NCBI GenBank assembly: GCA_020073345.1
Contig: JAIQFI010000001.1
Span: 62,001-126,000 of the forward strand
Source of the DNA: Terriglobia bacterium
GTDB lineage: Bacteria; Acidobacteriota; Terriglobia; Bryobacterales; Bryobacteraceae
DNA: 64,000 nt
Direction: 5' to 3'
Shown one piece after another: positions 1 to 64,000 of the stretch; position 1 is the first letter of the stretch, and every line of letters starts with the position of its first letter. Below the pieces are notes generated by a model, which saw nothing but the letters and a program-made list of their open reading frames with translations, did not search any database and was not told the DNA's origin. The position numbers were made by a program, and so were the translations under genes.

Positions 1-1686
1 CGCGATTTGGGGGTCTACGCGGAAGTCGCTCCCAGTGAAACCCCTGCCGCGAATCTCGCCGGCCGCAAAGGCGTCATCATTTCAGGCGGACCCTCCAGCG
101 TCTACGATCCTGGAAGTCCCACCATCGACCCACGTTTACTGCACAGCGGGATTCCCGTACTCGGGATATGCTACGGGCAGCAGCTGATGGCCCACATCCT
201 GGGCGGACGCGTGGAAAAAGGCGACCGCGGCGAATACGGATTCGCCCAGCTCGACCTCTTGCGTGAGGATGGGCTGTTTCGGGGAATCGTCGGGCGCCAG
301 CAAGTGTGGATGAACCACCGCGATGCGGTACAAGCTCCACCTGACGGCTTCGACGTCCTGGGCACAACTGCCACCTGCACCGTCGCCGCCATGGCCTCCC
401 CTGAACGCGGGCTGTATGCGGTTCAGTTTCACCCCGAAGTGGCGCACACCCCCTGTGGCACCCAGATTCTCAAGAATTTCGTCTTCGGGGCCTGCGGATG
501 TGTGAAGGACTGGGATCCGGCCGGCCAGGTTCAAGCCATCGAGGACCAGATCCGCGCGGTGGCGCAAGACCGCAATATTTTCTTCTTCGTGAGCGGGGGC
601 GTGGATTCGACCGTAGCCTACACGCTGTGCCTGCGCGCGCTGGGGCCCGAGCGCGTGCATGGAACCTATGTCGACACCGGGCTGATGCGCCAGGGCGAGA
701 CCGAATTCGTGCGCGCCAACTTTGCGGCGCTGGGCGCGCGGGCGTTTGCGGTGGAAGACGCCGCCCGGCAGTTCTTAGGCGCGCTCGCAAGCGCTGTTAA
801 TCCAGAAGAAAAACGTCACATCATCGGCGAGGAGTTCGTGCGCGTCCAGCAGCGCATTCTAGAGTCGGAGCATTTCCTGAACGGGCGCTGGATCCTCGGC
901 CAGGGAACCATTTACCCCGACACTATTGAATCCGGCGGGACCGCCAAAGCCGATCTGATCAAGACCCATCACAACCGCGTGGCCGGGATTCAGAGACTGA
1001 TCGACGAGGGCCGCATCATCGAGCCGCTCGCGTCGTTCTATAAAGATGAGGTCCGGGCCATCGGCCGCCAACTGGGCCTCGCGCCCGCGCTGCTCGACCG
1101 GCATCCGTTCCCTGGGCCCGGGCTGGCGATACGATGTTTATGCACGACGTCTGACGCGAAGGTCGAAAAATTGTCCGAGGGCTGGCTTCTGCCGGTCCAA
1201 ACGGTCGGCGTGCAGGGCGATTCGCGAACCTACCGGGCCGTGCTTGCGATCGACGGCTTTCCTGATTCGCACGAGGAATCCAGCAGTCTTACCAACAAGA
1301 TGGAGCGAATAAATCGCGTGGTAGTTGAGGTCTGGACCGCCGGAAAGATCGGGACCATGCGTGCCGTCCCGGGATGCCTCACGAATGAAAGATTGGCCCG
1401 GCTGCGGCAGGCCGACGCCATTGTCCGGCGCCTCACGCATGCCAGCGGCTTCGACCACGCGGTCTGGCAGTTCCCCGTGGTGCTGATGCCCCTGGGAACG
1501 CCGGAGCGACCGGATTCCGTGGTGCTGCGCCCCATCGATTCGGTGGACGGCATGACCGCCAGCGTCGTGCGGATGCCTAAGGATCTTCTCGATGATATCG
1601 TGCGCGAGCTGAGCGCGATTCCCGGTGTAGCGGGCGTGTTCTACGACCTTACCAACAAGCCGCCCGCCACCATTGAGTGGGAGTAG
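1..1686 (+). CDS. guaA: GMP synthase (glutamine-hydrolysing), 5'-truncated by window edge
   Basis: Converts XMP, glutamine and ATP to GMP, the last step of guanine nucleotide synthesis. The reading frame is open from base 1, so the true start, with the usual N-terminal FGSQY-type segment, lies upstream of the window. Visible parts: class I glutamine amidotransferase with nucleophile Cys in GICYGQQ (about residue 55 of the visible frame) and FHPE (about 141-144); ATP-pyrophosphatase domain with P-loop SGGVDST (about 196-202); C-terminal dimerisation domain ending in IEWE. Everything except the first few dozen codons is present and intact. The next gene is convergent with a gap of only 6 bases, so no separate terminator fits between them. 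Confidence 0.97.
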   Translation, partial: RDLGVYAEVAPSETPAANLAGRKGVIISGGPSSVYDPGSPTIDPRLLHSGIPVLGICYGQQLMAHILGGRVEKGDRGEYGFAQLDLLREDGLFRGIVGRQQVWMNHRDAVQAPPDGFDVLGTTATCTVAAMASPERGLYAVQFHPEVAHTPCGTQILKNFVFGACGCVKDWDPAGQVQAIEDQIRAVAQDRNIFFFVSGGVDSTVAYTLCLRALGPERVHGTYVDTGLMRQGETEFVRANFAALGARAFAVEDAARQFLGALASAVNPEEKRHIIGEEFVRVQQRILESEHFLNGRWILGQGTIYPDTIESGGTAKADLIKTHHNRVAGIQRLIDEGRIIEPLASFYKDEVRAIGRQLGLAPALLDRHPFPGPGLAIRCLCTTSDAKVEKLSEGWLLPVQTVGVQGDSRTYRAVLAIDGFPDSHEESSSLTNKMERINRVVVEVWTAGKIGTMRAVPGCLTNERLARLRQADAIVRRLTHASGFDHAVWQFPVVLMPLGTPERPDSVVLRPIDSVDGMTASVVRMPKDLLDDIVRELSAIPGVAGVFYDLTNKPPATIEWE

Positions 1687-1692
1687 TCTCCC

Positions 1693-2244
1693 CTACTGTT
1701 TTCCCTTGCCCTTACCGCCGCCACGGCCTTGGCTCGAAGGCGGCACCAGCTTCTGCAGGCGCAGATACACTGCCATGCTGCCGTAGCACTCTTCGTTGTG
1801 CGCGACGTTGAACCATAGCCAGGACACGCGCGGCCGGGGTCCACGGAACGTCTGGACGTCGGTGTTGGCGTTGGCAGCGGTGGTTCCGTCATAGGCCGCG
1901 TCACACATGTCGAAGGACGCCTTTAGCGCTGCCACCAGATCCGCCTTTGTGGTCTTGGACGCCGCGGCGAGCTGCTTGGTATCGCCGGTGATGCCGCCGC
2001 AGAATTGCGCCTGAAGATCGGCCACGTGGGCCACCCATTGCCCGAAGTTACGCTCCTCCGGCACCGGCTGGAACGCATACCCAGCCTCCGGCATTTCGTC
2101 GGCTGCCGCCAGAATCTTGGTCTTGCCGGCCGTGTAGTTCTGCTTGAGGTCGCCCACCAGGTCGAGCGGGGCTCCCCCGCCTTTGGGCTGTGCCTGCACG
2201 ACACAAGCGCCGGCAACCGCGAGCATCAGCATGGAATATCGCAT
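1693..2244 (-). CDS. Secreted DinB-family (four-helix metal-binding fold) protein
   Basis: 183 residues with an N-terminal signal peptide (hydrophobic stretch ending near VQAQ). The body resembles the DinB/YfiT superfamily: a helical region with NYTAGKTKILAAADEM, then a GQWVAHVADLQ segment whose His could be one of the usual three metal-binding histidines, and a second His in FNVAHNEECYG. Such proteins are thought to act as metal-dependent thiol transferases, mostly cytoplasmic; the secreted form here is a variant common in acidobacteria. It lies 2 bases downstream of the NTF2-like gene and ends in a Gly/Lys-rich tail, as does that neighbour. Substrate unknown. Confidence 0.75.
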   Translation of the reverse strand: MRYSMLMLAVAGACVVQAQPKGGGAPLDLVGDLKQNYTAGKTKILAAADEMPEAGYAFQPVPEERNFGQWVAHVADLQAQFCGGITGDTKQLAAASKTTKADLVAALKASFDMCDAAYDGTTAANANTDVQTFRGPRPRVSWLWFNVAHNEECYGSMAVYLRLQKLVPPSSQGRGGGKGKGKQ

Positions 2245-2246
2245 GT

Positions 2247-2777
2247 CTATTGTTTCCCTTTACCCTGTCCGCCACCAGCGTTGATTGCGGCTTCGTCCCA
2301 GTGCTCGTCGGCTTTGCCGTTCACGAACCGCCACATGTCGAAGTGGGTAGTGGTGTAGGTTTGTCCAGGATTGCGCGGATCCGGCCGAGGACCGCTGACG
2401 GAAGCCACGCAGACAATATCCTTACCTTGCGTGGTGACGGCGACGATCTTGGTGCTCCAGTCCTTGGGATCGGCCGGAATGGGTCGGGGCGCGTTCTTGC
2501 CGAACGCAGCCATGATGGGCGCGCGTCCGGATCCGAAGTTCGGGTTGTGCTGAATGTACTTCTCCGTCAGCCACTTGTCCGCTTCATTCCAGTGCCCGTA
2601 GGCCAGCAGGTCGATGACGATATGCATCGCGGCCTGCTTGTTGGTGTTCAGAGTCTTATCCTTGTCTTTAAAGAGGGCCGTGGGATCGGCGGCTCCCACT
2701 ACCGGTTCCGCCTGGCCGAATACGTTCGCACAGGCGATCAACGTGAGTGTACCGAGAAGAGTGAATCGCAGTTTCAT
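2247..2777 (-). CDS. Secreted SnoaL/NTF2-like protein
   Basis: About 176 residues. I place the start at the ATG at 2777 because it begins a compact signal peptide (MKLRFTLLGTLTLIACANVFG); an in-frame ATG nine bases upstream (2786) is also possible. The mature part has the SnoaL-like polyketide-cyclase/NTF2 pattern: helix with LAYGHWNEADKWLTEKYIQ, then HNPNFGSGR, and a C-terminal strand with FDMWRFVNGK. Family members bind small hydrophobic ligands or act as cyclases or isomerases; many are uncharacterised. It shares a glycine/lysine-rich C-terminus (GGGQGKGKQ) with the downstream DinB-like protein, and the two appear co-transcribed. Confidence 0.7.
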   Translation of the reverse strand: MKLRFTLLGTLTLIACANVFGQAEPVVGAADPTALFKDKDKTLNTNKQAAMHIVIDLLAYGHWNEADKWLTEKYIQHNPNFGSGRAPIMAAFGKNAPRPIPADPKDWSTKIVAVTTQGKDIVCVASVSGPRPDPRNPGQTYTTTHFDMWRFVNGKADEHWDEAAINAGGGQGKGKQ

Positions 2778-2801
2778 GGGTACCATCGTACTAAAAGCCG
2801 A

Positions 2802-3800
2802 TTAAATCTGTGCGGCGTTCAGGATTTCGGTGATCAGCGCGTCGTACGCCACTCCGGCGCTCAGCGCGGCCTGGGCGAAATCCTCGTCCTCGGCCAGCGA
2901 CGGGTTGGGATTCGCCTCAATCACGAACACATCGCCCTGAGGAGTCAGCCGAACGTCCACGCGTCCGAAGCCGTGGATCTTCAGCACACGATACACCTTG
3001 CGCGCCAGCTGCTTCAAGTGGTCTTCGACGCCCGCGGGCAATTCCTTCGCCGGCCCGTTCTTGATGCCCCACTTTTCACGATACTTTTCATTCCATTTGG
3101 CGTGGGAAGTGGCGAACTTAGGCACATCCTCGGGCATCTGTTCGAAAAAGATTTCTCGCGGCGGGAACACCGTCAAGCGCCGGTTGCCCAGAACGCTCAG
3201 ATAGAGCTCGCGGCCTTCGATGTACTCTTCGATCAGCACGTCGCACTCGAACTTCTGATGGATGTAGCGCACGCGCTCCATGGCTTCCTCGGCGGTGCGA
3301 ACGAAGGATGCCTTGGCGATGCCGTCGGAGGACTCTTCGCCCACCGGCTTGACGAAGGCCGGGTACTTGAAACGCTGCAACCCGCGCGCCGGACGGGCCT
3401 GATGCGAGACCACGAACCGCGGCAGCCGCACGCGATGATAGGCCAGCACCTTCTTCGCGAGGGCTTTGTCCTTGCACAGAAGCAAGCCTTCGGGCCCAGC
3501 GCCGGTGTAGCGCACCTTCATCAGCTCCAGCAACGCCGGAATGTTAGGCTCGTGCGAACGGTCGTGATGGAAGGATTCGGTCAGGTTGAAGACCACGTCC
3601 GGCGCGCAGGCTTTGAGCTTCTCGACGATCGCCGTGACGTTGTCGAACACGGCCAGCGTCTCCACCTGGTGCCCCAGACGCTGAAGACAGTCCAGAACGC
3701 TCGCTTCGGTGGGCTTTTGCTGTTCCCGCAGAGACTCGGGGGTAAATTTTTCTTCCGGATCGGCTCGTTGCGCGATATCGAACAGAACCAGAACTTTCAT
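2802..3800 (-). CDS. D-Ala-D-Ala ligase-like ATP-grasp enzyme
   Basis: 332 residues of the ATP-grasp superfamily. Visible: an N-terminal pre-ATP-grasp domain beginning MKVLVLFDIA, the central ATP-binding region with KPVGEESSDGIAK and IEEYIEGRELYLSVLGN, and the C-terminal metal/ATP motif VIEANPNPSL (about residue 292 onward). Members form acid-amine (peptide-like) bonds with ATP hydrolysis. It starts 2 bases after the stop of the upstream zinc-peptidase gene and is probably translated from the same message. True cell-wall Ddl is possible, but the pairing with a peptidase and the divergent N-terminus suggest a different peptide-like substrate. Substrate is not predictable from sequence alone. 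Confidence 0.8.
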   Translation of the reverse strand: MKVLVLFDIAQRADPEEKFTPESLREQQKPTEASVLDCLQRLGHQVETLAVFDNVTAIVEKLKACAPDVVFNLTESFHHDRSHEPNIPALLELMKVRYTGAGPEGLLLCKDKALAKKVLAYHRVRLPRFVVSHQARPARGLQRFKYPAFVKPVGEESSDGIAKASFVRTAEEAMERVRYIHQKFECDVLIEEYIEGRELYLSVLGNRRLTVFPPREIFFEQMPEDVPKFATSHAKWNEKYREKWGIKNGPAKELPAGVEDHLKQLARKVYRVLKIHGFGRVDVRLTPQGDVFVIEANPNPSLAEDEDFAQAALSAGVAYDALITEILNAAQI

Positions 3801-3802
3801 GT

Positions 3803-4828
3803 CTACACGGACCTCTTAAATCTGCCGGTGTACAGGTGGTTGGTCACCAGCGTCGCCAGATACGCAGCCAGTTCGAACTGCAGCCTAACTGGATCGCGCG
3901 GGGCGACTAACTTCAATTCCTGGCAGCGCTGGATCAGCCGCCGCACCAGCATGCTCACGGTGTATTTGCGCTGCCCGGTCCACTGGACGATGGACGCGAT
4001 GAGCGCGGCCCGGTGCTTGCGCATCATTTTTGCCGCACTCTCTCCACCAGGCTCGCCGTTGCTGAAGATGGCCCGCAGATCGGCATCGTAGAAATCTGGG
4101 AAGTCTTCGGCATACAGCTTGCGGCGGCCGGCATAGTATTTCGCGAGCGTTTTGCGGAGCTTGCTGGCCTCATAGGACCGGCGACCTTTGGTTACGGCCG
4201 GCTTTGTGCCTGCCACTTCCTGCATCACCGAGTGGATGTATTCGAGCTTCTCCAGCGACTTCCAACCGCGGTACTTCTTCCGCCATTCTTCCGGCGGGCT
4301 GCCCAGCCATACGGCGAAAGTTTCCGAAAAATCCTCTTCCGGATGCGCCTGCGCATACCAATTGGGCAGATGCTGCACAAAGCTTCTGCTATAGGGACGC
4401 GGCGTGTACGTTTCCGGCGTGTACTCAGTCTCGGGACTACCAAATGTTTCCTGCCAGTCCTTGCGTTCGGACAGCTTGTAGGCGTGATTTACCGCGTGGC
4501 CGCATTCATGCCGGAGCAGCATTTGGCACCACTCGGGCGTACCTCCCTCCACTTCCATCATGAGGTGCTTCTCGAGCGTCTTCAGGCGGGGATGCGCCAG
4601 ATAGAATGGGATGGCGATGGCCGGCACACCGGCGGGCGAGAACCATTCATCGCCCAGGTAGCAATCGGGACGAAGGGTTACGCCGCGGGCAGCCAGGTCT
4701 TCGAATAGCTGGTTGACGCGCGGTTCGAGCTCGCTGCCCTGCAGGCGGACGCCTAAATCGCAGATCCGCAACGCGAGCATTTCCTCATCCTTCAGCGAAA
4801 CCCACGAGGGTTCCGCGCTGGTCTCCAT
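3803..4828 (-). CDS. Putative zinc-binding metallopeptidase
   Basis: 341 residues, no signal peptide. Contains HECGH (residues 107-111), an HExxH zinc site, with a likely third ligand Glu in EEDFSETFAVW (about 169), the arrangement of gluzincin-like peptidases. It resembles the family annotated as putative zinc-binding metallo-peptidase. The region after about 190 is charged and helical and may be a binding domain. It is the first gene of the leftward pair with the ATP-grasp ligase 2 bases downstream. I infer that one enzyme makes and the other trims a peptide bond; nothing in the sequence names the substrate. Confidence 0.78.
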   Translation of the reverse strand: METSAEPSWVSLKDEEMLALRICDLGVRLQGSELEPRVNQLFEDLAARGVTLRPDCYLGDEWFSPAGVPAIAIPFYLAHPRLKTLEKHLMMEVEGGTPEWCQMLLRHECGHAVNHAYKLSERKDWQETFGSPETEYTPETYTPRPYSRSFVQHLPNWYAQAHPEEDFSETFAVWLGSPPEEWRKKYRGWKSLEKLEYIHSVMQEVAGTKPAVTKGRRSYEASKLRKTLAKYYAGRRKLYAEDFPDFYDADLRAIFSNGEPGGESAAKMMRKHRAALIASIVQWTGQRKYTVSMLVRRLIQRCQELKLVAPRDPVRLQFELAAYLATLVTNHLYTGRFKRSV

Positions 4829-4877
4829 GATTTATCCTAACGCGTACTGTTGATGTTGACGGGGACGGCCACCGCAG

Positions 4878-5474
4878 TTATTGGGTGCGTCGGGGTTTGA
4901 CCGAGTGAAGGATGAGAGCGACATCAAAGAGAATCATAACCGCAGCGAACCCTAGCGAAAGTAGAAGCGTAAAAAGACCAACTTGGGGCCAGATACGCAC
5001 CGCGAACACACCCAATACAAAGTAGTAGGCACTCAAAGCAAGAGCCGCGATCCACACTAACCAATCGAGGTTCGGTGGGGAAGGCGGCACCTCTGCCGCT
5101 TGACGGCGCATGCGCAGCACGGCGTCGGTGACCAGTTCGACGTCGCACCAAAGCATTAGGGCCATCGTTAGAAGAATGGCTGCCGCTGGGAGAGTGAATG
5201 TCTTAATCAATGATGGTATTACCAAAATACCAATCGGGTAACTCCATACAGCCATCATTAGAGCACTTACCCACATAAGCCATCTTCCCGGCCGAGGCGA
5301 ACGGGGTTGTATTGCCGCACCCAAAATCAGAAAGCACGGCGGAATGGGATTCGTCCATTGAAGAGGAAAACCAGTGGTGGCTACCAAGCATCCAGTTACG
5401 ATAGCTAGCCGCCGTAACTTCGCAGAAATAGCATCGTCAACCACGTCGGAAAGCGAGTTGACAAGCGTAGACAT
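4878..5474 (-). CDS. Hypothetical membrane protein, five to six TM segments
   Basis: 198 residues with hydrophobic segments around 24-55, 65-85, 88-110, 135-160 and 165-190; a polar linker with RMRRQAAEVPPSPP sits before the fourth. No recognised domain. Base composition is visibly more AT-rich than in the neighbours and codon choice is less biased to G/C in third positions, which hints at recent acquisition. It lies downstream of the caspase gene with a 10-base gap, so it may be read from that operon, but there is no functional evidence for a link. Confidence 0.6.
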   Translation of the reverse strand: MSTLVNSLSDVVDDAISAKLRRLAIVTGCLVATTGFPLQWTNPIPPCFLILGAAIQPRSPRPGRWLMWVSALMMAVWSYPIGILVIPSLIKTFTLPAAAILLTMALMLWCDVELVTDAVLRMRRQAAEVPPSPPNLDWLVWIAALALSAYYFVLGVFAVRIWPQVGLFTLLLSLGFAAVMILFDVALILHSVKPRRTQ

Positions 5475-5484
5475 TGCTCGCGGC

Positions 5485-7563
5485 CTACCTAGCAGCCAGC
5501 AGAGGTTCGATGCTCTTCAGATTGGCGCGTGCGTACTGCGCTTCTTCGATATCGCTGTTCAGGTCGAGCATGGCGCGAAAATGCTTGGCCGCAGCGGACA
5601 AAGTCTCCAGGCTCCCGTTGGCCTGAGCAAGTCGCGCGTAGCATAGCGCCAGCGCGTAGTGCGCGTACGGATCGTTGGGATCATATGCCAGCGACTTCTG
5701 GCAATATCCGACCGCCAGCTCGAAATGCGCCTGATTGCGCTCCGAATCGCATAGTCCAAAATAGGCCAGACTGCGCAGATCGCGCCAGGTATCGGTTTGT
5801 GCCGCGCGCTTCTTCTTCCCGAGGCCCACCAGAAACCCGACCACGTAATAATTCATCTGGCCCGCGAGCTTGCTGTCGAAATCGCTCAGCTTCAAGTACT
5901 GGATATATTCGCCGGAGGCATCGGGATACTGTCCGCTCAGGCGAAGGCTCTCGGCCAGCCACATGTGCGGTTCCGCGACCGTGGGCGCAATCTTGATCGC
6001 CGCGCGCGCAGATTCGACGGACTGCGGATACAGCTGCTTCATCCTGTAAGCCTGCGCCTGCATGTACAGCGCGGGAGCATTGCCTTTTTCCCGCTGCGTC
6101 ACGACGTTCAACTGGCGAATCGCCTCGTCGGTGCCGCCGATATCGAGCAGCATGCCAGCCAGGCTCGTGCGCGCTTCCATGTAGTCGGGATCGATCGCGA
6201 TAGCCTTGCGAAACGCCGCCTCGGACTTCTTCTCATCGAACAAGGAATTGTAGGCGCGCCCGAGGTACAGCGCAGCCTGGCTGTACGTCCCATCGATCTG
6301 CAGAGCTTTTTCGAAACGCGCCACGGCCTTCTTATAGTTATCGGCGCCGCCTTTGTTGTAGAGCTTCAAGCCTTCGTCCAGCTCATCAACGGCAGCTTTA
6401 TTGCGGCGGCGCACGATCAGGATCTTGAGCGACACGGTCGCATCGCGGCCCGGGTAGACCATTTCCTCGCGCGGGCCGTCCGGTTCGTAGCCTTGTTTGA
6501 CGCCCTGGATGGTGTGATTGCCCGGCTTCAAACCCGGCAAGCGCAGCGGTGCGCTTTTGTTAATAACGCCCTGCGAGACGCCGTCGACGAACAGCTCCAC
6601 GCCGTCCATGTTGGTTTCAAAAACCAGCGTGCCGTTCTTAGGCGGAGGCGCGTTGGAAGAACGCAGGCTGGCAGGAATGTAGGACAAGCCCATCTTGGGA
6701 TCGAAGCTTCCGCGATCGCTGGTGGGATTCTGCATGCCCTTAGTGGCTTCGCGAACATTTGTGCGAGTATAGTCCGCTAATTCGTCCGCGGTGACGATGC
6801 CGTCACCGTCCTCGTCCGCCGAGCCTTCCAGGCCCTTGACGACGTAATACGTGAAGATTCCATGCCCACCGCCCCAGTCTTTGCTTTCGAAGGACCGTTC
6901 GCGGTCGCGGCTGGCCGTGAGCGAAAACATCGAGCGCGACAAATCCAGGAGGCTGCGGTTGTACTGCACCGCGTCGGCGTCCGGCGTGATCGCACCGCTG
7001 TGGCAGGAATCGGTCACCAGAACTTTCCATTTGGCCTTGATCTTCGATCCGGCGACAGTGCCGAGGGTATCCATGGGATAACCGGTGGCGGGAATGTTCC
7101 TGGGATCGAGATCGTACGGAGCCAGATACGCGCGCCCGCCCTGGATGAAGCCGTGGCCGGCGAAATACACAAAGACGCGATCGTCTTCCTTGGCGACCGA
7201 CGGCAGCCAGCCCTCCATCTCTTGCTTCAAGTTCGCCAGCGTGGCTTTGGCGCCGGTCAGCCGATGCACGTTCTCGGCGCGGAAGTTGCCGCCTTCGGGG
7301 CTGATCAAAACCGAATAGATCGCATCGGCGTCGCGCTCCGAGTACTCCAGTTGCGATGCCGCGGGAAGGTTCTTGTAGTTGGCAACCCCGACGATCAGCG
7401 CATAACCGCGCGGAATGCTAGCGGGGGCGACCGACGGCCGGTCTTCTTCATATTTCAGGTCGCGTGATTTCGACGGCGTCTTGGACTGTTGGGCGGACTT
7501 CGACTGCGCGATCGCCGCCGCCGCGACGATCAGAAAACTAGTGATGCGCCAGGCGAAGTTCAT
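5485..7563 (-). CDS. Caspase-family (C14) protein with PEGA domain and TPR array
   Basis: 692 residues. A signal peptide (first about 20) indicates export. Residues 50-275 form a caspase/metacaspase-like p20 domain with both catalytic residues: His137 in FAGHG and Cys187 in TDSCHSG. After this comes a textbook EF-hand-type loop, DEDGDGIVTADE (250-261). Residues about 315-385 are a PEGA domain (LPGLKPGNHTIQG), and 395-690 are tandem TPR repeats. The gene starts inside the end of the upstream DUF4384-like gene (26-base overlap). Family members cleave after basic or acidic residues, depending on subfamily; substrate here is unknown. The intact dyad suggests an active peptidase acting outside the cytoplasm. 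Confidence 0.88.
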   Translation of the reverse strand: MNFAWRITSFLIVAAAAIAQSKSAQQSKTPSKSRDLKYEEDRPSVAPASIPRGYALIVGVANYKNLPAASQLEYSERDADAIYSVLISPEGGNFRAENVHRLTGAKATLANLKQEMEGWLPSVAKEDDRVFVYFAGHGFIQGGRAYLAPYDLDPRNIPATGYPMDTLGTVAGSKIKAKWKVLVTDSCHSGAITPDADAVQYNRSLLDLSRSMFSLTASRDRERSFESKDWGGGHGIFTYYVVKGLEGSADEDGDGIVTADELADYTRTNVREATKGMQNPTSDRGSFDPKMGLSYIPASLRSSNAPPPKNGTLVFETNMDGVELFVDGVSQGVINKSAPLRLPGLKPGNHTIQGVKQGYEPDGPREEMVYPGRDATVSLKILIVRRRNKAAVDELDEGLKLYNKGGADNYKKAVARFEKALQIDGTYSQAALYLGRAYNSLFDEKKSEAAFRKAIAIDPDYMEARTSLAGMLLDIGGTDEAIRQLNVVTQREKGNAPALYMQAQAYRMKQLYPQSVESARAAIKIAPTVAEPHMWLAESLRLSGQYPDASGEYIQYLKLSDFDSKLAGQMNYYVVGFLVGLGKKKRAAQTDTWRDLRSLAYFGLCDSERNQAHFELAVGYCQKSLAYDPNDPYAHYALALCYARLAQANGSLETLSAAAKHFRAMLDLNSDIEEAQYARANLKSIEPLLAAR

Positions 7564-8218
7564 AGATCACCGGTCCCGTTAAGGGCTGTTTCGAGGAGAG
7601 CACGGTACCACCCTTCTCTTCGAGAAAGAGTAACTCGCGCGGTGTGGCCCCCGCCACGCCGCTCAAATTCGACGGAAGCTTTTCCCCCGGCTCCACCGGC
7701 CGCACTCCGGCGGAATTGTCGATGCACTCGCCGCGAGCCTTGAACACCTGGTCATCGCATCGTGGCCGCAGCGATGACGGCAGATTGGGATCGTGCGGCG
7801 GAGGCGGAGGCAAGCGCTGATAGCCGCGCGGGAGCTCCACCGGGCTGACCAGCCAGTACATGACATCCTGACCCGGAGGACCGCCAACGCGGAACCATCC
7901 CTCTGTAGCCGGCACCACGTATTCCTTGCCTATTTCGACACGATTATCGCTGCCCGTATCGGTACGCGGGAACAGCAGTTCATAGGTGCCCGCGGTTCCA
8001 TGATTCATCACGTACAGAAAACCCGCGAAATTGGTGCTCAACTGGAAACGAAGCCGGTCGTTCGGCGCGAACACCGTCGCCGGATTCATCGCTCGCCAAC
8101 CCGAGGCTTCCTCGCGCTCCACGGTCAGGCGAATGCGTTGCGGGTCGGCCGCTCGCGCTGAAGGAAGCACGGTGGCGGCCAACACAAGTAGCGCGAAGCT
8201 CGTCTTTGCCAGCATCAT
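7538..8218 (-). CDS. Secreted DUF4384-like protein (second of two)
   Basis: 226 residues with a signal peptide ending near PSARA. The body has the DUF4384 pattern seen next to or fused with bacterial caspases: FAPNDRLRFQLSTN, then GFLYVMNHGTAGTYELLFP, then a surface-exposed C-terminal region. It overlaps the upstream homologue by 4 bases (ATGA) and the downstream caspase gene by 26 bases, so the three are almost certainly co-translated. Likely a periplasmic or surface beta-rich binding domain; its biochemical role is unknown. Confidence 0.75.
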   Translation of the reverse strand: MMLAKTSFALLVLAATVLPSARAADPQRIRLTVEREEASGWRAMNPATVFAPNDRLRFQLSTNFAGFLYVMNHGTAGTYELLFPRTDTGSDNRVEIGKEYVVPATEGWFRVGGPPGQDVMYWLVSPVELPRGYQRLPPPPPHDPNLPSSLRPRCDDQVFKARGECIDNSAGVRPVEPGEKLPSNLSGVAGATPRELLFLEEKGGTVLSSKQPLTGPVIYELRLAHH

Positions 8219-9018
8219 TTATGCTTGAGAGCGATATCGACCACCAGGCGCGCATCCGGGGCGGTGCTGGGATTGACCACGTAGGCCGCATTTTCCAGCT
8301 TCCCATCCGCCGGCGTAGAGTCGACTTTTTCGAACACCAGATCGCGCGATGCCACCTGGTTGCGCAGCTTGGAGACGACATTGTCGCCGACCGATGCCTG
8401 CGCAACCAGGGATCTGCTGCCGTCTTTGTTAACTGTCCCGCCCATGGAGTAAATCAGTTTGTCGAGATCCGGTTCAGGTTGCCGCGTGAGCACGATGAAC
8501 AGCTTCTCATTGCCGGCCTGTTCATCGAACACGAACTGTCCCCGGTCGCCGGAAGGGATCTGTCGCGATTCGCCGTTGCGGACCAGATTACTCCCGCCCG
8601 CGACTTCAGCGGACGGAAACAGCAGCTTCCATGTGCCGCTGGATCCTTGCATAACCACATAGAGATATCCGGACGTGTTCGCGTCCACATGGAGCCGGAT
8701 CCTGTCCCCGGAGCGGAAATTCGTGTCGGGGTCCACTTCCTGGTACTGCCCGGAAGCGTCGCGTTTCAGGACGGCATAGCGCAGTCCCAGGGGAACCGAA
8801 GCGGACAGCTTGTGTGTGTCGCCCGCCTTGCTCGCGCTCTTAGGCGCGGCGGACTTAGTGGCTATAGTCTTGGTCGCGGCTTTCGCATCGGGTGCTTTCG
8901 TCACAGCAGGGGGCTTAGCCGCGTCAGGTGGAGGCGTGTAAAAAAGTTCGCGGGCTTTCAGTGTTTGGGACCAAGCCGCGGGGGCTGCTAAAATCGCGAG
9001 GACTAACAAATGTTTCAT
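8215..9018 (-). CDS. Secreted DUF4384-like protein (first of two)
   Basis: About 267 residues starting at the ATG at 9018 (MKHLLVLAILAAPAAWSQ), a clear signal peptide; an ATG 36 bases upstream would add a charged leader and is less likely. After a low-complexity Lys/Ala linker (about 30-75), the DUF4384 domain shows FRSGDRIRLHVDANTSGYLY and SGTWKLLFPS, matching the order of motifs in the adjacent protein. The two are probably paralogues from an old duplication. First gene of the caspase operon; the divergent neighbour is the phosphofructokinase gene, so the 151 bases between 9019 and 9169 must hold both promoters. I could not identify convincing boxes there. Confidence 0.75.
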   Translation of the reverse strand: MKHLLVLAILAAPAAWSQTLKARELFYTPPPDAAKPPAVTKAPDAKAATKTIATKSAAPKSASKAGDTHKLSASVPLGLRYAVLKRDASGQYQEVDPDTNFRSGDRIRLHVDANTSGYLYVVMQGSSGTWKLLFPSAEVAGGSNLVRNGESRQIPSGDRGQFVFDEQAGNEKLFIVLTRQPEPDLDKLIYSMGGTVNKDGSRSLVAQASVGDNVVSKLRNQVASRDLVFEKVDSTPADGKLENAAYVVNPSTAPDARLVVDIALKHK

Positions 9019-9169
9019 AGACGATCGCCTCCTACTATCATCGCCCGCTGCCACCTGATGCGCGATGAGGGGTTCACCTTAGGGACTTCTCCTTGAGTGT
9101 AGGCTTTCTTCCCATCAGTTTCCGCGCGAACGCCTCCCAAAAGGGCTCATGCATACGACACAATAGGAT

Positions 9170-10327
9170 ATGGGCCATCGAATTGGGATTCTCACCGGGG
9201 GCGGCGATGTTCCGGGGCTGAATTCCGTCATCAAAGAAGTGGTTTACCGGGGCACGGAAAACCGCTGCGAGGTCGTGGGCATCCGCCGCGGCTGGGAAGG
9301 CCTCACGCACCTCAATCCTGACGATCCAGCGACCAAGAAGCACTACATCCTGCCGCTGGACCGCGCCAACACCCGCACCATCGACCGCTTCGGCGGGACC
9401 ATGCTGCATTCCAGCCGCACCAACCCCGCGAAGATGAAAGCGCTGCCGCCATTTCTTTCACCGGATGGTCTGTCCCAGAAGAAAGACCGCTGGGATCTCA
9501 CTCCGCACGTGCTCAAGAATCTGGAGTGGCTCAATCTGGATTACCTGATCGCCATCGGCGGCGATGATACGCTCAGCTACGCGGCTGCGCTCGACAAGGT
9601 CGGCGTGAAGGTCATCGCGATTCCGAAGACCATGGATAACGACGTCCGGAACACGGAATACTGCATCGGCTTTTCCACCGCGATCACTCGCGCTATGGAC
9701 GCCATCCAGCGCCAGAGGACCACCGTGGGCTCCCATGAACGCGTTGGCATCTTCCGGGTCTTCGGCCGCGACGCCGGCTACACCTCTCTGTACACCGCCT
9801 ACGTCACCTCCATCCGCTGCTGCATTCCCGAGTACATGGTGAACCTGGACAAGCTGATCGACCTGCTCATGGTCGAAAAGCATAATACCGAGAGCAACTA
9901 CGTCCTGGTGGTGCTCTCGGAAGGCGCAACATGGGAAGGCTATACCGTTCAGGAATACGGCGAGCCCGACGCTTTCGGGCATCGCAAAAAAGCCAGCATC
10001 GCCGAAGCGCTCAGCACCGAGATCAGCCGCCGGACCGGCGAAGAGAGCATCGTGAGTGACCTGACCTACGATCTTCGCAGCGGGGATCCGGATTTCGTCG
10101 ATAAACTGATCGCGGCTAATTTCGGAAATCTCGCCATGGACGCTGTGCTCGCCTGCAAAAGCGGCGTCATGGCGGCGCTAGTGGAGGGCCGCTATTCGCT
10201 GGCGCCGATTCCCGATCCCACGCTCGGCCCGCGCAAGGTAGACGTCGCCACCATGTACAATACCGACCGCTACCGGCCCAACTACGCCAACAAACTCGGG
10301 CTGCCGATTTTCCTGACGCGCGCATGA
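9170..10327 (+). CDS. 6-phosphofructokinase, pyrophosphate-type active site
   Basis: 385 residues of the PfkA family: N-terminal GILTGGGDVPGLN, phosphate-donor site IAIGGDDTLSY (about 128-138), catalytic PKTMDND (152-158), and FGRDAGYTS. In this family ATP-dependent enzymes have Gly in the second-last position of GGDG and Gly before T in PGTID; pyrophosphate-dependent enzymes have Asp and Lys. Here both positions are the pyrophosphate type (GGDD, PKT). I therefore infer reversible PPi:fructose-6-phosphate phosphotransferase activity, though donor use is not always predicted correctly. The next gene starts within its stop codon (ATGA overlap). Confidence 0.9.
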   Translation: MGHRIGILTGGGDVPGLNSVIKEVVYRGTENRCEVVGIRRGWEGLTHLNPDDPATKKHYILPLDRANTRTIDRFGGTMLHSSRTNPAKMKALPPFLSPDGLSQKKDRWDLTPHVLKNLEWLNLDYLIAIGGDDTLSYAAALDKVGVKVIAIPKTMDNDVRNTEYCIGFSTAITRAMDAIQRQRTTVGSHERVGIFRVFGRDAGYTSLYTAYVTSIRCCIPEYMVNLDKLIDLLMVEKHNTESNYVLVVLSEGATWEGYTVQEYGEPDAFGHRKKASIAEALSTEISRRTGEESIVSDLTYDLRSGDPDFVDKLIAANFGNLAMDAVLACKSGVMAALVEGRYSLAPIPDPTLGPRKVDVATMYNTDRYRPNYANKLGLPIFLTRA

Positions 10328-10965
10328 GTTTGCTAGACCGACTGTGGCCGCGTCGTCCACCGGTCCGCACCGCGGATCCTGCGACCATCCGCGCCTTCTT
10401 TAACGAAGCGGCGGCCGATGAAGAGCACTATCCTTCGACCATCGACCCCCGTATCCTGCACGTGAAGGTGGTCCTGGAACACCTGGGGGATTTGAATGGC
10501 AAGCGTGTCGCCGACGTCGGTTGCGGTAAGGGCCGTTTCGCCAGGATCGTGAAGGAGCGCAACCCCGGCGCGTCGGTGGTCGCGCTCGACCTCGCGGAAG
10601 CCATGCTCCGGCCGATTCCTGCCGAGATCGAGCGCGTGGCCGCGAGTATGACCGCGCTGCCGCTGGCCACCGGAGCCTTCGACGGCGCCTACGCCACTGA
10701 GTCTCTCGAACACGCCGTCGACATTCCCGCGGCAGTAGCCGAGCTGGCGAGAATCTTAAAACCAGGTGGAAAGCTCGTGATCATCGACAAAAACGCCGAG
10801 GCTTGGGGGCGCCTCAAGACGCCCGAGTGGGAACAATGGTTCGGCCGCAAGGAGTTGGAGAAGCTGTTAGCGCGCCACTGCCGCGAAGTCACCAGCCGGC
10901 CGATTTCTTATTGGGAAGACGTGGAACCTGACGGCCTGTTCCTGGCCTGGCTGGCGGTAAAGTAA
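10324..10965 (+). CDS. SAM-dependent class I methyltransferase
   Basis: 213 residues. Rossmann-type methyltransferase with the SAM-binding motif VADVGCGKGRFA (about 60-71), acidic motif II ALDLAEAML, and YATESLEHAVD, LKPGGKLVIID in later strands, the layout of the Methyltransf_11/UbiE-like group. It overlaps pfk by 4 bases and so is likely coupled to it. Substrate not predictable; the group includes small-molecule, quinone and lipid methylases. It is convergent with the sdh operon, with stops directly adjacent (no gap). Confidence 0.8.
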   Translation: MSLLDRLWPRRPPVRTADPATIRAFFNEAAADEEHYPSTIDPRILHVKVVLEHLGDLNGKRVADVGCGKGRFARIVKERNPGASVVALDLAEAMLRPIPAEIERVAASMTALPLATGAFDGAYATESLEHAVDIPAAVAELARILKPGGKLVIIDKNAEAWGRLKTPEWEQWFGRKELEKLLARHCREVTSRPISYWEDVEPDGLFLAWLAVK

Positions 10966-11703
10966 CTACTTAAACATCTTGAAGAGTCCGCCCAGTGGAT
11001 CGTAGAACTCATCCACCACGCGCTCTTTGAGCGGAATAATCGCGTTATCCGTAATCTTAATCTCTTCCGGACAGACCTTGGTGCAGCACTTGGTGATGTT
11101 GCAGTACCCGATATTGTAGTCGTCCTTCAAAGCTTTTAAACGATCGCCAGTATCAAGGGGATTCATCTCCAGTTGCGCGGCGTGGATCAGGAATCGCGGA
11201 CCGATGAACTTGTCATGCAGGTTGTGATCGCGCAAAACGTGACACACGTCCTGGCACAGGAAGCACTCGATACACTTCCGGAATTCTTGCGGACGATCGA
11301 CGTCGGCCTGCTGCACCCGCCAGGTCCCGTCCGGAGCGTCGGGCTTGCGTGGCGTGAATTTCTGGATCTTTTTCTTGACTTCGTAGTTCCAGGAAACGTC
11401 TGTGACCAGATCCTTGACGTGCGGGAACGTCTTCATCGGCTCCACGGTAACGGCTTGCGTCAGGTCGAGCTGGTTCAGGCGCGTCATGCACATCAGGCGA
11501 GGTTTGCCGTTGATCTCGGCCGAGCACGATCCGCACTTCCCCGCCTTGCAGTTCCAACGCACGGCCATGTCGTTGGCCTGCGCCGCCTGGATTTTATGCA
11601 CTACGTCCAGAACCACCATGCCGGCTTCGTACTCGGTAGTGTAGTCGACGAACTTTCCTGAGCCTCTTTCTCCGCGCCAGATTTGGAACGTGGCACTTGC
11701 CAT
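10966..11703 (-). CDS. sdhB: Succinate dehydrogenase iron-sulfur subunit
   Basis: 245 residues. Carries electrons from SdhA to the membrane. Clusters visible: [2Fe-2S] in CKAGKCGSC...C (about 52-72), [4Fe-4S] in CIECFLCQDVC, and [3Fe-4S]/third cluster in CNITKCCTKVCP. Last gene of the leftward anchor-A-B operon; its start overlaps the sdhA stop by one base (TAATG). The presence of a membrane subunit of the single-anchor type points to the Sdh1-like complex described in mycobacteria. Confidence 0.95.
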   Translation of the reverse strand: MASATFQIWRGERGSGKFVDYTTEYEAGMVVLDVVHKIQAAQANDMAVRWNCKAGKCGSCSAEINGKPRLMCMTRLNQLDLTQAVTVEPMKTFPHVKDLVTDVSWNYEVKKKIQKFTPRKPDAPDGTWRVQQADVDRPQEFRKCIECFLCQDVCHVLRDHNLHDKFIGPRFLIHAAQLEMNPLDTGDRLKALKDDYNIGYCNITKCCTKVCPEEIKITDNAIIPLKERVVDEFYDPLGGLFKMFK

Positions 11704-13517
11704 TATTTTTGTTCCTCAATGCACTTCTTCATCTCGTCGGTCAGCGGGCCCACAAGCATCCGCTCGACCTTCGGCCTTCCATCCGGGCCTTTGGTGATCT
11801 TCAGATTGTATTTGCCCCACTCGTCACTCTTCGCCGGATAGTCATCCCGGAAATGCGCCCCGCGGCTCTCCTTGCGTTCGATGCCTGCGATGGCCACGAT
11901 CTCGGAAATCGCCAGCAGATTGTCCAGATCGAGCGCAGTGTGCCAGCCGGTGTTGTACTCGCGGTTCCCGCCGATACCAGCGCGGGCCGCGCGAGCCTGC
12001 AACTTGGGGATCTCCGACAGCGCCTGCTGCATCTCCTGCTCCACGCGCACGATCCCCACCAGCTTTTGCATCATCTCCTGCAATTCGTGCTGGACGGCGA
12101 AGGGGTTCTCGCCCGCCGTGCCACGATCGAACGGTGCGACCGCGCGTTTCGCGGCGGCATCGACATCGGCTGGGTTGATTTTTCCACCTCCGTTTTCCTT
12201 AGCGAACTTTGCGGCAAACTCACCGGCGCGCTTGCCGAACACCAATAGGTCGGAGAGGGAGTTGCCGCCCAGGCGATTCGCACCGTGCAATCCCGCCGCG
12301 CATTCGCCCGCCGCGAACAACCCGGGGACCGCCGACATCTGAGTATCCCCATCCACCTGGACCCCACCCATCATGTAATGCGTGGTCGGCCCGATTTCCA
12401 TGGGCTCCTTCGTGATGTCCAGATCCGCCAGCTGCTTGAACTGGTGATACATGCTCGGCAGCTTCTTCTTGATGTGCTCGGCCGCGTTGGGAAGCTTTTC
12501 CTTGATCCAGGCGATGTCTAGGAACACACCGCCGTGCGGGCTGCCGCGGCCAGCTTTGACTTCGCGATTGATACAGCGGGCCACGTGATCGCGGGTCAGC
12601 AGCTCCGGCGGACGCAGCGCGTTCTTATCGCCCTGCGTGTAACGCCAGCCCTCATCCGGATCTTTGGCGGTCTGGCCGCGGTAGTTCTCCGGAATATCGT
12701 CGAACATGAACCGCTTGCCGTCTTTGTTGCGCAACACGCCGCCTTCGCCACGGACGCTCTCGGTCACCAGAATCCCTTTGACGCTGGGCGGCCAGACCAT
12801 CCCCGTGGGATGAAACTGGACAAACTCCATATCGAGCAGTGCCGCGCCCGCCTGATACGCCAGCGCCTGGCCGTCCGCGGTGTACTCCCAGCTATTACTG
12901 GTGATCTGGAAGGCACGGCCGATTCCACCGGTCGCCAAGACCACGGCCTTGGCATGAAAGAGGTGAAACCTCCCTTTTTCGCGGTCGTAGCCAAACGCAC
13001 CGACGACGCGTTCGCCGTCCTTAAGCAGTGTGAGTATGGTGTACTCGGCATGCACCTCGATACCTTGATGGATGCCGTGATCCTGTAGCGTCCGAATCAT
13101 CTCAAGCCCGGTGCGGTCGCCCACGTGCGCCAGGCGCGCATAACGGTGGCCGCCAAAATTGCGCTGAAGAATTTTGCCGTCCTTAGTGCGGTCGAAGATC
13201 GCTCCCCAGGCTTCGAGTTCTTTCACTCGCGCGGGAGCTTCCTTGGCGTGCAGCTCCGCCATCCGGCAGTTGTTGAGATATTGCCCGCCGCGCATGGTGT
13301 CGGCGAAGTGGACGCGCCAGTTGTCGCGATCATCCACGTTGCCCATGGCCGCCGCCATGCCGCCTTCGGCCATCACCGTGTGCGCCTTGCCCAGCAGCGA
13401 TTTCGTCACCACACCGGTCTTCGCACCCGCGGCAGAAGACTCGATCGCCGCGCGCAAGCCGGCGCCGCCCGCGCCGATTACCAGGACGTCGTATTCGTGA
13501 ACCGGATAGTCCGCCAC
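11703..13517 (-). CDS. sdhA: Succinate dehydrogenase flavoprotein subunit
   Basis: 604 residues. Oxidises succinate to fumarate using FAD in the TCA cycle. FAD-binding GAGGAGLRAA near the N-terminus, the conserved histidine for covalent flavin in KAHTVMAEGG (about 43-52), and the substrate site region HVGDRTG and RCINREVKAGRGSPHGG. Length fits SdhA. It starts one base after the anchor stop and shares a base with the sdhB start, so the three subunits are translationally coupled. Confidence 0.96.
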   Translation of the reverse strand: MADYPVHEYDVLVIGAGGAGLRAAIESSAAGAKTGVVTKSLLGKAHTVMAEGGMAAAMGNVDDRDNWRVHFADTMRGGQYLNNCRMAELHAKEAPARVKELEAWGAIFDRTKDGKILQRNFGGHRYARLAHVGDRTGLEMIRTLQDHGIHQGIEVHAEYTILTLLKDGERVVGAFGYDREKGRFHLFHAKAVVLATGGIGRAFQITSNSWEYTADGQALAYQAGAALLDMEFVQFHPTGMVWPPSVKGILVTESVRGEGGVLRNKDGKRFMFDDIPENYRGQTAKDPDEGWRYTQGDKNALRPPELLTRDHVARCINREVKAGRGSPHGGVFLDIAWIKEKLPNAAEHIKKKLPSMYHQFKQLADLDITKEPMEIGPTTHYMMGGVQVDGDTQMSAVPGLFAAGECAAGLHGANRLGGNSLSDLLVFGKRAGEFAAKFAKENGGGKINPADVDAAAKRAVAPFDRGTAGENPFAVQHELQEMMQKLVGIVRVEQEMQQALSEIPKLQARAARAGIGGNREYNTGWHTALDLDNLLAISEIVAIAGIERKESRGAHFRDDYPAKSDEWGKYNLKITKGPDGRPKVERMLVGPLTDEMKKCIEEQK

Positions 13518-14333
13518 TTAGAGGATCCTCCAGTCCGTCCAGATATGCATGGCGCACAGGCGGATGTACAGATCCACGAAGCCTACGTAGAACATGCTGA
13601 TCCAGGCCCACAGCATGTGGCGGCGATTGAGGCCGGACACACAGTCGTAGCAGGATTTCCGCACCGGACTGTTCGACAGCACGTCTTTACGCCCACCAAT
13701 CAGGTGTCGAAACGAATGGCACCCAAAGGTGTAGAGGCCCAGCATAATTGGGTTCAAGATCATGATGAGCGAACCAAGTCCGATACCGAATTGCGTGCCT
13801 GGTCCGTTGGGGCCGTCGAACCAGAGTCCCTTCCAGGCGTCATAAGACAGGATGACGACGAAGATGATCGCGAAGTACAGGAAATAGCGGTGCGCGTTTT
13901 GTATCAGCAGCGGCCACTTGCGCTCGCCCCAATAGGTTTTGCGAGGCTCGCCTACGGCGCATGAGATCGGATCGGCCCACCAGGCCTTGTAATACGCGCC
14001 ACGATAGTAGTAGCACGTGAATCGGAACCCTAACGGCGCCCAGAGGATCAGCATCGTGCCGAAGAACGGAGCAAAAGACGGCCACCACGCGGGCGCCTCC
14101 CTTGTTAGCAAAGGGGAGAACATTGGGGAGAGATAACTGGTCCCCGGAACTTCGTAACATGGCTGGCCACCGCAGTCGTAGTTGATGATCGCGTAGTTAG
14201 CGTAGACGATAAACAGCGCGTAGCCCAGGAAAACCAGGAGCGGCTCCACCCACCATTTATCTTTTCTCTGTGTCTGACCGAACTTGGCGGTGCCGAAGCT
14301 GCCGCCTTTTAGCGGAACGTCAATCGAGGACAT
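13518..14333 (-). CDS. Succinate dehydrogenase membrane anchor, single-subunit (Sdh1-like)
   Basis: 271 residues with about five hydrophobic segments (33-52, 88-106, 148-166, 184-204, 242-262). Position and direction identify it as the anchor of the sdh complex. Unlike the usual SdhC/SdhD pair it is one long protein resembling the anchor of mycobacterial Sdh1-type enzymes. It is rich in Cys and His: C54, C59, C107, C125, C205-H206, H210, C228, C231, H239. Published work on mycobacterial Sdh1 reported a membrane-embedded Rieske-type cluster; whether the paired CHxxxH and CxxC motifs here do the same is inference. First gene of the operon. Confidence 0.85.
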   Translation of the reverse strand: MSSIDVPLKGGSFGTAKFGQTQRKDKWWVEPLLVFLGYALFIVYANYAIINYDCGGQPCYEVPGTSYLSPMFSPLLTREAPAWWPSFAPFFGTMLILWAPLGFRFTCYYYRGAYYKAWWADPISCAVGEPRKTYWGERKWPLLIQNAHRYFLYFAIIFVVILSYDAWKGLWFDGPNGPGTQFGIGLGSLIMILNPIMLGLYTFGCHSFRHLIGGRKDVLSNSPVRKSCYDCVSGLNRRHMLWAWISMFYVGFVDLYIRLCAMHIWTDWRIL

Positions 14334-14389
14334 TCTGTCTCCGGGAGTACTTCAGGAAATTTCAGGATAGCGCCCCGGGGCAATGATTC

Positions 14390-14976
14390 TCAAGCGCCCT
14401 TTAGAATCAGTGGGCTATCGGCCTTCCGATTATCGATCACGACATCCGCCGCAGCCTCGGGATCCTGTTCGTCTACATAGATTTGCCAAGCCGGCTCATA
14501 GCGTATTTCGAGCTTTCGCCGGACCACGTCTGCCGGACCGATCACGCCCGTATCGCGGGCCAGGGAGCGGGCGAACGATGTTTCGGCATCAATATCGACG
14601 AGAATCCTGTAGTCCCAAAAGGCATTGATCTGGCTCCTGAAGACGAAGATGCCTTCGAACAGAAGGATCGTATTTTGCGGCAGGGGATCGAGCAATGAAC
14701 GGACCACCGCATCGTAGTCGTAAGCGTCCTCATAGTAGCCTCGGGCCGAATATTCGCCCTGCCGGTAGCGCCGTTCACGCGGATGATGAAAGCCGTCTAC
14801 GGAGGGACGCAGGACTTCGAAACCCCCGCCACTCAGAACCTGGCCAAGCTCATCCGCAAGCATCGTCTTACCAGCGGCGCAGCGGAGCCGTCAATGCCTA
14901 CCTTGAGCGGGCGGTCTTCTGCCTTTCGCGCGACAATCCAGTCGGCAAGAATCGTGAGTAGTTCCGCCCGACTCAC
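14390..14976 (-). pseudogene. Uridine kinase-like P-loop kinase gene, frameshifted within the P-loop
   Basis: Two reading frames join to give one kinase of about 195 residues. The 5' part, from a GTG at 14976 (VSRAELLTILADWI, then LKVGIDGSAA), reads off frame at about 14874-14882; the other frame continues as AGKTMLADELG and runs to the stop at 14390 with FEGIFVF and LVDIDAETSFARS, features of the uridine kinase/phosphoribulokinase family. Removing two bases from the GC-rich run gctgcgccgctgg restores the Walker A motif GSAAAGKT. The gene begins 6 bases after the stop of the upstream methyltransferase gene. Either a true null mutation or a sequencing error. Confidence 0.75.
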
Positions 14977-14981
14977 GACCC

Positions 14982-16148
14982 CTAACCCCGGCGCAGCCGC
15001 GCGATGGTTTCCAGATGATACGTTTGGGGAAACAGATCCACCATCGTCAGCGACTCGATTTGATAGCCGGTCAGGCCCGCCAGATCCCGAGCCAGCGTCG
15101 CCGGATCGCAGGAAACAATCGTCACCCGCGGCGGTGCCAGACCCACTAGATGCCCGACGACGTCTTTCCCCAGTCCAGCGCGCGGTGGGTCCGCGAGCAC
15201 GAATTCCGGCGCAACTTGCAGGCGCTCGAGGTAATCCTCCACCCGGGCTTGCTCCACCTTCACCGCCAGGCCTGCACGCGACGCGTTGAACTCCAGATCG
15301 TGAGCGGCGCTCGACCCCGTCTCCACGGCAGTCACAGAGCGGAATCGCCGGGCCATGGGTAAAGCGAACAGTCCGACGCCCGCGTACAGATCCAGGGCCG
15401 ATTCCCCGCCCTCTTCCGGTAGCCCCGCCTCGACCAGTTTCTCCACCAGAAACCGGTTCACCTGGAAGAACGATTTCGAACTCACCCGGAATGTGCCGAA
15501 TGAGGTCGCGTAATCGATCGCCTGTTTCGACTCGGTCCATTCGTAAAACCGCCGGGCAACGGCGCGCTCCGATTCAATCACATTGATCTGAACGTCGGTC
15601 TCATTGGTGAAGATTTCGAGCGCCTGCACGAAGCGCGGGAAGCGCGGATCGCTTAACTTGTCCCGCATCTCGGCCAGGGCGAGGTTCAGCCGCGGCGAAG
15701 ACACCGGGCATTCGCCGTCCACCGGAACGAGCTTGTGCGACCGCGCTGCCAGGTAACCGATCTTCCCATCGGCGATGTGAAACTGGGCGCGGTTCCGATA
15801 GCCCAGCGGCGGACCGCTGATCACGCCGATCTCGCCGTCGAACTTGATTTTGCCGACGCGCTGCAACTGCTCGCGAAGTATTTCCACTTTCCGGGCGAGC
15901 TGATATTCGTAGGGCGCGTGCTGATAGTGGCAGCCCCCGCAAGTCGTGAACAGCGTGCAAGGTGGCGTTACGCGCTCGGGTGCGGACGCGAGCACCTCGA
16001 CTAACGAAGCATGCACGTCCTTACCAAAATCGATCCGCGCGGTCTCACCGGGCAGCACCGACGGTACGAGCACAACTCGCCCCTCGATACGAGCCAGGCC
16101 TTCGCCGCCATACACCCACTTGTCGATTTTTACGTCGTGATGAGACAT
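14982..16148 (-). CDS. 23S rRNA (uracil-C5)-methyltransferase, RlmD/RumA family
   Basis: 388 residues. Begins with a TRAM-like RNA-binding domain (first about 60 residues), then a [4Fe-4S] site (CTLFTTCGGCHYQ plus a later Cys), and a C-terminal SAM methyltransferase domain: LDLYAGVGLFALPMA, the ADPPRAGLG motif and the catalytic Cys in VSCDPATLARDL. This matches enzymes making 5-methyluridine in 23S rRNA (or tRNA TrmA-like relatives). Which uridine is modified cannot be told from sequence. It is divergent from trpS with a 31-base gap. Confidence 0.9.
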   Translation of the reverse strand: MSHHDVKIDKWVYGGEGLARIEGRVVLVPSVLPGETARIDFGKDVHASLVEVLASAPERVTPPCTLFTTCGGCHYQHAPYEYQLARKVEILREQLQRVGKIKFDGEIGVISGPPLGYRNRAQFHIADGKIGYLAARSHKLVPVDGECPVSSPRLNLALAEMRDKLSDPRFPRFVQALEIFTNETDVQINVIESERAVARRFYEWTESKQAIDYATSFGTFRVSSKSFFQVNRFLVEKLVEAGLPEEGGESALDLYAGVGLFALPMARRFRSVTAVETGSSAAHDLEFNASRAGLAVKVEQARVEDYLERLQVAPEFVLADPPRAGLGKDVVGHLVGLAPPRVTIVSCDPATLARDLAGLTGYQIESLTMVDLFPQTYHLETIARLRRG

Positions 16149-16179
16149 CGTTTACGATAGGAATTTCCCCCACTCACCC

Positions 16180-17163
16180 ATGAAGAGAGTTCTATCCGGC
16201 ATCCAGCCTACGGGCAGTCCGCACATCGGGAATTATCTGGGCGCGCTGAAGAACTGGGCCAAGATTCAGTATGACTACGATAGCATCTACTGCATCGTCG
16301 ACCTGCATGCGATCACAGCCTATCAGGATCCGAAAGAGCTGAACACCAAGATCCAGCAGTTGGCGGGCATTCTCCTGGCGATCGGGATCGACAAGAAATC
16401 CCTGGTGCTACAGTCGAGAGTTCCCGAACATGCGGAACTGGCCTGGCTGCTGACGTGCGTCACTCCGCTCGGCTGGCTGGAACGGATGACGCAATACAAG
16501 GCCAAATCACAAGCGCAGGAAACCATCAGCGACGGCCTGTTACAGTATCCCGTCTTGATGGCGGCCGATATTCTGCTGTACCAAGCCGATGTGGTCCCGG
16601 TCGGCGATGACCAGCGGCAGCATGTCGAGCTGACGCGCGACATCGCGCAGCGCTTCAACTCGCTCTACCCCGAACACGGCGAAACCTTCACCATGCCCGC
16701 GACGCATCTGCCCACGGTCGGCGCGCGCGTCATGGGCCTGGACGATCCGGAAAAGAAGATGAGCAAGTCAGAGCCCGGCGCCGGACACGCCATCGGATTG
16801 TTGGACGACCCGGCGGTGATCCGCAAGAAGATCATGCGCGCCACCACCGACTCCAAACCCGGCGTCGATTTCGATGATCCGGGCGCGGGCGTTCGAAACT
16901 TGCTCGCCATTTACCAGGCGTTCACCGAAGCCAGCAACGAGGATATGCGCGCGCGCTTCTCCGGAATGCGCTACGGCGATTTGAAGAAAACCGTGGCCGA
17001 GGCCGTGGTCGCGGGACTGGAGCCCATCCAACAGCGCTACCGCGAGATTCCGCCGGAGCAGATCACGGAAGCCCTTCGCTTGGGTTCGGAGAACGCCCGC
17101 CGAATCGCGAACAGTACGCTCACGAAAGTGAAACGCGCGATGGGCCTGTTCACCTTCGACTAG
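16180..17163 (+). CDS. trpS: Tryptophanyl-tRNA synthetase
   Basis: 327 residues, normal for bacterial TrpRS. Class I synthetase signatures: PHIGNYLGAL (HIGH-type motif, about 14-23), and KKMSKSEP (KMSKS loop, about 191-198). Also LQYPVLMAADILLYQ and GDDQRQHVELTRDIA, typical of the tryptophan/ATP-binding region. It faces the SH3-protein gene convergently, leaving 4 bases between stops. Confidence 0.97.
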   Translation: MKRVLSGIQPTGSPHIGNYLGALKNWAKIQYDYDSIYCIVDLHAITAYQDPKELNTKIQQLAGILLAIGIDKKSLVLQSRVPEHAELAWLLTCVTPLGWLERMTQYKAKSQAQETISDGLLQYPVLMAADILLYQADVVPVGDDQRQHVELTRDIAQRFNSLYPEHGETFTMPATHLPTVGARVMGLDDPEKKMSKSEPGAGHAIGLLDDPAVIRKKIMRATTDSKPGVDFDDPGAGVRNLLAIYQAFTEASNEDMRARFSGMRYGDLKKTVAEAVVAGLEPIQQRYREIPPEQITEALRLGSENARRIANSTLTKVKRAMGLFTFD

Positions 17164-17167
17164 GCCG

Positions 17168-18436
17168 CTATCGCCCGAACCAGCGCCTCCGCGCGCCCCG
17201 CAGCTTCTCGGTCCAGCTCACGCTCTTCAAAACTTGAACCTCTTCAAAACTGCGGCTGGTGCGTATTTCCGGCACAGCGGGCGGCCCTGGATACGGAGCC
17301 TTAGAAACCATCTTCACGCGGTACCCGCCGAACGCATAGGTCTTCTTGTAGACCTGTCCATCTTTGTCTTCGAGCACGACGGAAAAAGCCGCATCCCCTC
17401 CAGATCCGGGCTGCGGCTCAATCGGATACCGGCCCTTCACGTTGCGCTCGATATAGGCCGTCTCGTAACGCCCCCGCTTTGTGCTCCACACAAACACGCG
17501 AAAACTGTCAAAGTCCGGACCTTGCGAACCCGCCGATGTCGTGGTCCATAGCCAGTTGTCCTTGTCTGTTGAACCCGCCTTCCCCAGCGACAAGTACCCG
17601 GTGATGACGTGCCCCTCGGCATATTGCGCCACTTCATCGGGAATCGACATCGAAATCTGCCGCGCCAGAACCCAGCCTGCTTTCCCGTCGTGTGTGCGCA
17701 CCAGGTACCAGTCGTCGGTAGGCGCCTTCGCTGCGGTTACAGGCGGGGCCACGGACTCGCCGGGAAGCTCCGCTGCGCGCGGATGCGAAAGCTCCACCCA
17801 ATTCGCAGGCGGCGGTGGAGGCGGCGGTGGAGGCGGCGGAGGCTCTTTGCCTTGCCTGGCTGATTTCGAAGGGGCGGTCTTGTTCGCGACTTTACTTTTC
17901 GTCTTCACCGGAGCCACAGCCGGAGGCATCACCGCACTCCGTGGCGATACCCGATGCATCAGCACATCGGCGGCGGCTCCCTCTGGAATTTGCGTGAAAC
18001 TCGGCGCTTGGCGGCTGGGCGCAGTGTGAACGTTCAGCGAATCGAACGTCGTCCCCTTGCCCTGAGAAGGGAGCTTTGCGGCGAACTCGGCGAGGTAGTC
18101 CAGATCGCTCACCTGCTGCTGGCTCAGCAGGTAATTCGCGTCCGTCCAGCCTTCCAGGCCTTTAGCGGTACGCACGCGAACGAACCTTCGCCGCGTCTCC
18201 AGCACCTCCAGCCGTTCACCGTGCTGGAGCGTGGCCACCGTATTGGCCTTGGGTCCCAGATCCTCGCGAAGGTTGACGGTGTTCGGACCGGTGTACGCGA
18301 TTCCCGCAGCAGGCGCTTGAGGCTTGGACCCCGAAGACCTGCAAGAAATCAGCAGCAGTGACGCGGCCATCAGGCCAGCCAATACGCCGGTCAACCGATA
18401 CCGAGCTCGTCCACTTGCTCGAGCGGTGTTCCGCAC
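17168..18436 (-). CDS. SH3-domain lipoprotein
   Basis: About 422 residues if started at the GTG at 18436 (basic segment then LAGLMAASLLLISC, a lipoprotein signal with LISC lipobox). A TTG at 18394, whose first two bases follow the zinc-ribbon stop, is a shorter alternative. Mature part: bacterial SH3 domain (NTVNLREDLG, then GLEGWTDANYLL), a second SH3-like segment with WYLVRTHDGKAGWVL, a Lys-rich and polyproline linker (12 prolines around 17812-17847), and a C-terminal domain of unknown fold. Bacterial SH3 domains bind peptidoglycan peptides. As last gene of the O-acylation operon it may anchor or guide the enzymes on the wall. Confidence 0.75.
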   Translation of the reverse strand: MRNTARASGRARYRLTGVLAGLMAASLLLISCRSSGSKPQAPAAGIAYTGPNTVNLREDLGPKANTVATLQHGERLEVLETRRRFVRVRTAKGLEGWTDANYLLSQQQVSDLDYLAEFAAKLPSQGKGTTFDSLNVHTAPSRQAPSFTQIPEGAAADVLMHRVSPRSAVMPPAVAPVKTKSKVANKTAPSKSARQGKEPPPPPPPPPPPPANWVELSHPRAAELPGESVAPPVTAAKAPTDDWYLVRTHDGKAGWVLARQISMSIPDEVAQYAEGHVITGYLSLGKAGSTDKDNWLWTTTSAGSQGPDFDSFRVFVWSTKRGRYETAYIERNVKGRYPIEPQPGSGGDAAFSVVLEDKDGQVYKKTYAFGGYRVKMVSKAPYPGPPAVPEIRTSRSFEEVQVLKSVSWTEKLRGARRRWFGR

Positions 18437-18561
18437 CGGCGACAGATGGTTGACAGGCAATCGCCGCAGGTCAGCGGATCCTTCACTTCCTGTTGACAAT
18501 GGGGACAATAAAAGTCTCCACTGGGAACCTGGCCTGACGCTGCCGCGGCGTCCGTGGTCAT
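18391..18561 (-). CDS. Small zinc-ribbon protein
   Basis: 56 residues, too short for automatic calling and largely hidden in another frame. Two zinc-knuckle pairs: CPHCQ (about 19-23) and CGDC (32-35), then CRRCG (40-44). The ATG at 18561 overlaps the stop of the upstream SGNH gene by 4 bases (ATGA), strong evidence that it is translated. Its 3' end overlaps the SH3 lipoprotein gene by about 46 bases if the GTG start there is right. Likely a structural or regulatory zinc protein; no function known. Confidence 0.6.
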   Translation of the reverse strand: MTTDAAAASGQVPSGDFYCPHCQQEVKDPLTCGDCLSTICRRCGTPLEQVDELGIG

Positions 18562-20018
18562 TGGTTTCCAGCAACCGTAGCATCGGAAGAAGGAGATGTC
18601 GCGTTCGCCACGATCGCGGCCCGCGCCTGCAGGAAAATGTCGTACTGGCTCATCACATCGCGAAACACCGCGTCGCCCAGCATCCGATACCCTGGCCCGG
18701 TGAAGTGCACGTGATCGGCCTGGGCCATTCCCGCGGCCACCCATCGCAGCATCGACCCCTTGCCGCCCATCTTCGCCCGCAGATCCCAGAATGCGCAGCC
18801 GTTGGCCAGCGCCGCTTCTTTCTGCGCCTCGGCGATCACGTCGATCTTCTCCATCGTCTGCCAGCCAATCTTACGAACCTTCTGCGTGCGATCCGGCGGG
18901 CCGACCACGAGAATCGTCGCCGTAGGCGCATCCGCCCGTAACCTGGCGATTAATTGCGAATACATCTCGCGATAGCTCTCCAGCGTCCAGTCCTTGCGGC
19001 CCGCCTCATTGGTTCCGTATGCCAGGACAATCAGCGCGGGATTGCGGCGTTCGATGTTGGAGCGCAGCGTTTCTTCATTCCAGCCCAGAACGATGGACGC
19101 CTCCGCGCCGTTGATTCCCAGCTCCTCGTAGGTAACCCCGGTGGTGTTCTCCGCCACCCAGCCGAACAAGCGGACCGGCGCGCGGTCCAGAGTTTCGGCT
19201 TCCACGCGGTGCATTCCGGGGATCGCCTCCAGGCGATAGTAGGCCGGACCGGGTTCGCCGTCGGTCGAAATCTGCTCCATGGCCACGCCGTTGTCGTAGA
19301 GCTGCAGCGTGCCGCCGCCGGGCTGCTGGTAGTAGAACAGTTCGAATTCCGCGGCGTTCGCGTCCAGGTAAATCGCTTCGTGGGCGCTGGCCGTGGACAT
19401 GCTCACTCCGCCCAAGCCGTAAACGCCGTCGCCCGCCCGGCCCACCAGGCCATCGGAGTGCCAGCCCCGCGTCGATCCCGAGCGCACATCCATCCGGCGA
19501 TAGCTGTTCCAGGGACGTCCGGCCAGCGAGAATCCACTGCCGCCGTCGCCGAATTTTTCCTGGAAGCGCGTACGCAGGTCGCCGGTCCACTCATCGGCGG
19601 CGGTATGCGAATCGCCATAGTGCAGGATGTGCAACGGACCCGCCAGCTCGCCGCGCTGATGGCGGTAGAGCTGTTCGAAGAAAGGAATCAGCGCTGCGGA
19701 GTTCTCCACCGGGATATCCGCGCCGTCGGCCACGTTCTGGAAAACATAATCATGAGCCTCGGCTCGGACTTTTGCGGAGACGGGAGCCGCCTTCACAGTC
19801 TTGGCTGCGGCCGGCGGTTTCTTGGCCGAAGTCTTGGTCTTCTTGACGGCGGGCTTGCGGCTGCTCGCCACGTATTTCTTCTTTCCAGTGTTTTTCTTCC
19901 CGGCGGTTTTTGTCGAGGGGGCTTTCTTCGAAGTCGCCGAAGTCTTGGCCGGCTGCACGGCCACTGCCGCGGCCGTCGTCATCACCAAAGCGATCCCTAA
20001 CTGGATAAAGCCCTTCAC
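18558..20018 (-). CDS. SGNH/GDSL hydrolase or acyltransferase with Lys/Ala-rich N-terminus (second of two)
   Basis: 486 residues. Signal peptide (about 1-21), then a low-complexity Lys/Thr/Ala/Pro segment (about 22-75) resembling a wall-binding or histone-like tail, then the catalytic domain: HYGDSHTAADEW (Ser nucleophile block I), LAYGTNEAG (Asn block III) and the Asp-His pair in DHVHFTGPGY (block V). Between blocks I and III lies a beta-rich insert of about 150 residues as in Ape1/PatB-type peptidoglycan O-acetyl esterases or transferases. It overlaps the upstream SGNH gene by 4 bases. Direction of the reaction (adding or removing acetyl) cannot be read from motifs alone. Confidence 0.82.
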   Translation of the reverse strand: MKGFIQLGIALVMTTAAAVAVQPAKTSATSKKAPSTKTAGKKNTGKKKYVASSRKPAVKKTKTSAKKPPAAAKTVKAAPVSAKVRAEAHDYVFQNVADGADIPVENSAALIPFFEQLYRHQRGELAGPLHILHYGDSHTAADEWTGDLRTRFQEKFGDGGSGFSLAGRPWNSYRRMDVRSGSTRGWHSDGLVGRAGDGVYGLGGVSMSTASAHEAIYLDANAAEFELFYYQQPGGGTLQLYDNGVAMEQISTDGEPGPAYYRLEAIPGMHRVEAETLDRAPVRLFGWVAENTTGVTYEELGINGAEASIVLGWNEETLRSNIERRNPALIVLAYGTNEAGRKDWTLESYREMYSQLIARLRADAPTATILVVGPPDRTQKVRKIGWQTMEKIDVIAEAQKEAALANGCAFWDLRAKMGGKGSMLRWVAAGMAQADHVHFTGPGYRMLGDAVFRDVMSQYDIFLQARAAIVANATSPSSDATVAGNQ

Positions 20019-21379
20019 TTCGCGGTTCTGCCCTCCTGGCTCTCGGGCCCTTTCGACACTTGGGTTTCCCTGCTCCTTAATTGTCGCAGCTTATATTCGT
20101 TATATCCATCGCGCAGGGCTCCGTACAACAGCTCCCCCACGATCTTGGCCCCGGCGGGCATGGGATGGATATAATCCGAGCCCACCAGCCGCGGTTCGGC
20201 CGCGTACCAGCGCGCCATGGTCCCGTCCCCGCCCATCGCCTGGAAGGTGTTGAAAAACGCCACACCCGTATCTTCGGCCACTTTCGCCTCGATCTTCACC
20301 AGCCTGGGCATCGTCGCGATCGTCTCGATTTCCCCGCGTTCGTCGCGCTCTCCCCGGTCCATGGGGCTCATCAGCAGGATCGATGCGTCGGGAAGCGCCG
20401 CCTGCAATCGCTTTACCGCGGATTTCATCTCGGCGCCCCACGTGGAATCGACAAACTTGGGGAAGCCGCTTTCGTTGGTGCCGTAGGCCAGCACCACCAG
20501 GTCGGGCTTGTAGTGATGTAGCTGAGTCGTCCAGTGCGCCCCGTTGAACGCGCGGCTGAGCAGCGTGATGTTCGCGCCGTTAACGCCCAGGCTGCTGTAC
20601 AGCACACCCGGCCTGCGCTTGTTGAATTCCACGCCGTACAACCGGACCCGGCCGCTCTCGACACGTATGGTGAACTTCCTGGAGCCTTCAGGCAGCTCAA
20701 ACGATTTCCAGGCCGGATGCCTCTCTTCTCCCGATGTTTCGGCCGCTGTGTCGACCTTTCCGAGTTCGGTTCCGTCGGCTTCGAACGTGAATACCCCGCC
20801 TTCAGGCTGCTCCAGATACGCGACTTCGGCCGTTCGCTGCCCGTCTTTCACGATGAAATTCGCCACGGCCCCATTGACACCCTGGAAACTCGCTCCGCCC
20901 AGTCCGTGCAGGCCGTCTTTGATCTGCGTGTCGCCGGCCACATCGATGGTCCATTTCGATGAGTCTATATCGACGCCGCGGTGATAGTACCAGGCCCACG
21001 GTTTCGCGATCAGTACGAAGCCCGCGCCGCCGTCTCCGAATTGTTTCTGGAACAGCGCGCGCGCATCGGAGGTGATCAGATCGCCGGTAGTGGGCGAATC
21101 GCCGTAGTGCAGCACCCGCACTGGCCCGCCCTGGAGCAGCGCCTGGTAGAAGTGGTCCAGAGTCTGATGGGGATCGAGCAGATTCTGGGGCGCACGGACC
21201 TGCAGGCGTTGGGCACGAATCTGCTCCGTTTCTATTTCCTTGGGTTTGGGAACCGGCAGATCCCACACCAGCGGAATATCGCGTGGATCGAGCGACACGT
21301 AATTCTTGAATGCCGGGACCACGCGCGGAAGCAATATCAGCGTCACGAACGTCATCACGGCCAGGGTTGTCTTCCTCAT
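20015..21379 (-). CDS. SGNH/GDSL hydrolase or acyltransferase (first of two)
   Basis: 454 residues. Signal anchor at the N-terminus, catalytic blocks HYGDSPTTGDL, LAYGTNESG and the Asp-His pair in SDYIHPMPAG, with a beta-rich insert between blocks I and III as in its downstream paralogue. Shared sections include FGDGGxGFxLxxxPWxxY. It begins directly after the MBOAT gene stop, and its own stop overlaps the next gene. The MBOAT-SGNH pairing is the known arrangement of systems that pass acetyl groups across the membrane to cell-wall or exported polysaccharides. Confidence 0.83.
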   Translation of the reverse strand: MRKTTLAVMTFVTLILLPRVVPAFKNYVSLDPRDIPLVWDLPVPKPKEIETEQIRAQRLQVRAPQNLLDPHQTLDHFYQALLQGGPVRVLHYGDSPTTGDLITSDARALFQKQFGDGGAGFVLIAKPWAWYYHRGVDIDSSKWTIDVAGDTQIKDGLHGLGGASFQGVNGAVANFIVKDGQRTAEVAYLEQPEGGVFTFEADGTELGKVDTAAETSGEERHPAWKSFELPEGSRKFTIRVESGRVRLYGVEFNKRRPGVLYSSLGVNGANITLLSRAFNGAHWTTQLHHYKPDLVVLAYGTNESGFPKFVDSTWGAEMKSAVKRLQAALPDASILLMSPMDRGERDERGEIETIATMPRLVKIEAKVAEDTGVAFFNTFQAMGGDGTMARWYAAEPRLVGSDYIHPMPAGAKIVGELLYGALRDGYNEYKLRQLRSRETQVSKGPESQEGRTAK

Positions 21380-22720
21380 TTAGAACCTGGTGTAGATGAA
21401 AGGAGCGGCGCCGGTCTGCGCCACGTATTGCAGGCCGATCACCAGCGCCGCCATCGCTCCGGCCTGCGCGTAGAACGGCGCACGCACGTACAGATCGACG
21501 CTGAAGTCATACCACTTTTTCGGCCAATAATGCGCCCCGATGGCGATTGCCAGAATCACCCACAATCCGGTGGAGACGTTGGCGAAGGAAACCGTTCGCG
21601 ACCCGATCCGTGCAAGAATCTGCAGAGCCGTTTCGATATTCGGCGCGCGGAAGAAAATCCACGCGAAACCTACATAGTGAACCGTGAGCAGGATGCTCGC
21701 ATATCGCCACCAGCCTGTGGCCGGCTTGGTCCCCGTCCGCGTCTGCCACAGCCGGACCGTTACCAGGCCCAGCCCGTGCAGCGCGCCCCAGATCGCGAAA
21801 TTCCAGCTCTGCCCATGCCATAGCCCGCCCAGCACCATGGTGATCAGCAAATTCGTATAGGTGAAAATCTTCCACTTCGACCGCAGCCCCGGCAGCGAAA
21901 AATACAGGTAGTCGCGCAACCAGTTGGACAGCGTGATGTGCCAGCGCCGCCAGAAATCGGCGATATTGTGCGCCGCGTAGGGCATGTTGAAATTCGCGGG
22001 CAGCTTGATCCCCAGGAGCAGCGCCGACCCGATGGCGATATCGGTGTATCCGGAAAAATCGTAATACAGTTGCAGAGTGTAGGAATACACCGCGATCAGG
22101 TTCTCCGCGCCGGTATACAAATTGGGGAAATCGAACACGCGGTTGACCAGGTTTCCGGCCAGGTAATCGGCGATCATCAGCTTCTTGATCAACCCAAGTC
22201 CGATGAGAAAAAGCGCCCGTCCGCCGTCGGCTGCTTCCAGCGGCTTACGCTTTTCGAATTGCTCGAGCAAAACCGAAACGCGCGTGATCGGACCGGCCAG
22301 GATGGTCGGGAAGAACGATACGGCCGCCAGATGCGCCAGGTAGCTCTGGGTCGCCCTCGCGTCGCGCCGGTACAGGTCGATGGTGTAGGTCAGCGCCTGG
22401 AACGCATAAAAAGACAGAGTGATCGCAAGCTTCCAGTTACGCGCGAACGCGATCAGTCCGATGTTCAGGGCGATGCTGGCCGCCACCAGCAGCCGCCGCA
22501 ACACCCGATTCGGAGTCGCCTGAAGGCCCAGACCGATGAAGTAGTCGCAGGTCGAGGCCAGCGGAATGATCGCCAGATACCACAGATTCCAGCGGGCGTA
22601 GAAGAAATAGTTCGCGAACAGAAGTACGCCCAGCGCCAGCGCCCGAACTCGCAATACCGACCAGTAGAGAAAGAAGATTCCGACCAGGAAAATGAAGTAG
22701 GTCGAGGTGGAGAGCAGCAA
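21380..22720 (-). CDS. MBOAT-family O-acyltransferase (AlgI/PatA-like)
   Basis: 446 residues, about 10-12 membrane segments. The TTG start gives MLLSTSTYFIFLVGIFFLYW, the typical beginning of AlgI-like proteins. Conserved features: the FWRRWHITLSNWLRDYLY segment and the invariant histidine in GLWHGQSWNFAIWGALHGLG. Moves acyl (usually acetyl) groups across the membrane to a partner protein. First gene of a five-gene leftward operon with two SGNH proteins, a zinc ribbon and an SH3 lipoprotein. Target may be peptidoglycan or a secreted polysaccharide. Confidence 0.9.
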   Translation of the reverse strand: MLLSTSTYFIFLVGIFFLYWSVLRVRALALGVLLFANYFFYARWNLWYLAIIPLASTCDYFIGLGLQATPNRVLRRLLVAASIALNIGLIAFARNWKLAITLSFYAFQALTYTIDLYRRDARATQSYLAHLAAVSFFPTILAGPITRVSVLLEQFEKRKPLEAADGGRALFLIGLGLIKKLMIADYLAGNLVNRVFDFPNLYTGAENLIAVYSYTLQLYYDFSGYTDIAIGSALLLGIKLPANFNMPYAAHNIADFWRRWHITLSNWLRDYLYFSLPGLRSKWKIFTYTNLLITMVLGGLWHGQSWNFAIWGALHGLGLVTVRLWQTRTGTKPATGWWRYASILLTVHYVGFAWIFFRAPNIETALQILARIGSRTVSFANVSTGLWVILAIAIGAHYWPKKWYDFSVDLYVRAPFYAQAGAMAALVIGLQYVAQTGAAPFIYTRF

Positions 22721-22771
22721 ACCCTAGGATACGGACTTCGGTACAATCTTCACAATGGGGAGGGATAGTAG

Positions 22772-23590
22772 ATGCGTAGTTTTATCTTGATGCTCCTGGT
22801 CGGCGTGGGGATCCAGGCCCAGTGGCTTAACAACCGGGATTCAGGAATTCCTCGAACCAAGGACGGCAAGCCCAACTTGTCCGCGCCCGCGCCACGCGCC
22901 TCCAACGGCAAGCCGGACCTGTCCGGCGTCTGGCAAGGCGAGGGAGCCCCCATTAGCGAACTCATGAAAATACTGCCCGGGGGCGCGAACGGACTGGGGG
23001 AAGATCGCCCGCCCATCACCTTCCTGAACGTCCTGCACGGTTCTAAGCCAGAGGAAGATCCGCTGCGTCCCGAACTTAGGACGGCGTACCAGAGGCGTGC
23101 GGCGGGTGCTCTCACGACGCCTCCCCCGGCGCTCTGCCCGCCGCCTCCGATGCCGTTTGCGCTCTCCTTCCCCAGCCCATTCAAAATAGTGCAAACGCCC
23201 AAGCTGACCCTCATGCTCTTCGAGACGGACACCTTCTTCCGGCAGATCTTCACCGACGGCAGGAAACTTCCGGAAGATCCCCAGCCGAGCTGGCTCGGAT
23301 ACTCCGTCGGAAAGTGGCAGGGCGATTCCCTGGTGGTGGAAACAGTTGGATTGATTCCGTTCGCGCCGCTCGACATGTTCGGCCACCCGCACAGCGAAGC
23401 CCTGCGCGTAACCGAGCAGTTCCAGCGCCGGGATTTCGGTCACATGGACGTCCAGGTCACCATCGACGATCCCAATGCCTACACGAAACCATTCACTTAC
23501 AAAATCCCCATGTACCTGCTTCCGGACACGGACTTGCTGGAAAGCTTTTGCACGGAAGACGAGAAGGATGCCGCGCACATGAAGCGCTAG
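22772..23590 (+). CDS. Secreted protein of unknown function (acidobacterial DLSGVW type)
   Basis: 272 residues with signal peptide (MRSFILMLLVGVGIQAQ). Contains the repeated phrase DGKPNLSAPAPR / NGKPDLSGVWQG, a hallmark of a large family of secreted acidobacterial proteins without known function, and WLGYSVGKWQGDSLVVET, also typical of that family. An RBS-like gggagg lies 13-18 bases upstream. Convergent with the metallo-beta-lactamase gene (4-base gap). I do not assign a role. Confidence 0.75.
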   Translation: MRSFILMLLVGVGIQAQWLNNRDSGIPRTKDGKPNLSAPAPRASNGKPDLSGVWQGEGAPISELMKILPGGANGLGEDRPPITFLNVLHGSKPEEDPLRPELRTAYQRRAAGALTTPPPALCPPPPMPFALSFPSPFKIVQTPKLTLMLFETDTFFRQIFTDGRKLPEDPQPSWLGYSVGKWQGDSLVVETVGLIPFAPLDMFGHPHSEALRVTEQFQRRDFGHMDVQVTIDDPNAYTKPFTYKIPMYLLPDTDLLESFCTEDEKDAAHMKR

Positions 23591-23594
23591 GCCG

Positions 23595-24584
23595 TCACTT
23601 CGCAGGGTAGGTTTTGCTGAACTTGTTGCGCGGATTCGTGACCGTAAACGATCCGTCCGCCAGCGCCGACACTTTCAGGTGCCTGCCTTGATCGTTTGCG
23701 TCTACATTGGCGATAAACGTGTCCGGCACATTGGTCTCCTTGCCGCCGGCCAGCGCGAAATGGAGCTGCCACAGGTCCTCCAGGCCCGGCGACGCCATCA
23801 CGTTTTTCCAGCCCGCGGGATCGCCGCCCTTGCTCGGGCCGTTGTTCATGATTGCCACCCGCGGGGTCATTCCCCAAATCGCCTTCGGCGATTCGCCTCC
23901 GTGGTGAGTTGTCAGGTACAGGTCGATTTTGCCGGCTCTATTCTCCGGGCACAGCAACGCCAGTTCTTTGTTCCATGTCAGATCGCCCAGGTCGGCAAAG
24001 CGGAATTTCCCGAAGGTGATGACGATGCCCACGGATTGCGAATTCTCGCCCGCTTCGTCGGTAGACTGCCGTTCAGGGATGCCAGCGCAGTTCGGATTCG
24101 TTTCACCCTTGCCCCCAATCGCCTTGCCCGCCGCCGCCACCACCGTCACGTCCACGTCCTTGATCGGGATTTTGTCGCCCGCCGCCACCACCTTGTGCTG
24201 CCCTTTGGCGAAAGCCGCGGCGTAGGGACTGGGATAATCCTTGGTCTCGATGCTCGGGCCATGATCCAGAAATGTCGTCACGGGCAGCCGGTCCAACAGG
24301 TTCGCCACGCCGCCCACGTGATCGTCGTGAAAATGCGTAATGAGCAGGGTGTCGATCCGCTTGACCCCGGCGTCTTTGGCCGCGGCCGCGATCCGCACAG
24401 TGTCCCGGCCGCCGAAACCCGTATACCCCGTGTCGATCAGCAGCGACTGCCCTGAGGGCGCCACCACCAGCGTCGCCTGCCCGCCCTCCACGTCGATGAA
24501 GTACAAGTCCAGCGTCTTGGCCCCCTGGGCCGCGCCCGCACACGCCGCCAGCACAAACAGCCATCTTGTGGGAACTCGCCGCAT
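23595..24584 (-). CDS. Secreted metallo-beta-lactamase-fold hydrolase (ComEC C-terminal-like)
   Basis: 329 residues from the ATG at 24584, chosen because it starts a signal peptide (MRRVPTRWLFVLAACAGAAQG); the frame remains open further upstream but there is no homology there. Metal motif THFHDDHVGG (HxHxDH) and LLIDTGY, GPSIETKDY, LTTHHGGES are typical of the MBL group that includes the nuclease-like domain of ComEC. Being exported without membrane segments, it may be a periplasmic phosphodiesterase or nuclease; substrate unknown. Divergent from the zinc-ribbon membrane gene with 24 bases between starts. Confidence 0.82.
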   Translation of the reverse strand: MRRVPTRWLFVLAACAGAAQGAKTLDLYFIDVEGGQATLVVAPSGQSLLIDTGYTGFGGRDTVRIAAAAKDAGVKRIDTLLITHFHDDHVGGVANLLDRLPVTTFLDHGPSIETKDYPSPYAAAFAKGQHKVVAAGDKIPIKDVDVTVVAAAGKAIGGKGETNPNCAGIPERQSTDEAGENSQSVGIVITFGKFRFADLGDLTWNKELALLCPENRAGKIDLYLTTHHGGESPKAIWGMTPRVAIMNNGPSKGGDPAGWKNVMASPGLEDLWQLHFALAGGKETNVPDTFIANVDANDQGRHLKVSALADGSFTVTNPRNKFSKTYPAK

Positions 24585-24608
24585 AACGTTATCGTATCTG
24601 GTAGAGGA

Positions 24609-25088
24609 ATGCCTTACTGCGTACAGTGCGGACAGACGGTCGGAAGCTCGGACCCCTACTGCGCCAAGTGCGGCGCGAAGCAGTCGGGCGGATCTTCGGG
24701 ACCGAACCGCGCTAAGGACTTCTGGACCAATATCTCCCACCGCAACGCTGCGCTGCTGTGCTACATCCCCTGGGTGGGCTGGATCGCGGCCATCGCCGTG
24801 CTCGCCAGCGACCGGTTCCGCACGGAGAAGCGGCTCCGCTTTCACGCCTTCCAGGGCTTGTATCTTTTTGCGGCTTGGCTCATGGTTGAGTGGGTCGTCA
24901 CGCCCATGCTTCCGTTTCCAGGATCGCAGGTCGGGTTTCCCATTTACCGGACCATCTCTCAGCTCCTGCATCTGCTGATCGTCGGCGCCTGGATCTTCAT
25001 GCTGATGAAAGTCAGCCACGATGAGGATTACCGCTTGCCGATTCTAGGCGAACTGGCCGACCGGTCCGTCAGCGAACAACGTCCGTAA
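24609..25088 (+). CDS. Zinc-ribbon membrane protein (DUF4870-like)
   Basis: 159 residues. N-terminal zinc ribbon CVQCG...CAKCG (residues 4-23), then a membrane part with three hydrophobic segments (about 46-65, 80-98, 118-138) and the phrase RLRFHAFQGLYLF found in DUF4870-type Tic20-like membrane proteins. Function unknown. Gap to argC is 42 bases. Confidence 0.7.
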   Translation: MPYCVQCGQTVGSSDPYCAKCGAKQSGGSSGPNRAKDFWTNISHRNAALLCYIPWVGWIAAIAVLASDRFRTEKRLRFHAFQGLYLFAAWLMVEWVVTPMLPFPGSQVGFPIYRTISQLLHLLIVGAWIFMLMKVSHDEDYRLPILGELADRSVSEQRP

Positions 25089-25130
25089 CAGCGCCCCGAA
25101 AACCCGGCGTGGCATACTGAAAGAACTCCC

Positions 25131-26165
25131 ATGTCCACGGCCCCGGTCGGAATTGTCGGCTTTAGCGGCTATAGCGGCGCCGAACTGGTTGCGTTGCTGT
25201 CGAAGCACCCGCATGTCGAGCCGGTTCTGCTGGAGCATCGCGACGGCGGCGATCGCCCCCGCCCTCTGGGCAAAGCCGGTTTAGATGAAGGGCCTCGCCG
25301 GCTTCCCTGCTCGGCCGATTCCGTGCGTTCCTCCGGTCTGGCCGCGGTTTTTCTGGCCACGCCTCCGGAGGTCTCCATGGAGCTCGCCGGTCCCATGCTC
25401 GACGCCGGCGCCAAGGTCATCGACCTCAGCGGCGCTTTCCGGCTGGGCACCGCGGAAAACTATCAGCATTGGTACAAACAACCACACACTCGGCCTGAAC
25501 TCCTTAAAGAGGCTGTCTATGGTCTGCCCGAATTCTGCCGCGGCCGCTTGGCGGGCGCGCGCCTGATCTCGAATCCGGGCTGCTACCCAACCGCAGCCAA
25601 TCTGGCGATCAAGCCGCTGATCGAAGCCGGCGCAATCGCCCGCGAATTCGGAATCGTATGCGACGCCAAGAGCGGCGTCAGCGGCGCGGGGCGCAAGGCC
25701 TCGCTCAAGACCAGTTTTTGCGAAGTCACCGAGAACTTTTCCGCCTATTCGATTCTCGACCACCGCCATGTTCCGGAAGTCCTGCGCACCTCCGGCCTGG
25801 AGGAAGGCGAGTTCAGCTTCACGGCACAATTAATCCCGATTCATCGCGGCATTCTGGAAACTATCTATTTCCGGGCGGCAGAAAAGATCGGCGCGGCTGA
25901 GGACCTGCTCGCGATATATCGCGGGCGCTATCTATCCGAGCCCGCTCCTGAACCGTTTGTCCGGCTATATGCAAACGGCCAGGTCCCCGACCTGCATGCA
26001 GTCGCGCATACCAACTTCTGCGACATCGGCTTCAAATACGACGAGAAAACCCGACGTGCCGTGGTTGTTTCGGTGATCGACAATCTGGTTAAAGGCGCGG
26101 CCGGGCAGGCCATCCAGAACATGAACCTCGCGCTGGGATATCCGGAAATCGCCGGCCTTCTCTAA
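25131..26165 (+). CDS. argC: N-acetyl-gamma-glutamyl-phosphate reductase
   Basis: 344 residues. NADPH-dependent third step of arginine synthesis. NAD(P)-binding GFSGYSGAELV near the N-terminus and the active-site Cys in SNPGCYPTA (about 147-155). Length normal. argB follows after only 3 bases, so the two form an operon and carry consecutive intermediates of the same pathway. Confidence 0.96.
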   Translation: MSTAPVGIVGFSGYSGAELVALLSKHPHVEPVLLEHRDGGDRPRPLGKAGLDEGPRRLPCSADSVRSSGLAAVFLATPPEVSMELAGPMLDAGAKVIDLSGAFRLGTAENYQHWYKQPHTRPELLKEAVYGLPEFCRGRLAGARLISNPGCYPTAANLAIKPLIEAGAIAREFGIVCDAKSGVSGAGRKASLKTSFCEVTENFSAYSILDHRHVPEVLRTSGLEEGEFSFTAQLIPIHRGILETIYFRAAEKIGAAEDLLAIYRGRYLSEPAPEPFVRLYANGQVPDLHAVAHTNFCDIGFKYDEKTRRAVVVSVIDNLVKGAAGQAIQNMNLALGYPEIAGLL

Positions 26166-26168
26166 AAC

Positions 26169-26951
26169 GTGACACCCCGCAAACTGCTGATCAAACTGGG
26201 CGGCACGCTGCTCGACGCGCCTGATTCCCGCCTGCGTCTGGCCCGCGAGATCGCCACAGCGGCGGCCCAACCCGAGATTCGCATCGTGGTGGTTCACGGA
26301 GGCGGCAAGCAGATGACGCGGTTCCTCGCCGAGCGCGGCGTTGAAAGCCGTTTCGTGAACGGGTTGCGCGTGACCACGCCGGAAATCATCGACGCGGTGC
26401 TGAAAGTCTTCGCCGGCAGCGTCAATGCGGAGCTCGTGTCCGCCTTCCGGGCAGCCGGAGCGCGGCCCGTGGGGTTAAGCGGCTTGGACGCAGGTCTAGT
26501 CGATGCCGAATTGTTAAATCCGGATCTGGGACAGGTAGGCAAACCCGTGCGCTCAGACGCACGCTTATTGGATCTGCTTACCGGAGCATCCTACTTGCCC
26601 GTGGTTGCTTGCGTCGCCGGAGATGCTCTTGGCAATGTATACAACGTGAATGCTGATCAGATGGCAGTGGCTTGTGCAGCGTCCTTTTCCGCGGAATCCC
26701 TTCTCTTTCTAACCGATGTCGAGGGCGTTCGCGATAAAGACGGGGCCATTTGCCCCACCTTGACTTGCGATCAAGCAAGGAAGTTGGTCCAGGAAGGTAT
26801 CGCCACCGGCGGCATGCAAGCCAAGCTCGAAGCAGCAATAGATGCACTACAAAAAGGCGTTCACCAGGTCCTGATCGCGCCCGGCGCACTCGCGGGCGTG
26901 GTCGGCAAGCTTCTAGCCAACGAAACAGTAGGTACTAGGCTAGTCCCTTAG
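26169..26951 (+). CDS. argB: Acetylglutamate kinase
   Basis: 260 residues, GTG start 3 bases after the argC stop. Phosphorylates N-acetylglutamate. Amino acid kinase fold with LLIKLGGTLL, VVVHGGGKQM, NVNADQMAVACA and TDVEGVRDKDG. No N-terminal extension of the arginine-feedback-sensitive kind, so it may be the arginine-insensitive type; this is inference. No other arg gene lies in the window. Confidence 0.95.
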   Translation: MTPRKLLIKLGGTLLDAPDSRLRLAREIATAAAQPEIRIVVVHGGGKQMTRFLAERGVESRFVNGLRVTTPEIIDAVLKVFAGSVNAELVSAFRAAGARPVGLSGLDAGLVDAELLNPDLGQVGKPVRSDARLLDLLTGASYLPVVACVAGDALGNVYNVNADQMAVACAASFSAESLLFLTDVEGVRDKDGAICPTLTCDQARKLVQEGIATGGMQAKLEAAIDALQKGVHQVLIAPGALAGVVGKLLANETVGTRLVP

Positions 26952-27015
26952 GCCGTATAGTCAGACGTTTACAAAAAATGACTTGTTTTAAGCTGCAGTT
27001 CTCTTACGAATTCTC

Positions 27016-27043
27016 TTGAGATTAATCCGATCCGCCGTACACT
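27016..27043 (+). promoter_or_regulatory. Sigma-70-type promoter for the molybdopterin-binding gene
   Basis: TTGAGA (27016-27021), 16-base spacer, TACACT (27038-27043). Transcription would start near 27050 and leave a leader of about 100 bases before the TTG start at 27151. Match to consensus is good at both boxes; not experimentally tested. Confidence 0.5.
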
Positions 27044-27047
27044 AGAG

Positions 27048-27145
27048 GTCGTACACGTCTCTACATGCCGGCGTGCGGCCGTGCAGCCGCGCGCAACACT
27101 GTTCCGGCGCGTGCGAGTGGTCAAGACCGCACTGAGGGAGGTGCA
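27048..27145 (+). promoter_or_regulatory. Structured GC-rich leader, candidate cis-regulatory RNA
   Basis: The predicted leader can form a GCGGC/GCCGC hairpin with loop CGTGCA, a second GCGCG-type stem across gcgcgcaacactgttccggc, and a stem just upstream of the ribosome site around agtggtcaagaccgcact. The strong GGAGGT ribosome site lies at about 27137-27142, close to the last stem. I do not recognise a named riboswitch; the molybdenum-cofactor element would be the natural suspect given the gene downstream. Confidence 0.35.
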
Positions 27146-27150
27146 TCATC

Positions 27151-28122
27151 TTGAAGGCACTGACAGTGGACGTTCGTGAGTCGGCCGGACGGATTCTTTG
27201 TTGCACCATCTTTCGCCAAGGCGGGCGGAAGCTCCTGGCCAAGGGTCATGTTCTGAGCGAGGACGATATAAAGCTGCTCGAAACCGAGGGCCTGGGCCAA
27301 GTTTGGGTCACTGAACTCGAAGAGGGCGAAATCGGCGAAGACGAAGCGGTCCGGCAGGTGGCGGTCGAAACCGGGTGCGGGTGCCTTCAGATTTGTCTGG
27401 CGGCAGGGGGCCGGGCCAACCTCTTCGCCACCGAGGACTGTTGCGTGCTGGTCGATGAGGAACTGCTCCGTCAGATCAACTGTACCGCCAGCATCGTAAT
27501 CGCTACCAGCCCGAATTTCAGCCATGCCCGCAGCGAACAGCGCATCGCCACCGTCAAGAGCGCTCCCTTTGCTGTCGGCCGTCCGCAATTGGAAGCCGTA
27601 ATCAACATTTTGCGGGAGCGCGGACCGATTCTGCAGGCCCGGCCCATTCGCTCCGCGGCCGTGGCCGTGCTGTATAGCGATCCGCTCAACGGCGAACGGG
27701 CCCGCCAGCTTTTCGAGCCGGTAGTCCGGCAGCGCCTGGAGCGTTTCGGCCTGGCGCCCAGCTACGCCCTGGCGCCCACGGAAGATGAAAGCTCCGTGGC
27801 GCGCGCCCTGGAGCATCTGCTCCGCGCTCGCCCCACAGGCATTTTGGTGGCATCCACCTCGGCTCCCGCCGGCCCCGACGACGTGGTCGGCCGGGCCATG
27901 GCCCGCATCGGTTGCCACCTCGAACGCTTCCTCGCTCCCGTGGAACCTGGTAACCTTTTCCTGCTAGCCTACAAGGAGGAGGTGCCAATCGTCTCCGCAC
28001 CAGGTTGTTTCCGGTCCACGAAACCTAATATCCTGGATCTGGTGTTGCCTCCCATGCTGGCGCGTTACCGGATTTCCGGATGGGAAGTCGCCGGCCTTGG
28101 CGACGGCGGCTTGTTGGGCTAA
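27151..28122 (+). CDS. Molybdopterin-binding-domain protein (MoeA/MogA-like)
   Basis: 323 residues from a TTG start with a strong GGAGGT ribosome site 8 bases upstream, which decides the start. The C-terminal half has the molybdopterin-binding fold (AVAVLYSDPLNG, ILVASTSAPAGPDDVVGRAM, PGNLFLLAYKEEVPIVSAPGC), as in MoeA/CinA-type proteins, and the N-terminal half includes HVLSEDDIKLLETEG, also typical of proteins annotated as molybdopterin-binding or cofactor-handling. Not a full MoeA (too short, lacking other domains). Likely role: binding or quality control of molybdenum cofactor or nucleotide-like precursor. Confidence 0.78.
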   Translation: MKALTVDVRESAGRILCCTIFRQGGRKLLAKGHVLSEDDIKLLETEGLGQVWVTELEEGEIGEDEAVRQVAVETGCGCLQICLAAGGRANLFATEDCCVLVDEELLRQINCTASIVIATSPNFSHARSEQRIATVKSAPFAVGRPQLEAVINILRERGPILQARPIRSAAVAVLYSDPLNGERARQLFEPVVRQRLERFGLAPSYALAPTEDESSVARALEHLLRARPTGILVASTSAPAGPDDVVGRAMARIGCHLERFLAPVEPGNLFLLAYKEEVPIVSAPGCFRSTKPNILDLVLPPMLARYRISGWEVAGLGDGGLLG

Positions 28123-28197
28123 GAGTCAACAGAGCATCCCAACGATTTCTCCACTACCGCGAGCCGTAACCTCCGAGCGGCCTGCGGGTGCTCTTAT

Positions 28198-28229
28198 GCC
28201 GGGCGTTTAACGGCGCCCGGCCTTTTTTT
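28198..28229 (+). terminator. Rho-independent terminator after the molybdopterin-binding gene
   Basis: Perfect 8-bp stem GCCGGGCG / CGCCCGGC (28198-28205 with 28214-28221), loop TTTAACGG, followed by C and seven T (28223-28229). It sits 76 bases after the stop and separates this gene from acpP. Confidence 0.88.
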
Positions 28230-28261
28230 CGGGGGTTGTGAGAGTCCGGCCAACGGGAAAG

Positions 28262-28291
28262 TTGCGGCCTTCCGCTCTCACCCGGTAGAAT
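28262..28291 (+). promoter_or_regulatory. Sigma-70-type promoter for acpP-fabF
   Basis: TTGCGG (28262-28267), 18-base spacer, TAGAAT (28286-28291). It lies between the terminator of the preceding gene and acpP. The ribosome site agggagg (28316-28322) is 4 bases from the acpP ATG. Confidence 0.5.
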
Positions 28292-28326
28292 CAATGAGTT
28301 TGCTATAAGGGATTTAGGGAGGATGC

Positions 28327-28560
28327 ATGTCGGTTGAGCAAAAGGTCAAGCAGATCATCGTCGAACAGCTCGGCGTGGATGAGGCGCAAGTCGATCCCAC
28401 CGCCAGCTTCGTCGATGACCTCGGTGCCGATTCGCTGGATATCGTCGAGCTGGTGATGGCGTTCGAGGAGGCCTTCGACCTCGATATCCCCGACGAAGAT
28501 GCCGAAAAGATCGCCACTGTTAAAGACGCCATCACTTACATTGAGTCCAAAAAGAAGTAG
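28327..28560 (+). CDS. acpP: Acyl carrier protein
   Basis: 77 residues, normal size. Carries growing acyl chains on 4'-phosphopantetheine attached to Ser in [12 protein letters not shown] (about residue 37). Very acidic. Followed by fabF after 27 bases, the classical fatty-acid-synthesis arrangement; the window holds a second, specialised ACP at 42228-42491. Confidence 0.97.
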
Positions 28561-28587
28561 GCCGAAGGCGAGGTTCACGGAGCCCTC

Positions 28588-29829
28588 TTGCAGCGCAGAG
28601 TTGTAGTCACCGGAGTCGGAATGCTGGCTTCGGTTGGAATCGGCACCGAGCCGGTCTGGCAGGCCATCCGGAGCGGACAAAGCGGCATTGGCCCCATCAC
28701 CGCCTTCGACGCTACTGAGTTTAGCTGCCGTATCGCGGGCGAGGTCAAGGGATTCGATCCCGCCAATTACATCGAGAAAAAAGAAATCAAGAAAATGGGG
28801 CGGTTCATCCAGCTGGCCATCGCGGCCGCGGATTTCGCGCTCCAGGGTTCCGGATTCAAGGTGCCCCGCAACGAAGAGGCCGAGCGTACCGGCGTCTACA
28901 TCGGCAGCGGTATCGGCGGATTCGAGGTGATCGAGCGGGAGCACAAAACTCTGCTCGAAAAGGGTCCCAGCCGCATCTCCCCATTCTTCATTCCGGCGAC
29001 CATCATCAACCTGGCCTCCGGCTGCGTCTCTATCCGGACCGGCGCCAAGGGACCCAACTCCGCCACCGCGACAGCGTGCACCAGCGGGGCGCACGCCGTG
29101 GGCGATTCCTTCCGGCTGATCCAGCGCGGCGATGCCGACGTGATGATCTGCGGAGGAGCCGAAGCCGCCATCACGCCCATGAGCATCGGCGGGTTCGCCG
29201 CCATGCGGGCGCTTTCGCACCGCAACGACGAACCCGAGCGCGCCTCGCGCCCCTGGGATCGCGATCGCGACGGATTCGTGGCCGGCGAAGGTTCCGGTAT
29301 CTTGATCCTCGAAGAGTACGAACATGCCGTACGGCGCGGCGCACCGATGTTGGCCGAAATGGTCGGCTATGGCATGAGCGGGGATGCTTACCACATCACC
29401 TCGCCTTCGGAAGATGGCGATGGCGGATTCCGCGTCATGCGCAACGCGCTCAAGGACGCGGGCCTCCAGCCTCACCAGATCCAATACGTCAATGCGCACG
29501 GCACCTCCACGCCGGTCGGCGACCGCATCGAAACCATCGCGATGAAGCGCCTGTTCGGCGACCACGCACGGAAGGTCGCCATCAGTTCGACGAAGTCCAT
29601 GACCGGACACCTGCTGGGCGGCGCCGGCGGACTCGAGGCCGGGATCACCATCATGGCGATTCGCGATCAGATCGCACCGCCAACCATCAACTACGAGTGC
29701 CCCGACCCTGAATGCGATCTGGATTACGTCCCGAATCACGCCCGGTCGATGCCGATTGAGTACGCGCTCTCGAATTCCTTCGGCTTCGGCGGCACCAACG
29801 GCTGCTTGATTTTCAAGAAGCTCGGATGA
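28588..29829 (+). CDS. fabF: Beta-ketoacyl-ACP synthase II
   Basis: 413 residues from a TTG start with ggag 6 bases before it. Condenses malonyl-ACP with acyl-ACP in chain elongation. Catalytic triad: Cys in TACTSGAH (about 163-170), His in NAHGTSTPVGD and His in KSMTGHLLGGAGG. Closely follows acpP. The second ketosynthase in the window (41017-42231) has the same triad but is smaller and sits in a different operon. Confidence 0.95.
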   Translation: MQRRVVVTGVGMLASVGIGTEPVWQAIRSGQSGIGPITAFDATEFSCRIAGEVKGFDPANYIEKKEIKKMGRFIQLAIAAADFALQGSGFKVPRNEEAERTGVYIGSGIGGFEVIEREHKTLLEKGPSRISPFFIPATIINLASGCVSIRTGAKGPNSATATACTSGAHAVGDSFRLIQRGDADVMICGGAEAAITPMSIGGFAAMRALSHRNDEPERASRPWDRDRDGFVAGEGSGILILEEYEHAVRRGAPMLAEMVGYGMSGDAYHITSPSEDGDGGFRVMRNALKDAGLQPHQIQYVNAHGTSTPVGDRIETIAMKRLFGDHARKVAISSTKSMTGHLLGGAGGLEAGITIMAIRDQIAPPTINYECPDPECDLDYVPNHARSMPIEYALSNSFGFGGTNGCLIFKKLG

Positions 29830-29848
29830 GCGTAGCGAAGACAGTCAA

Positions 29849-30613
29849 GTGAAGATCGCGGTCGCCATTAAGCAGGTTCCTCTTCGCGACTCTCTTCTGC
29901 GCGTCAACGGCGCCGGAACTTGGATCGAAGAAGAGAATCTGAGCTTCGAGATCAACGAGCCCGACGCCTACGCCCTCGAAGAAGCCCTCCAATTGCGCGA
30001 GAAACACGGCGGTGAAGTCATCGTGATCAGCGTGGGTCCGCCGCGGGTTTCTCAGACCCTTCGCGAAGCTCTCGCAAAAGGCGCCGATCGGGGAATCCAC
30101 GTTGAGTCATCAAACTTAGACACTTTGGGAGTAGGACACCTGCTTGCAACAGCGCTGCGAGCCGAGTCTCCCGACCTGATCCTCACCGGTCTCCAATCCG
30201 ACGACCTCGGATACGGCCAAACCGGCGTCGTGTTGGCGGAGTTGCTGGGTCTGCCCAGCTCGACCATCATCATGCAGGTGCAAGTAATAAACGACGTGCA
30301 ACCCGGCAAGGTCCGCGTGAAACGCGAGCTGGAGGACGGCTGGTTTCAGCACATCGAGATGCCCTTGCCCGCCGTGCTGACGATCCAGAGCGGCCTGAAC
30401 AAGCTGCGTTACGCCACATTGATGGGCATCAAGAAAGCCAAAACCAAGGAGATCAAGCTCGTCAGCGCTTCTGAAGTTCCGCAAGCTTCGGCGGTCATCG
30501 AAAAGCTCTATGCTCCGGAGAAGAACAAGCAAGGACAGATTTTCGACGGCGATGCCAAAACCGCAGCCGCCAAGCTGGTCGAAAAGTTACGCTTCGAGGC
30601 CCGCGTAATATGA
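29849..30613 (+). CDS. etfB: Electron transfer flavoprotein, beta subunit
   Basis: 254 residues, GTG start. EtfB collects electrons from acyl-CoA and other dehydrogenases; features: MKIAVAIKQVPLRD, AYALEEALQLRE, the signature region VKRELEDGWFQHIEMPLPAVLTI and a helical C-terminal arm that contacts dehydrogenases. The alpha subunit starts within its stop codon (ATGA). Location just after acpP-fabF ties it to lipid metabolism loosely. Confidence 0.94.
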   Translation: MKIAVAIKQVPLRDSLLRVNGAGTWIEEENLSFEINEPDAYALEEALQLREKHGGEVIVISVGPPRVSQTLREALAKGADRGIHVESSNLDTLGVGHLLATALRAESPDLILTGLQSDDLGYGQTGVVLAELLGLPSSTIIMQVQVINDVQPGKVRVKRELEDGWFQHIEMPLPAVLTIQSGLNKLRYATLMGIKKAKTKEIKLVSASEVPQASAVIEKLYAPEKNKQGQIFDGDAKTAAAKLVEKLRFEARVI

Positions 30614-31443
30614 GTGTCCTCGCCATCGTCGAGCAGCGCATGGCTGGCGAGGTTCTCGCGGCCGCGCAACAGTTCGGTTCGCCGCTCATTGCATATTCGA
30701 TCGATCTCCCCTATACGGCCGACGCTTACACCGCCGCCGTCGAAGAGCTGATCCGCAAGGTAAATCCCACACTGGTGGTCTTCGGGCACACTTACCAGAC
30801 CCGCGATTACGCTCCCAAGCTCGCCGCGCGCTTTGGCCGCGTGCTGATCGGCGACGTGATCGCCGCTCGTCCTCCCGTATTTGTACGCCAGATGTTCCAG
30901 GGCAAATTCAACGCCGACGTACGCTTGGTGGGAGACGGTCCGCATTTCGTTTCCGTCCAGGCAGGAGCATGGCGGGCGGGCTCCGCCGCCGCTGAAACAT
31001 TTTCTCCAAGTTCCACCACATCGCGGCAAATGGCCGAGCCGCCGTTCAGGGAAGCGGGTCGAGCCGTGGACTTAACCGCCGCCGACATCATCGTATCCGT
31101 GGGCCGCGGGATCAAGGAAAAAGAAAACATTCCGGTGGTCCAAGCGCTGGCTCAGGCACTCGGTGGGGAACTTGCGGCGTCCCGGCCCATCTGTGACGCC
31201 GGTTGGCTGCCCATGGACCGTCAGGTCGGCAGCTCCGGCCAAACGGTTTCGCCTAAAGTCTACGTCGCGGTGGGAATCTCCGGCGCCATCCAGCACCTGG
31301 TCGGAATGAAGGGCGCGAAAACTGTGGTCGCGATCAACAAAGACCCGGATGCTCCCATTTTCGAAGTGGCGCACTACGGAATCGTGGGCGATCTGTTCGA
31401 AGTGGTTCCCGCGCTCGTCGAAGAAATCAAGAAAGCGAAATAG
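30610..31443 (+). CDS. etfA: Electron transfer flavoprotein, alpha subunit (short)
   Basis: 277 residues; typical EtfA is about 310-330. The FAD-binding C-terminal domain is complete: [40 protein letters not shown], and [20 protein letters not shown]. The shortfall lies in the N-terminal domain and its linker (about 1-155), where expected segments are reduced. It overlaps etfB by 4 bases. Probably functional, delivering electrons to a quinone reductase that is not in the window. Confidence 0.9.
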
Positions 31444-31446
31444 TCG

Positions 31447-31929
31447 CTATTCCGGGACGCCCGTGACCTGGCGCAGGATACTCATCTCTTCCGGCGAGAA
31501 ATCGCCCGCGTCGCTGTTCAGACGATCTTTCCGCAGCGCCGGCCTCATCTGACGCAGCTCCTGGATCTCCTGCCGCACGGCTTGCCGTCGCACGGGACGA
31601 AGATTCATAAACGCTGGATACAGATCCTGCAGCCGCTGTGCTTGATCGGGAGGTAGTTGCTGCAACCGGTTCAGGCGTTGTTCCACCTGCTGGCGGCGTT
31701 CCGGCGTGAGCTGCGATAGCGCGCGCTCCCGATCCTCGGGCGACATTTGCAGGAAGCGTTCCACGGCCGGCGCCGGCAGCGGAACCATTTTCTGCTGTTG
31801 CGCTTTCTGCTGTTTAAGCTTCTGCTGCCGGATCGCCTTTTGCCGCAGGATATTCTCTTGCGCGGTAGTTTGCGCAGCCAGCGGCACCGCCAGGACCACC
31901 ACCGAGGCGATAGTGAATAGAAACCGCAT
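31447..31929 (-). CDS. DUF3106-type secreted protein
   Basis: 160 residues with signal peptide (about 1-20), then a Gln/Lys/Arg-rich helical region and two motifs typical of DUF3106: RFLQMSPEDRERALSQLTPE and LQQLPPDQAQRLQDLYPAFM. Probably periplasmic, structurally similar to Spy/CpxP-like helical proteins, which is inference. Downstream of the anti-sigma gene (3-base gap), it could be a target or a partner of that stress pathway. Confidence 0.72.
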   Translation of the reverse strand: MRFLFTIASVVVLAVPLAAQTTAQENILRQKAIRQQKLKQQKAQQQKMVPLPAPAVERFLQMSPEDRERALSQLTPERRQQVEQRLNRLQQLPPDQAQRLQDLYPAFMNLRPVRRQAVRQEIQELRQMRPALRKDRLNSDAGDFSPEEMSILRQVTGVPE

Positions 31930-31932
31930 CCG

Positions 31933-32364
31933 CTACCTGTCGATGGGTGTCAGCAAATCCAGATCGTCCACAGCTTGCGCCACTTGTTCGATCTCAGTCT
32001 TGCTCGCCTGTTTGGCCGCATCCGGACTCCCGAAAGGATGCACGATCAGCACTGCCGCCACCACCGCTGCGGCGGCCGCCAAGGGAGCAACGGGACGCCA
32101 CAGCCACTTCCGCCACCCCAATACACGCGCCTCTTCCCTCGCGATACGCGCATACAGCCGCGCGTCGAATCCCGGAGTAACCTCGGGGACCGCGAATTCA
32201 TCCAGCCGTTCCCACACCATCGCCAGGCCGCGGCAGTCCGCGCACTCCCGGATATGGCGATCCAGTTCGGCCGTGCGAGCCGCATCCAGCGTCTTAGCCA
32301 AATAACTGGAAAGGAGCTCGGCGCCCTGTTCGTTCCTGCTCAGGCAAATCATAAATTCCCTCAA
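31933..32364 (-). CDS. Anti-sigma factor with zinc finger
   Basis: 143 residues. N-terminal anti-sigma zinc-binding motif HIRECADCRG (HxxxCxxC), then a polar linker and one membrane segment (about 92-113; PLAAAAAVVAAVLIVHPFG). The C-terminal tail of about 30 residues would lie outside. A start at the internal ATG (MICLSRNEQ) four codons later is possible. Sits 15 bases after the ECF sigma gene and is its expected membrane-bound inhibitor. Confidence 0.82.
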   Translation of the reverse strand: MREFMICLSRNEQGAELLSSYLAKTLDAARTAELDRHIRECADCRGLAMVWERLDEFAVPEVTPGFDARLYARIAREEARVLGWRKWLWRPVAPLAAAAAVVAAVLIVHPFGSPDAAKQASKTEIEQVAQAVDDLDLLTPIDR

Positions 32365-32379
32365 AAAAACAGATGCTTC

Positions 32380-33009
32380 TTAGGCCATGTGGGCCAGCCG
32401 CCCGCGCAGCGCTTCGTAGGCCCGGAACAGCAGCGACTTGATCGCGGATTCCGAACAGCTTAACACCCCCGCGATCTGCGCGTAATCCAGGCCCTCGTAC
32501 TTGTGCATCAGTACGGCGGCGCGCTGCTTGGCGGGCAGGGCTTCAATCGCCTGCCTCACCTCGCGTAGCTTGACCTCATGGACCATCTCTTGCTCCACGG
32601 TCTGTTGCCGGTCCGCCACTTGGCGTTCCATCCCGTCGAGCATCTCTTCATCCAGGCTCTCGTGGCCTTTTTCTTTTTTCCTATCGCGTATCGAATTCAG
32701 AGCCACATGCGTGGCGATGCGGAACAGCCAGGTTGTAAACTTCGCTGTCGGCTCGTACGTTTCCCGGCTCCGGTAGACCCGCAGGAAGACCTCCTGCGCC
32801 AGCTCCTCCGATACCGCTTGGTTCTGCACCATCCGGTACAAGAAGTGCACCATGGGCCCCCGGTGCCGTTCGAGCAACAATCCGAAACTGGTATCGTCCC
32901 CTTCCCGGACCCTCAGCATTAACTGGGCGTCTCGTTCCAGGGCGACAACAGCCTCCATATTCTCGTTAACCCGAGTTGCCGGAGAAGGTTGCGCAGGCTG
33001 CTTAAACAC
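32380..33009 (-). CDS. ECF-type RNA polymerase sigma factor
   Basis: 209 residues. Region 2 with LLLERHRGPMVHFLYRM and the -10-recognising segment ELAQEVFLRVYRSRETYEP, TWLFRIATHVALNSIRDRKK; region 4 with LPAKQRAAVLMHKYEGLDY and a helix-turn-helix SCSESAIKSLLFRAYEALR. Overall similar to RpoE-type ECF factors. Followed by its anti-sigma factor and a secreted helical protein, a layout typical of envelope-stress control. Preceded by gpsA (2-base gap). Confidence 0.92.
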   Translation of the reverse strand: MFKQPAQPSPATRVNENMEAVVALERDAQLMLRVREGDDTSFGLLLERHRGPMVHFLYRMVQNQAVSEELAQEVFLRVYRSRETYEPTAKFTTWLFRIATHVALNSIRDRKKEKGHESLDEEMLDGMERQVADRQQTVEQEMVHEVKLREVRQAIEALPAKQRAAVLMHKYEGLDYAQIAGVLSCSESAIKSLLFRAYEALRGRLAHMA

Positions 33010-33011
33010 GG

Positions 33012-34007
33012 CTATTCGCCTTTAAGCGCCCGGTCCATCAAATCCTTGACCGCTTCGCGCGGGGACTTCTGATCGCTCATCACGGCGTGCATCTGTTGAA
33101 TAATCGGCAGATCCACTCCGAACTTCTGCCCCAACGCCACGGCCGACGCACAGGTTTCCACGCCCTCGGCGACCATACGCATGGAGGCCAGGATCTCGCC
33201 CAGCGGCCGCCCGCTGCCCAACTCCTTGCCTACGTACCGGTTACGGGACAACTCTCCGCTACAGGTCAGGACCAGGTCGCCCAATCCCGCCAAGCCCGCC
33301 AGGGTCTTCGCCTGGCCCCCCATGGCGACCGCCAGCCGCGTAATCTCGGCCAGCCCGCGGGTAATCAGGGCGGCAGTAGGATTGTGCCCTAAACCCAGCC
33401 CTTCGCAGATCCCAGCCCCGATGGCGATCACGTTCTTGAGCGCGGCTCCCACCTCGACCCCTACCGGGTCGGCATTTGTATAAAGACGGAAGGTGGGCCC
33501 CGAAAACGCCTCCTGGACGCAGCGTGCGACCTCGAGGTTGGAGGAAGCGACCACGACGGCCGTCGGGTTCCCCGCGGCCACCTCGCGCGCGAAGGTCGGG
33601 CCGGAGAGCACGGCTATGCGAGGCTCAAACTTGGCCCTTAAAACGTGTTCGATCACTTCCGACATCCGCAAGAGGCTTCCCTGCTCCAGACCCTTGGTGG
33701 CGCTCACCAGGATCATGGAGGGCGTCAGGTGCGGCAGCATCGCAGCGTAGAGTCCGCGCGCGTGGTGGGACGGCATCACGCCCAGGACAATATCTGCACC
33801 ATCCAGTGCGGTCGACAACTCGGTGGTTATCCGCACGCGATCGGGAAGGTGGCAGCCGGGGAGAAAAACGTCGTTCTCGCGCGCGCTCGCCATGCGCTCC
33901 GCGAGGTCCGCTTCGTGCACCCACAACGTGAGCGATGCGGATCGCGGAGCCAGCACAATCGCGAGCGCGGTGCCCCAGCTACCGCCGCCGATAATCGCCA
34001 GCTTCAT
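33012..34007 (-). CDS. gpsA: Glycerol-3-phosphate dehydrogenase (NAD(P)+)
   Basis: 331 residues. Makes sn-glycerol-3-phosphate for phospholipids from dihydroxyacetone phosphate. NAD-binding IGGGSWGTALAIVLA at the N-terminus; VSATKGLEQGSLLRMSEVI and the substrate-binding ALKNVIAIGAGICEGLGLGHN. It shares one base with the plsY stop (TGATG), matching the pathway order: the enzyme product is the substrate of PlsY. Confidence 0.96.
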   Translation of the reverse strand: MKLAIIGGGSWGTALAIVLAPRSASLTLWVHEADLAERMASARENDVFLPGCHLPDRVRITTELSTALDGADIVLGVMPSHHARGLYAAMLPHLTPSMILVSATKGLEQGSLLRMSEVIEHVLRAKFEPRIAVLSGPTFAREVAAGNPTAVVVASSNLEVARCVQEAFSGPTFRLYTNADPVGVEVGAALKNVIAIGAGICEGLGLGHNPTAALITRGLAEITRLAVAMGGQAKTLAGLAGLGDLVLTCSGELSRNRYVGKELGSGRPLGEILASMRMVAEGVETCASAVALGQKFGVDLPIIQQMHAVMSDQKSPREAVKDLMDRALKGE

Positions 34008-34603
34008 CAGATTCCCCAGCGGAATACGGGCTCTTTTCCGGTTCGGATGCGGCGGATGTTCTCTTTGTGCCGGTAAACGACAATGCCTGCCGCGATCACC
34101 GCGGCCACTACCTCATTCAGCGTCGCATGCTGGATCAGCCACACACCCAGTGGAAACATCGCGGCCGCTAAAATCGACCCGGCCGAGATGTGCCTGGTCA
34201 CCGTCACCGTGATCACAAACACGATCAGCGCGGCCAACGCCGGAATCGGCGTCAGGTACAGGAACGCTCCGAAGAACGTGGCCACCGCCTTGCCGCCTTT
34301 GAAGCCCAGGAAAATCGGAAACGCGTGACCCACCATCACCGCCAGCGCGGCGTCGGCCATCCATCCGGATGAGCCGTCGGTGAGCCATCCCGCGATCCAC
34401 ACCGCGGCGGATCCCTTGGCCATGTCCAGAATGAGCGTGGCAACCGCCGCGCCGCGTCCGGCCGCCCGCAGTACATTAGTCGCGCCGATATTCCCGCTGC
34501 CCTCGGTGCGGACGTCTTTGCCGGTGGTGAACCGCGTCAGCACGTAACCGAAAGGAATGGCGCCCAGCAGGTAGGCGATGAGGATTGCAAGTAGTCCCAT
34601 CAT
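34007..34603 (-). CDS. plsY: Glycerol-3-phosphate acyltransferase
   Basis: 198 residues, about five membrane helices. Transfers acyl groups from acyl-phosphate to glycerol-3-phosphate. Motifs: LLGAIPFGYVLTR, GSGNIGATNVLRAAG, and GHAFPIFLGFKGGKAVATFFG. Overlaps thpR upstream (ATGA) and gpsA downstream, so phospholipid-precursor genes are translationally coupled. Confidence 0.96.
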   Translation of the reverse strand: MMGLLAILIAYLLGAIPFGYVLTRFTTGKDVRTEGSGNIGATNVLRAAGRGAAVATLILDMAKGSAAVWIAGWLTDGSSGWMADAALAVMVGHAFPIFLGFKGGKAVATFFGAFLYLTPIPALAALIVFVITVTVTRHISAGSILAAAMFPLGVWLIQHATLNEVVAAVIAAGIVVYRHKENIRRIRTGKEPVFRWGI

Positions 34604-35142
34604 GAGTTGGTTAGTTGAAATTCCTGAAGCTTAGTGTACTTGCCGCCGGTCGACAAATACAGCGCAAACGACGAAGCCCGGTAGGATCCAATAGCGGAAT
34701 GCTCGATTTCGGCCAGCGCGTGTTTCAGTGCGCCCAACGGAACTCGCTTGCGAGTTCTGGCAAGTGTAAGGTGCGGGCGAAAAATCCGGTCCTCGGCTAG
34801 AACACCGACGCCCGTCGCAGCCCGCTCCGTCGCTGAAGCTAGAGCGGTGAGAGCTTCGCTGGGTTCGACTCCGGCGTACAGCGTTCGGGCGCTGCGCGGA
34901 CTCGGAAGCCAGCCCAGCCGACGAATCACGATTTCCACCGCTCCGGAGCTGCTGATCGCGGCCAGAGCACGCTTCAACTCGTCCAATCGCTCCTCCGGCC
35001 ACTCGCCGATAAACTTCGTCGTGATGTGCAGTTTCTCCACGGGAATCCAATGCAGCTTTGCCAGAGGCCGCAACCGGTCGAGCAGAGTGGCCAGCGTCAC
35101 CTTGACCTCGGGCGAAATGTCGATCGCGGTGAAAAGTCGCAA
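34600..35142 (-). CDS. thpR: RNA 2',3'-cyclic phosphodiesterase (2H family)
   Basis: 180 residues. Two HxTx motifs of the 2H phosphoesterase family: HITTKF (about 40-45) and HLTLAR (about 124-129), which carry the two catalytic histidines. Opens 2',3'-cyclic phosphate ends on RNA; older name LigT. Begins MRLFTAIDIS as is typical. First gene of a leftward run into plsY-gpsA and the sigma-factor module. Confidence 0.93.
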   Translation of the reverse strand: MRLFTAIDISPEVKVTLATLLDRLRPLAKLHWIPVEKLHITTKFIGEWPEERLDELKRALAAISSSGAVEIVIRRLGWLPSPRSARTLYAGVEPSEALTALASATERAATGVGVLAEDRIFRPHLTLARTRKRVPLGALKHALAEIEHSAIGSYRASSFALYLSTGGKYTKLQEFQLTNS

Positions 35143-35179
35143 GACCCACTAGTGTACGGCAACAGTGAGCGGGTCGGAT

Positions 35180-35836
35180 CTACAACGCCAGCTGTCCGCG
35201 ATACAGCATTTCCCTGGTATCGAACTTCGCCTTTAACGCCAGCAGCCCCACACGGGCCGAGAATTCCCATTGCTTGACGCCGCTCGCGGACGTCTTCGGG
35301 AAGCCGACCAGGAATCCGTCGGGCGTCCCTGGAGAAACCTGGACGATCGCTGCGTCCACCGCACGGTTGCTCCGCAGAACCGCGGAGTCCTTCAAGTTCT
35401 CGATCGGATTCGCACCGAGATCCCGGCGAGTTGCATAGCCGAAGAAGATGCCGAGAACGTAGTGATCGCGGAAGGCCGCGGTCAACGCGGTCTTCTGCGC
35501 ATTTCGGATCGGATCGGCGCTTTCCCACCTGACGATCGCCCGATACGGCGCTTTGAGGGAGATCTTGCGCTCCCTTGTCGAAGGAATAGGTGCCCGGCCG
35601 ATCGGCGGATTTTCACTCCATGGCCGGTTATCAGTCGCCGGCGGCAACGAGGTGTAAGTCGGCGTGATTTCCTTGGCCCAAGGCGACGCGTTGAGAAGCC
35701 GCTCGATTTCCTCGGGCGTCCAGTCCATCGGCGGCTTCCGGTTCCAGAAATCCGAATCGGACGCACGGAGCCGCTCTAGAAACACGGTGCCGCTCCCGGC
35801 CAAAAGGAGAAGATCTCTGCGCCTAAGGGCAACCAT
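35180..35836 (-). CDS. Secreted protein of the DFWxxKPxxxW family (member 1)
   Basis: 218 residues with a twin-arginine-like leader (RRRDLLLLAGSG). The region after it (SDFWNRKPPMDWTPEEIERL and LNASPWAKE) closely matches a second protein in this window (38171-38911), as does the C-terminal section with GFPKT, EFSARVG and the ending MLYRGQL. No recognised function; such proteins appear restricted to acidobacteria in my experience of the family (inference). Faces the TonB gene divergently across a 118-base region. Confidence 0.65.
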   Translation of the reverse strand: MVALRRRDLLLLAGSGTVFLERLRASDSDFWNRKPPMDWTPEEIERLLNASPWAKEITPTYTSLPPATDNRPWSENPPIGRAPIPSTRERKISLKAPYRAIVRWESADPIRNAQKTALTAAFRDHYVLGIFFGYATRRDLGANPIENLKDSAVLRSNRAVDAAIVQVSPGTPDGFLVGFPKTSASGVKQWEFSARVGLLALKAKFDTREMLYRGQLAL

Positions 35837-35890
35837 GCCGTTTTCGACGCTGCTCTAGAATCCAGGGTTTCGAGAAGATTCGAATACCGC

Positions 35891-35918
35891 TTGTTTTCGC
35901 GCCGCATCCGAGTAGAAT
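35891..35918 (+). promoter_or_regulatory. Sigma-70-type promoter for the TonB_C / Cas6-like operon
   Basis: TTGTTT (35891-35896), 16-base spacer, TAGAAT (35913-35918). Followed by a gggg-agg ribosome site (35942-35948) and the ATG at 35955. The -10 hexamer is identical to that proposed upstream of acpP. Confidence 0.5.
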
Positions 35919-35954
35919 TGTTGTTAATCGTTGTCTTTTCCGGGGAGGCGACCG

Positions 35955-37352
35955 ATGAATTCGGCGGTTTTTATCGCCGCGCTAGGTTTCTCGCTGGCCG
36001 TAGGGTTCGGCCAGAGCGTTCCCGATCCCGCCGAACAGTTACTGCAGTACCGCAAGGACCTCGCGGAAAAGCACAACAGCTCGCTCGCGCATTTTCGGAT
36101 CGCCGAGATTCTGAGCCAGCAGGGCGACTATCAGTCCGCCGCTAACGAATTTCGCGAAGCGCTAAGCGGAGACTTGCAGCCTCGCTGGATCGAAGCTTGG
36201 GCCCACGTCGACCTGGGCGGGATCTACGACATTACCGGCCAGCGCGATCGCGCGGCGAACGAATATTGGCGTGCCGTAAAAACCCGCGATAACACTCAGG
36301 GCGCGTTGACCGAAGCAAACCAGCGCCTGCAGTCCGACGACACGGGACCCGCGGCCCAATCCCGGACCGCTCCCCAGGATTTGCTCTCGAGAACCGATCC
36401 CGAGTACTCCGCGGAGGCCCGTCTTGCCGAACTCGAAGGGACAGTGGTTGTGACCGGCGTAGTGGATGAGAGTGAATACCCGCGGGATCTCCGCGTGACT
36501 CAATCTCTCGGACTGGGTCTGGATGAGAAGGCCATCGAGGCGGTTCAGCAATGGCGATTCCGGCCAGACACGAAATCCACCAACGTGGCGGTCGATTTCT
36601 CCCTGCCATCGAAACAGTCCCGCTGGCATTTGATCGGTGTCGACTTCCGGCCTCCGGAGGGAGCCTCGCGGCCCAATGTACTGAGCCCCTTCTACCCCTC
36701 CGGAGCCGGCGTCTTCACCGGCGCAGCCATCGAGCAAGGACGGTTGCTTGGGGCGATCGGACGGCAGGCCTTTATTGCTTTATCCTTCGATGTCGACGAA
36801 AACGGGGTTCCGGCTCACATCCAAGTGGCGCGTTCGTCTGATATCGTTTGGAACGATCAGGCTATGGCGGTGTTGCGCGCCTGGCGTTTCACGCCTGGCA
36901 TGAAAGATGGAAGGCCCGTTTCCGTGCCCTGCACGTTCGACTTTGCCTGGGGCCCGAGGAATCTTGGATCCAGGGAAGCCGCCCAGCTCCGCAGCGTGCT
37001 CCATGCACCTCCGGCTCCCAGCACCTTCACCTCGCATCCTGAAGTCATCTACAGTCCCGATCCGCCTTATCCACAGCAAGCCCGGGACACCGGCGTGGAG
37101 GGAACGGTGACCGCCATCCTGGCTGTCGGCGAAGATGGAGCGCCGCGGGATGTTCGAGTGATGGAGGGCCTCGGCTCCGTAGTCGACGGGAGTGTAACCG
37201 ACGCCCTCCGTCAATGGCGTTTCCGCCCGCCGCTTATAAACGGACAGCCAGCGACCGCGAGCGTCATCATCGAGGTGAGCTTCCAACTACCGGACCGCGT
37301 CAGCTCCAGGATTCTTGACCCGCCCCGGGCTACTCGGCCAGCGCAACAGTAA
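35955..37352 (+). CDS. TPR and triple TonB C-terminal-domain protein
   Basis: About 465 residues from the ATG at 35955 (chosen for its signal peptide MNSAVFIAALGFSLAVGFG and the ggggagg ribosome site; an upstream start 24 bases earlier lacks one). Residues about 30-110 form TPR-like helices. Three TonB_C modules follow, each with a YP..AR.....G.V......D..G.....V..S.G...LD..A..A...WRF.P pattern, around 135-205, 250-320 and 350-430. No membrane anchor, so not an energy-coupling TonB; probably a periplasmic scaffold. Cas6-like gene follows after 9 bases. Confidence 0.78.
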   Translation: MNSAVFIAALGFSLAVGFGQSVPDPAEQLLQYRKDLAEKHNSSLAHFRIAEILSQQGDYQSAANEFREALSGDLQPRWIEAWAHVDLGGIYDITGQRDRAANEYWRAVKTRDNTQGALTEANQRLQSDDTGPAAQSRTAPQDLLSRTDPEYSAEARLAELEGTVVVTGVVDESEYPRDLRVTQSLGLGLDEKAIEAVQQWRFRPDTKSTNVAVDFSLPSKQSRWHLIGVDFRPPEGASRPNVLSPFYPSGAGVFTGAAIEQGRLLGAIGRQAFIALSFDVDENGVPAHIQVARSSDIVWNDQAMAVLRAWRFTPGMKDGRPVSVPCTFDFAWGPRNLGSREAAQLRSVLHAPPAPSTFTSHPEVIYSPDPPYPQQARDTGVEGTVTAILAVGEDGAPRDVRVMEGLGSVVDGSVTDALRQWRFRPPLINGQPATASVIIEVSFQLPDRVSSRILDPPRATRPAQQ

Positions 37353-37361
37353 AATGAGATC

Positions 37362-38168
37362 TTGCATTTCCGCCTCTATCCCCTGCGCCTAACGTTCCTG
37401 GCACGCGCGCCCCTTTCCTTCCCGCCGGGATCTGCCGCCAACCGCCTGCGCGGGGCGTTCGGGTCGATCCTTCACAAGCTGGAATGCGCGCCGATGTTTG
37501 CGCCCTCCTCCGAAACAGGGCCGAGCGGGTTAGTGGACCTCCCTCGTCCCTTCGTCTTCCGCGCGAGTCACTTGGATGGATGCTCGATCGCGCCCGGCCA
37601 GACCTTCCATTTCGATTTTCATTGGTTCGACCTGCGCCGCCCTTCGCTCAATATCGTGATTCGCGCATTCCGCGAGCTGGCCCGCGAGGCCGAGCTGGTG
37701 GACGTACGCGGCGCCGATGCTCCCTTGGAGTTGTGCCTCGATCCGGCGCCCGATCCCATCGATCACGTGAGCGTCCGCTTCGAAACGCCCACCGAATTGA
37801 AATCCGGCGGCGAGGCGGTGGAGCGGCCCGAGTTCGGCGTTCTCGTCGCGCGCATCCGCGACCGTATCAGCACACTGCGGGCCCTGTATGACGATGGCCC
37901 CCTGACCATCGATTTCCGCCAATTCGGTGAGCGCGCAGCGCGAATCGATATGACGCGCTGCGACATTCAGCGTGTGCAGGCATCCCGGCGCAGCAGCCGG
38001 ACCGGCCAGATCCACTCGCTGGGCGGCTTCGTGGGTGAGGCGGAGTACCATGGCGATCTGACGGAATTCGTTCCCTATCTGCGCGCCGCGCAATGGACCG
38101 GCGTCGGCCGCCAGACGGCCTGGGGCAAAGGTGAATTGACGTTGTACACTGTAAGATCCGAGGTTTAA
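37362..38168 (+). CDS. Orphan Cas6-like RAMP protein (CRISPR_Cas6 family, formerly DUF2276)
   Basis: 268 residues from a TTG start. The C-terminal block GGFVGEAEYHGDLTEF and LRAAQWTGVGRQTAWGKGEL is the signature of Cas6-type RAMP proteins that process CRISPR RNA. The N-terminal half also has the RAMP layout (LRLTFLARAPLSFPPG, RLRGAFGSILHKL, and DFHWFD). There is no CRISPR array and no other cas gene in the window; the gene is embedded between a TonB_C protein (9-base gap) and a Gly-rich secreted protein (2-base gap). A His suitable for catalysis is not obvious. It may be exapted from, or be a remnant of, a CRISPR system. Confidence 0.75.
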   Translation: MHFRLYPLRLTFLARAPLSFPPGSAANRLRGAFGSILHKLECAPMFAPSSETGPSGLVDLPRPFVFRASHLDGCSIAPGQTFHFDFHWFDLRRPSLNIVIRAFRELAREAELVDVRGADAPLELCLDPAPDPIDHVSVRFETPTELKSGGEAVERPEFGVLVARIRDRISTLRALYDDGPLTIDFRQFGERAARIDMTRCDIQRVQASRRSSRTGQIHSLGGFVGEAEYHGDLTEFVPYLRAAQWTGVGRQTAWGKGELTLYTVRSEV

Positions 38169-38170
38169 AC

Positions 38171-38911
38171 ATGCTCAAGAAACTGTCCGCGCTCCTGTTC
38201 CTGTGTGCCCTGTGCATGTGGGCGGCTGACTTCTGGACCACCAAGCCATTCACTCAATGGAATGAAAAGGAAGTGCAGAAGGTCCTCAGCGATTCTCCTT
38301 GGACCGGGAAGGTCACCATCAGCGGTGGCGGCCCCGGTGCGCCCCCGATCGTCGGCGGTGGTGGGGGCGGCGGTGGACGCGGAGGCGGTGGTCGCGGCGG
38401 CGGTCCTCAAGGTGACTCGACCACGGCCGATCCTGGAATCGCCGGGGGCGGTGGAGGCGACTTTGGTGGTGGTGGCGGCGGTGGAATCCCCGTAACTCTC
38501 CTTTGGCAAACCGCCTTGCCGGTTAAGCAGGCTTTAGCCAAGCGCAAATTTGGAGCGGAAGCCGGCACGTCGCCCGATGCGAAAGCCGCGGTGGAGCGCG
38601 TCGACCAGGTCTACGTGCTCACGTTGATCGGTATGCCGGGGTTCACACTCGCGGCAGCGCAGGGTGACCAAAAAGCCGCGCTGCTCAACTCCACCATGCT
38701 CACCGTGGCCGGCAAACCCCCGCTGAAGGCGTCCGACGTCCAGGTCAGTGGTGGGCGCGGTACCGGGAATGTGAGCTTCCTGTTCCCCAAAACCACGACG
38801 TTCACTGCCGAAGACAAGGACTTGGAGTTTTTCAGCAAGTTCGGCACGACCACTGTCAAGCATAAGTTCAAGCTCAAGGACATGGTGTTCAACGGCAAGG
38901 TTGAGATGTAA
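38171..38911 (+). CDS. Secreted protein of the DFWxxKPxxxW family (member 2), Gly-rich
   Basis: 246 residues with a signal peptide (MLKKLSALLFLCALCMWAA). Starts ADFWTTKPFTQWNEKEVQKV and LSDSPWTG as in the protein at 35180-35836, then a 50-residue Gly/Arg-rich low-complexity stretch (about 55-105) that is absent from the other member, then the shared C-terminal region (VYVLTLIG, FLFPKTTTF, LEFFSKFG, MVFNGKV). The paralogues share the shape, not the glycine linker. Function unknown; last gene of the TonB_C/Cas6-like run, immediately before the glycosylase. Confidence 0.68.
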   Translation: MLKKLSALLFLCALCMWAADFWTTKPFTQWNEKEVQKVLSDSPWTGKVTISGGGPGAPPIVGGGGGGGGRGGGGRGGGPQGDSTTADPGIAGGGGGDFGGGGGGGIPVTLLWQTALPVKQALAKRKFGAEAGTSPDAKAAVERVDQVYVLTLIGMPGFTLAAAQGDQKAALLNSTMLTVAGKPPLKASDVQVSGGRGTGNVSFLFPKTTTFTAEDKDLEFFSKFGTTTVKHKFKLKDMVFNGKVEM

Positions 38912-38930
38912 GCAAAAGGTTGTTGTCAAC

Positions 38931-39500
38931 GTGTCCGCGCCGCTTCCGCGCGCGTTCTACAGCCGGCCCGCCATCGAAGTAGCACGAGCGCTGCTGGGAA
39001 CGGTCCTGGTTCATGGGACCACTTCCGGACGTATTGTCGAAACCGAAGCCTACCTCGGCCGTGAAGATCGCGCCGCACACTCCTGGCGCGGCATGACGCC
39101 CCGTACTCGCGTGCTGTTCGGTGAGTCCGGCCACGCCTACGTGTACCTCATCTACGGCATGTACGAGTGCCTGAACGTAGTCGCCGAGGGGGTGGGCAGC
39201 CCGGGATGCGTCCTGATCCGCGCCGTCGAACCGCTGGAGGGAATCCCACGCATGCGGCGGAGGAGGCCTGGGGCGCGCGGCATCGAGGATCTGGCCAACG
39301 GTCCGGGCAAGCTGACACTGGCTTTGGGCATCACCCGCCGCCATAACGGCGCCGATTTCACGAGGGGTCCGTTGACGATTCACGCTCCCCAACGGCAGGA
39401 ACCGGTCCAGATCGCGGTCTCCCCGCGCATCGGCATCCGGCATTGCGCCGATTGGCCTCTGCGATTCTTCATCGAGGGGAACCGGTATGTCAGCCGTTAA
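38931..39500 (+). CDS. 3-methyladenine DNA glycosylase (AAG/Mpg family)
   Basis: About 189 residues from the GTG at 38931, selected because the homology starts just after it; an in-frame TTG 30 bases upstream overlaps the preceding gene. Removes alkylated purines from DNA. Family motifs: LPRAFYSRPAIEVARALLGT, RIVETEAYLGREDRAAHSW with the catalytic Glu, and HAYVYLIYGMYECLNVV. Unusual Gly-rich neighbour shows no functional link. Confidence 0.93.
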   Translation: MSAPLPRAFYSRPAIEVARALLGTVLVHGTTSGRIVETEAYLGREDRAAHSWRGMTPRTRVLFGESGHAYVYLIYGMYECLNVVAEGVGSPGCVLIRAVEPLEGIPRMRRRRPGARGIEDLANGPGKLTLALGITRRHNGADFTRGPLTIHAPQRQEPVQIAVSPRIGIRHCADWPLRFFIEGNRYVSR

Positions 39501-39518
39501 TGCTACCGTCAGAAGAGT

Positions 39519-40874
39519 ATGTTGAAGTCAACGATTTTCCGCGAGTATGATATTCGAGGCGTCGCGGAAACGGAGCTCGTGAGCTCCGATGTTGTAGACC
39601 TGGGCCGCGGGCTGGGAACCCTGCTGCAGCGCAAAAGCGGCCGTTCTATCACTCTGGGCCGCGACTGTCGCCTCAGCTCGCCCCGCTTACGGGACGCGCT
39701 GCTCGAAGGGCTGCTTGATTCCGGCTGCGAGGTCACCGATATCGGGGTGGTGCCCACGCCTCTGCTGTACTTTTCGGCCGTGCATCTGGGGGCCGATGGC
39801 GCCGTCATGATCACCGGCAGCCACAATCCCAGCGAGTTCAACGGATTCAAAACCGTGTGCGGCCCGGCGACCCTGCATGGAGAAACCATCCAGGAGGTCC
39901 GCCACATTATCGAGGCGCGCGATTTCCTGAGAGGCCGCGGCAGCCACCAGGACATGGACGTCATTCCGGCCTATCTGGACGAAGTAGCTCCTCAGTTCAA
40001 GTATTCGCGGCGCGTGAAGGTGGTCCTGGATGCCGGCAACGGAACCGCCGGACCCGTGGTGCATCGGCTGTTCCAGCGGCTGAACTGCGAGGTCACCGAG
40101 TTGTTCTTCGACATGGACGGCCGGTTCCCCAACCACCATCCCGATCCCACCGTCCCCGCCAACCTGAAACACTTGCAGGACGCCGTCAAGGCGCGGCACG
40201 CCGACCTGGGCATCGCCTTCGACGGGGACGCGGATCGCATCGGAGCGGTGGATGAAAACGGCGAAGTGCTCTACGGCGACATGCTTTTGCTGATCTTCGG
40301 CCGGGAGATCCTCACCCGTAAGCCGGGTGCGACCATTATTGGCGAGGTCAAATGCTCGCAGCTTCTGTATGACGAGCTCAAAAGGCTCGGAGGGAATCCC
40401 GTGATGTATAAAACCGGCCATTCGCTCATCAAAGCGAAGATGAAGCAGGAGCACGCCGAGCTAGCCGGTGAAATGTCCGGCCACATGTTCTTCGCCGACC
40501 GGTATCTCGGATACGACGACGCACTCTACGCTGCCTGCCGGCTGATCGAAATCGTGGCCAAGAGCGGCAAGCCGCTTTCGGCCCAGCTCGCGGGACTCCC
40601 CAAACTGGTCTCGACCCCGGAAATCCGGGTGGATTGTCCGGACGAAGTGAAATTTCAAGTGGTGGAGCGTGTGGCAGCGCGTTTCAAGAGAACACACAAC
40701 GTGATCGGCGTGGACGGCGTGCGCGTGCTCTTCGATCACGGCTGGGGACTGGTGCGCGCTTCCAATACGCAACCGGTTCTGGTTATGCGTTTCGAAGCGG
40801 AGACTGAAGACTGGCTCCGGAAGTATCGGGGGGAAATGGAAACCGCCCTGGAAGAGGCTAAAGCCACTGCTTAG
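39519..40874 (+). CDS. Phosphomannomutase / phosphoglucomutase
   Basis: 451 residues. Alpha-D-phosphohexomutase interconverting hexose 1- and 6-phosphates. FREYDIRGV N-terminal motif, phosphoserine loop TGSHNPSEFNG (about 107-117), metal-binding DGDADRIGAV (about 238-247), sugar-binding GEMSGHMFF and phosphate-binding VRASNTQPVLVMRFEA at the C-terminus. Whether mannose or glucose is preferred is not decided by these motifs. Provides precursors for envelope sugars; two glycosyltransferases lie at 47-49 kb. Confidence 0.93.
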   Translation: MLKSTIFREYDIRGVAETELVSSDVVDLGRGLGTLLQRKSGRSITLGRDCRLSSPRLRDALLEGLLDSGCEVTDIGVVPTPLLYFSAVHLGADGAVMITGSHNPSEFNGFKTVCGPATLHGETIQEVRHIIEARDFLRGRGSHQDMDVIPAYLDEVAPQFKYSRRVKVVLDAGNGTAGPVVHRLFQRLNCEVTELFFDMDGRFPNHHPDPTVPANLKHLQDAVKARHADLGIAFDGDADRIGAVDENGEVLYGDMLLLIFGREILTRKPGATIIGEVKCSQLLYDELKRLGGNPVMYKTGHSLIKAKMKQEHAELAGEMSGHMFFADRYLGYDDALYAACRLIEIVAKSGKPLSAQLAGLPKLVSTPEIRVDCPDEVKFQVVERVAARFKRTHNVIGVDGVRVLFDHGWGLVRASNTQPVLVMRFEAETEDWLRKYRGEMETALEEAKATA

Positions 40875-40945
40875 CGCGTCAGGAGGCCGACCTCCGAAAG
40901 GAACGGCCCCCCCTAAGACGCGTGGGCGCTATATCGCCGTAGTTC
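40874..40945. repeat. Cluster of inverted repeats between convergent genes
   Basis: A 7-bp stem (GCGCGTC at 40874-40880 with GACGCGT at 40917-40923, one G-T pair) encloses a GGAGG/CCTCC hairpin; next to it GGCG/CGCC (40926-40938) forms another. No T-run follows, so it is not a classical terminator. Beyond it, the gap to 41016 shows nothing recognisable. Confidence 0.35.
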
Positions 40946-41016
40946 GAGAGTGCCAGAAACAGTCGGATAAATCCAATGGGAAAAGACCTTAGTACAGGCG
41001 TATAAAAGGAGTATTC

Positions 41017-42231
41017 TTACCCCCACTTGCGGAACACGAGCACCGCATTGAGGCCACCGAACGCGAAGGAATTCGAGATGGCGCATTCGATCTGAGCCGC
41101 CCGGGGTGTGTTGGGCACCACGTCGAGGTCGCAGGCGGGGTCGGGAGCCGTGAAATTCGCCGTCGGCGGGATCAAGTCGCGTTGGAGTGCACCCAGAGTC
41201 GCGGCTGCCTCCAGCGCCCCGGCCGCCCCCAGAGCGTGTCCGTGCATGGATTTTGTGGAGCTGACCAGAAGTTTTTGGGCATGCTCCCCAAACACAGCCC
41301 GGATCGCCTCCGCCTCGGTGGCATCATTGGCGAGCGTGCCGGTGCCGTGGGCGTTCACGTAGCCGACCGCCTCTGGAGCCAATTGAGCATCCACCAGCGC
41401 GGCTCGCATCGCGCGGGCGGCTCCCAGAGCGGACGGTTGCGTGATGTGGTGCGCGTCGGAAGACATTCCGAACCCTGTGATCTCGCCCACGATTGTCGCG
41501 CCGCGGGCGCGGGCACGTTCGAGCGGCTCGAGGACCAGCACGGCCGCGCCTTCTCCCAGGATCAGCCCCCGCCGGTCGCGCGAAAACGGACGGCAGGTAT
41601 CGGGCGAAACCACCCGCATCGCTTCCCACGCCTTCAAAAATCCAAGTGACAAAGGCGCTTCGCTGCCCCCGGCGATGGCCACCTCCACTTCACCCGAGCG
41701 GACCATCCGGAACGCTTGTCCCAAAGCGTGATTGGCGGAAGAACAGGCCGTCGAAATCGTATACACCGGCCCGGTGATTCGGTATTCGAGCGAGACGCGG
41801 CTGGCCCCGGCGTTGCTCATCGCGCGCGCGATGGTGAGCGGAGAAACACGCGGCTCCCGGAGCGCATAGAGGTGGTGGAACCCGTCGTCCTCGGTGGACT
41901 TTCCGCCACCCGAACAACCCAGGACGATCGCGGTCCGTTCCCCCAGCTCCGGCGAGAACTCGATTCCCGACGCACGCACAGCTTCCCGCGCGGCCACCGC
42001 GGCGAACTGCGCGAAGCGGTCCAGGAGCATCGCCTCTTTCTCTTCGAAATACCGCAGCGGATCATAATCCGGGACTTCGGCCGCGTTCGGGAATCGCACG
42101 GCTCCGGGCGCGACCAGGGTCAGGGGCCGGATGGCGCTCTTCCCGGCAGACAGGCCGGACCACAGATCCGGATAGGTGTGTCCGAAAGCGGAAATCGCGC
42201 CCATGCCGGTAACCGCGACGCGGCGGTTCAT
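41017..42231 (-). CDS. FabF-like beta-ketoacyl synthase with dedicated ACP
   Basis: 404 residues. Ketosynthase triad: Cys in STACSSANHA (about 160-169), His in NAHGTGTLAND and His in KSMHGHALGAAG. More divergent from fabF than expected for a housekeeping copy; it is coupled by an ATGA overlap to its own acyl carrier protein. With the deacetylase gene upstream, it forms a small leftward cassette. Probably makes a special acyl chain or polyketide rather than normal fatty acids; the final product is not predictable. Confidence 0.85.
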   Translation of the reverse strand: MNRRVAVTGMGAISAFGHTYPDLWSGLSAGKSAIRPLTLVAPGAVRFPNAAEVPDYDPLRYFEEKEAMLLDRFAQFAAVAAREAVRASGIEFSPELGERTAIVLGCSGGGKSTEDDGFHHLYALREPRVSPLTIARAMSNAGASRVSLEYRITGPVYTISTACSSANHALGQAFRMVRSGEVEVAIAGGSEAPLSLGFLKAWEAMRVVSPDTCRPFSRDRRGLILGEGAAVLVLEPLERARARGATIVGEITGFGMSSDAHHITQPSALGAARAMRAALVDAQLAPEAVGYVNAHGTGTLANDATEAEAIRAVFGEHAQKLLVSSTKSMHGHALGAAGALEAAATLGALQRDLIPPTANFTAPDPACDLDVVPNTPRAAQIECAISNSFAFGGLNAVLVFRKWG

Positions 42232-42491
42232 GCTTTGGGCTTGGCTTCAGACTTCGCCGCCAGGAGTTTTTCGATTCCCTCCACCATTTCGCGAACGGTG
42301 CGGATGCCGCGTGCCGCGTCGTCGGGAATGTCGAGATCGAACTCGCCTTCAAGCGCGAACAAGATATTGATTCCGTCCAGCGAATCGATCTTCAGCTCCT
42401 CGAAGCTCTTGTCGATGGTGACGGATTCCGGGGGAATCTTCTGCGTCTTGGCGATTACGCCGGTTACGCGGGCAATCAGGTCTTCTGACAT
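42228..42491 (-). CDS. Acyl carrier protein, specialised
   Basis: About 87 residues from the ATG at 42491, which overlaps the stop of the deacetylase gene by one base (TGATG); an ATG 15 bases upstream is an alternative. Phosphopantetheine site in LKIDSLDGINILFALEG. Longer C-terminal tail (Lys/Ala/Pro-rich) than the housekeeping AcpP. Overlaps the ketosynthase gene downstream (ATGA). Typical of dedicated carrier proteins in secondary pathways. Confidence 0.85.
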   Translation of the reverse strand: MSEDLIARVTGVIAKTQKIPPESVTIDKSFEELKIDSLDGINILFALEGEFDLDIPDDAARGIRTVREMVEGIEKLLAAKSEAKPKA

Positions 42492-43213
42492 CAGTTCTGC
42501 GGACATAGGATCTGGGTGAGGGTCAGAAATTCGAATCCGCGCTCTTGAAGCCGTGGAACAGTGTACTCCACCGCATCGATGGTCGCTCCGATATCCGGCG
42601 CGGGCCGCACGCCGCGGCCGTCATGCAGGCAGATGATTCCTCCATTCGCGGCGTGGTTAAGCAAGCGCGCGGAAATACGCGCCGCGGGCCAGCGCCAGTC
42701 ACGGCCGATTACGGTCCACATCACGCCGCGCAGCCCCAGGAGCTCTTGGGCCTGGCCAACGCCGAACCAGCGTATGCCATAGGGCGCGCGGAACCAGCGC
42801 GGCCGCGCACCGGTAGTTTCGTGAATCGTCTCCTGCGCCCGGACCATCTCGTCATAAATGAATCGCGGCGACTTGAAATCCAGGCGAGGATGCGAGTCGG
42901 TGTGATTGCCGAGTTCGTGGCCGCGCGCGGCCACTTCGCGGGCGATGTCCGGACAACGCCGTACATTTTCCCCGCACATGAAAAACGTGGCGGGAACGCG
43001 ATACTTGTCCAAGGCTTCGAGCAGTTTCGGCGTCGATTCGCTGGGGCCGTCATCAAAAGTGAGAGCCAGCGCCGGCTGGTTGCGATCGCCATGATAGTAA
43101 GACTCGCCGAAAACGCGGGAGGAACGTCCCCGCACGGCGTAACTCATGAGAGCGGCAGCTGCCGCCACGCCCGAGGTTACGCCCAGCAGCCCGCTGTCCA
43201 TGCTCCTCATCAT
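42491..43213 (-). CDS. Membrane-anchored polysaccharide deacetylase (NodB domain)
   Basis: 240 residues from the ATG at 43213 (two ATGs in tandem); the frame runs open for another 440 bases upstream but that part overlaps the transposase scar and has no homology. One N-terminal membrane segment (about 6-25). NodB motifs: LTFDDGPSES, GNHTDSHPRLDF, RWFRAPYG, and IICLHDG. These enzymes remove N- or O-acetyl groups from polysaccharides such as chitin or peptidoglycan. The coupling to an ACP and ketosynthase is unusual. Confidence 0.87.
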   Translation of the reverse strand: MMRSMDSGLLGVTSGVAAAAALMSYAVRGRSSRVFGESYYHGDRNQPALALTFDDGPSESTPKLLEALDKYRVPATFFMCGENVRRCPDIAREVAARGHELGNHTDSHPRLDFKSPRFIYDEMVRAQETIHETTGARPRWFRAPYGIRWFGVGQAQELLGLRGVMWTVIGRDWRWPAARISARLLNHAANGGIICLHDGRGVRPAPDIGATIDAVEYTVPRLQERGFEFLTLTQILCPQN

Positions 43214-43309
43214 AATTGGTCGTGTGTTGAGGCCGCTCACTGCGGTTCGCGGTTCGGCGCAAGCGGGATGCACTGAACCACGAGCGCCAGGTAGTGCGCT
43301 AATTCTGCG

Positions 43310-43516
43310 TTGATGCATCTGGAAACGGCTCGCAGGTTCCCCAGACTTACGAATGGTTTTAGTAAGAAGTGGGAAAACCACTGCGCTGCCGTGATGCTCT
43401 GGTGCTGCTGGTATAACTTTGGGCGCGTCCACAAGTCGCTTCGCACGACTCCCGCGATGGCTGCTGGGATCTCTGACCACATCTGGAGCGTGCGAGAACT
43501 GCTGGAGCCTGCGTGA
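43310..43516 (+). mobile_element. Transposase C-terminal fragment (IS1-like DDE family remnant)
   Basis: Residues LTNGFSKKWENHCAAVMLWC, YNFGRVHKSLR, TPAMAAGISDHIW match the C-terminal ends of a common transposase group. Only about the last 55-60 residues remain; upstream the frame is stopped at 43292-43294. No inverted repeats or duplicated target were found. It is a scar, 97 bases upstream of the deacetylase start. Confidence 0.7.
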
Positions 43517-43599
43517 TTCTGCTCGGCCACTTCCCGATTTGGCGACGTCCGCCACCATACAAGACCCCAGCACTGGCTGGGGTATAGAATGGCTGGCTA

Positions 43600-44442
43600 A
43601 TGCGAATGATTCTCCTGCTTTTACTGTTGTCGCTGCCCTTATCTCCACAGCCAACTCCTAAGGATTCTAGTACCGACAAAAAAGACAAGACCACACAGAC
43701 CATAACCCCCCAACCCCAAAAGCGCTTCCCGGAGTACAGCAAACCACACCCAAGCCAAAGGAAACCACCAGCAAGGAAACCACCAGCAAAGATGACAGAG
43801 AAAAAGTAGACAATGACCGACGAATCGCCAACTATACTGAGGTCCTCGCGTGGGTTGCGGGCCTCCAATTCTTGGCGTTGATTCTCCAAGCGTTTATCTT
43901 CCATAAGACGCTCAAGGACAATCGAGAGGCTACTGGACTCACTCGCCAATCGCTCATCCTTACGCGACGACCACACCTTGCTGGTCCGTAATGTTGTAGT
44001 CGAGAATGCCGATCCCTTGTTGATCACAAATATTGGCGCTAGCGCCGTTGGGTTGGTGACAGAGAATGCCAATCATCTGCGAGGCAAAATCAGCGTTGTC
44101 AATACCGGAGGGACTACAGCAACAATTACCGAAACTTACTCGATGCCGTATATGGACCTCCTGCCGATGCGAGCCCCCCATGAGGATTCTCGCGGGACGA
44201 AGCGCAGTATAAGCTTGCTGCCAGGGCAAGCCACCGACATAGCCATACCAGAAAACGCCCGTCAACTCACATCCGAAGAAATACTCGATGTCGGGCGAGG
44301 AAGGTCCTTTTACCTGATGGGCTGGATTGTCTACTCCGACGCCATGGACAACAAGAGGACCTTGGCTTTTTGCCGTAAATGGGATAGGCAAAGCAAACGC
44401 TTCTACGTGGTTGAAGATCCCGACTACGAGCACGCCGACTAG
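43600..44442 (+). pseudogene. Frameshifted gene for a membrane protein of unknown function
   Basis: Three pieces in two frames read as one protein. Piece 1 (from ATG 43600): signal sequence MRMILLLLLLSLPLSPQPT and a Lys/Thr-rich segment. Piece 2, other frame (about 43700-43975): KETTSKDDREKVDNDRRI, then a membrane segment LAWVAGLQFLALILQAFIF and HKTLKDNREATGL. Piece 3, first frame again (about 43978-44442): LVRNVVVENADPLLITNIGA to the end. The first shift lies in the runs of A or C between 43678 and 43721, the second near 43972-43979. The middle has a 15-base direct repeat (ggaaaccaccagcaa) near 43760. Low GC compared with neighbours. Either decayed or mis-sequenced. Confidence 0.6.
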
Positions 44443-44489
44443 CGCCAGCCGCGTAAACGCACTTTTAGCGCACCACCGAGCGCCAGCGA

Positions 44490-45029
44490 ATGGCTTCCCG
44501 GCATGGCACAATCGGACTGGTGGCTTCCCGACTGGTCGAGTTTTATAGCGGACGCGCCCCGGACCACGCTGGACGATTGATTCGCCAGATCCAGCAGTGG
44601 CCGGATGAAGAGCTGGAAGCAGTGCACGATTTTATCCAGTGGCTGTTCCCCTTGCCGGAGCCCAGTCCGGTGAATCCGCTCGCGCCGGTGCTCGACCGGG
44701 AGACCATCGAGGCCTTCGCCGCGCACGCCGAATTGCGCCGGAGTCTGCGCGTGTCGTTTCTGCGCATGCTGCGCTTTTACGGTCTGGAAATGCGGTCCGA
44801 ATCGGTGGAACGCGCCGCCAATTTTCCGGAACGCGCGGCGAACTGGCTGCACCCTGGCAACCACAACCATCTGCGCATCACGCGGATCCTGAAATCGCTG
44901 GCGCTGCTCGGTCTGGCCGAAGAGGCGCGCAAGTTCCTGGAGTGTCTGGAGACCATCACCGCGGAGGAGCCCGGCAAGATATCAGCAGTATCTCTACGGT
45001 TCTGGCGCGCGGCTATTGGGCCGGCGTGA
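44490..45029 (+). CDS. OGFr-domain protein
   Basis: 179 residues from ATG 44490 (a GTG at 44520 is also possible; the homology starts there: LVEFYSGRAPDHAGR). Conserved block LIRQIQQWPDEELEAVHDFI and QWLFPLPEPSPVNPLAP is the opioid growth factor receptor (OGFr) N-terminal domain, which also occurs in bacteria; rest LRITRILKSLALLGL. Function in bacteria unknown. Its 3' end overlaps the convergent PEGA gene by 17 bases. Confidence 0.75.
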   Translation: MASRHGTIGLVASRLVEFYSGRAPDHAGRLIRQIQQWPDEELEAVHDFIQWLFPLPEPSPVNPLAPVLDRETIEAFAAHAELRRSLRVSFLRMLRFYGLEMRSESVERAANFPERAANWLHPGNHNHLRITRILKSLALLGLAEEARKFLECLETITAEEPGKISAVSLRFWRAAIGPA

Positions 45030-47232
45030 ACTTGAAGTCCGACACGCCGATCTCGTCGTTGCCCTGCACCCAGAATCCGAATTTGCCGTCCGCGAATTTA
45101 TGCTCGGGCTTGATCCAGGTGTCGAGCGTCACCCACTGCTGGTCTTTCTGAATCCGCTGGATCAGACGGTCGGGAGCAATTTCAATCTGGACCGCCCAGG
45201 CCTTGTCCTTGCTATCCACAGTGGTTTTGAATTTGCCGTGCTCGGTGCTCTTGCCGTTGACCACATCGCGAACGGTGAGATTGTTGTCATCGAGCTCGGA
45301 TACTACGTAGTTTTGGGGATCCTTGTAGCCGGTAACCCAGCGCACACGCCCGCCGCGGAAGAGGTTCCCGCCCCGGACCAGGTACACCGCGAATGTAAAC
45401 AGGCCGTTGGAAGGCAATTTGTAAGTCAGGAACCCGCCGCCGCGGCGGCGCCAGACGCCGTTGTCCTGTTGCATCCATCCCTCCTGGCTCTCGAATCCGT
45501 CCATGGAGGTGATCCGTACCGGAGGGGGTTTGGGAGCCACAGGTTCGGGCTTGGGCGCAGGAGGCGGAGGAGGCGGCGGAGCCGGCGGGCGCTCGGCCAC
45601 CAGCACCGTATCGGGACCGTTGATTAACACCGTCTGCCCGGCCGCGAAGGTTCGTGAAAATTGTCTGGGCACGAACCGGTCACGCCGCAGCCCGATCACG
45701 TGAATTCCCGGCGCCATGCCAGCGTTCTGAAAGCTTCCATCGTCTGCTACCGTGCCCACGCCCTTCTGATCGATCAGCACCTCCGCCCCAGGAGTGGCTC
45801 CTTCGATTCGCAGAGCGCCGACCTGGGGCATCGGCTTCAACGTGAACTCCAGGCGCACCTCGCTGCCCTTTTTCACCTCTGCGTTTTGGGCCGGAGTATT
45901 CTCAAAGCCGACCTTCGCCACCCGGACCTCCACCTTTCCGATGGCTTGAATCCTCAGCTGGCCTCCCTCGGTGCGGCGCGGATACTCCTTGTTGTTGATA
46001 AACACGCGCGCGTTGTTTTCACCGGTGGATACGATCAGGGTGCCTACATTGCGGTCCGTCCTGAGGAACGCCGTCAAGGTGGGTCCCGGTCCAAAGTCTT
46101 CCTTGAAGTTACGTTGACTATTACCTTGAGGCGCACCAGCTTGGGAGATCGCGATTTCGTCCAGTCCGGGCTGGAAATTCTTCAGATCCACCCCGGCAGG
46201 ATTGGCGTCGTCCTCGGGTTGCCCGTTGACGGCGAGCTTCCAGGAGCCGGAGCTGGTCACCAGGTGGGCATGCCCGGCGAAGCTTGAAACCAGCATTGCC
46301 AGCACATTCTTCGTGTTCACGGTTCCGCTCACCGCCGGCAACCTGGCGGGAGCCAGATCGAAATTGAAGGACGCCTCCGCGTTCGGACCCTTCACCGACA
46401 CCGTGTGTGTTCCCGGCGGAACTTTTTCCACCACGAACTGGCCGTCCTGCAAATCGGCCGGGGCCTGTTGATCGAACACCACCTTGCCCTGGGCCAGGTC
46501 GGAAAGGATTCTGACGGTCTGTGGACGCGCTTCGAGCGTCAGGTTCAGTGTCTCCGGCTTTCCCAGTACCAGGCTGACGCCACTGGCGGCGGGATCGTAT
46601 CCGTCCAGGAAGGCCGTGATCTGATAGGTTCCGGGCGGAAGGTTCAGCTTGCAGTCCGACGTACATTTAGCTTCGCCGTTCACGCGAATGGACGCCCCCG
46701 GCGGGGTGGTGGCGATCTGAACCGCGACGTCGGTAGCGGTGAGCTTCGAGAAAGTCACATTGCGCCTGCGCGCGACGTTGATGAGCACCACAATCAGGAT
46801 CAGGGAAAGCACTGTTCCCACCGCCACTCCCATCCAGAGGGCGCGCTTCAATTCCGCGGGCTGGTCCGTTTTCCGGGGCGGGCGAACTGCCGTCGCCGAA
46901 GTCGGAGGAAGCGGGGGTATCACACCTGGATCGGGAATCGTCGTCGGCGCGGTTTCGATGGTGGGTGGGCCGCCTGGACCATACAGAATTTCGGTCGGCA
47001 AATCGCTCAACGTGGGAGCGGACGTTGACAGCGTGAGGTGGGTCGCACGGCTCACAAGCAGCCGCTTCGTCGTCTGGACGGCTTCTTGTACTTCTGGATC
47101 GCCGAGATGTCTGCGGGAGACCTGCTCGATGCGCTGCCGGATCGGTTCTAAATCGGCTAGATCCCCGGCCAGGTCGACCTGGTGGCCGAGAGCCTTGATT
47201 TCCTCAAGAGCTTTGAGGTTTTCAGAGCCCAC
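45013..47232 (-). CDS. PEGA-domain membrane protein with C-terminal concanavalin-like domain
   Basis: 739 residues from a GTG start. Cytoplasmic N-terminus (1-130) with a helical segment and Pro-rich linker, one membrane segment (about 132-155, ALWMGVAVGTVLSLILIVVL), then several PEGA modules: LNLPPGTYQITAFLDGYDP (about 195-213), VEKVPPGTHTVSVKG, GKVEVRVAKVGFE, and MAPGIHVIGLRRDRF. A polyproline linker (about 545-570) leads to a C-terminal domain (about 575-739) like the glycosidase-type DUF1080/LamG fold (GWMQQDNGVWRRRGGGFL, GKFGFWVQGNDEIGVSDF). Likely a surface or periplasmic binding protein. Confidence 0.75.
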   Translation of the reverse strand: MGSENLKALEEIKALGHQVDLAGDLADLEPIRQRIEQVSRRHLGDPEVQEAVQTTKRLLVSRATHLTLSTSAPTLSDLPTEILYGPGGPPTIETAPTTIPDPGVIPPLPPTSATAVRPPRKTDQPAELKRALWMGVAVGTVLSLILIVVLINVARRRNVTFSKLTATDVAVQIATTPPGASIRVNGEAKCTSDCKLNLPPGTYQITAFLDGYDPAASGVSLVLGKPETLNLTLEARPQTVRILSDLAQGKVVFDQQAPADLQDGQFVVEKVPPGTHTVSVKGPNAEASFNFDLAPARLPAVSGTVNTKNVLAMLVSSFAGHAHLVTSSGSWKLAVNGQPEDDANPAGVDLKNFQPGLDEIAISQAGAPQGNSQRNFKEDFGPGPTLTAFLRTDRNVGTLIVSTGENNARVFINNKEYPRRTEGGQLRIQAIGKVEVRVAKVGFENTPAQNAEVKKGSEVRLEFTLKPMPQVGALRIEGATPGAEVLIDQKGVGTVADDGSFQNAGMAPGIHVIGLRRDRFVPRQFSRTFAAGQTVLINGPDTVLVAERPPAPPPPPPPAPKPEPVAPKPPPVRITSMDGFESQEGWMQQDNGVWRRRGGGFLTYKLPSNGLFTFAVYLVRGGNLFRGGRVRWVTGYKDPQNYVVSELDDNNLTVRDVVNGKSTEHGKFKTTVDSKDKAWAVQIEIAPDRLIQRIQKDQQWVTLDTWIKPEHKFADGKFGFWVQGNDEIGVSDFKFTPAQ

Positions 47233-47233
47233 G

Positions 47234-48310
47234 ATGCTATCCTACACTAGCGCCGTGACTATCGCCCTCGACGCGACTCCCCTCACGGTATCCACCGGAG
47301 GCGTCGGCCGCTACACCCTGGAACTGGCCCGGGCTCTCGCATCCGAGTACCCCGAGGATCAGTACTGGCTACTCTCGGATCAGTCATTCAGCCTGTCCCA
47401 TGATCTGCCCAATCTTCATGCGGGCGAAGGACCAAGAAACCCAGCCGAGCGCAAATGGTGGTTGTGGGGACTGGATCGGGAAATGCAACGGCGCGGGGTC
47501 GAGCTGTTTCACGGAACCGATTATTCCGTCCCCTACCTGCCTCAAAGGCCCAGCGTGATGACCCTGCACGATCTGAGCCCGTGGCTCGACCAGACGTGGC
47601 AACCCGGCGCGTCTCGTGTAAGGAGAAGGACGCCGCGACTACTACGGATGGGCTTGGCGACCATGGTGATCACTCCCACCGAGACTGTGCGGCGTGCGGC
47701 TATCGATCGGTTTCAGCTTGCGCCAGATCGGGTAGTCGCCATTCCTTTGGCCGCCGGCGAGCTCTTTAAACCGGTTGCCCCGGCCTCATCCGCCGTGCCG
47801 TATTTTTTGTTTGTCGGAACACACGAACCGCGCAAGAACATCGCGCGGCTTCTGGAAGCGTGGCGGGAAGCGCGAAAGACGACTGCGGTCGATCTGGTGT
47901 TGGCCGGACGGGCCCATGCTCTGGCGGCAGAACCCGGCTTGCGGGTGCTCGGCGAAGTTCCTGATTCCGCCCTGCCGGGCCTATACTCCGGTGCGCGCGC
48001 GTGCGTGTTTCCGTCGTTGTATGAAGGTTTCGGCCTAACCGTGCTGGAGGCGATGCAATGTGGCGCGCTGGTGATCACGTCACGCGATCCGGCCATTCTC
48101 GAAGTGAGTGGCGAAGCCGCCCTGCATGTGGACGCAGAGGATACGAGGGCGCTGGCGGAGGCGATGCGAGCCGCAGGGGTGAATCCTGACGGCTTCGCCG
48201 AAGTTCGTCAACGAGCCCTCGCGCGGGCGGCGCAGTTCAGCTGGCAGAAGACTGCTCGCCTTACGAAACAGGTGTATGACGCCGCCACGCGCGCTTTTTC
48301 TCACTCCTGA
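47234..48310 (+). CDS. Glycosyltransferase, GT4 family
   Basis: 358 residues from ATG 47234; a GTG at 47255 is equally plausible and gives MTIALDATPLTVSTGGVGRY at the start of the fold. Typical GT4: GVGRYTLELARAL, DLSPWLDQTW, FLFVGTHEPRKNIARLLEAW (donor domain), EVPDSALPGLYSGARACVFP and SLYEGFGLTVLEAM (E-x7-E). Starts 1 base from the start of the divergent PEGA gene, so its promoter lies inside that gene. Overlaps the next glycosyltransferase by 35 bases. Acceptor unknown. Confidence 0.9.
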   Translation: MLSYTSAVTIALDATPLTVSTGGVGRYTLELARALASEYPEDQYWLLSDQSFSLSHDLPNLHAGEGPRNPAERKWWLWGLDREMQRRGVELFHGTDYSVPYLPQRPSVMTLHDLSPWLDQTWQPGASRVRRRTPRLLRMGLATMVITPTETVRRAAIDRFQLAPDRVVAIPLAAGELFKPVAPASSAVPYFLFVGTHEPRKNIARLLEAWREARKTTAVDLVLAGRAHALAAEPGLRVLGEVPDSALPGLYSGARACVFPSLYEGFGLTVLEAMQCGALVITSRDPAILEVSGEAALHVDAEDTRALAEAMRAAGVNPDGFAEVRQRALARAAQFSWQKTARLTKQVYDAATRAFSHS

Positions 48311-49379
48311 AGAACCGAAAGCGGGTTCGGGCGGGGGCGGATTGCGGTCGGCGTCGCTACTGGCTTATTTGCGCGACAAGTATGCAGTACAGACTGTAAC
48401 GTTTACGTTACATCCGCACTCTAAAAACAGTGCGGCGCGCATCTGGCGCAACGCGACCCGGCTGGCCCGAGGAAGACCGCCTCTATTCGATCGTTTTTCG
48501 GGATACGAGGATCAACTCGCCGCGGCTCTTCGCGAACGTTATGCCCTGGGCGTGGTCGAACATTTCTGGTGCGCGTCTTACGCCCCGCTGTTGCGAAACT
48601 GCTGCGACCGGCTAGTGCTCGATCTACACAACATCGAGAGCCATCTGGCGCGCACCCACGCCAGCGCTGCGAGCTGGCCGGAATCTTGGGCGTCGGAGCG
48701 TTTTGCGGAATCCTACCAGCAGCTGGAACACGAATGGTTGCCGAGGTTCGACGTGATCCTGACGGCTTCGGAGGACGACCGCCGCCGTATCGACCATCCC
48801 GACGTGCGAGTTTTTCCCAACGCCTTACCCGAGACCCCGCGGCCGAGTGCTGTTGAAGCCGACGCGATCGTCTTCAGCGGAAATCTCGAATACCATCCCA
48901 ATGTCGAAGCAGTGCGCTGGTTTCGCACGCGGATCTGGCCACGCGTGCGGGAAAAGGAGCCCGGAGTCGAATGGCGCCTGCTGGGCGCGAATCCCGGCGC
49001 AGTCGCGCGGTTCACGAGCGGCGATCCCCGGATCCGCGTTATAGGCCCTGTGGATGACGCCGTAGCGCACCTGGCGGAAGCCAAGGTATGCATCGCCCCG
49101 CTGCTTTCCGGCAGCGGAACCCGGTTCAAGATCCTGGAGGCCTGGGCCGCGGGTCGCGCCGTGGTCTCGACCACGCTCGGCGCGGAGGGACTCGGAGCGC
49201 GGGACGGTGAACACCTGCTGCTGGCGGATGATCCGGACGATTTCGCCGCCGCGGTGCTGCGGCTGTGGAACGATTCCGCGTTGCGGAATCGCCTGGGAGA
49301 CTCGGGCTGGGCCCTTTACAGCGATCGATTCACTTGGCCAGCAGCGTGGCGGAAGCTGGATGAGGCCGGAGGGATTTAG
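48276..49379 (+). CDS. Glycosyltransferase, GT4-like
   Basis: 367 residues. N-terminal GSGGGGLRSASLLAYL, LDLHNIESHLART, then donor domain: FSGNLEYHPNVEAVRWF, VEWRLLGANPG, VIGPVDDAVAHLAEAKVCIA, SGTRFKILEAWAAGRAVV. Similar to the sugar transferases that carry the phrase YHPNVEA (often annotated GT1/GT4 in exopolysaccharide clusters). Overlaps the upstream glycosyltransferase, convergent with the porin gene by 4 bases. Two transferases in tandem suggest assembly of a short glycan. Confidence 0.85.
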   Translation: MTPPRALFLTPEEPKAGSGGGGLRSASLLAYLRDKYAVQTVTFTLHPHSKNSAARIWRNATRLARGRPPLFDRFSGYEDQLAAALRERYALGVVEHFWCASYAPLLRNCCDRLVLDLHNIESHLARTHASAASWPESWASERFAESYQQLEHEWLPRFDVILTASEDDRRRIDHPDVRVFPNALPETPRPSAVEADAIVFSGNLEYHPNVEAVRWFRTRIWPRVREKEPGVEWRLLGANPGAVARFTSGDPRIRVIGPVDDAVAHLAEAKVCIAPLLSGSGTRFKILEAWAAGRAVVSTTLGAEGLGARDGEHLLLADDPDDFAAAVLRLWNDSALRNRLGDSGWALYSDRFTWPAAWRKLDEAGGI

Positions 49380-50446
49380 CGTCCGGCAAAACCGAAGGCC
49401 TTGAAGCTGGTCACGAACTGAATCGTGACTTCGTGTTCCAGCGGATCGCCGGAATGGTGTTCCGTGGTGTAGCCGAACTTTAACACTTGACTCGCAGTGG
49501 GACGAAAACCAACGGCCATTTCGTAGGATTCGGAACCGGGAAATCGCAGCGGGCGGCTGTAGCCGGTCCGTGCAGCCGCATACCAGCGCGGGTGGAGCAC
49601 ACGGCGCACTTCCGCATATCCCGTGTGCTCGTTGAACGTGGGAATCGCCTTATAGGTCATCTGAAAGTGGGCCAGCTCGCCGTAGACGTTCCAGGGTCCC
49701 CGTCCCCATTGAACGTCCAGACCGTAGCCCGTGGAAGGCAGGTCGCGCGGCGGGGCTTCGCCGCGAAAATAAAATCGGTTCTGCCGGTCCAGATACGGTC
49801 CGCGGTAGGCGGATACCCCGACGCGAAATCCTTGGCGGATGGTGTAGCCGGCGCCCCCCGCCCAGTTTACATATTGGTCCTTATCAAAGACACTACGCGG
49901 GTTCACCGGCGAGGAATTCGTGAACTGGGCACGGACATCGAAAGCTCCCACAGTGGCGTCCACTTGCGCCCCCGCCAGACCCTCTATGGCTACACCACCC
50001 CCGTAGTAGCCATAGCCGGCAGGCACGCCCGTGAGCGGATTGGCCGCCGGATCGTAACGCAAGAGGAAAGAACCGAAGGCCGAGGTGAGTTGGCCGGCAC
50101 GCACCACCAGCGAGCCTTTGCTCCAGAACCGGGAGTAGCTGAGGTTGGCGTTCAGAATATTGGTCTTCACGCCGTAGCCCTGGCTGGTGAATTCTTCCAG
50201 GAAGTACGGCCGCGAGTGAACCTGAATCGCGCCCGAGACCGCCCAGTGCGAGTTCAGCTTCCAGGTGGGATAGAGCAGGGCCTGAAATCCGCCGGTCACG
50301 GGTGCGCCGTCGCGCGGAGCTTCGGTCAGATCGTGCGAATAAAACGTCCCGGTAGCAATGGTAGACCGCAGTTCGAACCCCGACTCGGCTTCCTGGGCCC
50401 AAACCGCCGCAGCCATCCCACACAAGAAGCAGACCGTGCGAATCAT
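49376..50446 (-). CDS. Outer-membrane beta-barrel porin-like protein
   Basis: 356 residues with signal peptide (MIRTVCFLCGMAAAVWAQ). The rest is beta-rich, with alternating hydrophobic residues and many aromatic ends (for example GGFQALLYPTWKL, LQ-type strands, EMAVGFRP, LKFGYTTEHHSGD) and terminates in a strand ending FGFAGR. Resembles porins of the phosphate-selective/OprO-like group in acidobacteria. Downstream partner of the HD-GYP gene (ATGA overlap), so signals through c-di-GMP and this porin could be linked. Substrate unknown. Confidence 0.7.
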   Translation of the reverse strand: MIRTVCFLCGMAAAVWAQEAESGFELRSTIATGTFYSHDLTEAPRDGAPVTGGFQALLYPTWKLNSHWAVSGAIQVHSRPYFLEEFTSQGYGVKTNILNANLSYSRFWSKGSLVVRAGQLTSAFGSFLLRYDPAANPLTGVPAGYGYYGGGVAIEGLAGAQVDATVGAFDVRAQFTNSSPVNPRSVFDKDQYVNWAGGAGYTIRQGFRVGVSAYRGPYLDRQNRFYFRGEAPPRDLPSTGYGLDVQWGRGPWNVYGELAHFQMTYKAIPTFNEHTGYAEVRRVLHPRWYAAARTGYSRPLRFPGSESYEMAVGFRPTASQVLKFGYTTEHHSGDPLEHEVTIQFVTSFKAFGFAGR

Positions 50447-52149
50447 GCCCGGGTCTCCTCCACTGCAGCCGGCTCGGGAGACACGTCTCCGGAGCGCACC
50501 GCTGCCGCCAGATGATGCAGTGAATCCAGGATCGGCTCTCCGCCGGTCGCCGGGCGGATGGCGATATCGCCCAGCGCGAGGAACGCTCGCACCGCATCCG
50601 GGTCGAACTGCGTTCCGGCGTACTTTTCGATAATGCTAACGGCTTGTTCATGCCGCATGCCGCGGCGATAAGGACGGTCCGAGGTCATCGCGTCGTAGGT
50701 ATCGGCGACTTTCACGATGCGCGCCGTTCGGGGCGTTTCTTCACCCTTCAAGCCGTGCGGGTAGCCGCCGCCGTCCCAGTTCTCATGGTGCAGTTCCACC
50801 ACGGGGAGGTACGCGTCGAATCCCTGCACGCATTCCAGAATTTTCCGGCCGATCACGGGATGCTGCTGAATCAGCGCCTCCTCCTCGGGCGTGAGCTTTC
50901 CGGGTTTCTGCAAGACCGCGTCGGAGATGCCGATTTTGCCAATATCGTGCAGCAGCGCGCCTACGCGGATGAGCTCCTGCTCCTGTGCCGGAACGTTCAT
51001 CGTCCGGGCGATGGCGCACGAGTACTCGCTGACCCGCAGGCTGTGGCCCGCGGTGTAGGGATCGCGGGCGTCGAGCGCGCTGGCGAGCGAGCTCACAAAT
51101 TCGACGTAGGCCCGCACCAGACGGTCCTGCCCCTCGCGAATGGAAGCCGCGGCGTGGTTGAAACTGTCGGTCAGTTCCCGGATTTCGCGAACGCCCTTCT
51201 GCCCAGAGGGAAACTCCGGCAAGAGTCCGGTTTTGCCGCTCTCCCGCAAACGGGCCACAACCACGGCGAGCGGCCGGACGATCGATCGGGACGAAAAGGC
51301 TCCCAGGGCGATCGCGCCCAGTAACGCGGTCAATCCGGCGCTCAAGAATACCCGACGAAGTACGGCTTGAACCGGCGCGGCAGCGGCATCCAGGCTGCGC
51401 AGACTGCGGAGCGTGAACCCGTCGTCAGACCCCTGGGCGCGAGCGTTATCCAACGGTACGGACACGTACGTTTCGTCGCCGATCCGCAGCTCGCACTCCG
51501 CCTCGGCCGGGCACTTCCCCAGCGCGGCTTCGACCTCCGACTTATCGGCGGAAGGCGTGGTCATGGCCAGCACCGTCCCGCCGTGCAGCAGCACCGCGGG
51601 CATCGCCACGCCGGCCAGATCGAACCGCTCGCCTACCGCCAGTGTGCCTACATTCTCCTGTCCCTGCGCGATGCCGACCGAGGTCACCTGGAAGATGCGT
51701 CCCTCGGTGGAGAAAAAGCCTTTGGCCGGCAGGCGAAGCGGCTTCAAATCCATCGGCGAGAATCCTTCCTTTTCCCGGATGACGCCGGCCAGCGGGTTTC
51801 CCGAGGCGCCGGACACGGCCAGGAAATCGAAACCCATGGTGTCGCAGATCTCGCTGAGCTGGTCTTCCACGGTCCGGCGCGCGGCATCTCTAGCGCTGCG
51901 TTCGGTGGCGAGCAACTGCAAGCCGGCCTTCAGCGCCGGATTCTCCGCGGCCACGCGAAGAATGCGGGTATTCCTGGACTCACTCTGTTCGCGCTCTCGC
52001 GCCAGAGTCACCTGGTTATCGCGGACCGAAGTTCGCAAGGCCTCCCGCACAGCGGAAAGCGCGGCAGTCCGGACCGCCCAGAAACTGCCTGCGAGCAGAA
52101 CCGCAAAGGGTAGAAACGACCACAGAAAGGTTCGGGTGGTAAACCGCAT
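50443..52149 (-). CDS. Sensor HD-GYP phosphodiesterase with HAMP
   Basis: 568 residues. N-terminal membrane segment (about 8-30), an extracellular sensor region (to about 265), second membrane segment (about 268-288), HAMP-like linker (288-340), and a C-terminal HD-GYP domain: HSLRVSEYSCAIARTMN, LLHDIGKIGISD (HD at about 401-402), HHENWDGGGYPHGLKGEE (GYP signature), and DAMTSDRPYRRGM. Enzymes of this group degrade cyclic di-GMP (or related dinucleotides). All metal ligands visible. Sits between cupredoxin-like and porin genes, each directly adjacent or overlapping. Confidence 0.9.
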   Translation of the reverse strand: MRFTTRTFLWSFLPFAVLLAGSFWAVRTAALSAVREALRTSVRDNQVTLAREREQSESRNTRILRVAAENPALKAGLQLLATERSARDAARRTVEDQLSEICDTMGFDFLAVSGASGNPLAGVIREKEGFSPMDLKPLRLPAKGFFSTEGRIFQVTSVGIAQGQENVGTLAVGERFDLAGVAMPAVLLHGGTVLAMTTPSADKSEVEAALGKCPAEAECELRIGDETYVSVPLDNARAQGSDDGFTLRSLRSLDAAAAPVQAVLRRVFLSAGLTALLGAIALGAFSSRSIVRPLAVVVARLRESGKTGLLPEFPSGQKGVREIRELTDSFNHAAASIREGQDRLVRAYVEFVSSLASALDARDPYTAGHSLRVSEYSCAIARTMNVPAQEQELIRVGALLHDIGKIGISDAVLQKPGKLTPEEEALIQQHPVIGRKILECVQGFDAYLPVVELHHENWDGGGYPHGLKGEETPRTARIVKVADTYDAMTSDRPYRRGMRHEQAVSIIEKYAGTQFDPDAVRAFLALGDIAIRPATGGEPILDSLHHLAAAVRSGDVSPEPAAVEETRA

Positions 52150-52896
52150 CTAGTGACCCGCGTGATGGTCCACCTCGCCAGCGATTAGTTCCGGCAGCGG
52201 CACAAAGAAGTTGGCCTCTGCATCCTTACCGGCGGTGACTTCGATGGTCTTGCGGAACGTCCCCCCGGTCTTGTGCCACGCCACGATAGTGTATTTTCCA
52301 GGCGGCACATTGGCCAAAGAGTACTGGCCGGCGGCGTCCACGCGGACTCCCCACTGGCTGGGCGTCACCACGATGGTTCCGGTCATATTCGGATGCAGGT
52401 GGCAGTAGACAGCGACAATTCCAGACTTGGGGAACGTCACCATCCGGGTCTGACCCTTGGGATAATTGCCCAGGTCAAAACTCTTGGCCTTGGATAGCGA
52501 GAACACGTTGTGAAAGATGGGATCGAAGTTGGGGAAGGAGACCGGCGATCCCGCGGGAATCACCACCAGGTCGGGCGAAAACCGGCGTTTCTGCTGTTCC
52601 ATGATAGCGGGGGGTCCGGCGGTAACGGGAGCCGCGTTTCCCGGCGCGCCCTCCAGATACACCACCACGTGCGAGCGCTCATAATCCAAGGCGTTCTCCC
52701 GCGTGTCGGGCTCCAGCGCGACGACGGAACCTCGCTGATAGAGTCCAGCGGCGGGAGTGACGTTCCGGGGCGTGAGCTTTCGCTCGATTGTAATGGTCCC
52801 TCGCACGTCCGCTCCTGAAATCAGGCCGGTGAACGCCACCAGGCCCGTAAGGATCGCGCCGAGGAAACTTCTAGACATCAGTACAGTTATCGGCAT
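52150..52896 (-). CDS. Secreted cupredoxin-like protein with carboxypeptidase-regulatory-like domain
   Basis: 248 residues, signal peptide at the start. Copper site pattern: FHNVFSLSKAK (first His), then VAVYCHLHPNM (Cys, His, Met), the type I copper ligands of plastocyanin/azurin-like methylamine-utilisation proteins. A CarboxypepD_reg-like beta domain follows (DAAGQYSLANVPPGKYTIVA). The tail DHHAGH may bind metal. First gene of an operon with the HD-GYP sensor (1-base gap) and porin. Could be an electron carrier or a copper sensor for the sensor protein; this is inference. Confidence 0.8.
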   Translation of the reverse strand: MPITVLMSRSFLGAILTGLVAFTGLISGADVRGTITIERKLTPRNVTPAAGLYQRGSVVALEPDTRENALDYERSHVVVYLEGAPGNAAPVTAGPPAIMEQQKRRFSPDLVVIPAGSPVSFPNFDPIFHNVFSLSKAKSFDLGNYPKGQTRMVTFPKSGIVAVYCHLHPNMTGTIVVTPSQWGVRVDAAGQYSLANVPPGKYTIVAWHKTGGTFRKTIEVTAGKDAEANFFVPLPELIAGEVDHHAGH

Positions 52897-53092
52897 TGGG
52901 AGCGGGCGGCTGGGATAAGGCGTTGCTCTTATTCCGTGTTGCGGTTTCAGCGTATGAGAGAGATCGCATCGCCAAACTACTTATGGTTTTCTTTTGTGTG
53001 ACTTAGGAAGGATTTTCGGGACGCAACGAAAATATGCATGCAAAACCACAGGACTGGCTAGCGACTTTTGTGAGAATCTATCAACTAAACAC

Positions 53093-53108
53093 TAGACTCA
53101 TACGTCTA
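53093..53108. promoter_or_regulatory. Short palindrome upstream of the HlyD operon
   Basis: TAGAC (53093-53097) and GTCTA (53104-53108) with a 6-base centre. It lies 30-45 bases upstream of the GTG start of the first adaptor gene in the 241-base divergent region. Could be an operator or small hairpin. The rest of the region shows only a TGCATGCA palindrome near 53035 and AT-rich sequence; no convincing promoter boxes. Confidence 0.3.
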
Positions 53109-53137
53109 ATTCCCAAGACCTTCAAGGAGGAAGGGGT

Positions 53138-54181
53138 GTGCGGAAACTCGCGCTCCTGATGTCGGCGGTGGTGCTGGTATCGTGCGAGCGCGCCACCCCG
53201 AGCAGTACCGGCACACCGGCGGCAGCTTCGATTGGAGCTGGGGCTCCGGAGTCTTCGCACGGCCAACGTGAAATCCGGCTAACCGGAGCGGTGGAAGCGG
53301 TGCATTCCTCCAAGGTCGTGGTGCCTCAGCTCACCGGCCAAAACAACCAGATGACGCTGACAGCGTTGATTCCGAATGGCTCGCGGGTGAAAGAGGGCGA
53401 CCCGATTGCCGAGTTCGATCCGACGGCGGAACTGGACCGCGCGCGCGACGCCAAAGCCAAGTACGAAGACCTGGGCCATCAGGTGGACCAAAAGGTCGCC
53501 TCGAATCGCGCCGACGCTGAACGTCGTCAGTCGGATCTCAAGCAAGCCGAAGCGGATCTGGGGAAGGCGCTGCTGGACGTGGAAAAAGCTCCGATCCTGG
53601 CGGAAATCATCAAGCTGCAAAACGAAGTGAAGGCGGGAGTCGCGCGAGAGCACGTGGAGAGTCTTAAAAAATCCAATGCGCTTCACGACAAATCCGACGC
53701 GGCCGCCCTGCGCATTCTGGAATTGCAGCGCGACCGGCAGAAAGTAGCTCTCGAACGGGCCCAAGGCAATCTGGACAAGCTCCGCGTTAAGGCGCCATTG
53801 GGCGGGATGGTGGCGCACGCCAACGTGTACCGCAATGGCTCCATGACGCACGCCCAGGAAGGCGACCAGATGTACCGCGGCAACGCTCTGGTGAGCATTT
53901 TCGATCCATCCGAGATGCAAGTGCGCTGCGCCGTGGGGGAGCCGGATGGTGTGGTTCTGGTGAAAGGAACTCGCGCGACAGTCTACCTGGACGCCTATCC
54001 CGATCTGGTGCTGAGTGCGCACTTTGAATACTCGAGCCCCATCGCGACCAGCGCGCTGAGCAGCCCTATCAAATCGTTCACGGCCGTTTTCAAACTTGAC
54101 AAAGCCGATCCGCACCTGATGCCCGATCTTTCCGCTGCCGTGGTCATCCAGCCGAGAGCCGGAGACGGGAGCGCAAAGTGA
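53138..54181 (+). CDS. Lipoprotein HlyD/RND-type adaptor (first of three)
   Basis: 347 residues, GTG start with a strong aaggagg ribosome site. Lipoprotein signal: LALLMSAVVLVSCER (Cys in VSC). Typical periplasmic adaptor: barrel-hybrid start (RLTGAVEAVHSSKVVVPQL), a long coiled-coil hairpin (about 100-215), second half of lipoyl domain (KAPLGGMVAHANVYRNGS), and beta-barrel (ATVYLDAYPDLVLSAHFEYS). Starts a run of four genes overlapping head to tail. Confidence 0.86.
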   Translation: MRKLALLMSAVVLVSCERATPSSTGTPAAASIGAGAPESSHGQREIRLTGAVEAVHSSKVVVPQLTGQNNQMTLTALIPNGSRVKEGDPIAEFDPTAELDRARDAKAKYEDLGHQVDQKVASNRADAERRQSDLKQAEADLGKALLDVEKAPILAEIIKLQNEVKAGVAREHVESLKKSNALHDKSDAAALRILELQRDRQKVALERAQGNLDKLRVKAPLGGMVAHANVYRNGSMTHAQEGDQMYRGNALVSIFDPSEMQVRCAVGEPDGVVLVKGTRATVYLDAYPDLVLSAHFEYSSPIATSALSSPIKSFTAVFKLDKADPHLMPDLSAAVVIQPRAGDGSAK

Positions 54182-55416
54182 CGATGCGCTCCCGGCTGAT
54201 GTTCGCCGTGGTGGGCGTGCCCGCGCTGGTCGGCGGCGGATGGGTGGGGGTTTCGCGCTTCCGCCAGGCGCAGACAACGAGCGATCTGCCGGTCGCCCCC
54301 GCGAGGAAGGGCGAATTTCTGGCCATTATCCGCTGCCGGGGCGAAATCAAAGCAGGCCGGTCGGCGCAGCTGTACGCTCCCATCGTTCCGAATCTGCGCA
54401 TCGCCTGGCTGGCCCCTTCCGGAGAGGTTGTGGAGGAAGGCGCTCCAGTCATTCGCTTCGACTCGAGCAGCGCGCAGCAGCAGTTGATCCAAAAGGAAGC
54501 AGCGCTGCGGCAGAGCCAGGCCACGCTCGATCAGGCCGTGGCCCAGGGACGCATCACCGCTGAGCAGGATCAGAGCACTCTCCGCGAGGCGCGATTCAAT
54601 CTCGAAAAAGCGCAGCTCCGCACCGCCACCAACGAATTTGTCGGCCGCATCGAAGCGGAGCAAAACCGCATCGACGTGGGCGTGTCGGAGCAAAAACTCA
54701 AGGTGCAAGAGGCAACGGTGGAACAGCACGCCGCGTCTGACAAATCTAAGATGGCCTCCCTCACCAGGCAGCGCGATCAGGCCCAGGCCGACGTCGATAT
54801 CACCAAGGAGCGCCTTACCCAGATGGAGATCAAAGCGCCGCTCACCGGAGTGGTGGTCTTTCAATCCAACTACGCTCTGGGCAGCGTGAACGCAACACCG
54901 TTCAAGGTCGGGGACAATGTGTATTCCGGAATGAACCTGGGCGAGATCCCGGACATGACGTCGTTGCTGATTGACGTCAAAGTAGAGGAGATCGACCGGG
55001 GGCGCATCGCCGTGGGTGACGATGTGCGCATCCTGGTGGACGCGCTGCCGGAGCTTGCCATTCAGGCCAAGATGACGCAGATTTCGCCGATGATGGAACT
55101 GGGCCTGGAACAGCCGATCACGCGCAGTTTCCGCGCCTACGCGGCCGTGGCGAAAGCCGACGCGCGTCTGCGCCCCGGCATGAACGGCGGCATGGACATC
55201 GTCGTCAACCGTATTCCGGATGCGATCAGTATTCCCGCCAAGGCCCTGTTCACGCGTGCGGGCAAGCCGGTGGTCTTCCTCGCCGAGCGGGGCGCCTATC
55301 GGCTAGCCGAGGTTCAGGTGCTGGCGCGTAATCCGGATGAAGTGGCCATATCGGGCATACCCGCGGGGGCGTTGGTGGCTTTGACCGACCCTGAGAAAGC
55401 AACCACCAAGAAATGA
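54178..55416 (+). CDS. HlyD-family adaptor (second of three)
   Basis: 412 residues, GTG start overlapping the previous gene by 4 bases; an in-frame ATG two codons later (54184) could be used. N-terminal membrane anchor (about 5-23), FLAIIRCRGEIKAGRSAQLY lipoyl half, coiled-coil (about 95-215), second lipoyl half KAPLTGVVVFQSNY, barrel with MRPGMNGGMD-type segment and C-terminal KALFTRAGKPVVFLAERGAYR. Same fold as the neighbours but a distinct sequence, so not a recent duplicate. Confidence 0.86.
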   Translation: MTMRSRLMFAVVGVPALVGGGWVGVSRFRQAQTTSDLPVAPARKGEFLAIIRCRGEIKAGRSAQLYAPIVPNLRIAWLAPSGEVVEEGAPVIRFDSSSAQQQLIQKEAALRQSQATLDQAVAQGRITAEQDQSTLREARFNLEKAQLRTATNEFVGRIEAEQNRIDVGVSEQKLKVQEATVEQHAASDKSKMASLTRQRDQAQADVDITKERLTQMEIKAPLTGVVVFQSNYALGSVNATPFKVGDNVYSGMNLGEIPDMTSLLIDVKVEEIDRGRIAVGDDVRILVDALPELAIQAKMTQISPMMELGLEQPITRSFRAYAAVAKADARLRPGMNGGMDIVVNRIPDAISIPAKALFTRAGKPVVFLAERGAYRLAEVQVLARNPDEVAISGIPAGALVALTDPEKATTKK

Positions 55417-56696
55417 AAGCACGGTTCCTCATCGCGGTCGTCGTGGTGGCGGTACTCGGCGGGGCCGGCTGGGGCGTCCGGCGCATCATCCAGGTGGCCA
55501 CGGCGAGTACGACCAACGTGATCCCGACCACGCACGTAAAGAAGGGGCGCGTCACCATCACGGTCTCCGCGCGCGGCGAGTTGCAAGGCGGCAACTCGGA
55601 GATTCTAACAGCTCCCATGACCGGTGGTCAGGATATGGCGATCACATCTTTGCGCGATACGGGGGAGCTGGTGAATCCCGGCGACACCATCGTTCAGTTC
55701 GATACCACCCAGCAGGAATACAATCTGCGCGAGGCGGAAGCCGATCTGGCCGAGGCCGAGCAGCAAGTGATGAAGGCGGAAGCCGATGGCCAGGCCTCGC
55801 TCGAGGAAGCGCGCTATCAGACTATTTCCACGGCGGCGGACGTGAAAACGGCCGAGCTGGAGGTCCGCAAGAATCCCATGCTCGCGACGATTTCCGCCCG
55901 CCAGAACGATATCTCGCTCGAATCCGCCAAGAACCGCCAGCAGCAGGCCGAGCGGGACCTAAAGAACCTGCAGGCCACTTCCGGGGCGGGCGTCGCCATT
56001 CAACGAGCCAACGAAAGCAAAGCCAAGCTGATGGCCGACATGGCCCGGCGCACCATCGAAAGCATGACGCTCAAGGCCAAGACCGGTGGTTACGTCAACG
56101 TGCAGCAGAACACCAACCAGAACCTGATGTATTCCGGAATGACGCTGCCGCAGTTCCAGAACGGCGATACCGCGCGCGCCGGCCAATCGGTCGCCCAGAT
56201 TCCCGACATGAGTAACTGGGAAGTGGTCTCCAGCATTCAAGAGCTCGACCGCGGATACCTGAGCCCGGACCAGAAAGTGACCGTCCATGCAGCGGCGCTG
56301 GCCGGACGTGAATTTCGCGGCCACATAAAAGCCCTGGGCGGCACCTCCGGAAACGCGTGGAACCGCCGGTTCGAGTGCCGCGTCGCACTGGACGAAACCG
56401 GACCCGAGCTGCGCCCGGGAATGAGCGTGAACCTTCAGATCACGGTCGAATCGCTGGATAACGTGTTGTGGCTGCCTTCGCAGGCGTTGTTTGAGCGCGA
56501 CGGGCATGCCTTCGTTTATCTGAAGACGCCCCAGGGTGTCACACCCAAGGACGTCACGCTGGTCCGGCGCGGCGAAAGCCAGGCCGTCATCACCGGGCTC
56601 AACGAAGGCGATGAGGTCTCCCTTTCCAGTCCCGATCAGGACGGCAAGACCGCCGATCCCGGCCAGAGCGGCGTGATGAAGGCACTTCCCAAATGA
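55413..56696 (+). CDS. HlyD-family adaptor (third of three)
   Basis: 427 residues, ATG start overlapping the previous gene by 4 bases. N-terminal anchor (3-22), ITVSARGELQGGNSEILTAP, a long coiled coil rich in Glu/Ala/Lys (about 95-205), YVNVQQNTNQNLMYSGM, barrel IPDMSNWEVVSSIQELDRGY, and the C-terminal MacA-like portion PGMSVNLQITVESLDNVLWL. The final permease gene starts inside its stop. Similar adaptors in MacAB systems form hexamers with the permease. Confidence 0.86.
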   Translation: MKARFLIAVVVVAVLGGAGWGVRRIIQVATASTTNVIPTTHVKKGRVTITVSARGELQGGNSEILTAPMTGGQDMAITSLRDTGELVNPGDTIVQFDTTQQEYNLREAEADLAEAEQQVMKAEADGQASLEEARYQTISTAADVKTAELEVRKNPMLATISARQNDISLESAKNRQQQAERDLKNLQATSGAGVAIQRANESKAKLMADMARRTIESMTLKAKTGGYVNVQQNTNQNLMYSGMTLPQFQNGDTARAGQSVAQIPDMSNWEVVSSIQELDRGYLSPDQKVTVHAAALAGREFRGHIKALGGTSGNAWNRRFECRVALDETGPELRPGMSVNLQITVESLDNVLWLPSQALFERDGHAFVYLKTPQGVTPKDVTLVRRGESQAVITGLNEGDEVSLSSPDQDGKTADPGQSGVMKALPK

Positions 56697-57937
56697 TCCT
56701 GCTTTCCGACATCGGACAGGCGTTCGGCAACCTGCGCGCGCAGAAGACGCGCACGTTTCTCACCGCAATCGGAATCGTGTTCGGCGTGGGCTCGGTGATC
56801 GGAATGATGGCCATCGGATCGGGCGCCAAGGAAGAATCGCTCCGCTTTATCGAGCAGTTAGGCGTGCGCAACATCCTGATCGACTCGCGCCAAGCCACCA
56901 GTCCTCAGGAGTACCAGCAGCGCCGCCGCTCCTCGCCCGGCCTGACCGAGCGCGACATGCGCATCCTAAGCGCCAACGTGGATGCGATCGAGATGATGTC
57001 GGCCCGGCGCACCCTGCGCCCTGTGCGCGTGCTGCCCAAACCTTCCCGTGACTTGCCCGATCTGTACGGAGTCCGCCCGTCCTATGCTCCCATCCACAGC
57101 CTGCGTTTCGCAGAGGGCGGCTTCTTCGACGACGGCGACGACGATCGCAGCGCTCCGGTGTGCGTGTTGGGCGAGACCGCCAAGGTCAGCCTGCTCGGCT
57201 ATGACCCTGCGCTCGGCAAATCCGTCAAGATTAACGACACCTGGCTCGAAGTGGTGGGCGTGCTCAAGGAGCAGCTGATGGCCGGCTCGCAATCGAGCGG
57301 CGGCAGCATGCAGGACATCAACAACATCGTGTACATCCCGCTGAACACCTTCCAATACCGCTATTGGGATACCGGAGCGAATATGAAAGACGACGTGGAG
57401 GGCATCGAGCTGCGGCTGCGTCCTGAGGCGAATAGCATCGAGGTCGCCAAGGTCGTGACCGCTGTGCTCAATTCCACGCATCGCAACACCCAGGACTTCA
57501 CGGTGACGATTCCGGCCGCGCTGCTCGCCCAGCAGCAGCGCACGCAGACCATCTTCACCTACGTGATGGTGGCGATCGCGGCTATTTCGCTGCTAGTGGG
57601 CGGTATCGGCATCATGAACATCGTCCTGGCGACCGTGTTGGAGCGGACGCGCGAGATCGGCATCCGCCGGTCCGTCGGTGCTCGAAGATTGGATATCGTG
57701 CGGCAATTCCTGACCGAGTCCGTTCTGATTTCCGCGGGCGGCGGCTTGCTGGGGATCGGGTTCGGGTTCTTCCTGGCGTGGCTGATCGCGCGGACAGCCG
57801 AGTGGAGGACCATTGTGACCACGGTGTCGGTAGTCGTGGCGTTCGGGGTGTCGGTGGCGGTGGGCGTACTATTCGGCGTGTACCCGGCCGTAAAGGCGTC
57901 GCGCATTAATCCAATCGAAGCCCTGCGGTACGAATAG
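56693..57937 (+). CDS. MacB/FtsX-type ABC transporter permease
   Basis: 414 residues. One membrane segment near the start (about 17-45: RTFLTAIGIVFGVGSVIGMM), a large periplasmic MacB_PCD domain (about 45-275), and an FtsX-type domain with three membrane segments near the end (about 290-400): AIAAISLLVGGIGIMNIVLA, TREIGIRRSVGAR, FLTESVLISAGGGLLG. The family needs a separate ATPase; none is found in or next to this operon. Overlaps the third adaptor by 4 bases. Confidence 0.9.
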   Translation: MILLSDIGQAFGNLRAQKTRTFLTAIGIVFGVGSVIGMMAIGSGAKEESLRFIEQLGVRNILIDSRQATSPQEYQQRRRSSPGLTERDMRILSANVDAIEMMSARRTLRPVRVLPKPSRDLPDLYGVRPSYAPIHSLRFAEGGFFDDGDDDRSAPVCVLGETAKVSLLGYDPALGKSVKINDTWLEVVGVLKEQLMAGSQSSGGSMQDINNIVYIPLNTFQYRYWDTGANMKDDVEGIELRLRPEANSIEVAKVVTAVLNSTHRNTQDFTVTIPAALLAQQQRTQTIFTYVMVAIAAISLLVGGIGIMNIVLATVLERTREIGIRRSVGARRLDIVRQFLTESVLISAGGGLLGIGFGFFLAWLIARTAEWRTIVTTVSVVVAFGVSVAVGVLFGVYPAVKASRINPIEALRYE

Positions 57938-57998
57938 GAGCGACGCTACCGGCCATCCGCGCTGCCGGTAATCAGCTATGATCAGGGAGTCGGGTGCA

Positions 57999-58289
57999 AT
58001 GCGTACAAACTTGATCAGGTGCATGGTGTTGGTACTCGGCGTGATGCTGATTGTGGCATCCCTGGACGCCGTACCCGATCCTCCGGCCATCGATCCGCAC
58101 GGTGCGATGGCAAAAGCCTCAAGCCTGGCAAAGTGCACCGGCTCCCTCTGTGACCAACCGGCTGCTGGCACGCTGCAAACTCGGGCTCAGACGCAACGGA
58201 TAACTTTCACGCACGAAGAGGAGCCGAATCGTCCCACTGACTTCATGGCCGAAGCGGGACAAGCGACCGATCTGTCTCCTCCCGTCTAA
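57999..58289 (+). CDS. Small secreted protein, unknown
   Basis: About 96 residues from the ATG at 57999, chosen as the start of a signal peptide (MRTNLIRCMVLVLGVMLIVA). Mature part with two Cys (KCTGSLCDQ) that could form a disulfide, then a polar tail. No recognised domain. Possibly co-transcribed with the permease (61-base gap), but a separate ribosome-site-like gggag lies upstream. The 149 bases that follow hold a GCGGG/CCCGC hairpin (58320-58336) and T5, a weak terminator-like structure. Confidence 0.55.
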   Translation: MRTNLIRCMVLVLGVMLIVASLDAVPDPPAIDPHGAMAKASSLAKCTGSLCDQPAAGTLQTRAQTQRITFTHEEEPNRPTDFMAEAGQATDLSPPV

Positions 58290-58438
58290 GTAGACCGTCG
58301 TCCATCGTGAGACTGTTCCGCGGGTCGGCCGCCCGCAGTCGATGCTTTTTGAAACGATTGACCCTGGGCAGCAGTCACTTCTGGTAAGGACTCTGCCAAT
58401 GGGATGAAGAACTTCCCAGAGACAGCGAAAGGAATCGC

Positions 58439-59449
58439 GTGAAGACTTCGGAAGTTGTAAAAGCCTGGGGCAGGATTTTGAAAGGGGAGCGACCCTCCCT
58501 CTCCATCGAAATCACGCGGGAGTGCCCGCTGCGTTGCCCCGGCTGTTACGCCTACGAGGACGGACATCTGGGCGGCGGCGTGACGCTGCGCGGTCTGCGC
58601 GACCGCAAGGGCCAGGAACTGGTTGATGGCGTATTGGAAGTGGTCGATCGCCTCAGGCCCTTGCATCTGTCGATCGTGGGCGGAGATCCGTTGGTGCGTT
58701 ATCGTGAGCTCGAAACGATGGTTCCTTTATTGTTGGATCGGGGCATTCATGTTCAGCTGGTGACCAGCGCCTTCCGACCGATGGCGCCGGCCTGGGCCAC
58801 TTTACCCCACATGAATATCGTGGTATCGATCGACGGCCTGCAACCCGAACACGACGTCCGGCGCACGCCGGCGACGTATGATCGAATCCTGAAGAATATC
58901 GCGGGCCAAAGGATTACGATCCATTGCACGATTACCGGCCAGATGATGAAGCGGCCAGGTTATTTGCGGGAGTTCCTGGAGTTCTGGCATCCGCGGGACG
59001 AGATCCGCAAAATCTGGTTCAGCCTGTTCACCCCTCAGGTGGGCGATCAGCTCCCCGAGATTCTGGAGCCGCACGAGCGCCGCCAGGCCATCGCGGATAT
59101 GCTCGAGCTACGGAAGCAATTCCCCAAGCTGGACATGCCGGAAGGGTTGATAAAGCAGTTCGCTACACCGCCTCACAGCCCCAAGGATTGCGTGTTCGCC
59201 CTCACCACGCAGACCATCTCGGCCGATCTCGAAACCAGGATCGTTCCCTGCCAGTTCGGCGGCAATCCGGACTGCGCGCAGTGCGGATGTATCGCCTCCA
59301 TGGGACTTGCGGCTGTCGCTGCGCATAAACTAGGAGGATTCATTCCCGTGGGGGCTATCTTCAGGGCATCGGTGAGAATCGGACAGGCTCGGTCCAAGGG
59401 GACTCCGGAACCGCCGGCAATGCAGGAAAGGCTGAGAGTGCTGCCTTAA
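58439..59449 (+). CDS. Radical SAM protein with extra C-terminal cysteines
   Basis: 336 residues, GTG start with aaagga 7 bases upstream. Canonical CPLRCPGC cluster motif (Cys 29, 33, 36) binds [4Fe-4S] and SAM; then IVGGDPLVRY and VSIDGLQPEHDVRRTPATYD, as in PqqE/SPASM-like radical enzymes. C-terminal Cys set in DCVFAL, VPCQFGG and DCAQCGC suggests a second (auxiliary) cluster. Substrate unknown. Its stop and the next ATG/GTG are only 4 bases apart, so it is probably in the same operon as the aldolase. Confidence 0.88.
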   Translation: MKTSEVVKAWGRILKGERPSLSIEITRECPLRCPGCYAYEDGHLGGGVTLRGLRDRKGQELVDGVLEVVDRLRPLHLSIVGGDPLVRYRELETMVPLLLDRGIHVQLVTSAFRPMAPAWATLPHMNIVVSIDGLQPEHDVRRTPATYDRILKNIAGQRITIHCTITGQMMKRPGYLREFLEFWHPRDEIRKIWFSLFTPQVGDQLPEILEPHERRQAIADMLELRKQFPKLDMPEGLIKQFATPPHSPKDCVFALTTQTISADLETRIVPCQFGGNPDCAQCGCIASMGLAAVAAHKLGGFIPVGAIFRASVRIGQARSKGTPEPPAMQERLRVLP

Positions 59450-59459
59450 GAGCGTGCGC

Positions 59460-60488
59460 ATGGAACAGGGTACGATCAAGAACGTTTCGGTGAACGACGA
59501 CCTGGGCCCGCTACTGGACTTGGCGGGACGAGTGGGCCACAATCCCCTGCTCACCCAGGCCAGCACCGGAAACATTTCCCTGAAGCTCGACGGTGTGTTG
59601 TGGATCAAGGCGTCCGGCAAGTGGCTGGCCGATGCGACCGGCGGGAAAATCCTGACTCCCCTGGATCTTGCGGCCGTCCGCGCGAGCATCCGGCAGAATC
59701 TCGATCCGGCGGAACTCTATCCCAACGCGTCCATCGAGACCGCCATGCACGTCACGCTGCCGCACGCGGTGGTTTTGCACGTCCATTCCGTCAACACCAT
59801 CGCCTGGGCAGTTCGGGAAGATGCGGCCAATCAACTGGCGACCCGGTTGGACGGTCTGCGCTGGCAATGGATTCCGTACGTGGCCTCGGGCATTCCGCTC
59901 GCCCGGGAAATTGAGAGAGTTCTAACCGCGCGCCCGGAGACCGACGTGCTAGTGCTGGGAAACCACGGCTTGGTGCTCGGCGGCAAGGACTGCCAGGCAA
60001 CCGAAACTCTCCTGGCCGAAATCGAACGCCGATTGGCGATTCCACCGCGCCAGGCGCACCCGGCGGATTACGCTCTGCTTTCGGAACTCGCCCTGGATTC
60101 CCTTTGGGACTTGCCCGACGACGACGCCATCCACGCTTTGGCGACGGATCCGGTATCGCGGAAGATTCTGGAGGGAGGCTTCCTCTATCCGTGTCAGGCG
60201 ATGTTCTCGGACGCGCGCACACCGGAGTTGTTTCACGCCGCCACAGATACGGTTCCCGATTCGGCGGCGTACGCGGGTCGGCCGTTCGTGATCGTCAAGG
60301 GGCTTGGAGTAGTGCTCAGCCGGACGATGACGCCGGCCGAAATCGCAATGCTCAGCGGCTTGGCACAGGTAGTCCAGCGCATCGATCCTTCAACGCCGCT
60401 TCGCTATCTGACCGAAGGCGAGCTTGCGGAGAGCGCGAGCATCGCAGCTTACCGCTACCGTGAGCTCGCCAACGCGAGCCACGCGTAA
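59460..60488 (+). CDS. Class II aldolase/adducin-family protein
   Basis: 342 residues from ATG 59460 (GTG 59454 is possible). Zinc-dependent aldolase-type fold: STGNISLKLDGVLWIKASG, ASIETAMHVTLPHAVVLHVH with zinc-binding HxH, and LGNHGLVLGG with a third His. Longer than the usual 210-260 residues; the extra C-terminal part (about 240-342) is unlike RhaD or FucA and may belong to the family of short-chain dual-domain sugar aldolases. Substrate not predictable. Lies 121 bases before the ThDP enzyme gene. Confidence 0.82.
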   Translation: MEQGTIKNVSVNDDLGPLLDLAGRVGHNPLLTQASTGNISLKLDGVLWIKASGKWLADATGGKILTPLDLAAVRASIRQNLDPAELYPNASIETAMHVTLPHAVVLHVHSVNTIAWAVREDAANQLATRLDGLRWQWIPYVASGIPLAREIERVLTARPETDVLVLGNHGLVLGGKDCQATETLLAEIERRLAIPPRQAHPADYALLSELALDSLWDLPDDDAIHALATDPVSRKILEGGFLYPCQAMFSDARTPELFHAATDTVPDSAAYAGRPFVIVKGLGVVLSRTMTPAEIAMLSGLAQVVQRIDPSTPLRYLTEGELAESASIAAYRYRELANASHA

Positions 60489-60608
60489 CCTCTTAATTTC
60501 GAAGGGCTTCGTTGTACGCTTGCCGCCGCGATAGGCGGTGGTTTCCGGGAATTTGTTAACATCGTCGGTTGCCCCCAACGTTCAGGAGATGGCATTCAGG
60601 AGAAGATC

Positions 60609-62321
60609 ATGGAAACCGCTACCCAACCCGTTACCGATGTGAAAACAGACGCCGCCCCGGAGATGATTTCCGCCGGCCAGATCGTCGCGAAGATGCTGAA
60701 ACAGGAAGGCATCCAGCACATCTTCACCATTTCCGGCGGACACATCGTCGATATTTATAACGGATGCATCGACGAGGGTATCGAGATCGTCGACGTGCGC
60801 CACGAGCAAGTGGCCGCGCACGCGGCTGACGCCTACGCGCGCATCACTGGACTGGGTTGTGCCGTAGTGACGGCCGGTCCGGGCACCACCGACGCCGTGA
60901 CCGGCATGGCGAACGCCTACCGCGCCGAGAGCCCGATGCTCTTGATCGGCGGCAATTCGCCGCTCAAGCAGTACCGCATGGGCGGGCTGCAGGAATTGCG
61001 ACACACGGAAATGATGACGCCCATCAGCAAGTTCGCATCGCTGGTGATGACCACCGAGCGTACCGCGGAAATGATGGGCATAGCGTTTCGTGAGATGTAC
61101 AACGGCGCGCCCGGGCCGGGTTTCCTCGAAATCCCCCACGACGTGATGGACGGCAAGGTGGAGGCGTCGAAAGTTCGCTATCCCAAGAATTACCGCGTGA
61201 AGGGATCCGATGGCGGAGCGCCGGATTTCATCGGCGATCCGAAGATCGTTCAGCAAGTGGCGGATCTGCTCGCCAAGGCCGAGCGTCCCGTGGCATTGTT
61301 CGGCACCCAGGCGCGGACTTGCCGCGCGCATGACGCCATCGACCGTTTTTCAAAGCATTTCAACATTCCGATCTACGTGAATGGATCGGCTCGCGGCACG
61401 CTGCCGCGCGATCATTCGCATGCCTTCATGCCCTCGCGCAAGACCGCGTTCGATAACGCCGATGTGATCCTGCTGGCAGGCACGCCGCTCGATTTCCGCA
61501 TGGGCTACGGCCGCCGCCTCAATCCAAAAGCCAAGATCATCATCATGGACATGGATTATAAGAACGTCGGCAATAACCGCGACTTCGACTTCGGGCTGGT
61601 CGGCAATCTGCGCACGATCGTAGACGCGATGTGTGCGGCATCGCCGGGCGACAAGGCCGGGAAGCACGATCCGTTCCTCAAGATGCTGCGCGAGGACGAG
61701 GCTAAGGCGCAGGGCAAGAACGATAAAATCATCGCCGCCAACGAAGTCCCGATCCATCCGGTACGGCTGTGCCACGAGATCAACGAGTTCCTGCAGGAAG
61801 ACACCGTCTACATCGGCGACGGCGGCGACATCGTCACGTTCTCAGGTTCGATCGTCCGGCCGCACAAACCGGGCGGATGGATGGATCCCGGCCCGCTCGG
61901 CACGCTGGGCGTCGGTACAGGCTTTGCAATGGCATCCAAGCTCGCGCAACCGAAGCGCGACGTGGTGGCGCTGTACGGCGACTGCTCGTTCACGCTGACG
62001 GGATTCGATTTCATCACCATGGTGCATCGGAAATTGCCGTTTGTGGGCGTGATCGGCAACAACTCGTCGTGGAACCAGATCCGGTTTGGCCAGGAGCGCA
62101 AGTATCCGGGCCGCGGCGATATCGGCAACGTGGTGGGCGACGTGCGCTTCGACCACCTTGCGCAGGCCATGGGCGGGTTCGGCATCCGTGTGACCAAGCC
62201 CGAGGACATCCGGCCCGCGCTCGAAAAAGCTCGCGATTCAGGCTTACCGGCGCTGGTGGATGTCGTGATCAACCGCGATGTGTATTCGTCGGGCACGTCG
62301 AACCAGACCATGTACAAGTAG
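60609..62321 (+). CDS. ThDP-dependent decarboxylase/lyase (2-hydroxyacyl-CoA lyase or oxalyl-CoA decarboxylase-like)
   Basis: 570 residues, ATG start with aggaga 7 bases upstream. Three-domain ThDP enzyme: activator Glu66 in VRHEQVAAH, PYR-like N-terminal part with ISGGHIVDIYNGCID, central domain, and ThDP site GDCSFTLTG (457-465) with NN (about 485). The usual GDG is GDC. N-terminal region more like acetolactate synthase than like canonical oxalyl-CoA decarboxylase (which has GVVGIP), but some features (GGNSPLKQYRMGGLQE, RPVALFG) recall 2-hydroxyacyl-CoA lyases. Next gene is Frc. Name is inference; exact reaction open. Confidence 0.75.
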   Translation: METATQPVTDVKTDAAPEMISAGQIVAKMLKQEGIQHIFTISGGHIVDIYNGCIDEGIEIVDVRHEQVAAHAADAYARITGLGCAVVTAGPGTTDAVTGMANAYRAESPMLLIGGNSPLKQYRMGGLQELRHTEMMTPISKFASLVMTTERTAEMMGIAFREMYNGAPGPGFLEIPHDVMDGKVEASKVRYPKNYRVKGSDGGAPDFIGDPKIVQQVADLLAKAERPVALFGTQARTCRAHDAIDRFSKHFNIPIYVNGSARGTLPRDHSHAFMPSRKTAFDNADVILLAGTPLDFRMGYGRRLNPKAKIIIMDMDYKNVGNNRDFDFGLVGNLRTIVDAMCAASPGDKAGKHDPFLKMLREDEAKAQGKNDKIIAANEVPIHPVRLCHEINEFLQEDTVYIGDGGDIVTFSGSIVRPHKPGGWMDPGPLGTLGVGTGFAMASKLAQPKRDVVALYGDCSFTLTGFDFITMVHRKLPFVGVIGNNSSWNQIRFGQERKYPGRGDIGNVVGDVRFDHLAQAMGGFGIRVTKPEDIRPALEKARDSGLPALVDVVINRDVYSSGTSNQTMYK

Positions 62322-62352
62322 TTTTGGGTCGACGAAGGAGACCTACACATAG

Positions 62353-63618
62353 ATGGAAGCACTCAAGGGAGTCCGCATTCTCGACATGACTCACGTGCAG
62401 GCAGGGCCGACGTGCTCGCAGCTGCTGGCGTGGTTGGGAGCGGACGTGATCAAGCTGGAATCGCCCGCCGGCGACGCGACGCGCGGCCAACTGCGCGACG
62501 TGCCCAATGCGGACAGCTTGTACTTCACGATGCTGAACTGCAACAAGCGCTCGATCACGGTCAATATGAAGTCGCCCGACGGCAAGGCGGTATTCGTCGA
62601 GCTGCTGAAAAAGAGCGACATCATCATGGAGAATTTCGGCCCGGGAGTGCTCGACCGGCTCGGATTCCCTTGGGAGAAGATCCACGAAATTAATCCGCGC
62701 GTGGTGATGGGATCGATTAAGGGCTTTGGCTCCTCCGGCCCATATGCGGACTTCAAGGCGTATGAGAATGTGGCGCAGGCCATGGGCGGTGCGATGAGCA
62801 CCACCGGAATCCCCGAAGGTCCGCCGTATGTCACCGGCGCTCAGATCGGCGACACCGGAACCGGCTTGCACCTGGCGATTGGACTCCTGGCCGCGCTGCA
62901 CCAGCGGGATCGCACGGGCGAGGGCCAGTACGTCGAAGTGGCGATGATGGACGGTGTGATGAACCTGTGCCGCGTCAAGTGGCGCGATCACCAGCGTCTG
63001 ACTCGCCAGGAGCTTTCGGAGTATTCGGTCCCGACCAAAGGCCTCACCACCACGCCACGAGCAGGCAACGATTCCGGCGGCGGCCAGCTAGGCAACGCGA
63101 TCAAGTGCAAGCCCGGCGGGCCCAACGACTATATCTACGTAGTGGTTCAGGAAGCGGTGTGGGATGGGCTCGCCAAGCGCATCGGACCCGACGTGGGCCA
63201 GCCGGATCTGGCGACGGATCCGCGCTATCTCAAGATCGGCGACCGGCGCAAGAATCAGAATGACGTTTGGCGGCTACTGGAACAGTTCGCATCGAAGTAC
63301 ACCAAGCGCGAGTTCATGGTGATCTTGAACGATCTGGATGTGCCCTGCGGGCCAATCATGTCTACCGAAGACCTGGCCAACGACGAGCACGTGCGCGGGC
63401 GCGAGATGTACGTCGAGCTCGACCATCCGCAGCGCGGCAAGTGGTTCAACATCGGCATGCCCATCAAGCTGTCGGCGTCTCCTGCGAAAATCGATCGGTC
63501 GCCGACGTTAGGCGAGCATACCGACGAGATCTTGAAAGAGGTCCTCGGGTTGAGCGATGCCGACATTGCGGCCAAGAAAGCGGCGGGCGCGTTTTCGTTG
63601 CCGCCGAAAACCAAATGA
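62353..63618 (+). CDS. frc: Formyl-CoA:oxalate CoA-transferase (class III CoA-transferase)
   Basis: 421 residues, aaggag ribosome site about 13 bases upstream. Highly similar in layout and sequence to Frc: [53 protein letters not shown], and the catalytic Asp in [13 protein letters not shown] (Asp167, equivalent of the Asp in Frc that forms a mixed anhydride). C-terminal part PLLGEHTDEVL-like is seen as [17 protein letters not shown]. Transfers CoA from formyl-CoA to oxalate, which a ThDP decarboxylase then splits. Downstream gene starts in the stop codon. Confidence 0.92.
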
Positions 63619-64000
63619 AGATCGCCATCATCGGCCAGCAGGACTTCGGCAAGGCGGTGCTGGAGGCATTTCTTTCTCGCGGCGATCAGGTCGGCGCGGT
63701 GTTTTGCGCGCCGGAGAAAGAGGGCGCCAGACCCGATGCTTTGCGGGCCGCTGCGCAGGAGAAAGGCCTGAAAGTCCATCAGTTCAAGTCGCTACGGGAT
63801 CCGGAAGCCGCGCGAGCCATGCAGGAATCCGGCGCCGATATCGGCATTATGGCTTTCGTATTGCAGTTCGCGCCCCAGGACTTCGTCACGATTCCAAAGC
63901 ATGGCACGATCCAGTATCATCCGTCGCTGCTGCCGAAATATCGTGGCCCCAGTTCGATCAACTGGCCGATCATCAAGGGCGAGACGGAAACCGGGCTGAC
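63615..64000 (+). CDS. 10-formyl-tetrahydrofolate hydrolase domain (FDH/Fmt-like), cut by window end
   Basis: 128 codons visible, no stop before the window end. Overlaps the Frc stop (ATGA). N-terminal domain closely resembles the hydrolase part of 10-formyl-THF dehydrogenase and methionyl-tRNA formyltransferase: [38 protein letters not shown], and the folate/active-site block [20 protein letters not shown]. The order matches the ALDH1L-type hydrolase more than Fmt. In this context it may remove the formyl group from folate, completing a C1 route. Whether a C-terminal aldehyde-dehydrogenase domain follows is not visible. Confidence 0.85.

Follow-up and report, generated by a model that had tools for sequence, protein, structure and literature searches.

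At the end of the window, the 64,000-nucleotide stretch of acidobacterial DNA analyzed here, a good oxalate-type CoA-transferase stands between a ThDP-dependent enzyme that differs from known oxalyl-CoA decarboxylases (OXC) and a folate-type gene. What reactions could such a combination perform? With a probability of roughly two in three, we read the locus as an oxalate-degradation operon that contains a non-orthologous decarboxylase and a formyl-exchange gene. We infer each reaction, as well as which way the third step runs, as follows. Formyl-CoA:oxalate CoA-transferase (Frc) would move CoA from formyl-CoA to oxalate, generating oxalyl-CoA and formate; the ThDP enzyme would convert oxalyl-CoA to formyl-CoA and CO2; and an OxlT-type antiporter would take up oxalate in exchange for formate. 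The third gene product, FTHFh, together with formate-THF ligase, could turn formate into the formyl-CoA primer or, acting in reverse, could feed formyl groups into folate metabolism.

Genes of the locus

Three open reading frames lie where the preliminary description had placed them. The ThDP-dependent enzyme (60609..62321, + strand, 570 aa) was assigned from its reading frame, its three TPP_enzyme Pfam domains and its membership in a clade with a GTxxQTMY tail. The frc gene (62353..63618, + strand, 421 aa; CoA_transf_3, 2.9e-102) begins 31 nt after the ThDP gene, and the ATG of FTHFh (Formyl_trans_N) overlaps the Frc stop codon (ATGA). FTHFh starts at 63615 on the + strand and is cut by the window end (63615..64000 in the window); sequence of locus L005 extends it to 64547, giving a protein of 310 aa. 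Next after FTHFh, past the window end, is the antiporter gene (64947-66191). Two upstream genes were considered as operon members and dropped: in a scan of 35 loci, L006-L008 also carry the radical SAM gene, and the class II aldolase gene is shared with L007 and L008 only.

Frc passes the curated model TIGR03253 (567.1 bits, cut-off 504.2), and its best PDB match by phmmer is YfdW. The catalytic Asp169 and the neighboring positions Gln17, Tyr139 and Gly259-261 are present in 35/35 rows (one row, L061, is a copy of L029), and Gly258 is replaced by Ser in all 35. The antiporter passes TIGR04259 (382.5 bits, cut-off 335) and falls short of the L-lactate MFS model (304.9, cut-off 320). Its family is close to lactate transporters.

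Family and active site of the ThDP protein

Among the best 25 of 51 NCBIfam rows, the ThDP protein reaches no cut-off: it scores 226.8 bits against TIGR03254 (canonical Oxc, cut-off 739.4), 245.3 against NF006721 (557), 341.5 against NF058623 (actinobacterial 2-hydroxyacyl-CoA lyase, 600) and 284.8 against TIGR00118 (acetolactate synthase, 538.35). Its best row, PRK05858, is named acetolactate synthase (476.4 bits, cut-off 587), which is the one point in favor of an acetolactate synthase gene standing beside frc by accident. We rejected this explanation, which is scarcely credible. In our tree the ThDP protein belongs to a clade of its own (support 100/100), separate from both acetolactate synthases and canonical Oxc; the AU test rejects a grouping of this clade with acetolactate synthases (p 1.05e-6); and the window genome has another ThDP gene (L042), which does group with E. 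coli IlvI and IlvB. Thus the acetolactate-synthase outcome, raised in the preliminary description together with unconserved neighbors, did not occur: the grouping is rejected and the neighboring genes are kept together across phyla, as described below. The PRK05858 protein is presumably the same as a mycobacterial protein that has been assigned a different function. That mycobacterial protein is listed as a putative 2-hydroxyacyl-CoA lyase (HACL) in the available portion of PMC13327070.

The tree contained 29 clade rows hand-picked from ~50 clade loci, with near-copies and partial genes omitted, 27 actinobacterial homologs and three of ten HACL1-like acidobacterial matches; L045 and L048 are absent from it. 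Joining the clade with OXC is rejected as well (AU test, p 3.68e-5, with a warning of long branches from the tree tool), as is joining it with the actinobacterial lyase AcHACL alone (p 0.003), from which several actinobacterial groups separate it. AcHACL is nevertheless the best PDB sequence match of the ThDP protein. A Foldseek search with the predicted ThDP model returned HACL/S in the top rows and OXC first at rank 42; HACL/S, AcHACL and OXC appeared at similar E-values, so the model did not discriminate among them, and its least certain parts (pLDDT below 50), residues 486-496 and 560-570, are the very helix and tail in question.

The OXC active site includes a GIP loop and a Tyr-Glu pair with Tyr120. 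Roles of Glu121, Tyr483 and Ser553 in OXC are given in available portions of PMC8760513 and PMC13327070, and the GIP loop is described in part of PMC11271303. The GIP loop, the Tyr-Glu pair, Tyr483 and the Ser553 region are not kept in the alignment of the ThDP clade, which at these positions has GGHI, LQ, WNQI and a different tail, and Gln, as in lyases, where OXC has Glu. The TIGR03254 score, the site residues and the AU test all place the ThDP protein outside canonical Oxc. Both ISGGHIVDIY and GDC, the motifs highlighted in the preliminary description, are present in the ThDP protein; the GDC variant is real, but the canonical Oxc sequences shown have GDS rather than the GDG with which it had been contrasted. 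Nor does GDC mark a function. In the 38-row clade alignment, which omits L028, L031, L040 (partial) and L061, GDC occurs in 15 rows (13 acidobacterial rows near the window plus L016 and L017) and GDG in the other 23, including acidobacterial L062-L066; being limited to a sublineage, the motif is not diagnostic.

As the residues known from the OXC active site are missing, the main rival function for the ThDP protein is that of a 2-hydroxyacyl-CoA lyase. Frc would then load CoA from formyl-CoA onto a short 2-hydroxyacid, and the ThDP enzyme would split the product into an aldehyde or ketone and formyl-CoA. The matches to AcHACL and HACL/S support this idea, as do retention of the GGHI loop, Thr and Gln (Gln128) of the AcHACL site and an aldehyde dehydrogenase gene near the ThDP gene in two annotated loci (L118 and L120). 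By contrast with AcHACL, however, the acid/base residue responsible for proton transfer in that lyase, Glu493, is Ile in 38/38 aligned clade rows, Gln stands in place of Ile492 and the tail belongs to a different type. According to the available text of PMC8760513, OXC does without Glu493-type proton transfer; human HACL2, a lyase, likewise has Ile at this position (PMC13327070, Table 1, from the portion available). The genomic partners, namely an oxalate-type Frc, an oxalate-CoA ligase and OxlT, also speak against a lyase, which we consider unlikely.

Gene partners across the clade

The ThDP clade occurs in Acidobacteriota, Pseudomonadota, SAR324, Poribacteria and Actinomycetota. In a survey that omitted L061, 50 clade loci extend more than 600 nt beyond the ThDP gene, and in 46 of them Frc is the next recognized same-strand downstream gene, at a distance of at most 422 nt in 45 loci and 1013 nt in L007. 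This arrangement is not due to chance. None of the partner genes was found in any of ten loci of more distant actinobacterial homologs examined as a control (L126-L135, 6-14 kb each). Three of the four remaining loci with room carry an AAE3-type oxalate-CoA ligase in place of Frc. These three are the basal clade members L037-L039, where a gene for an AMP-forming ligase lies upstream (~1 kb off in L038). The best PDB matches of the L037 ligase are oxalyl-CoA synthetases (542 and 526 bits; first other enzyme, 252), as are those of the L039 ligase (479 and 478 bits; next, 224), and the L038 ligase is 87% identical to that of L037. At L151, neither Frc nor a ligase was found beside the ThDP gene. 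An OxlT-like gene is present in 17 of the 52 loci as fetched (tblastn, 1e-20). Genes annotated as frc and OFA/oxlT neighbor the ThDP gene of Streptomyces fungicidicus and that of Phyllobacterium sp. T1293.

Pairing of one ThDP clade with two unrelated makers of oxalyl-CoA argues for a non-orthologous oxalyl-CoA decarboxylase, a function that we assign from gene partners only and regard as probable. Of the two options proposed initially, a new Oxc clade or an enzyme that makes formyl-CoA from another 2-hydroxyacyl-CoA, the partnership with either Frc or an AAE3-type oxalate-CoA ligase favors the former. Like the canonical Oxc/Frc operons of E. coli (yfdWU), Oxalobacter formigenes and C. necator (frc-oxc), the locus combines an Frc of the same curated family, an oxalate/formate antiporter and a ThDP partner; in contrast to them, its ThDP enzyme scores below the Oxc cut-off and lacks the OXC site residues examined, and a folate-type third gene is added. 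A C. necator H16 strain without frc-oxc fails to grow on oxalate (PMC7486775). There are also parallels with the plant and fungal pathway of AAE3, OXC, formyl-CoA hydrolase and formate dehydrogenase, as three clade members use an AAE3-like ligase and formate dehydrogenase-like genes occur in some clade loci. Here, however, most members use Frc, and the ThDP enzyme belongs to a clade other than that of canonical bacterial OXC (plant OXC lies outside our tree).

The third gene and the fate of formyl-CoA

FTHFh is a separate protein related to the N-terminal (hydrolase) domain of 10-formyl-THF dehydrogenase (FDH): its best PDB match is 1s3i (6.8e-57), and it falls below the cut-off for methionyl-tRNA formyltransferase (TIGR00460, 150.9 bits against 201.5). 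Four other Formyl_trans_N genes are present in the window genome. H102 and D138 of FTHFh, invariant in 17/17 rows, align with the catalytic His and Asp of FDH. In these respects FTHFh resembles the N-terminal domains of ALDH1L1/FDH and HypX; unlike them, it stands alone in an oxalate-type operon, and its 310 aa, followed by the antiporter gene, contain no aldehyde dehydrogenase, carrier or decarbonylase domain. HypX has been proposed to move a formyl group from 10-formyl-THF to CoA (PMC6802093, available portion).

FTHFh and an ADP-forming acyl-CoA synthetase were not found together in any of 52 loci, and the tree forces at least two switches between them; L120 is labeled as synthetase type there, although its synthetase lies upstream in the opposite orientation and a sucC-like gene takes the third place. 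Formate-THF ligase is present in nine loci, none of which has the synthetase. These two patterns support the folate role suggested earlier for the third gene. There are variations. First, in Ferrovum (G300) FTHFh is present and formate-THF ligase was not found there. Second, the synthetase-type genomes G277 and G041 have an FTHFh homolog elsewhere (311 and 302 bits), and in L033 FTHFh is ~56 kb away. Finally, none of the searched genes directly follows Frc in L016, L033 or L152.

Because formyl-CoA is needed only as a catalyst in the Frc cycle, formyl exchange between CoA and THF is the most likely task of the third gene, a role to which we give even odds. A plain hydrolase, which would free formate either from formyl-CoA (the orphan activity EC 3.1.2.10) or from 10-formyl-THF and would pass no formyl group from one carrier to the other, is less probable, at perhaps half that weight. 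The nearest solved relatives of FTHFh are indeed hydrolase domains, and formyl-CoA hydrolase is described as an activity without an identified gene in available parts of PMC10192776 and PMC9090294. Formate is already freed by Frc, however, and the CoA primer would be lost through hydrolysis; moreover, that FTHFh alternates with an ADP-forming CoA ligase and pairs with formate-THF ligase suggests a part in making formyl-CoA. The whole pathway might instead run in the synthetic direction, from formate through 10-formyl-THF to formyl-CoA. The ThDP enzyme would then join this formyl-CoA to an aldehyde, yielding a 2-hydroxyacyl-CoA in a natural elongation by one carbon. Formate-THF ligase and FTHFh do share a cluster, and related enzymes perform this condensation (PMC11271303, available portion), but OxlT and the oxalate-CoA ligase would go unexplained, making this direction very improbable.

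More broadly, and more tentatively than for formyl exchange itself, we propose that oxalyl-CoA decarboxylation may have evolved twice in the ThDP superfamily, that this second family may be responsible for oxalate degradation in lineages lacking canonical Oxc, and that its usual third gene may encode a formyl-CoA:tetrahydrofolate formyltransferase linking the CoA and folate pools, which with formate-THF ligase could constitute a two-enzyme, ADP-forming formyl-CoA synthetase. In the literature searched, from which subscription papers were outside the scope, we found no description of the ThDP clade or of the three-gene combination (available portions of PMC10192776, PMC12927642, PMC12188714, PMC9090294 and PMC7486775 contain none). 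If the proposal is correct, there are several implications. First, surveys of oxalate degraders based on oxc would miss this family, as the two annotated records, from S. fungicidicus and Phyllobacterium, name the protein by its cofactor only (‘thiamine pyrophosphate-binding protein’). Second, it would reveal a possible route to oxalate use, independent of canonical Oxc, in some soil Acidobacteriota. Third, it would assign a gene to the fate of formyl-CoA, a step so far without one according to the portions of PMC10192776 and PMC9090294 available. Finally, a formyl-CoA-to-folate transferase, if real, could be useful in synthetic one-carbon pathways.

None of 297 genomes from the window's phylum contains a canonical Oxc that scores above the cut-off, and neither does any of five other clade genomes. 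Sequences of oxc assigned to Acidobacteria are reported in the available part of PMC10192776, so the phylum is not wholly devoid of Oxc-like genes. HACL1-type matches of 520-534 bits occur in 10 of the 297 genomes.

An oxalate-type operon across the window end

We read this operon as a conserved module of the oxalate type. Its ThDP enzyme is not an orthologue of Oxc and is most likely a decarboxylase, and a folate-type gene serves as accessory; no description of such a module was found in the accessible portions of the open-licence literature. The three genes named in the preliminary description are all present as open reading frames on a 343-kb contig of the 6.23-Mb genome: a ThDP enzyme (60609–62321, plus strand), a formyl-CoA:oxalate CoA-transferase (Frc; 62353–63618, plus strand) 31 nt further on, and a third gene (63615–64547, plus strand; 310 amino acids) whose start codon (ATG, 63615) overlaps the stop of Frc. 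In 19 kb read across the window end, within which the third gene finishes, an MFS gene (64947–66191) follows after 399 nt, and then a thioredoxin reductase gene.

Frc exceeds the cut-off of the curated model TIGR03253 (567.1 versus 504.2), and its top PDB match by phmmer is E. coli YfdW, followed by the Oxalobacter enzyme; the catalytic Asp and further residues of the active site are conserved in all 35 aligned Frc rows, one of them a copy. The MFS protein passes TIGR04259, the oxalate/formate antiporter model (382.5 versus 335), with an oxalate:formate antiporter as top PDB match by phmmer. For the third protein (FTHFh) the best match is to 10-formyl-THF dehydrogenase, in its hydrolase domain (FDH; 1s3i, 6.8e-57). 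Methionyl-tRNA formyltransferase matches at 4.1e-36, and the protein is below that family's cut-off. Its YHPSLLP and GLD motifs, whose His and Asp are catalytic in FDH, are invariant across 17 aligned rows.

Radical SAM and class II aldolase/adducin-type genes lie directly upstream on the same strand (58439–60488). The former recurs only in scan loci L006–L008 and the latter only in L007–L008, all close relatives, and we therefore exclude both from the module. Further upstream (53138–57937), three consecutive HlyD-type periplasmic adaptor-like reading frames, followed by a MacB-type permease-like one, apparently form an export operon, judging from their translations.

Placement and active site of the ThDP enzyme

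The module would work like Oxc–Frc, but its ThDP enzyme lies outside the Oxc family as curated. Among the best 25 of 51 NCBIfam rows the protein is below every cut-off, scoring 227 of 739 and 245 of 557 against Oxc models, 476 bits against PRK05858 ‘acetolactate synthase’ (cut-off 587) and 341 bits against the actinobacterial 2-hydroxyacyl-CoA lyase (HACL) model (cut-off 600); its top PDB sequence match is AcHACL, an actinobacterial HACL. In a 74-row tree, the 29 rows of its clade form a single group (support 100/100), canonical OXC groups with HACL1-type enzymes, and acetolactate synthases (ALS) lie outside. In AU tests, a common group of the clade with ALS (p 1.05e-6), with OXC (p 3.68e-5) or with AcHACL alone (p 0.003) is rejected; long branches are flagged, above all PoxB and AcHACL. 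The phylogeny against Oxc, HACL and ALS that had been proposed earlier thus yields a separate clade.

Among named relatives in the contig scan, the nearest are Bryobacterales and Bryobacteraceae MAGs (95–98% identity in the ThDP protein), on which ground we take the source genome to be acidobacterial. Because the acidobacterial rows near the window nest within betaproteobacterial rows, the tree suggests transfer; the nearest betaproteobacterial row, L016, is a MAG contig for which a binning error is possible.

The active site differs from that of OXC at several positions. The clade has GGHI where OXC has GIP, and Leu-Gln where OXC has Tyr-Glu; HACL and acetohydroxyacid synthase also have Gln at the Glu position, as tabulated in PMC13327070 (Table 1). 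NNSSWNQIR aligns with NNRAWNIER of AcHACL (the aligned chain being an E493A mutant) and NNGGIY of OXC. Because 2-hydroxyacyl-CoA cleavage requires a proton transfer by Glu493 that oxalyl-CoA decarboxylation can do without (PMC8760513), loss of this Glu is compatible with a decarboxylase, while proving none; human HACL2 has Ile there (PMC13327070, Table 1). A clade-specific C-terminal tail, GTxNQTMYK, has G, T, Q, T, M and Y invariant in the 29 aligned rows and N and K nearly so, and its pattern occurs in none of the 27 actinobacterial homologues placed in the tree. GDC is present in 15 of 38 aligned clade rows.

Neighbourhood and distribution of the clade

The scan (35 loci), extended with whole-genome and plasmid-record loci, gave 52 clade loci after L061, a copy of L029, was dropped; with several near-copies among the Ferrovum and Bryobacterales loci, the 52 do not all represent independent events. 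Where more than 600 nt follow the ThDP gene (50 loci), Frc is the next recognised same-strand gene in 46. An oxalate/formate antiporter (OxlT)-like gene occurs in 17 of the 52 as fetched. None of ten control loci of more distant actinobacterial homologues (L126–L135, 6–14 kb each) shows any searched partner.

Of the four exceptions, L037, L038 and L039 are basal in the clade and carry an AMP-forming ligase upstream of the ThDP gene. The top PDB matches of the L037 ligase are oxalyl-CoA synthetases (541.9, 526.3 and 475.6 bits; first other enzyme, 251.9), as also for L039 (479.1 and 478.2; 224.5); the closest NCBIfam model to both is FadD7, scored under its cut-off. At the fourth, L151, the ThDP gene lies beside formate dehydrogenase-like and OxlT-like genes, and neither Frc nor ligase was found in the locus as searched. 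Its genome, G668, has two equal-scoring clade ThDP genes ~16 kb apart, one of them covered by L151 (G668:C1:2345000-2364000).

In annotated records of Streptomyces fungicidicus and Phyllobacterium sp. T1293, frc, OFA/oxlT, sucCD-like and acetate-CoA ligase family genes lie beside the ThDP gene, and each record has an aldehyde dehydrogenase gene nearby. Phyllobacterium additionally has a 2-dehydropantoate reductase-like gene, an annotation family to which C. necator ApbA2 also belongs. ApbA2 has been proposed to act as a CoA-acylating glyoxylate dehydrogenase, and growth on oxalate is impaired without it (PMC7486775). The sucCD-like genes, which recur adjoining the operon in L118, L120, L121, L122, L124 and L125 (Actinomycetota, Pseudomonadota), may provide or consume a further CoA ester. 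CoA-transferase/ThDP pairing is not exclusive to oxalate-like clusters, because on a Bosea sp. F3-2 plasmid (L123 4696–7644) a CoA-transferase gene precedes that of a still more distant ThDP protein (34% identity), in a cluster with MmgE/PrpD-type genes and without oxalate marks. L018, from a MAG titled Bordetella parapertussis, has the operon at 82% identity to the window, the same as betaproteobacterial L019, and its species label looks doubtful.

In phylum-wide searches, which covered genome samples and scored only the best candidates per genome, canonical Oxc (TIGR03254) was over cut-off in 0 of 297 genomes of the window's phylum, 6 of 198 Actinomycetota and none of five clade genomes (those behind L017, L025, L033, L037 and L039). 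HACL1-type matches of 520–534 bits in 10 of the 297, and oxc sequences assigned to Acidobacteria (PMC10192776), count against a clean absence. The three actinobacterial genomes with clade-level matches (G297, which is the source of L039; G429; and G462) are not among that set's seven with a strong Oxc match. At E 1e-150 the clade was found in 7 of the 297, the window's genome among them, and Frc is the next gene in every case; at E 1e-140 it was found in 4 of 398 genomes from the phylum of G301, counting G301 itself. Within the window's genus, G289 has a copy and the ThDP gene has no match in G187 at E 1e-150; the operon therefore seems patchy even there.

The third gene and supply of formyl-CoA

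Among 39 loci with more than 1200 nt after Frc, 24 have FTHFh as the first searched gene within 500 nt, 10 an ADP-forming acyl-CoA synthetase, one a sucC-like gene, one a PanE-like gene and three none. FTHFh and synthetase were found together at none of the 52 loci, and their labels on the ThDP tree (15 and 8 rows) require at least two switches. This exclusion is incomplete genome-wide, because synthetase-type G277 and G041 hold an FTHFh homologue elsewhere (311 and 302 bits). Nine loci have formate-THF ligase, after FTHFh (L032, L035, L040, L065, L066) or before the ThDP gene (L009, L011, L018, L019), and synthetase was found in none of them; the L065 protein passes PRK13505 (929 versus 652), and the other eight were called by tblastn to it. 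The window's genome encodes this ligase elsewhere, on contig C24; genome searches did not find it in Ferrovum G300, G277, G297, G298 or G429.

Formyl-CoA in the Frc cycle would serve only as CoA carrier, needing priming and replenishment. Formate-THF ligase plus a formyl-THF:CoA transferase would convert formate, ATP and CoA to formyl-CoA, ADP and Pi, the net reaction of an ADP-forming synthetase acting on formate. Because the net reactions are the same, two equivalent routes to formyl-CoA would be the simplest reading of the alternation. The transferase role is supported by what has been proposed for FDH and HypX, namely that they move the formyl group of 10-formyl-THF onto the thiol of a phosphopantetheine or of CoA (HypX: PMC6802093). 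Alternatively, the third step could run in reverse, or the synthetase might act on oxalate. In alphaproteobacterial MAG locus L033, FTHFh lies not beside Frc but ~56 kb away in its genome; downstream of Frc (10988–12156) are a sulfopyruvate decarboxylase alpha-like gene and an adjoining reading frame, possibly another ThDP pair.
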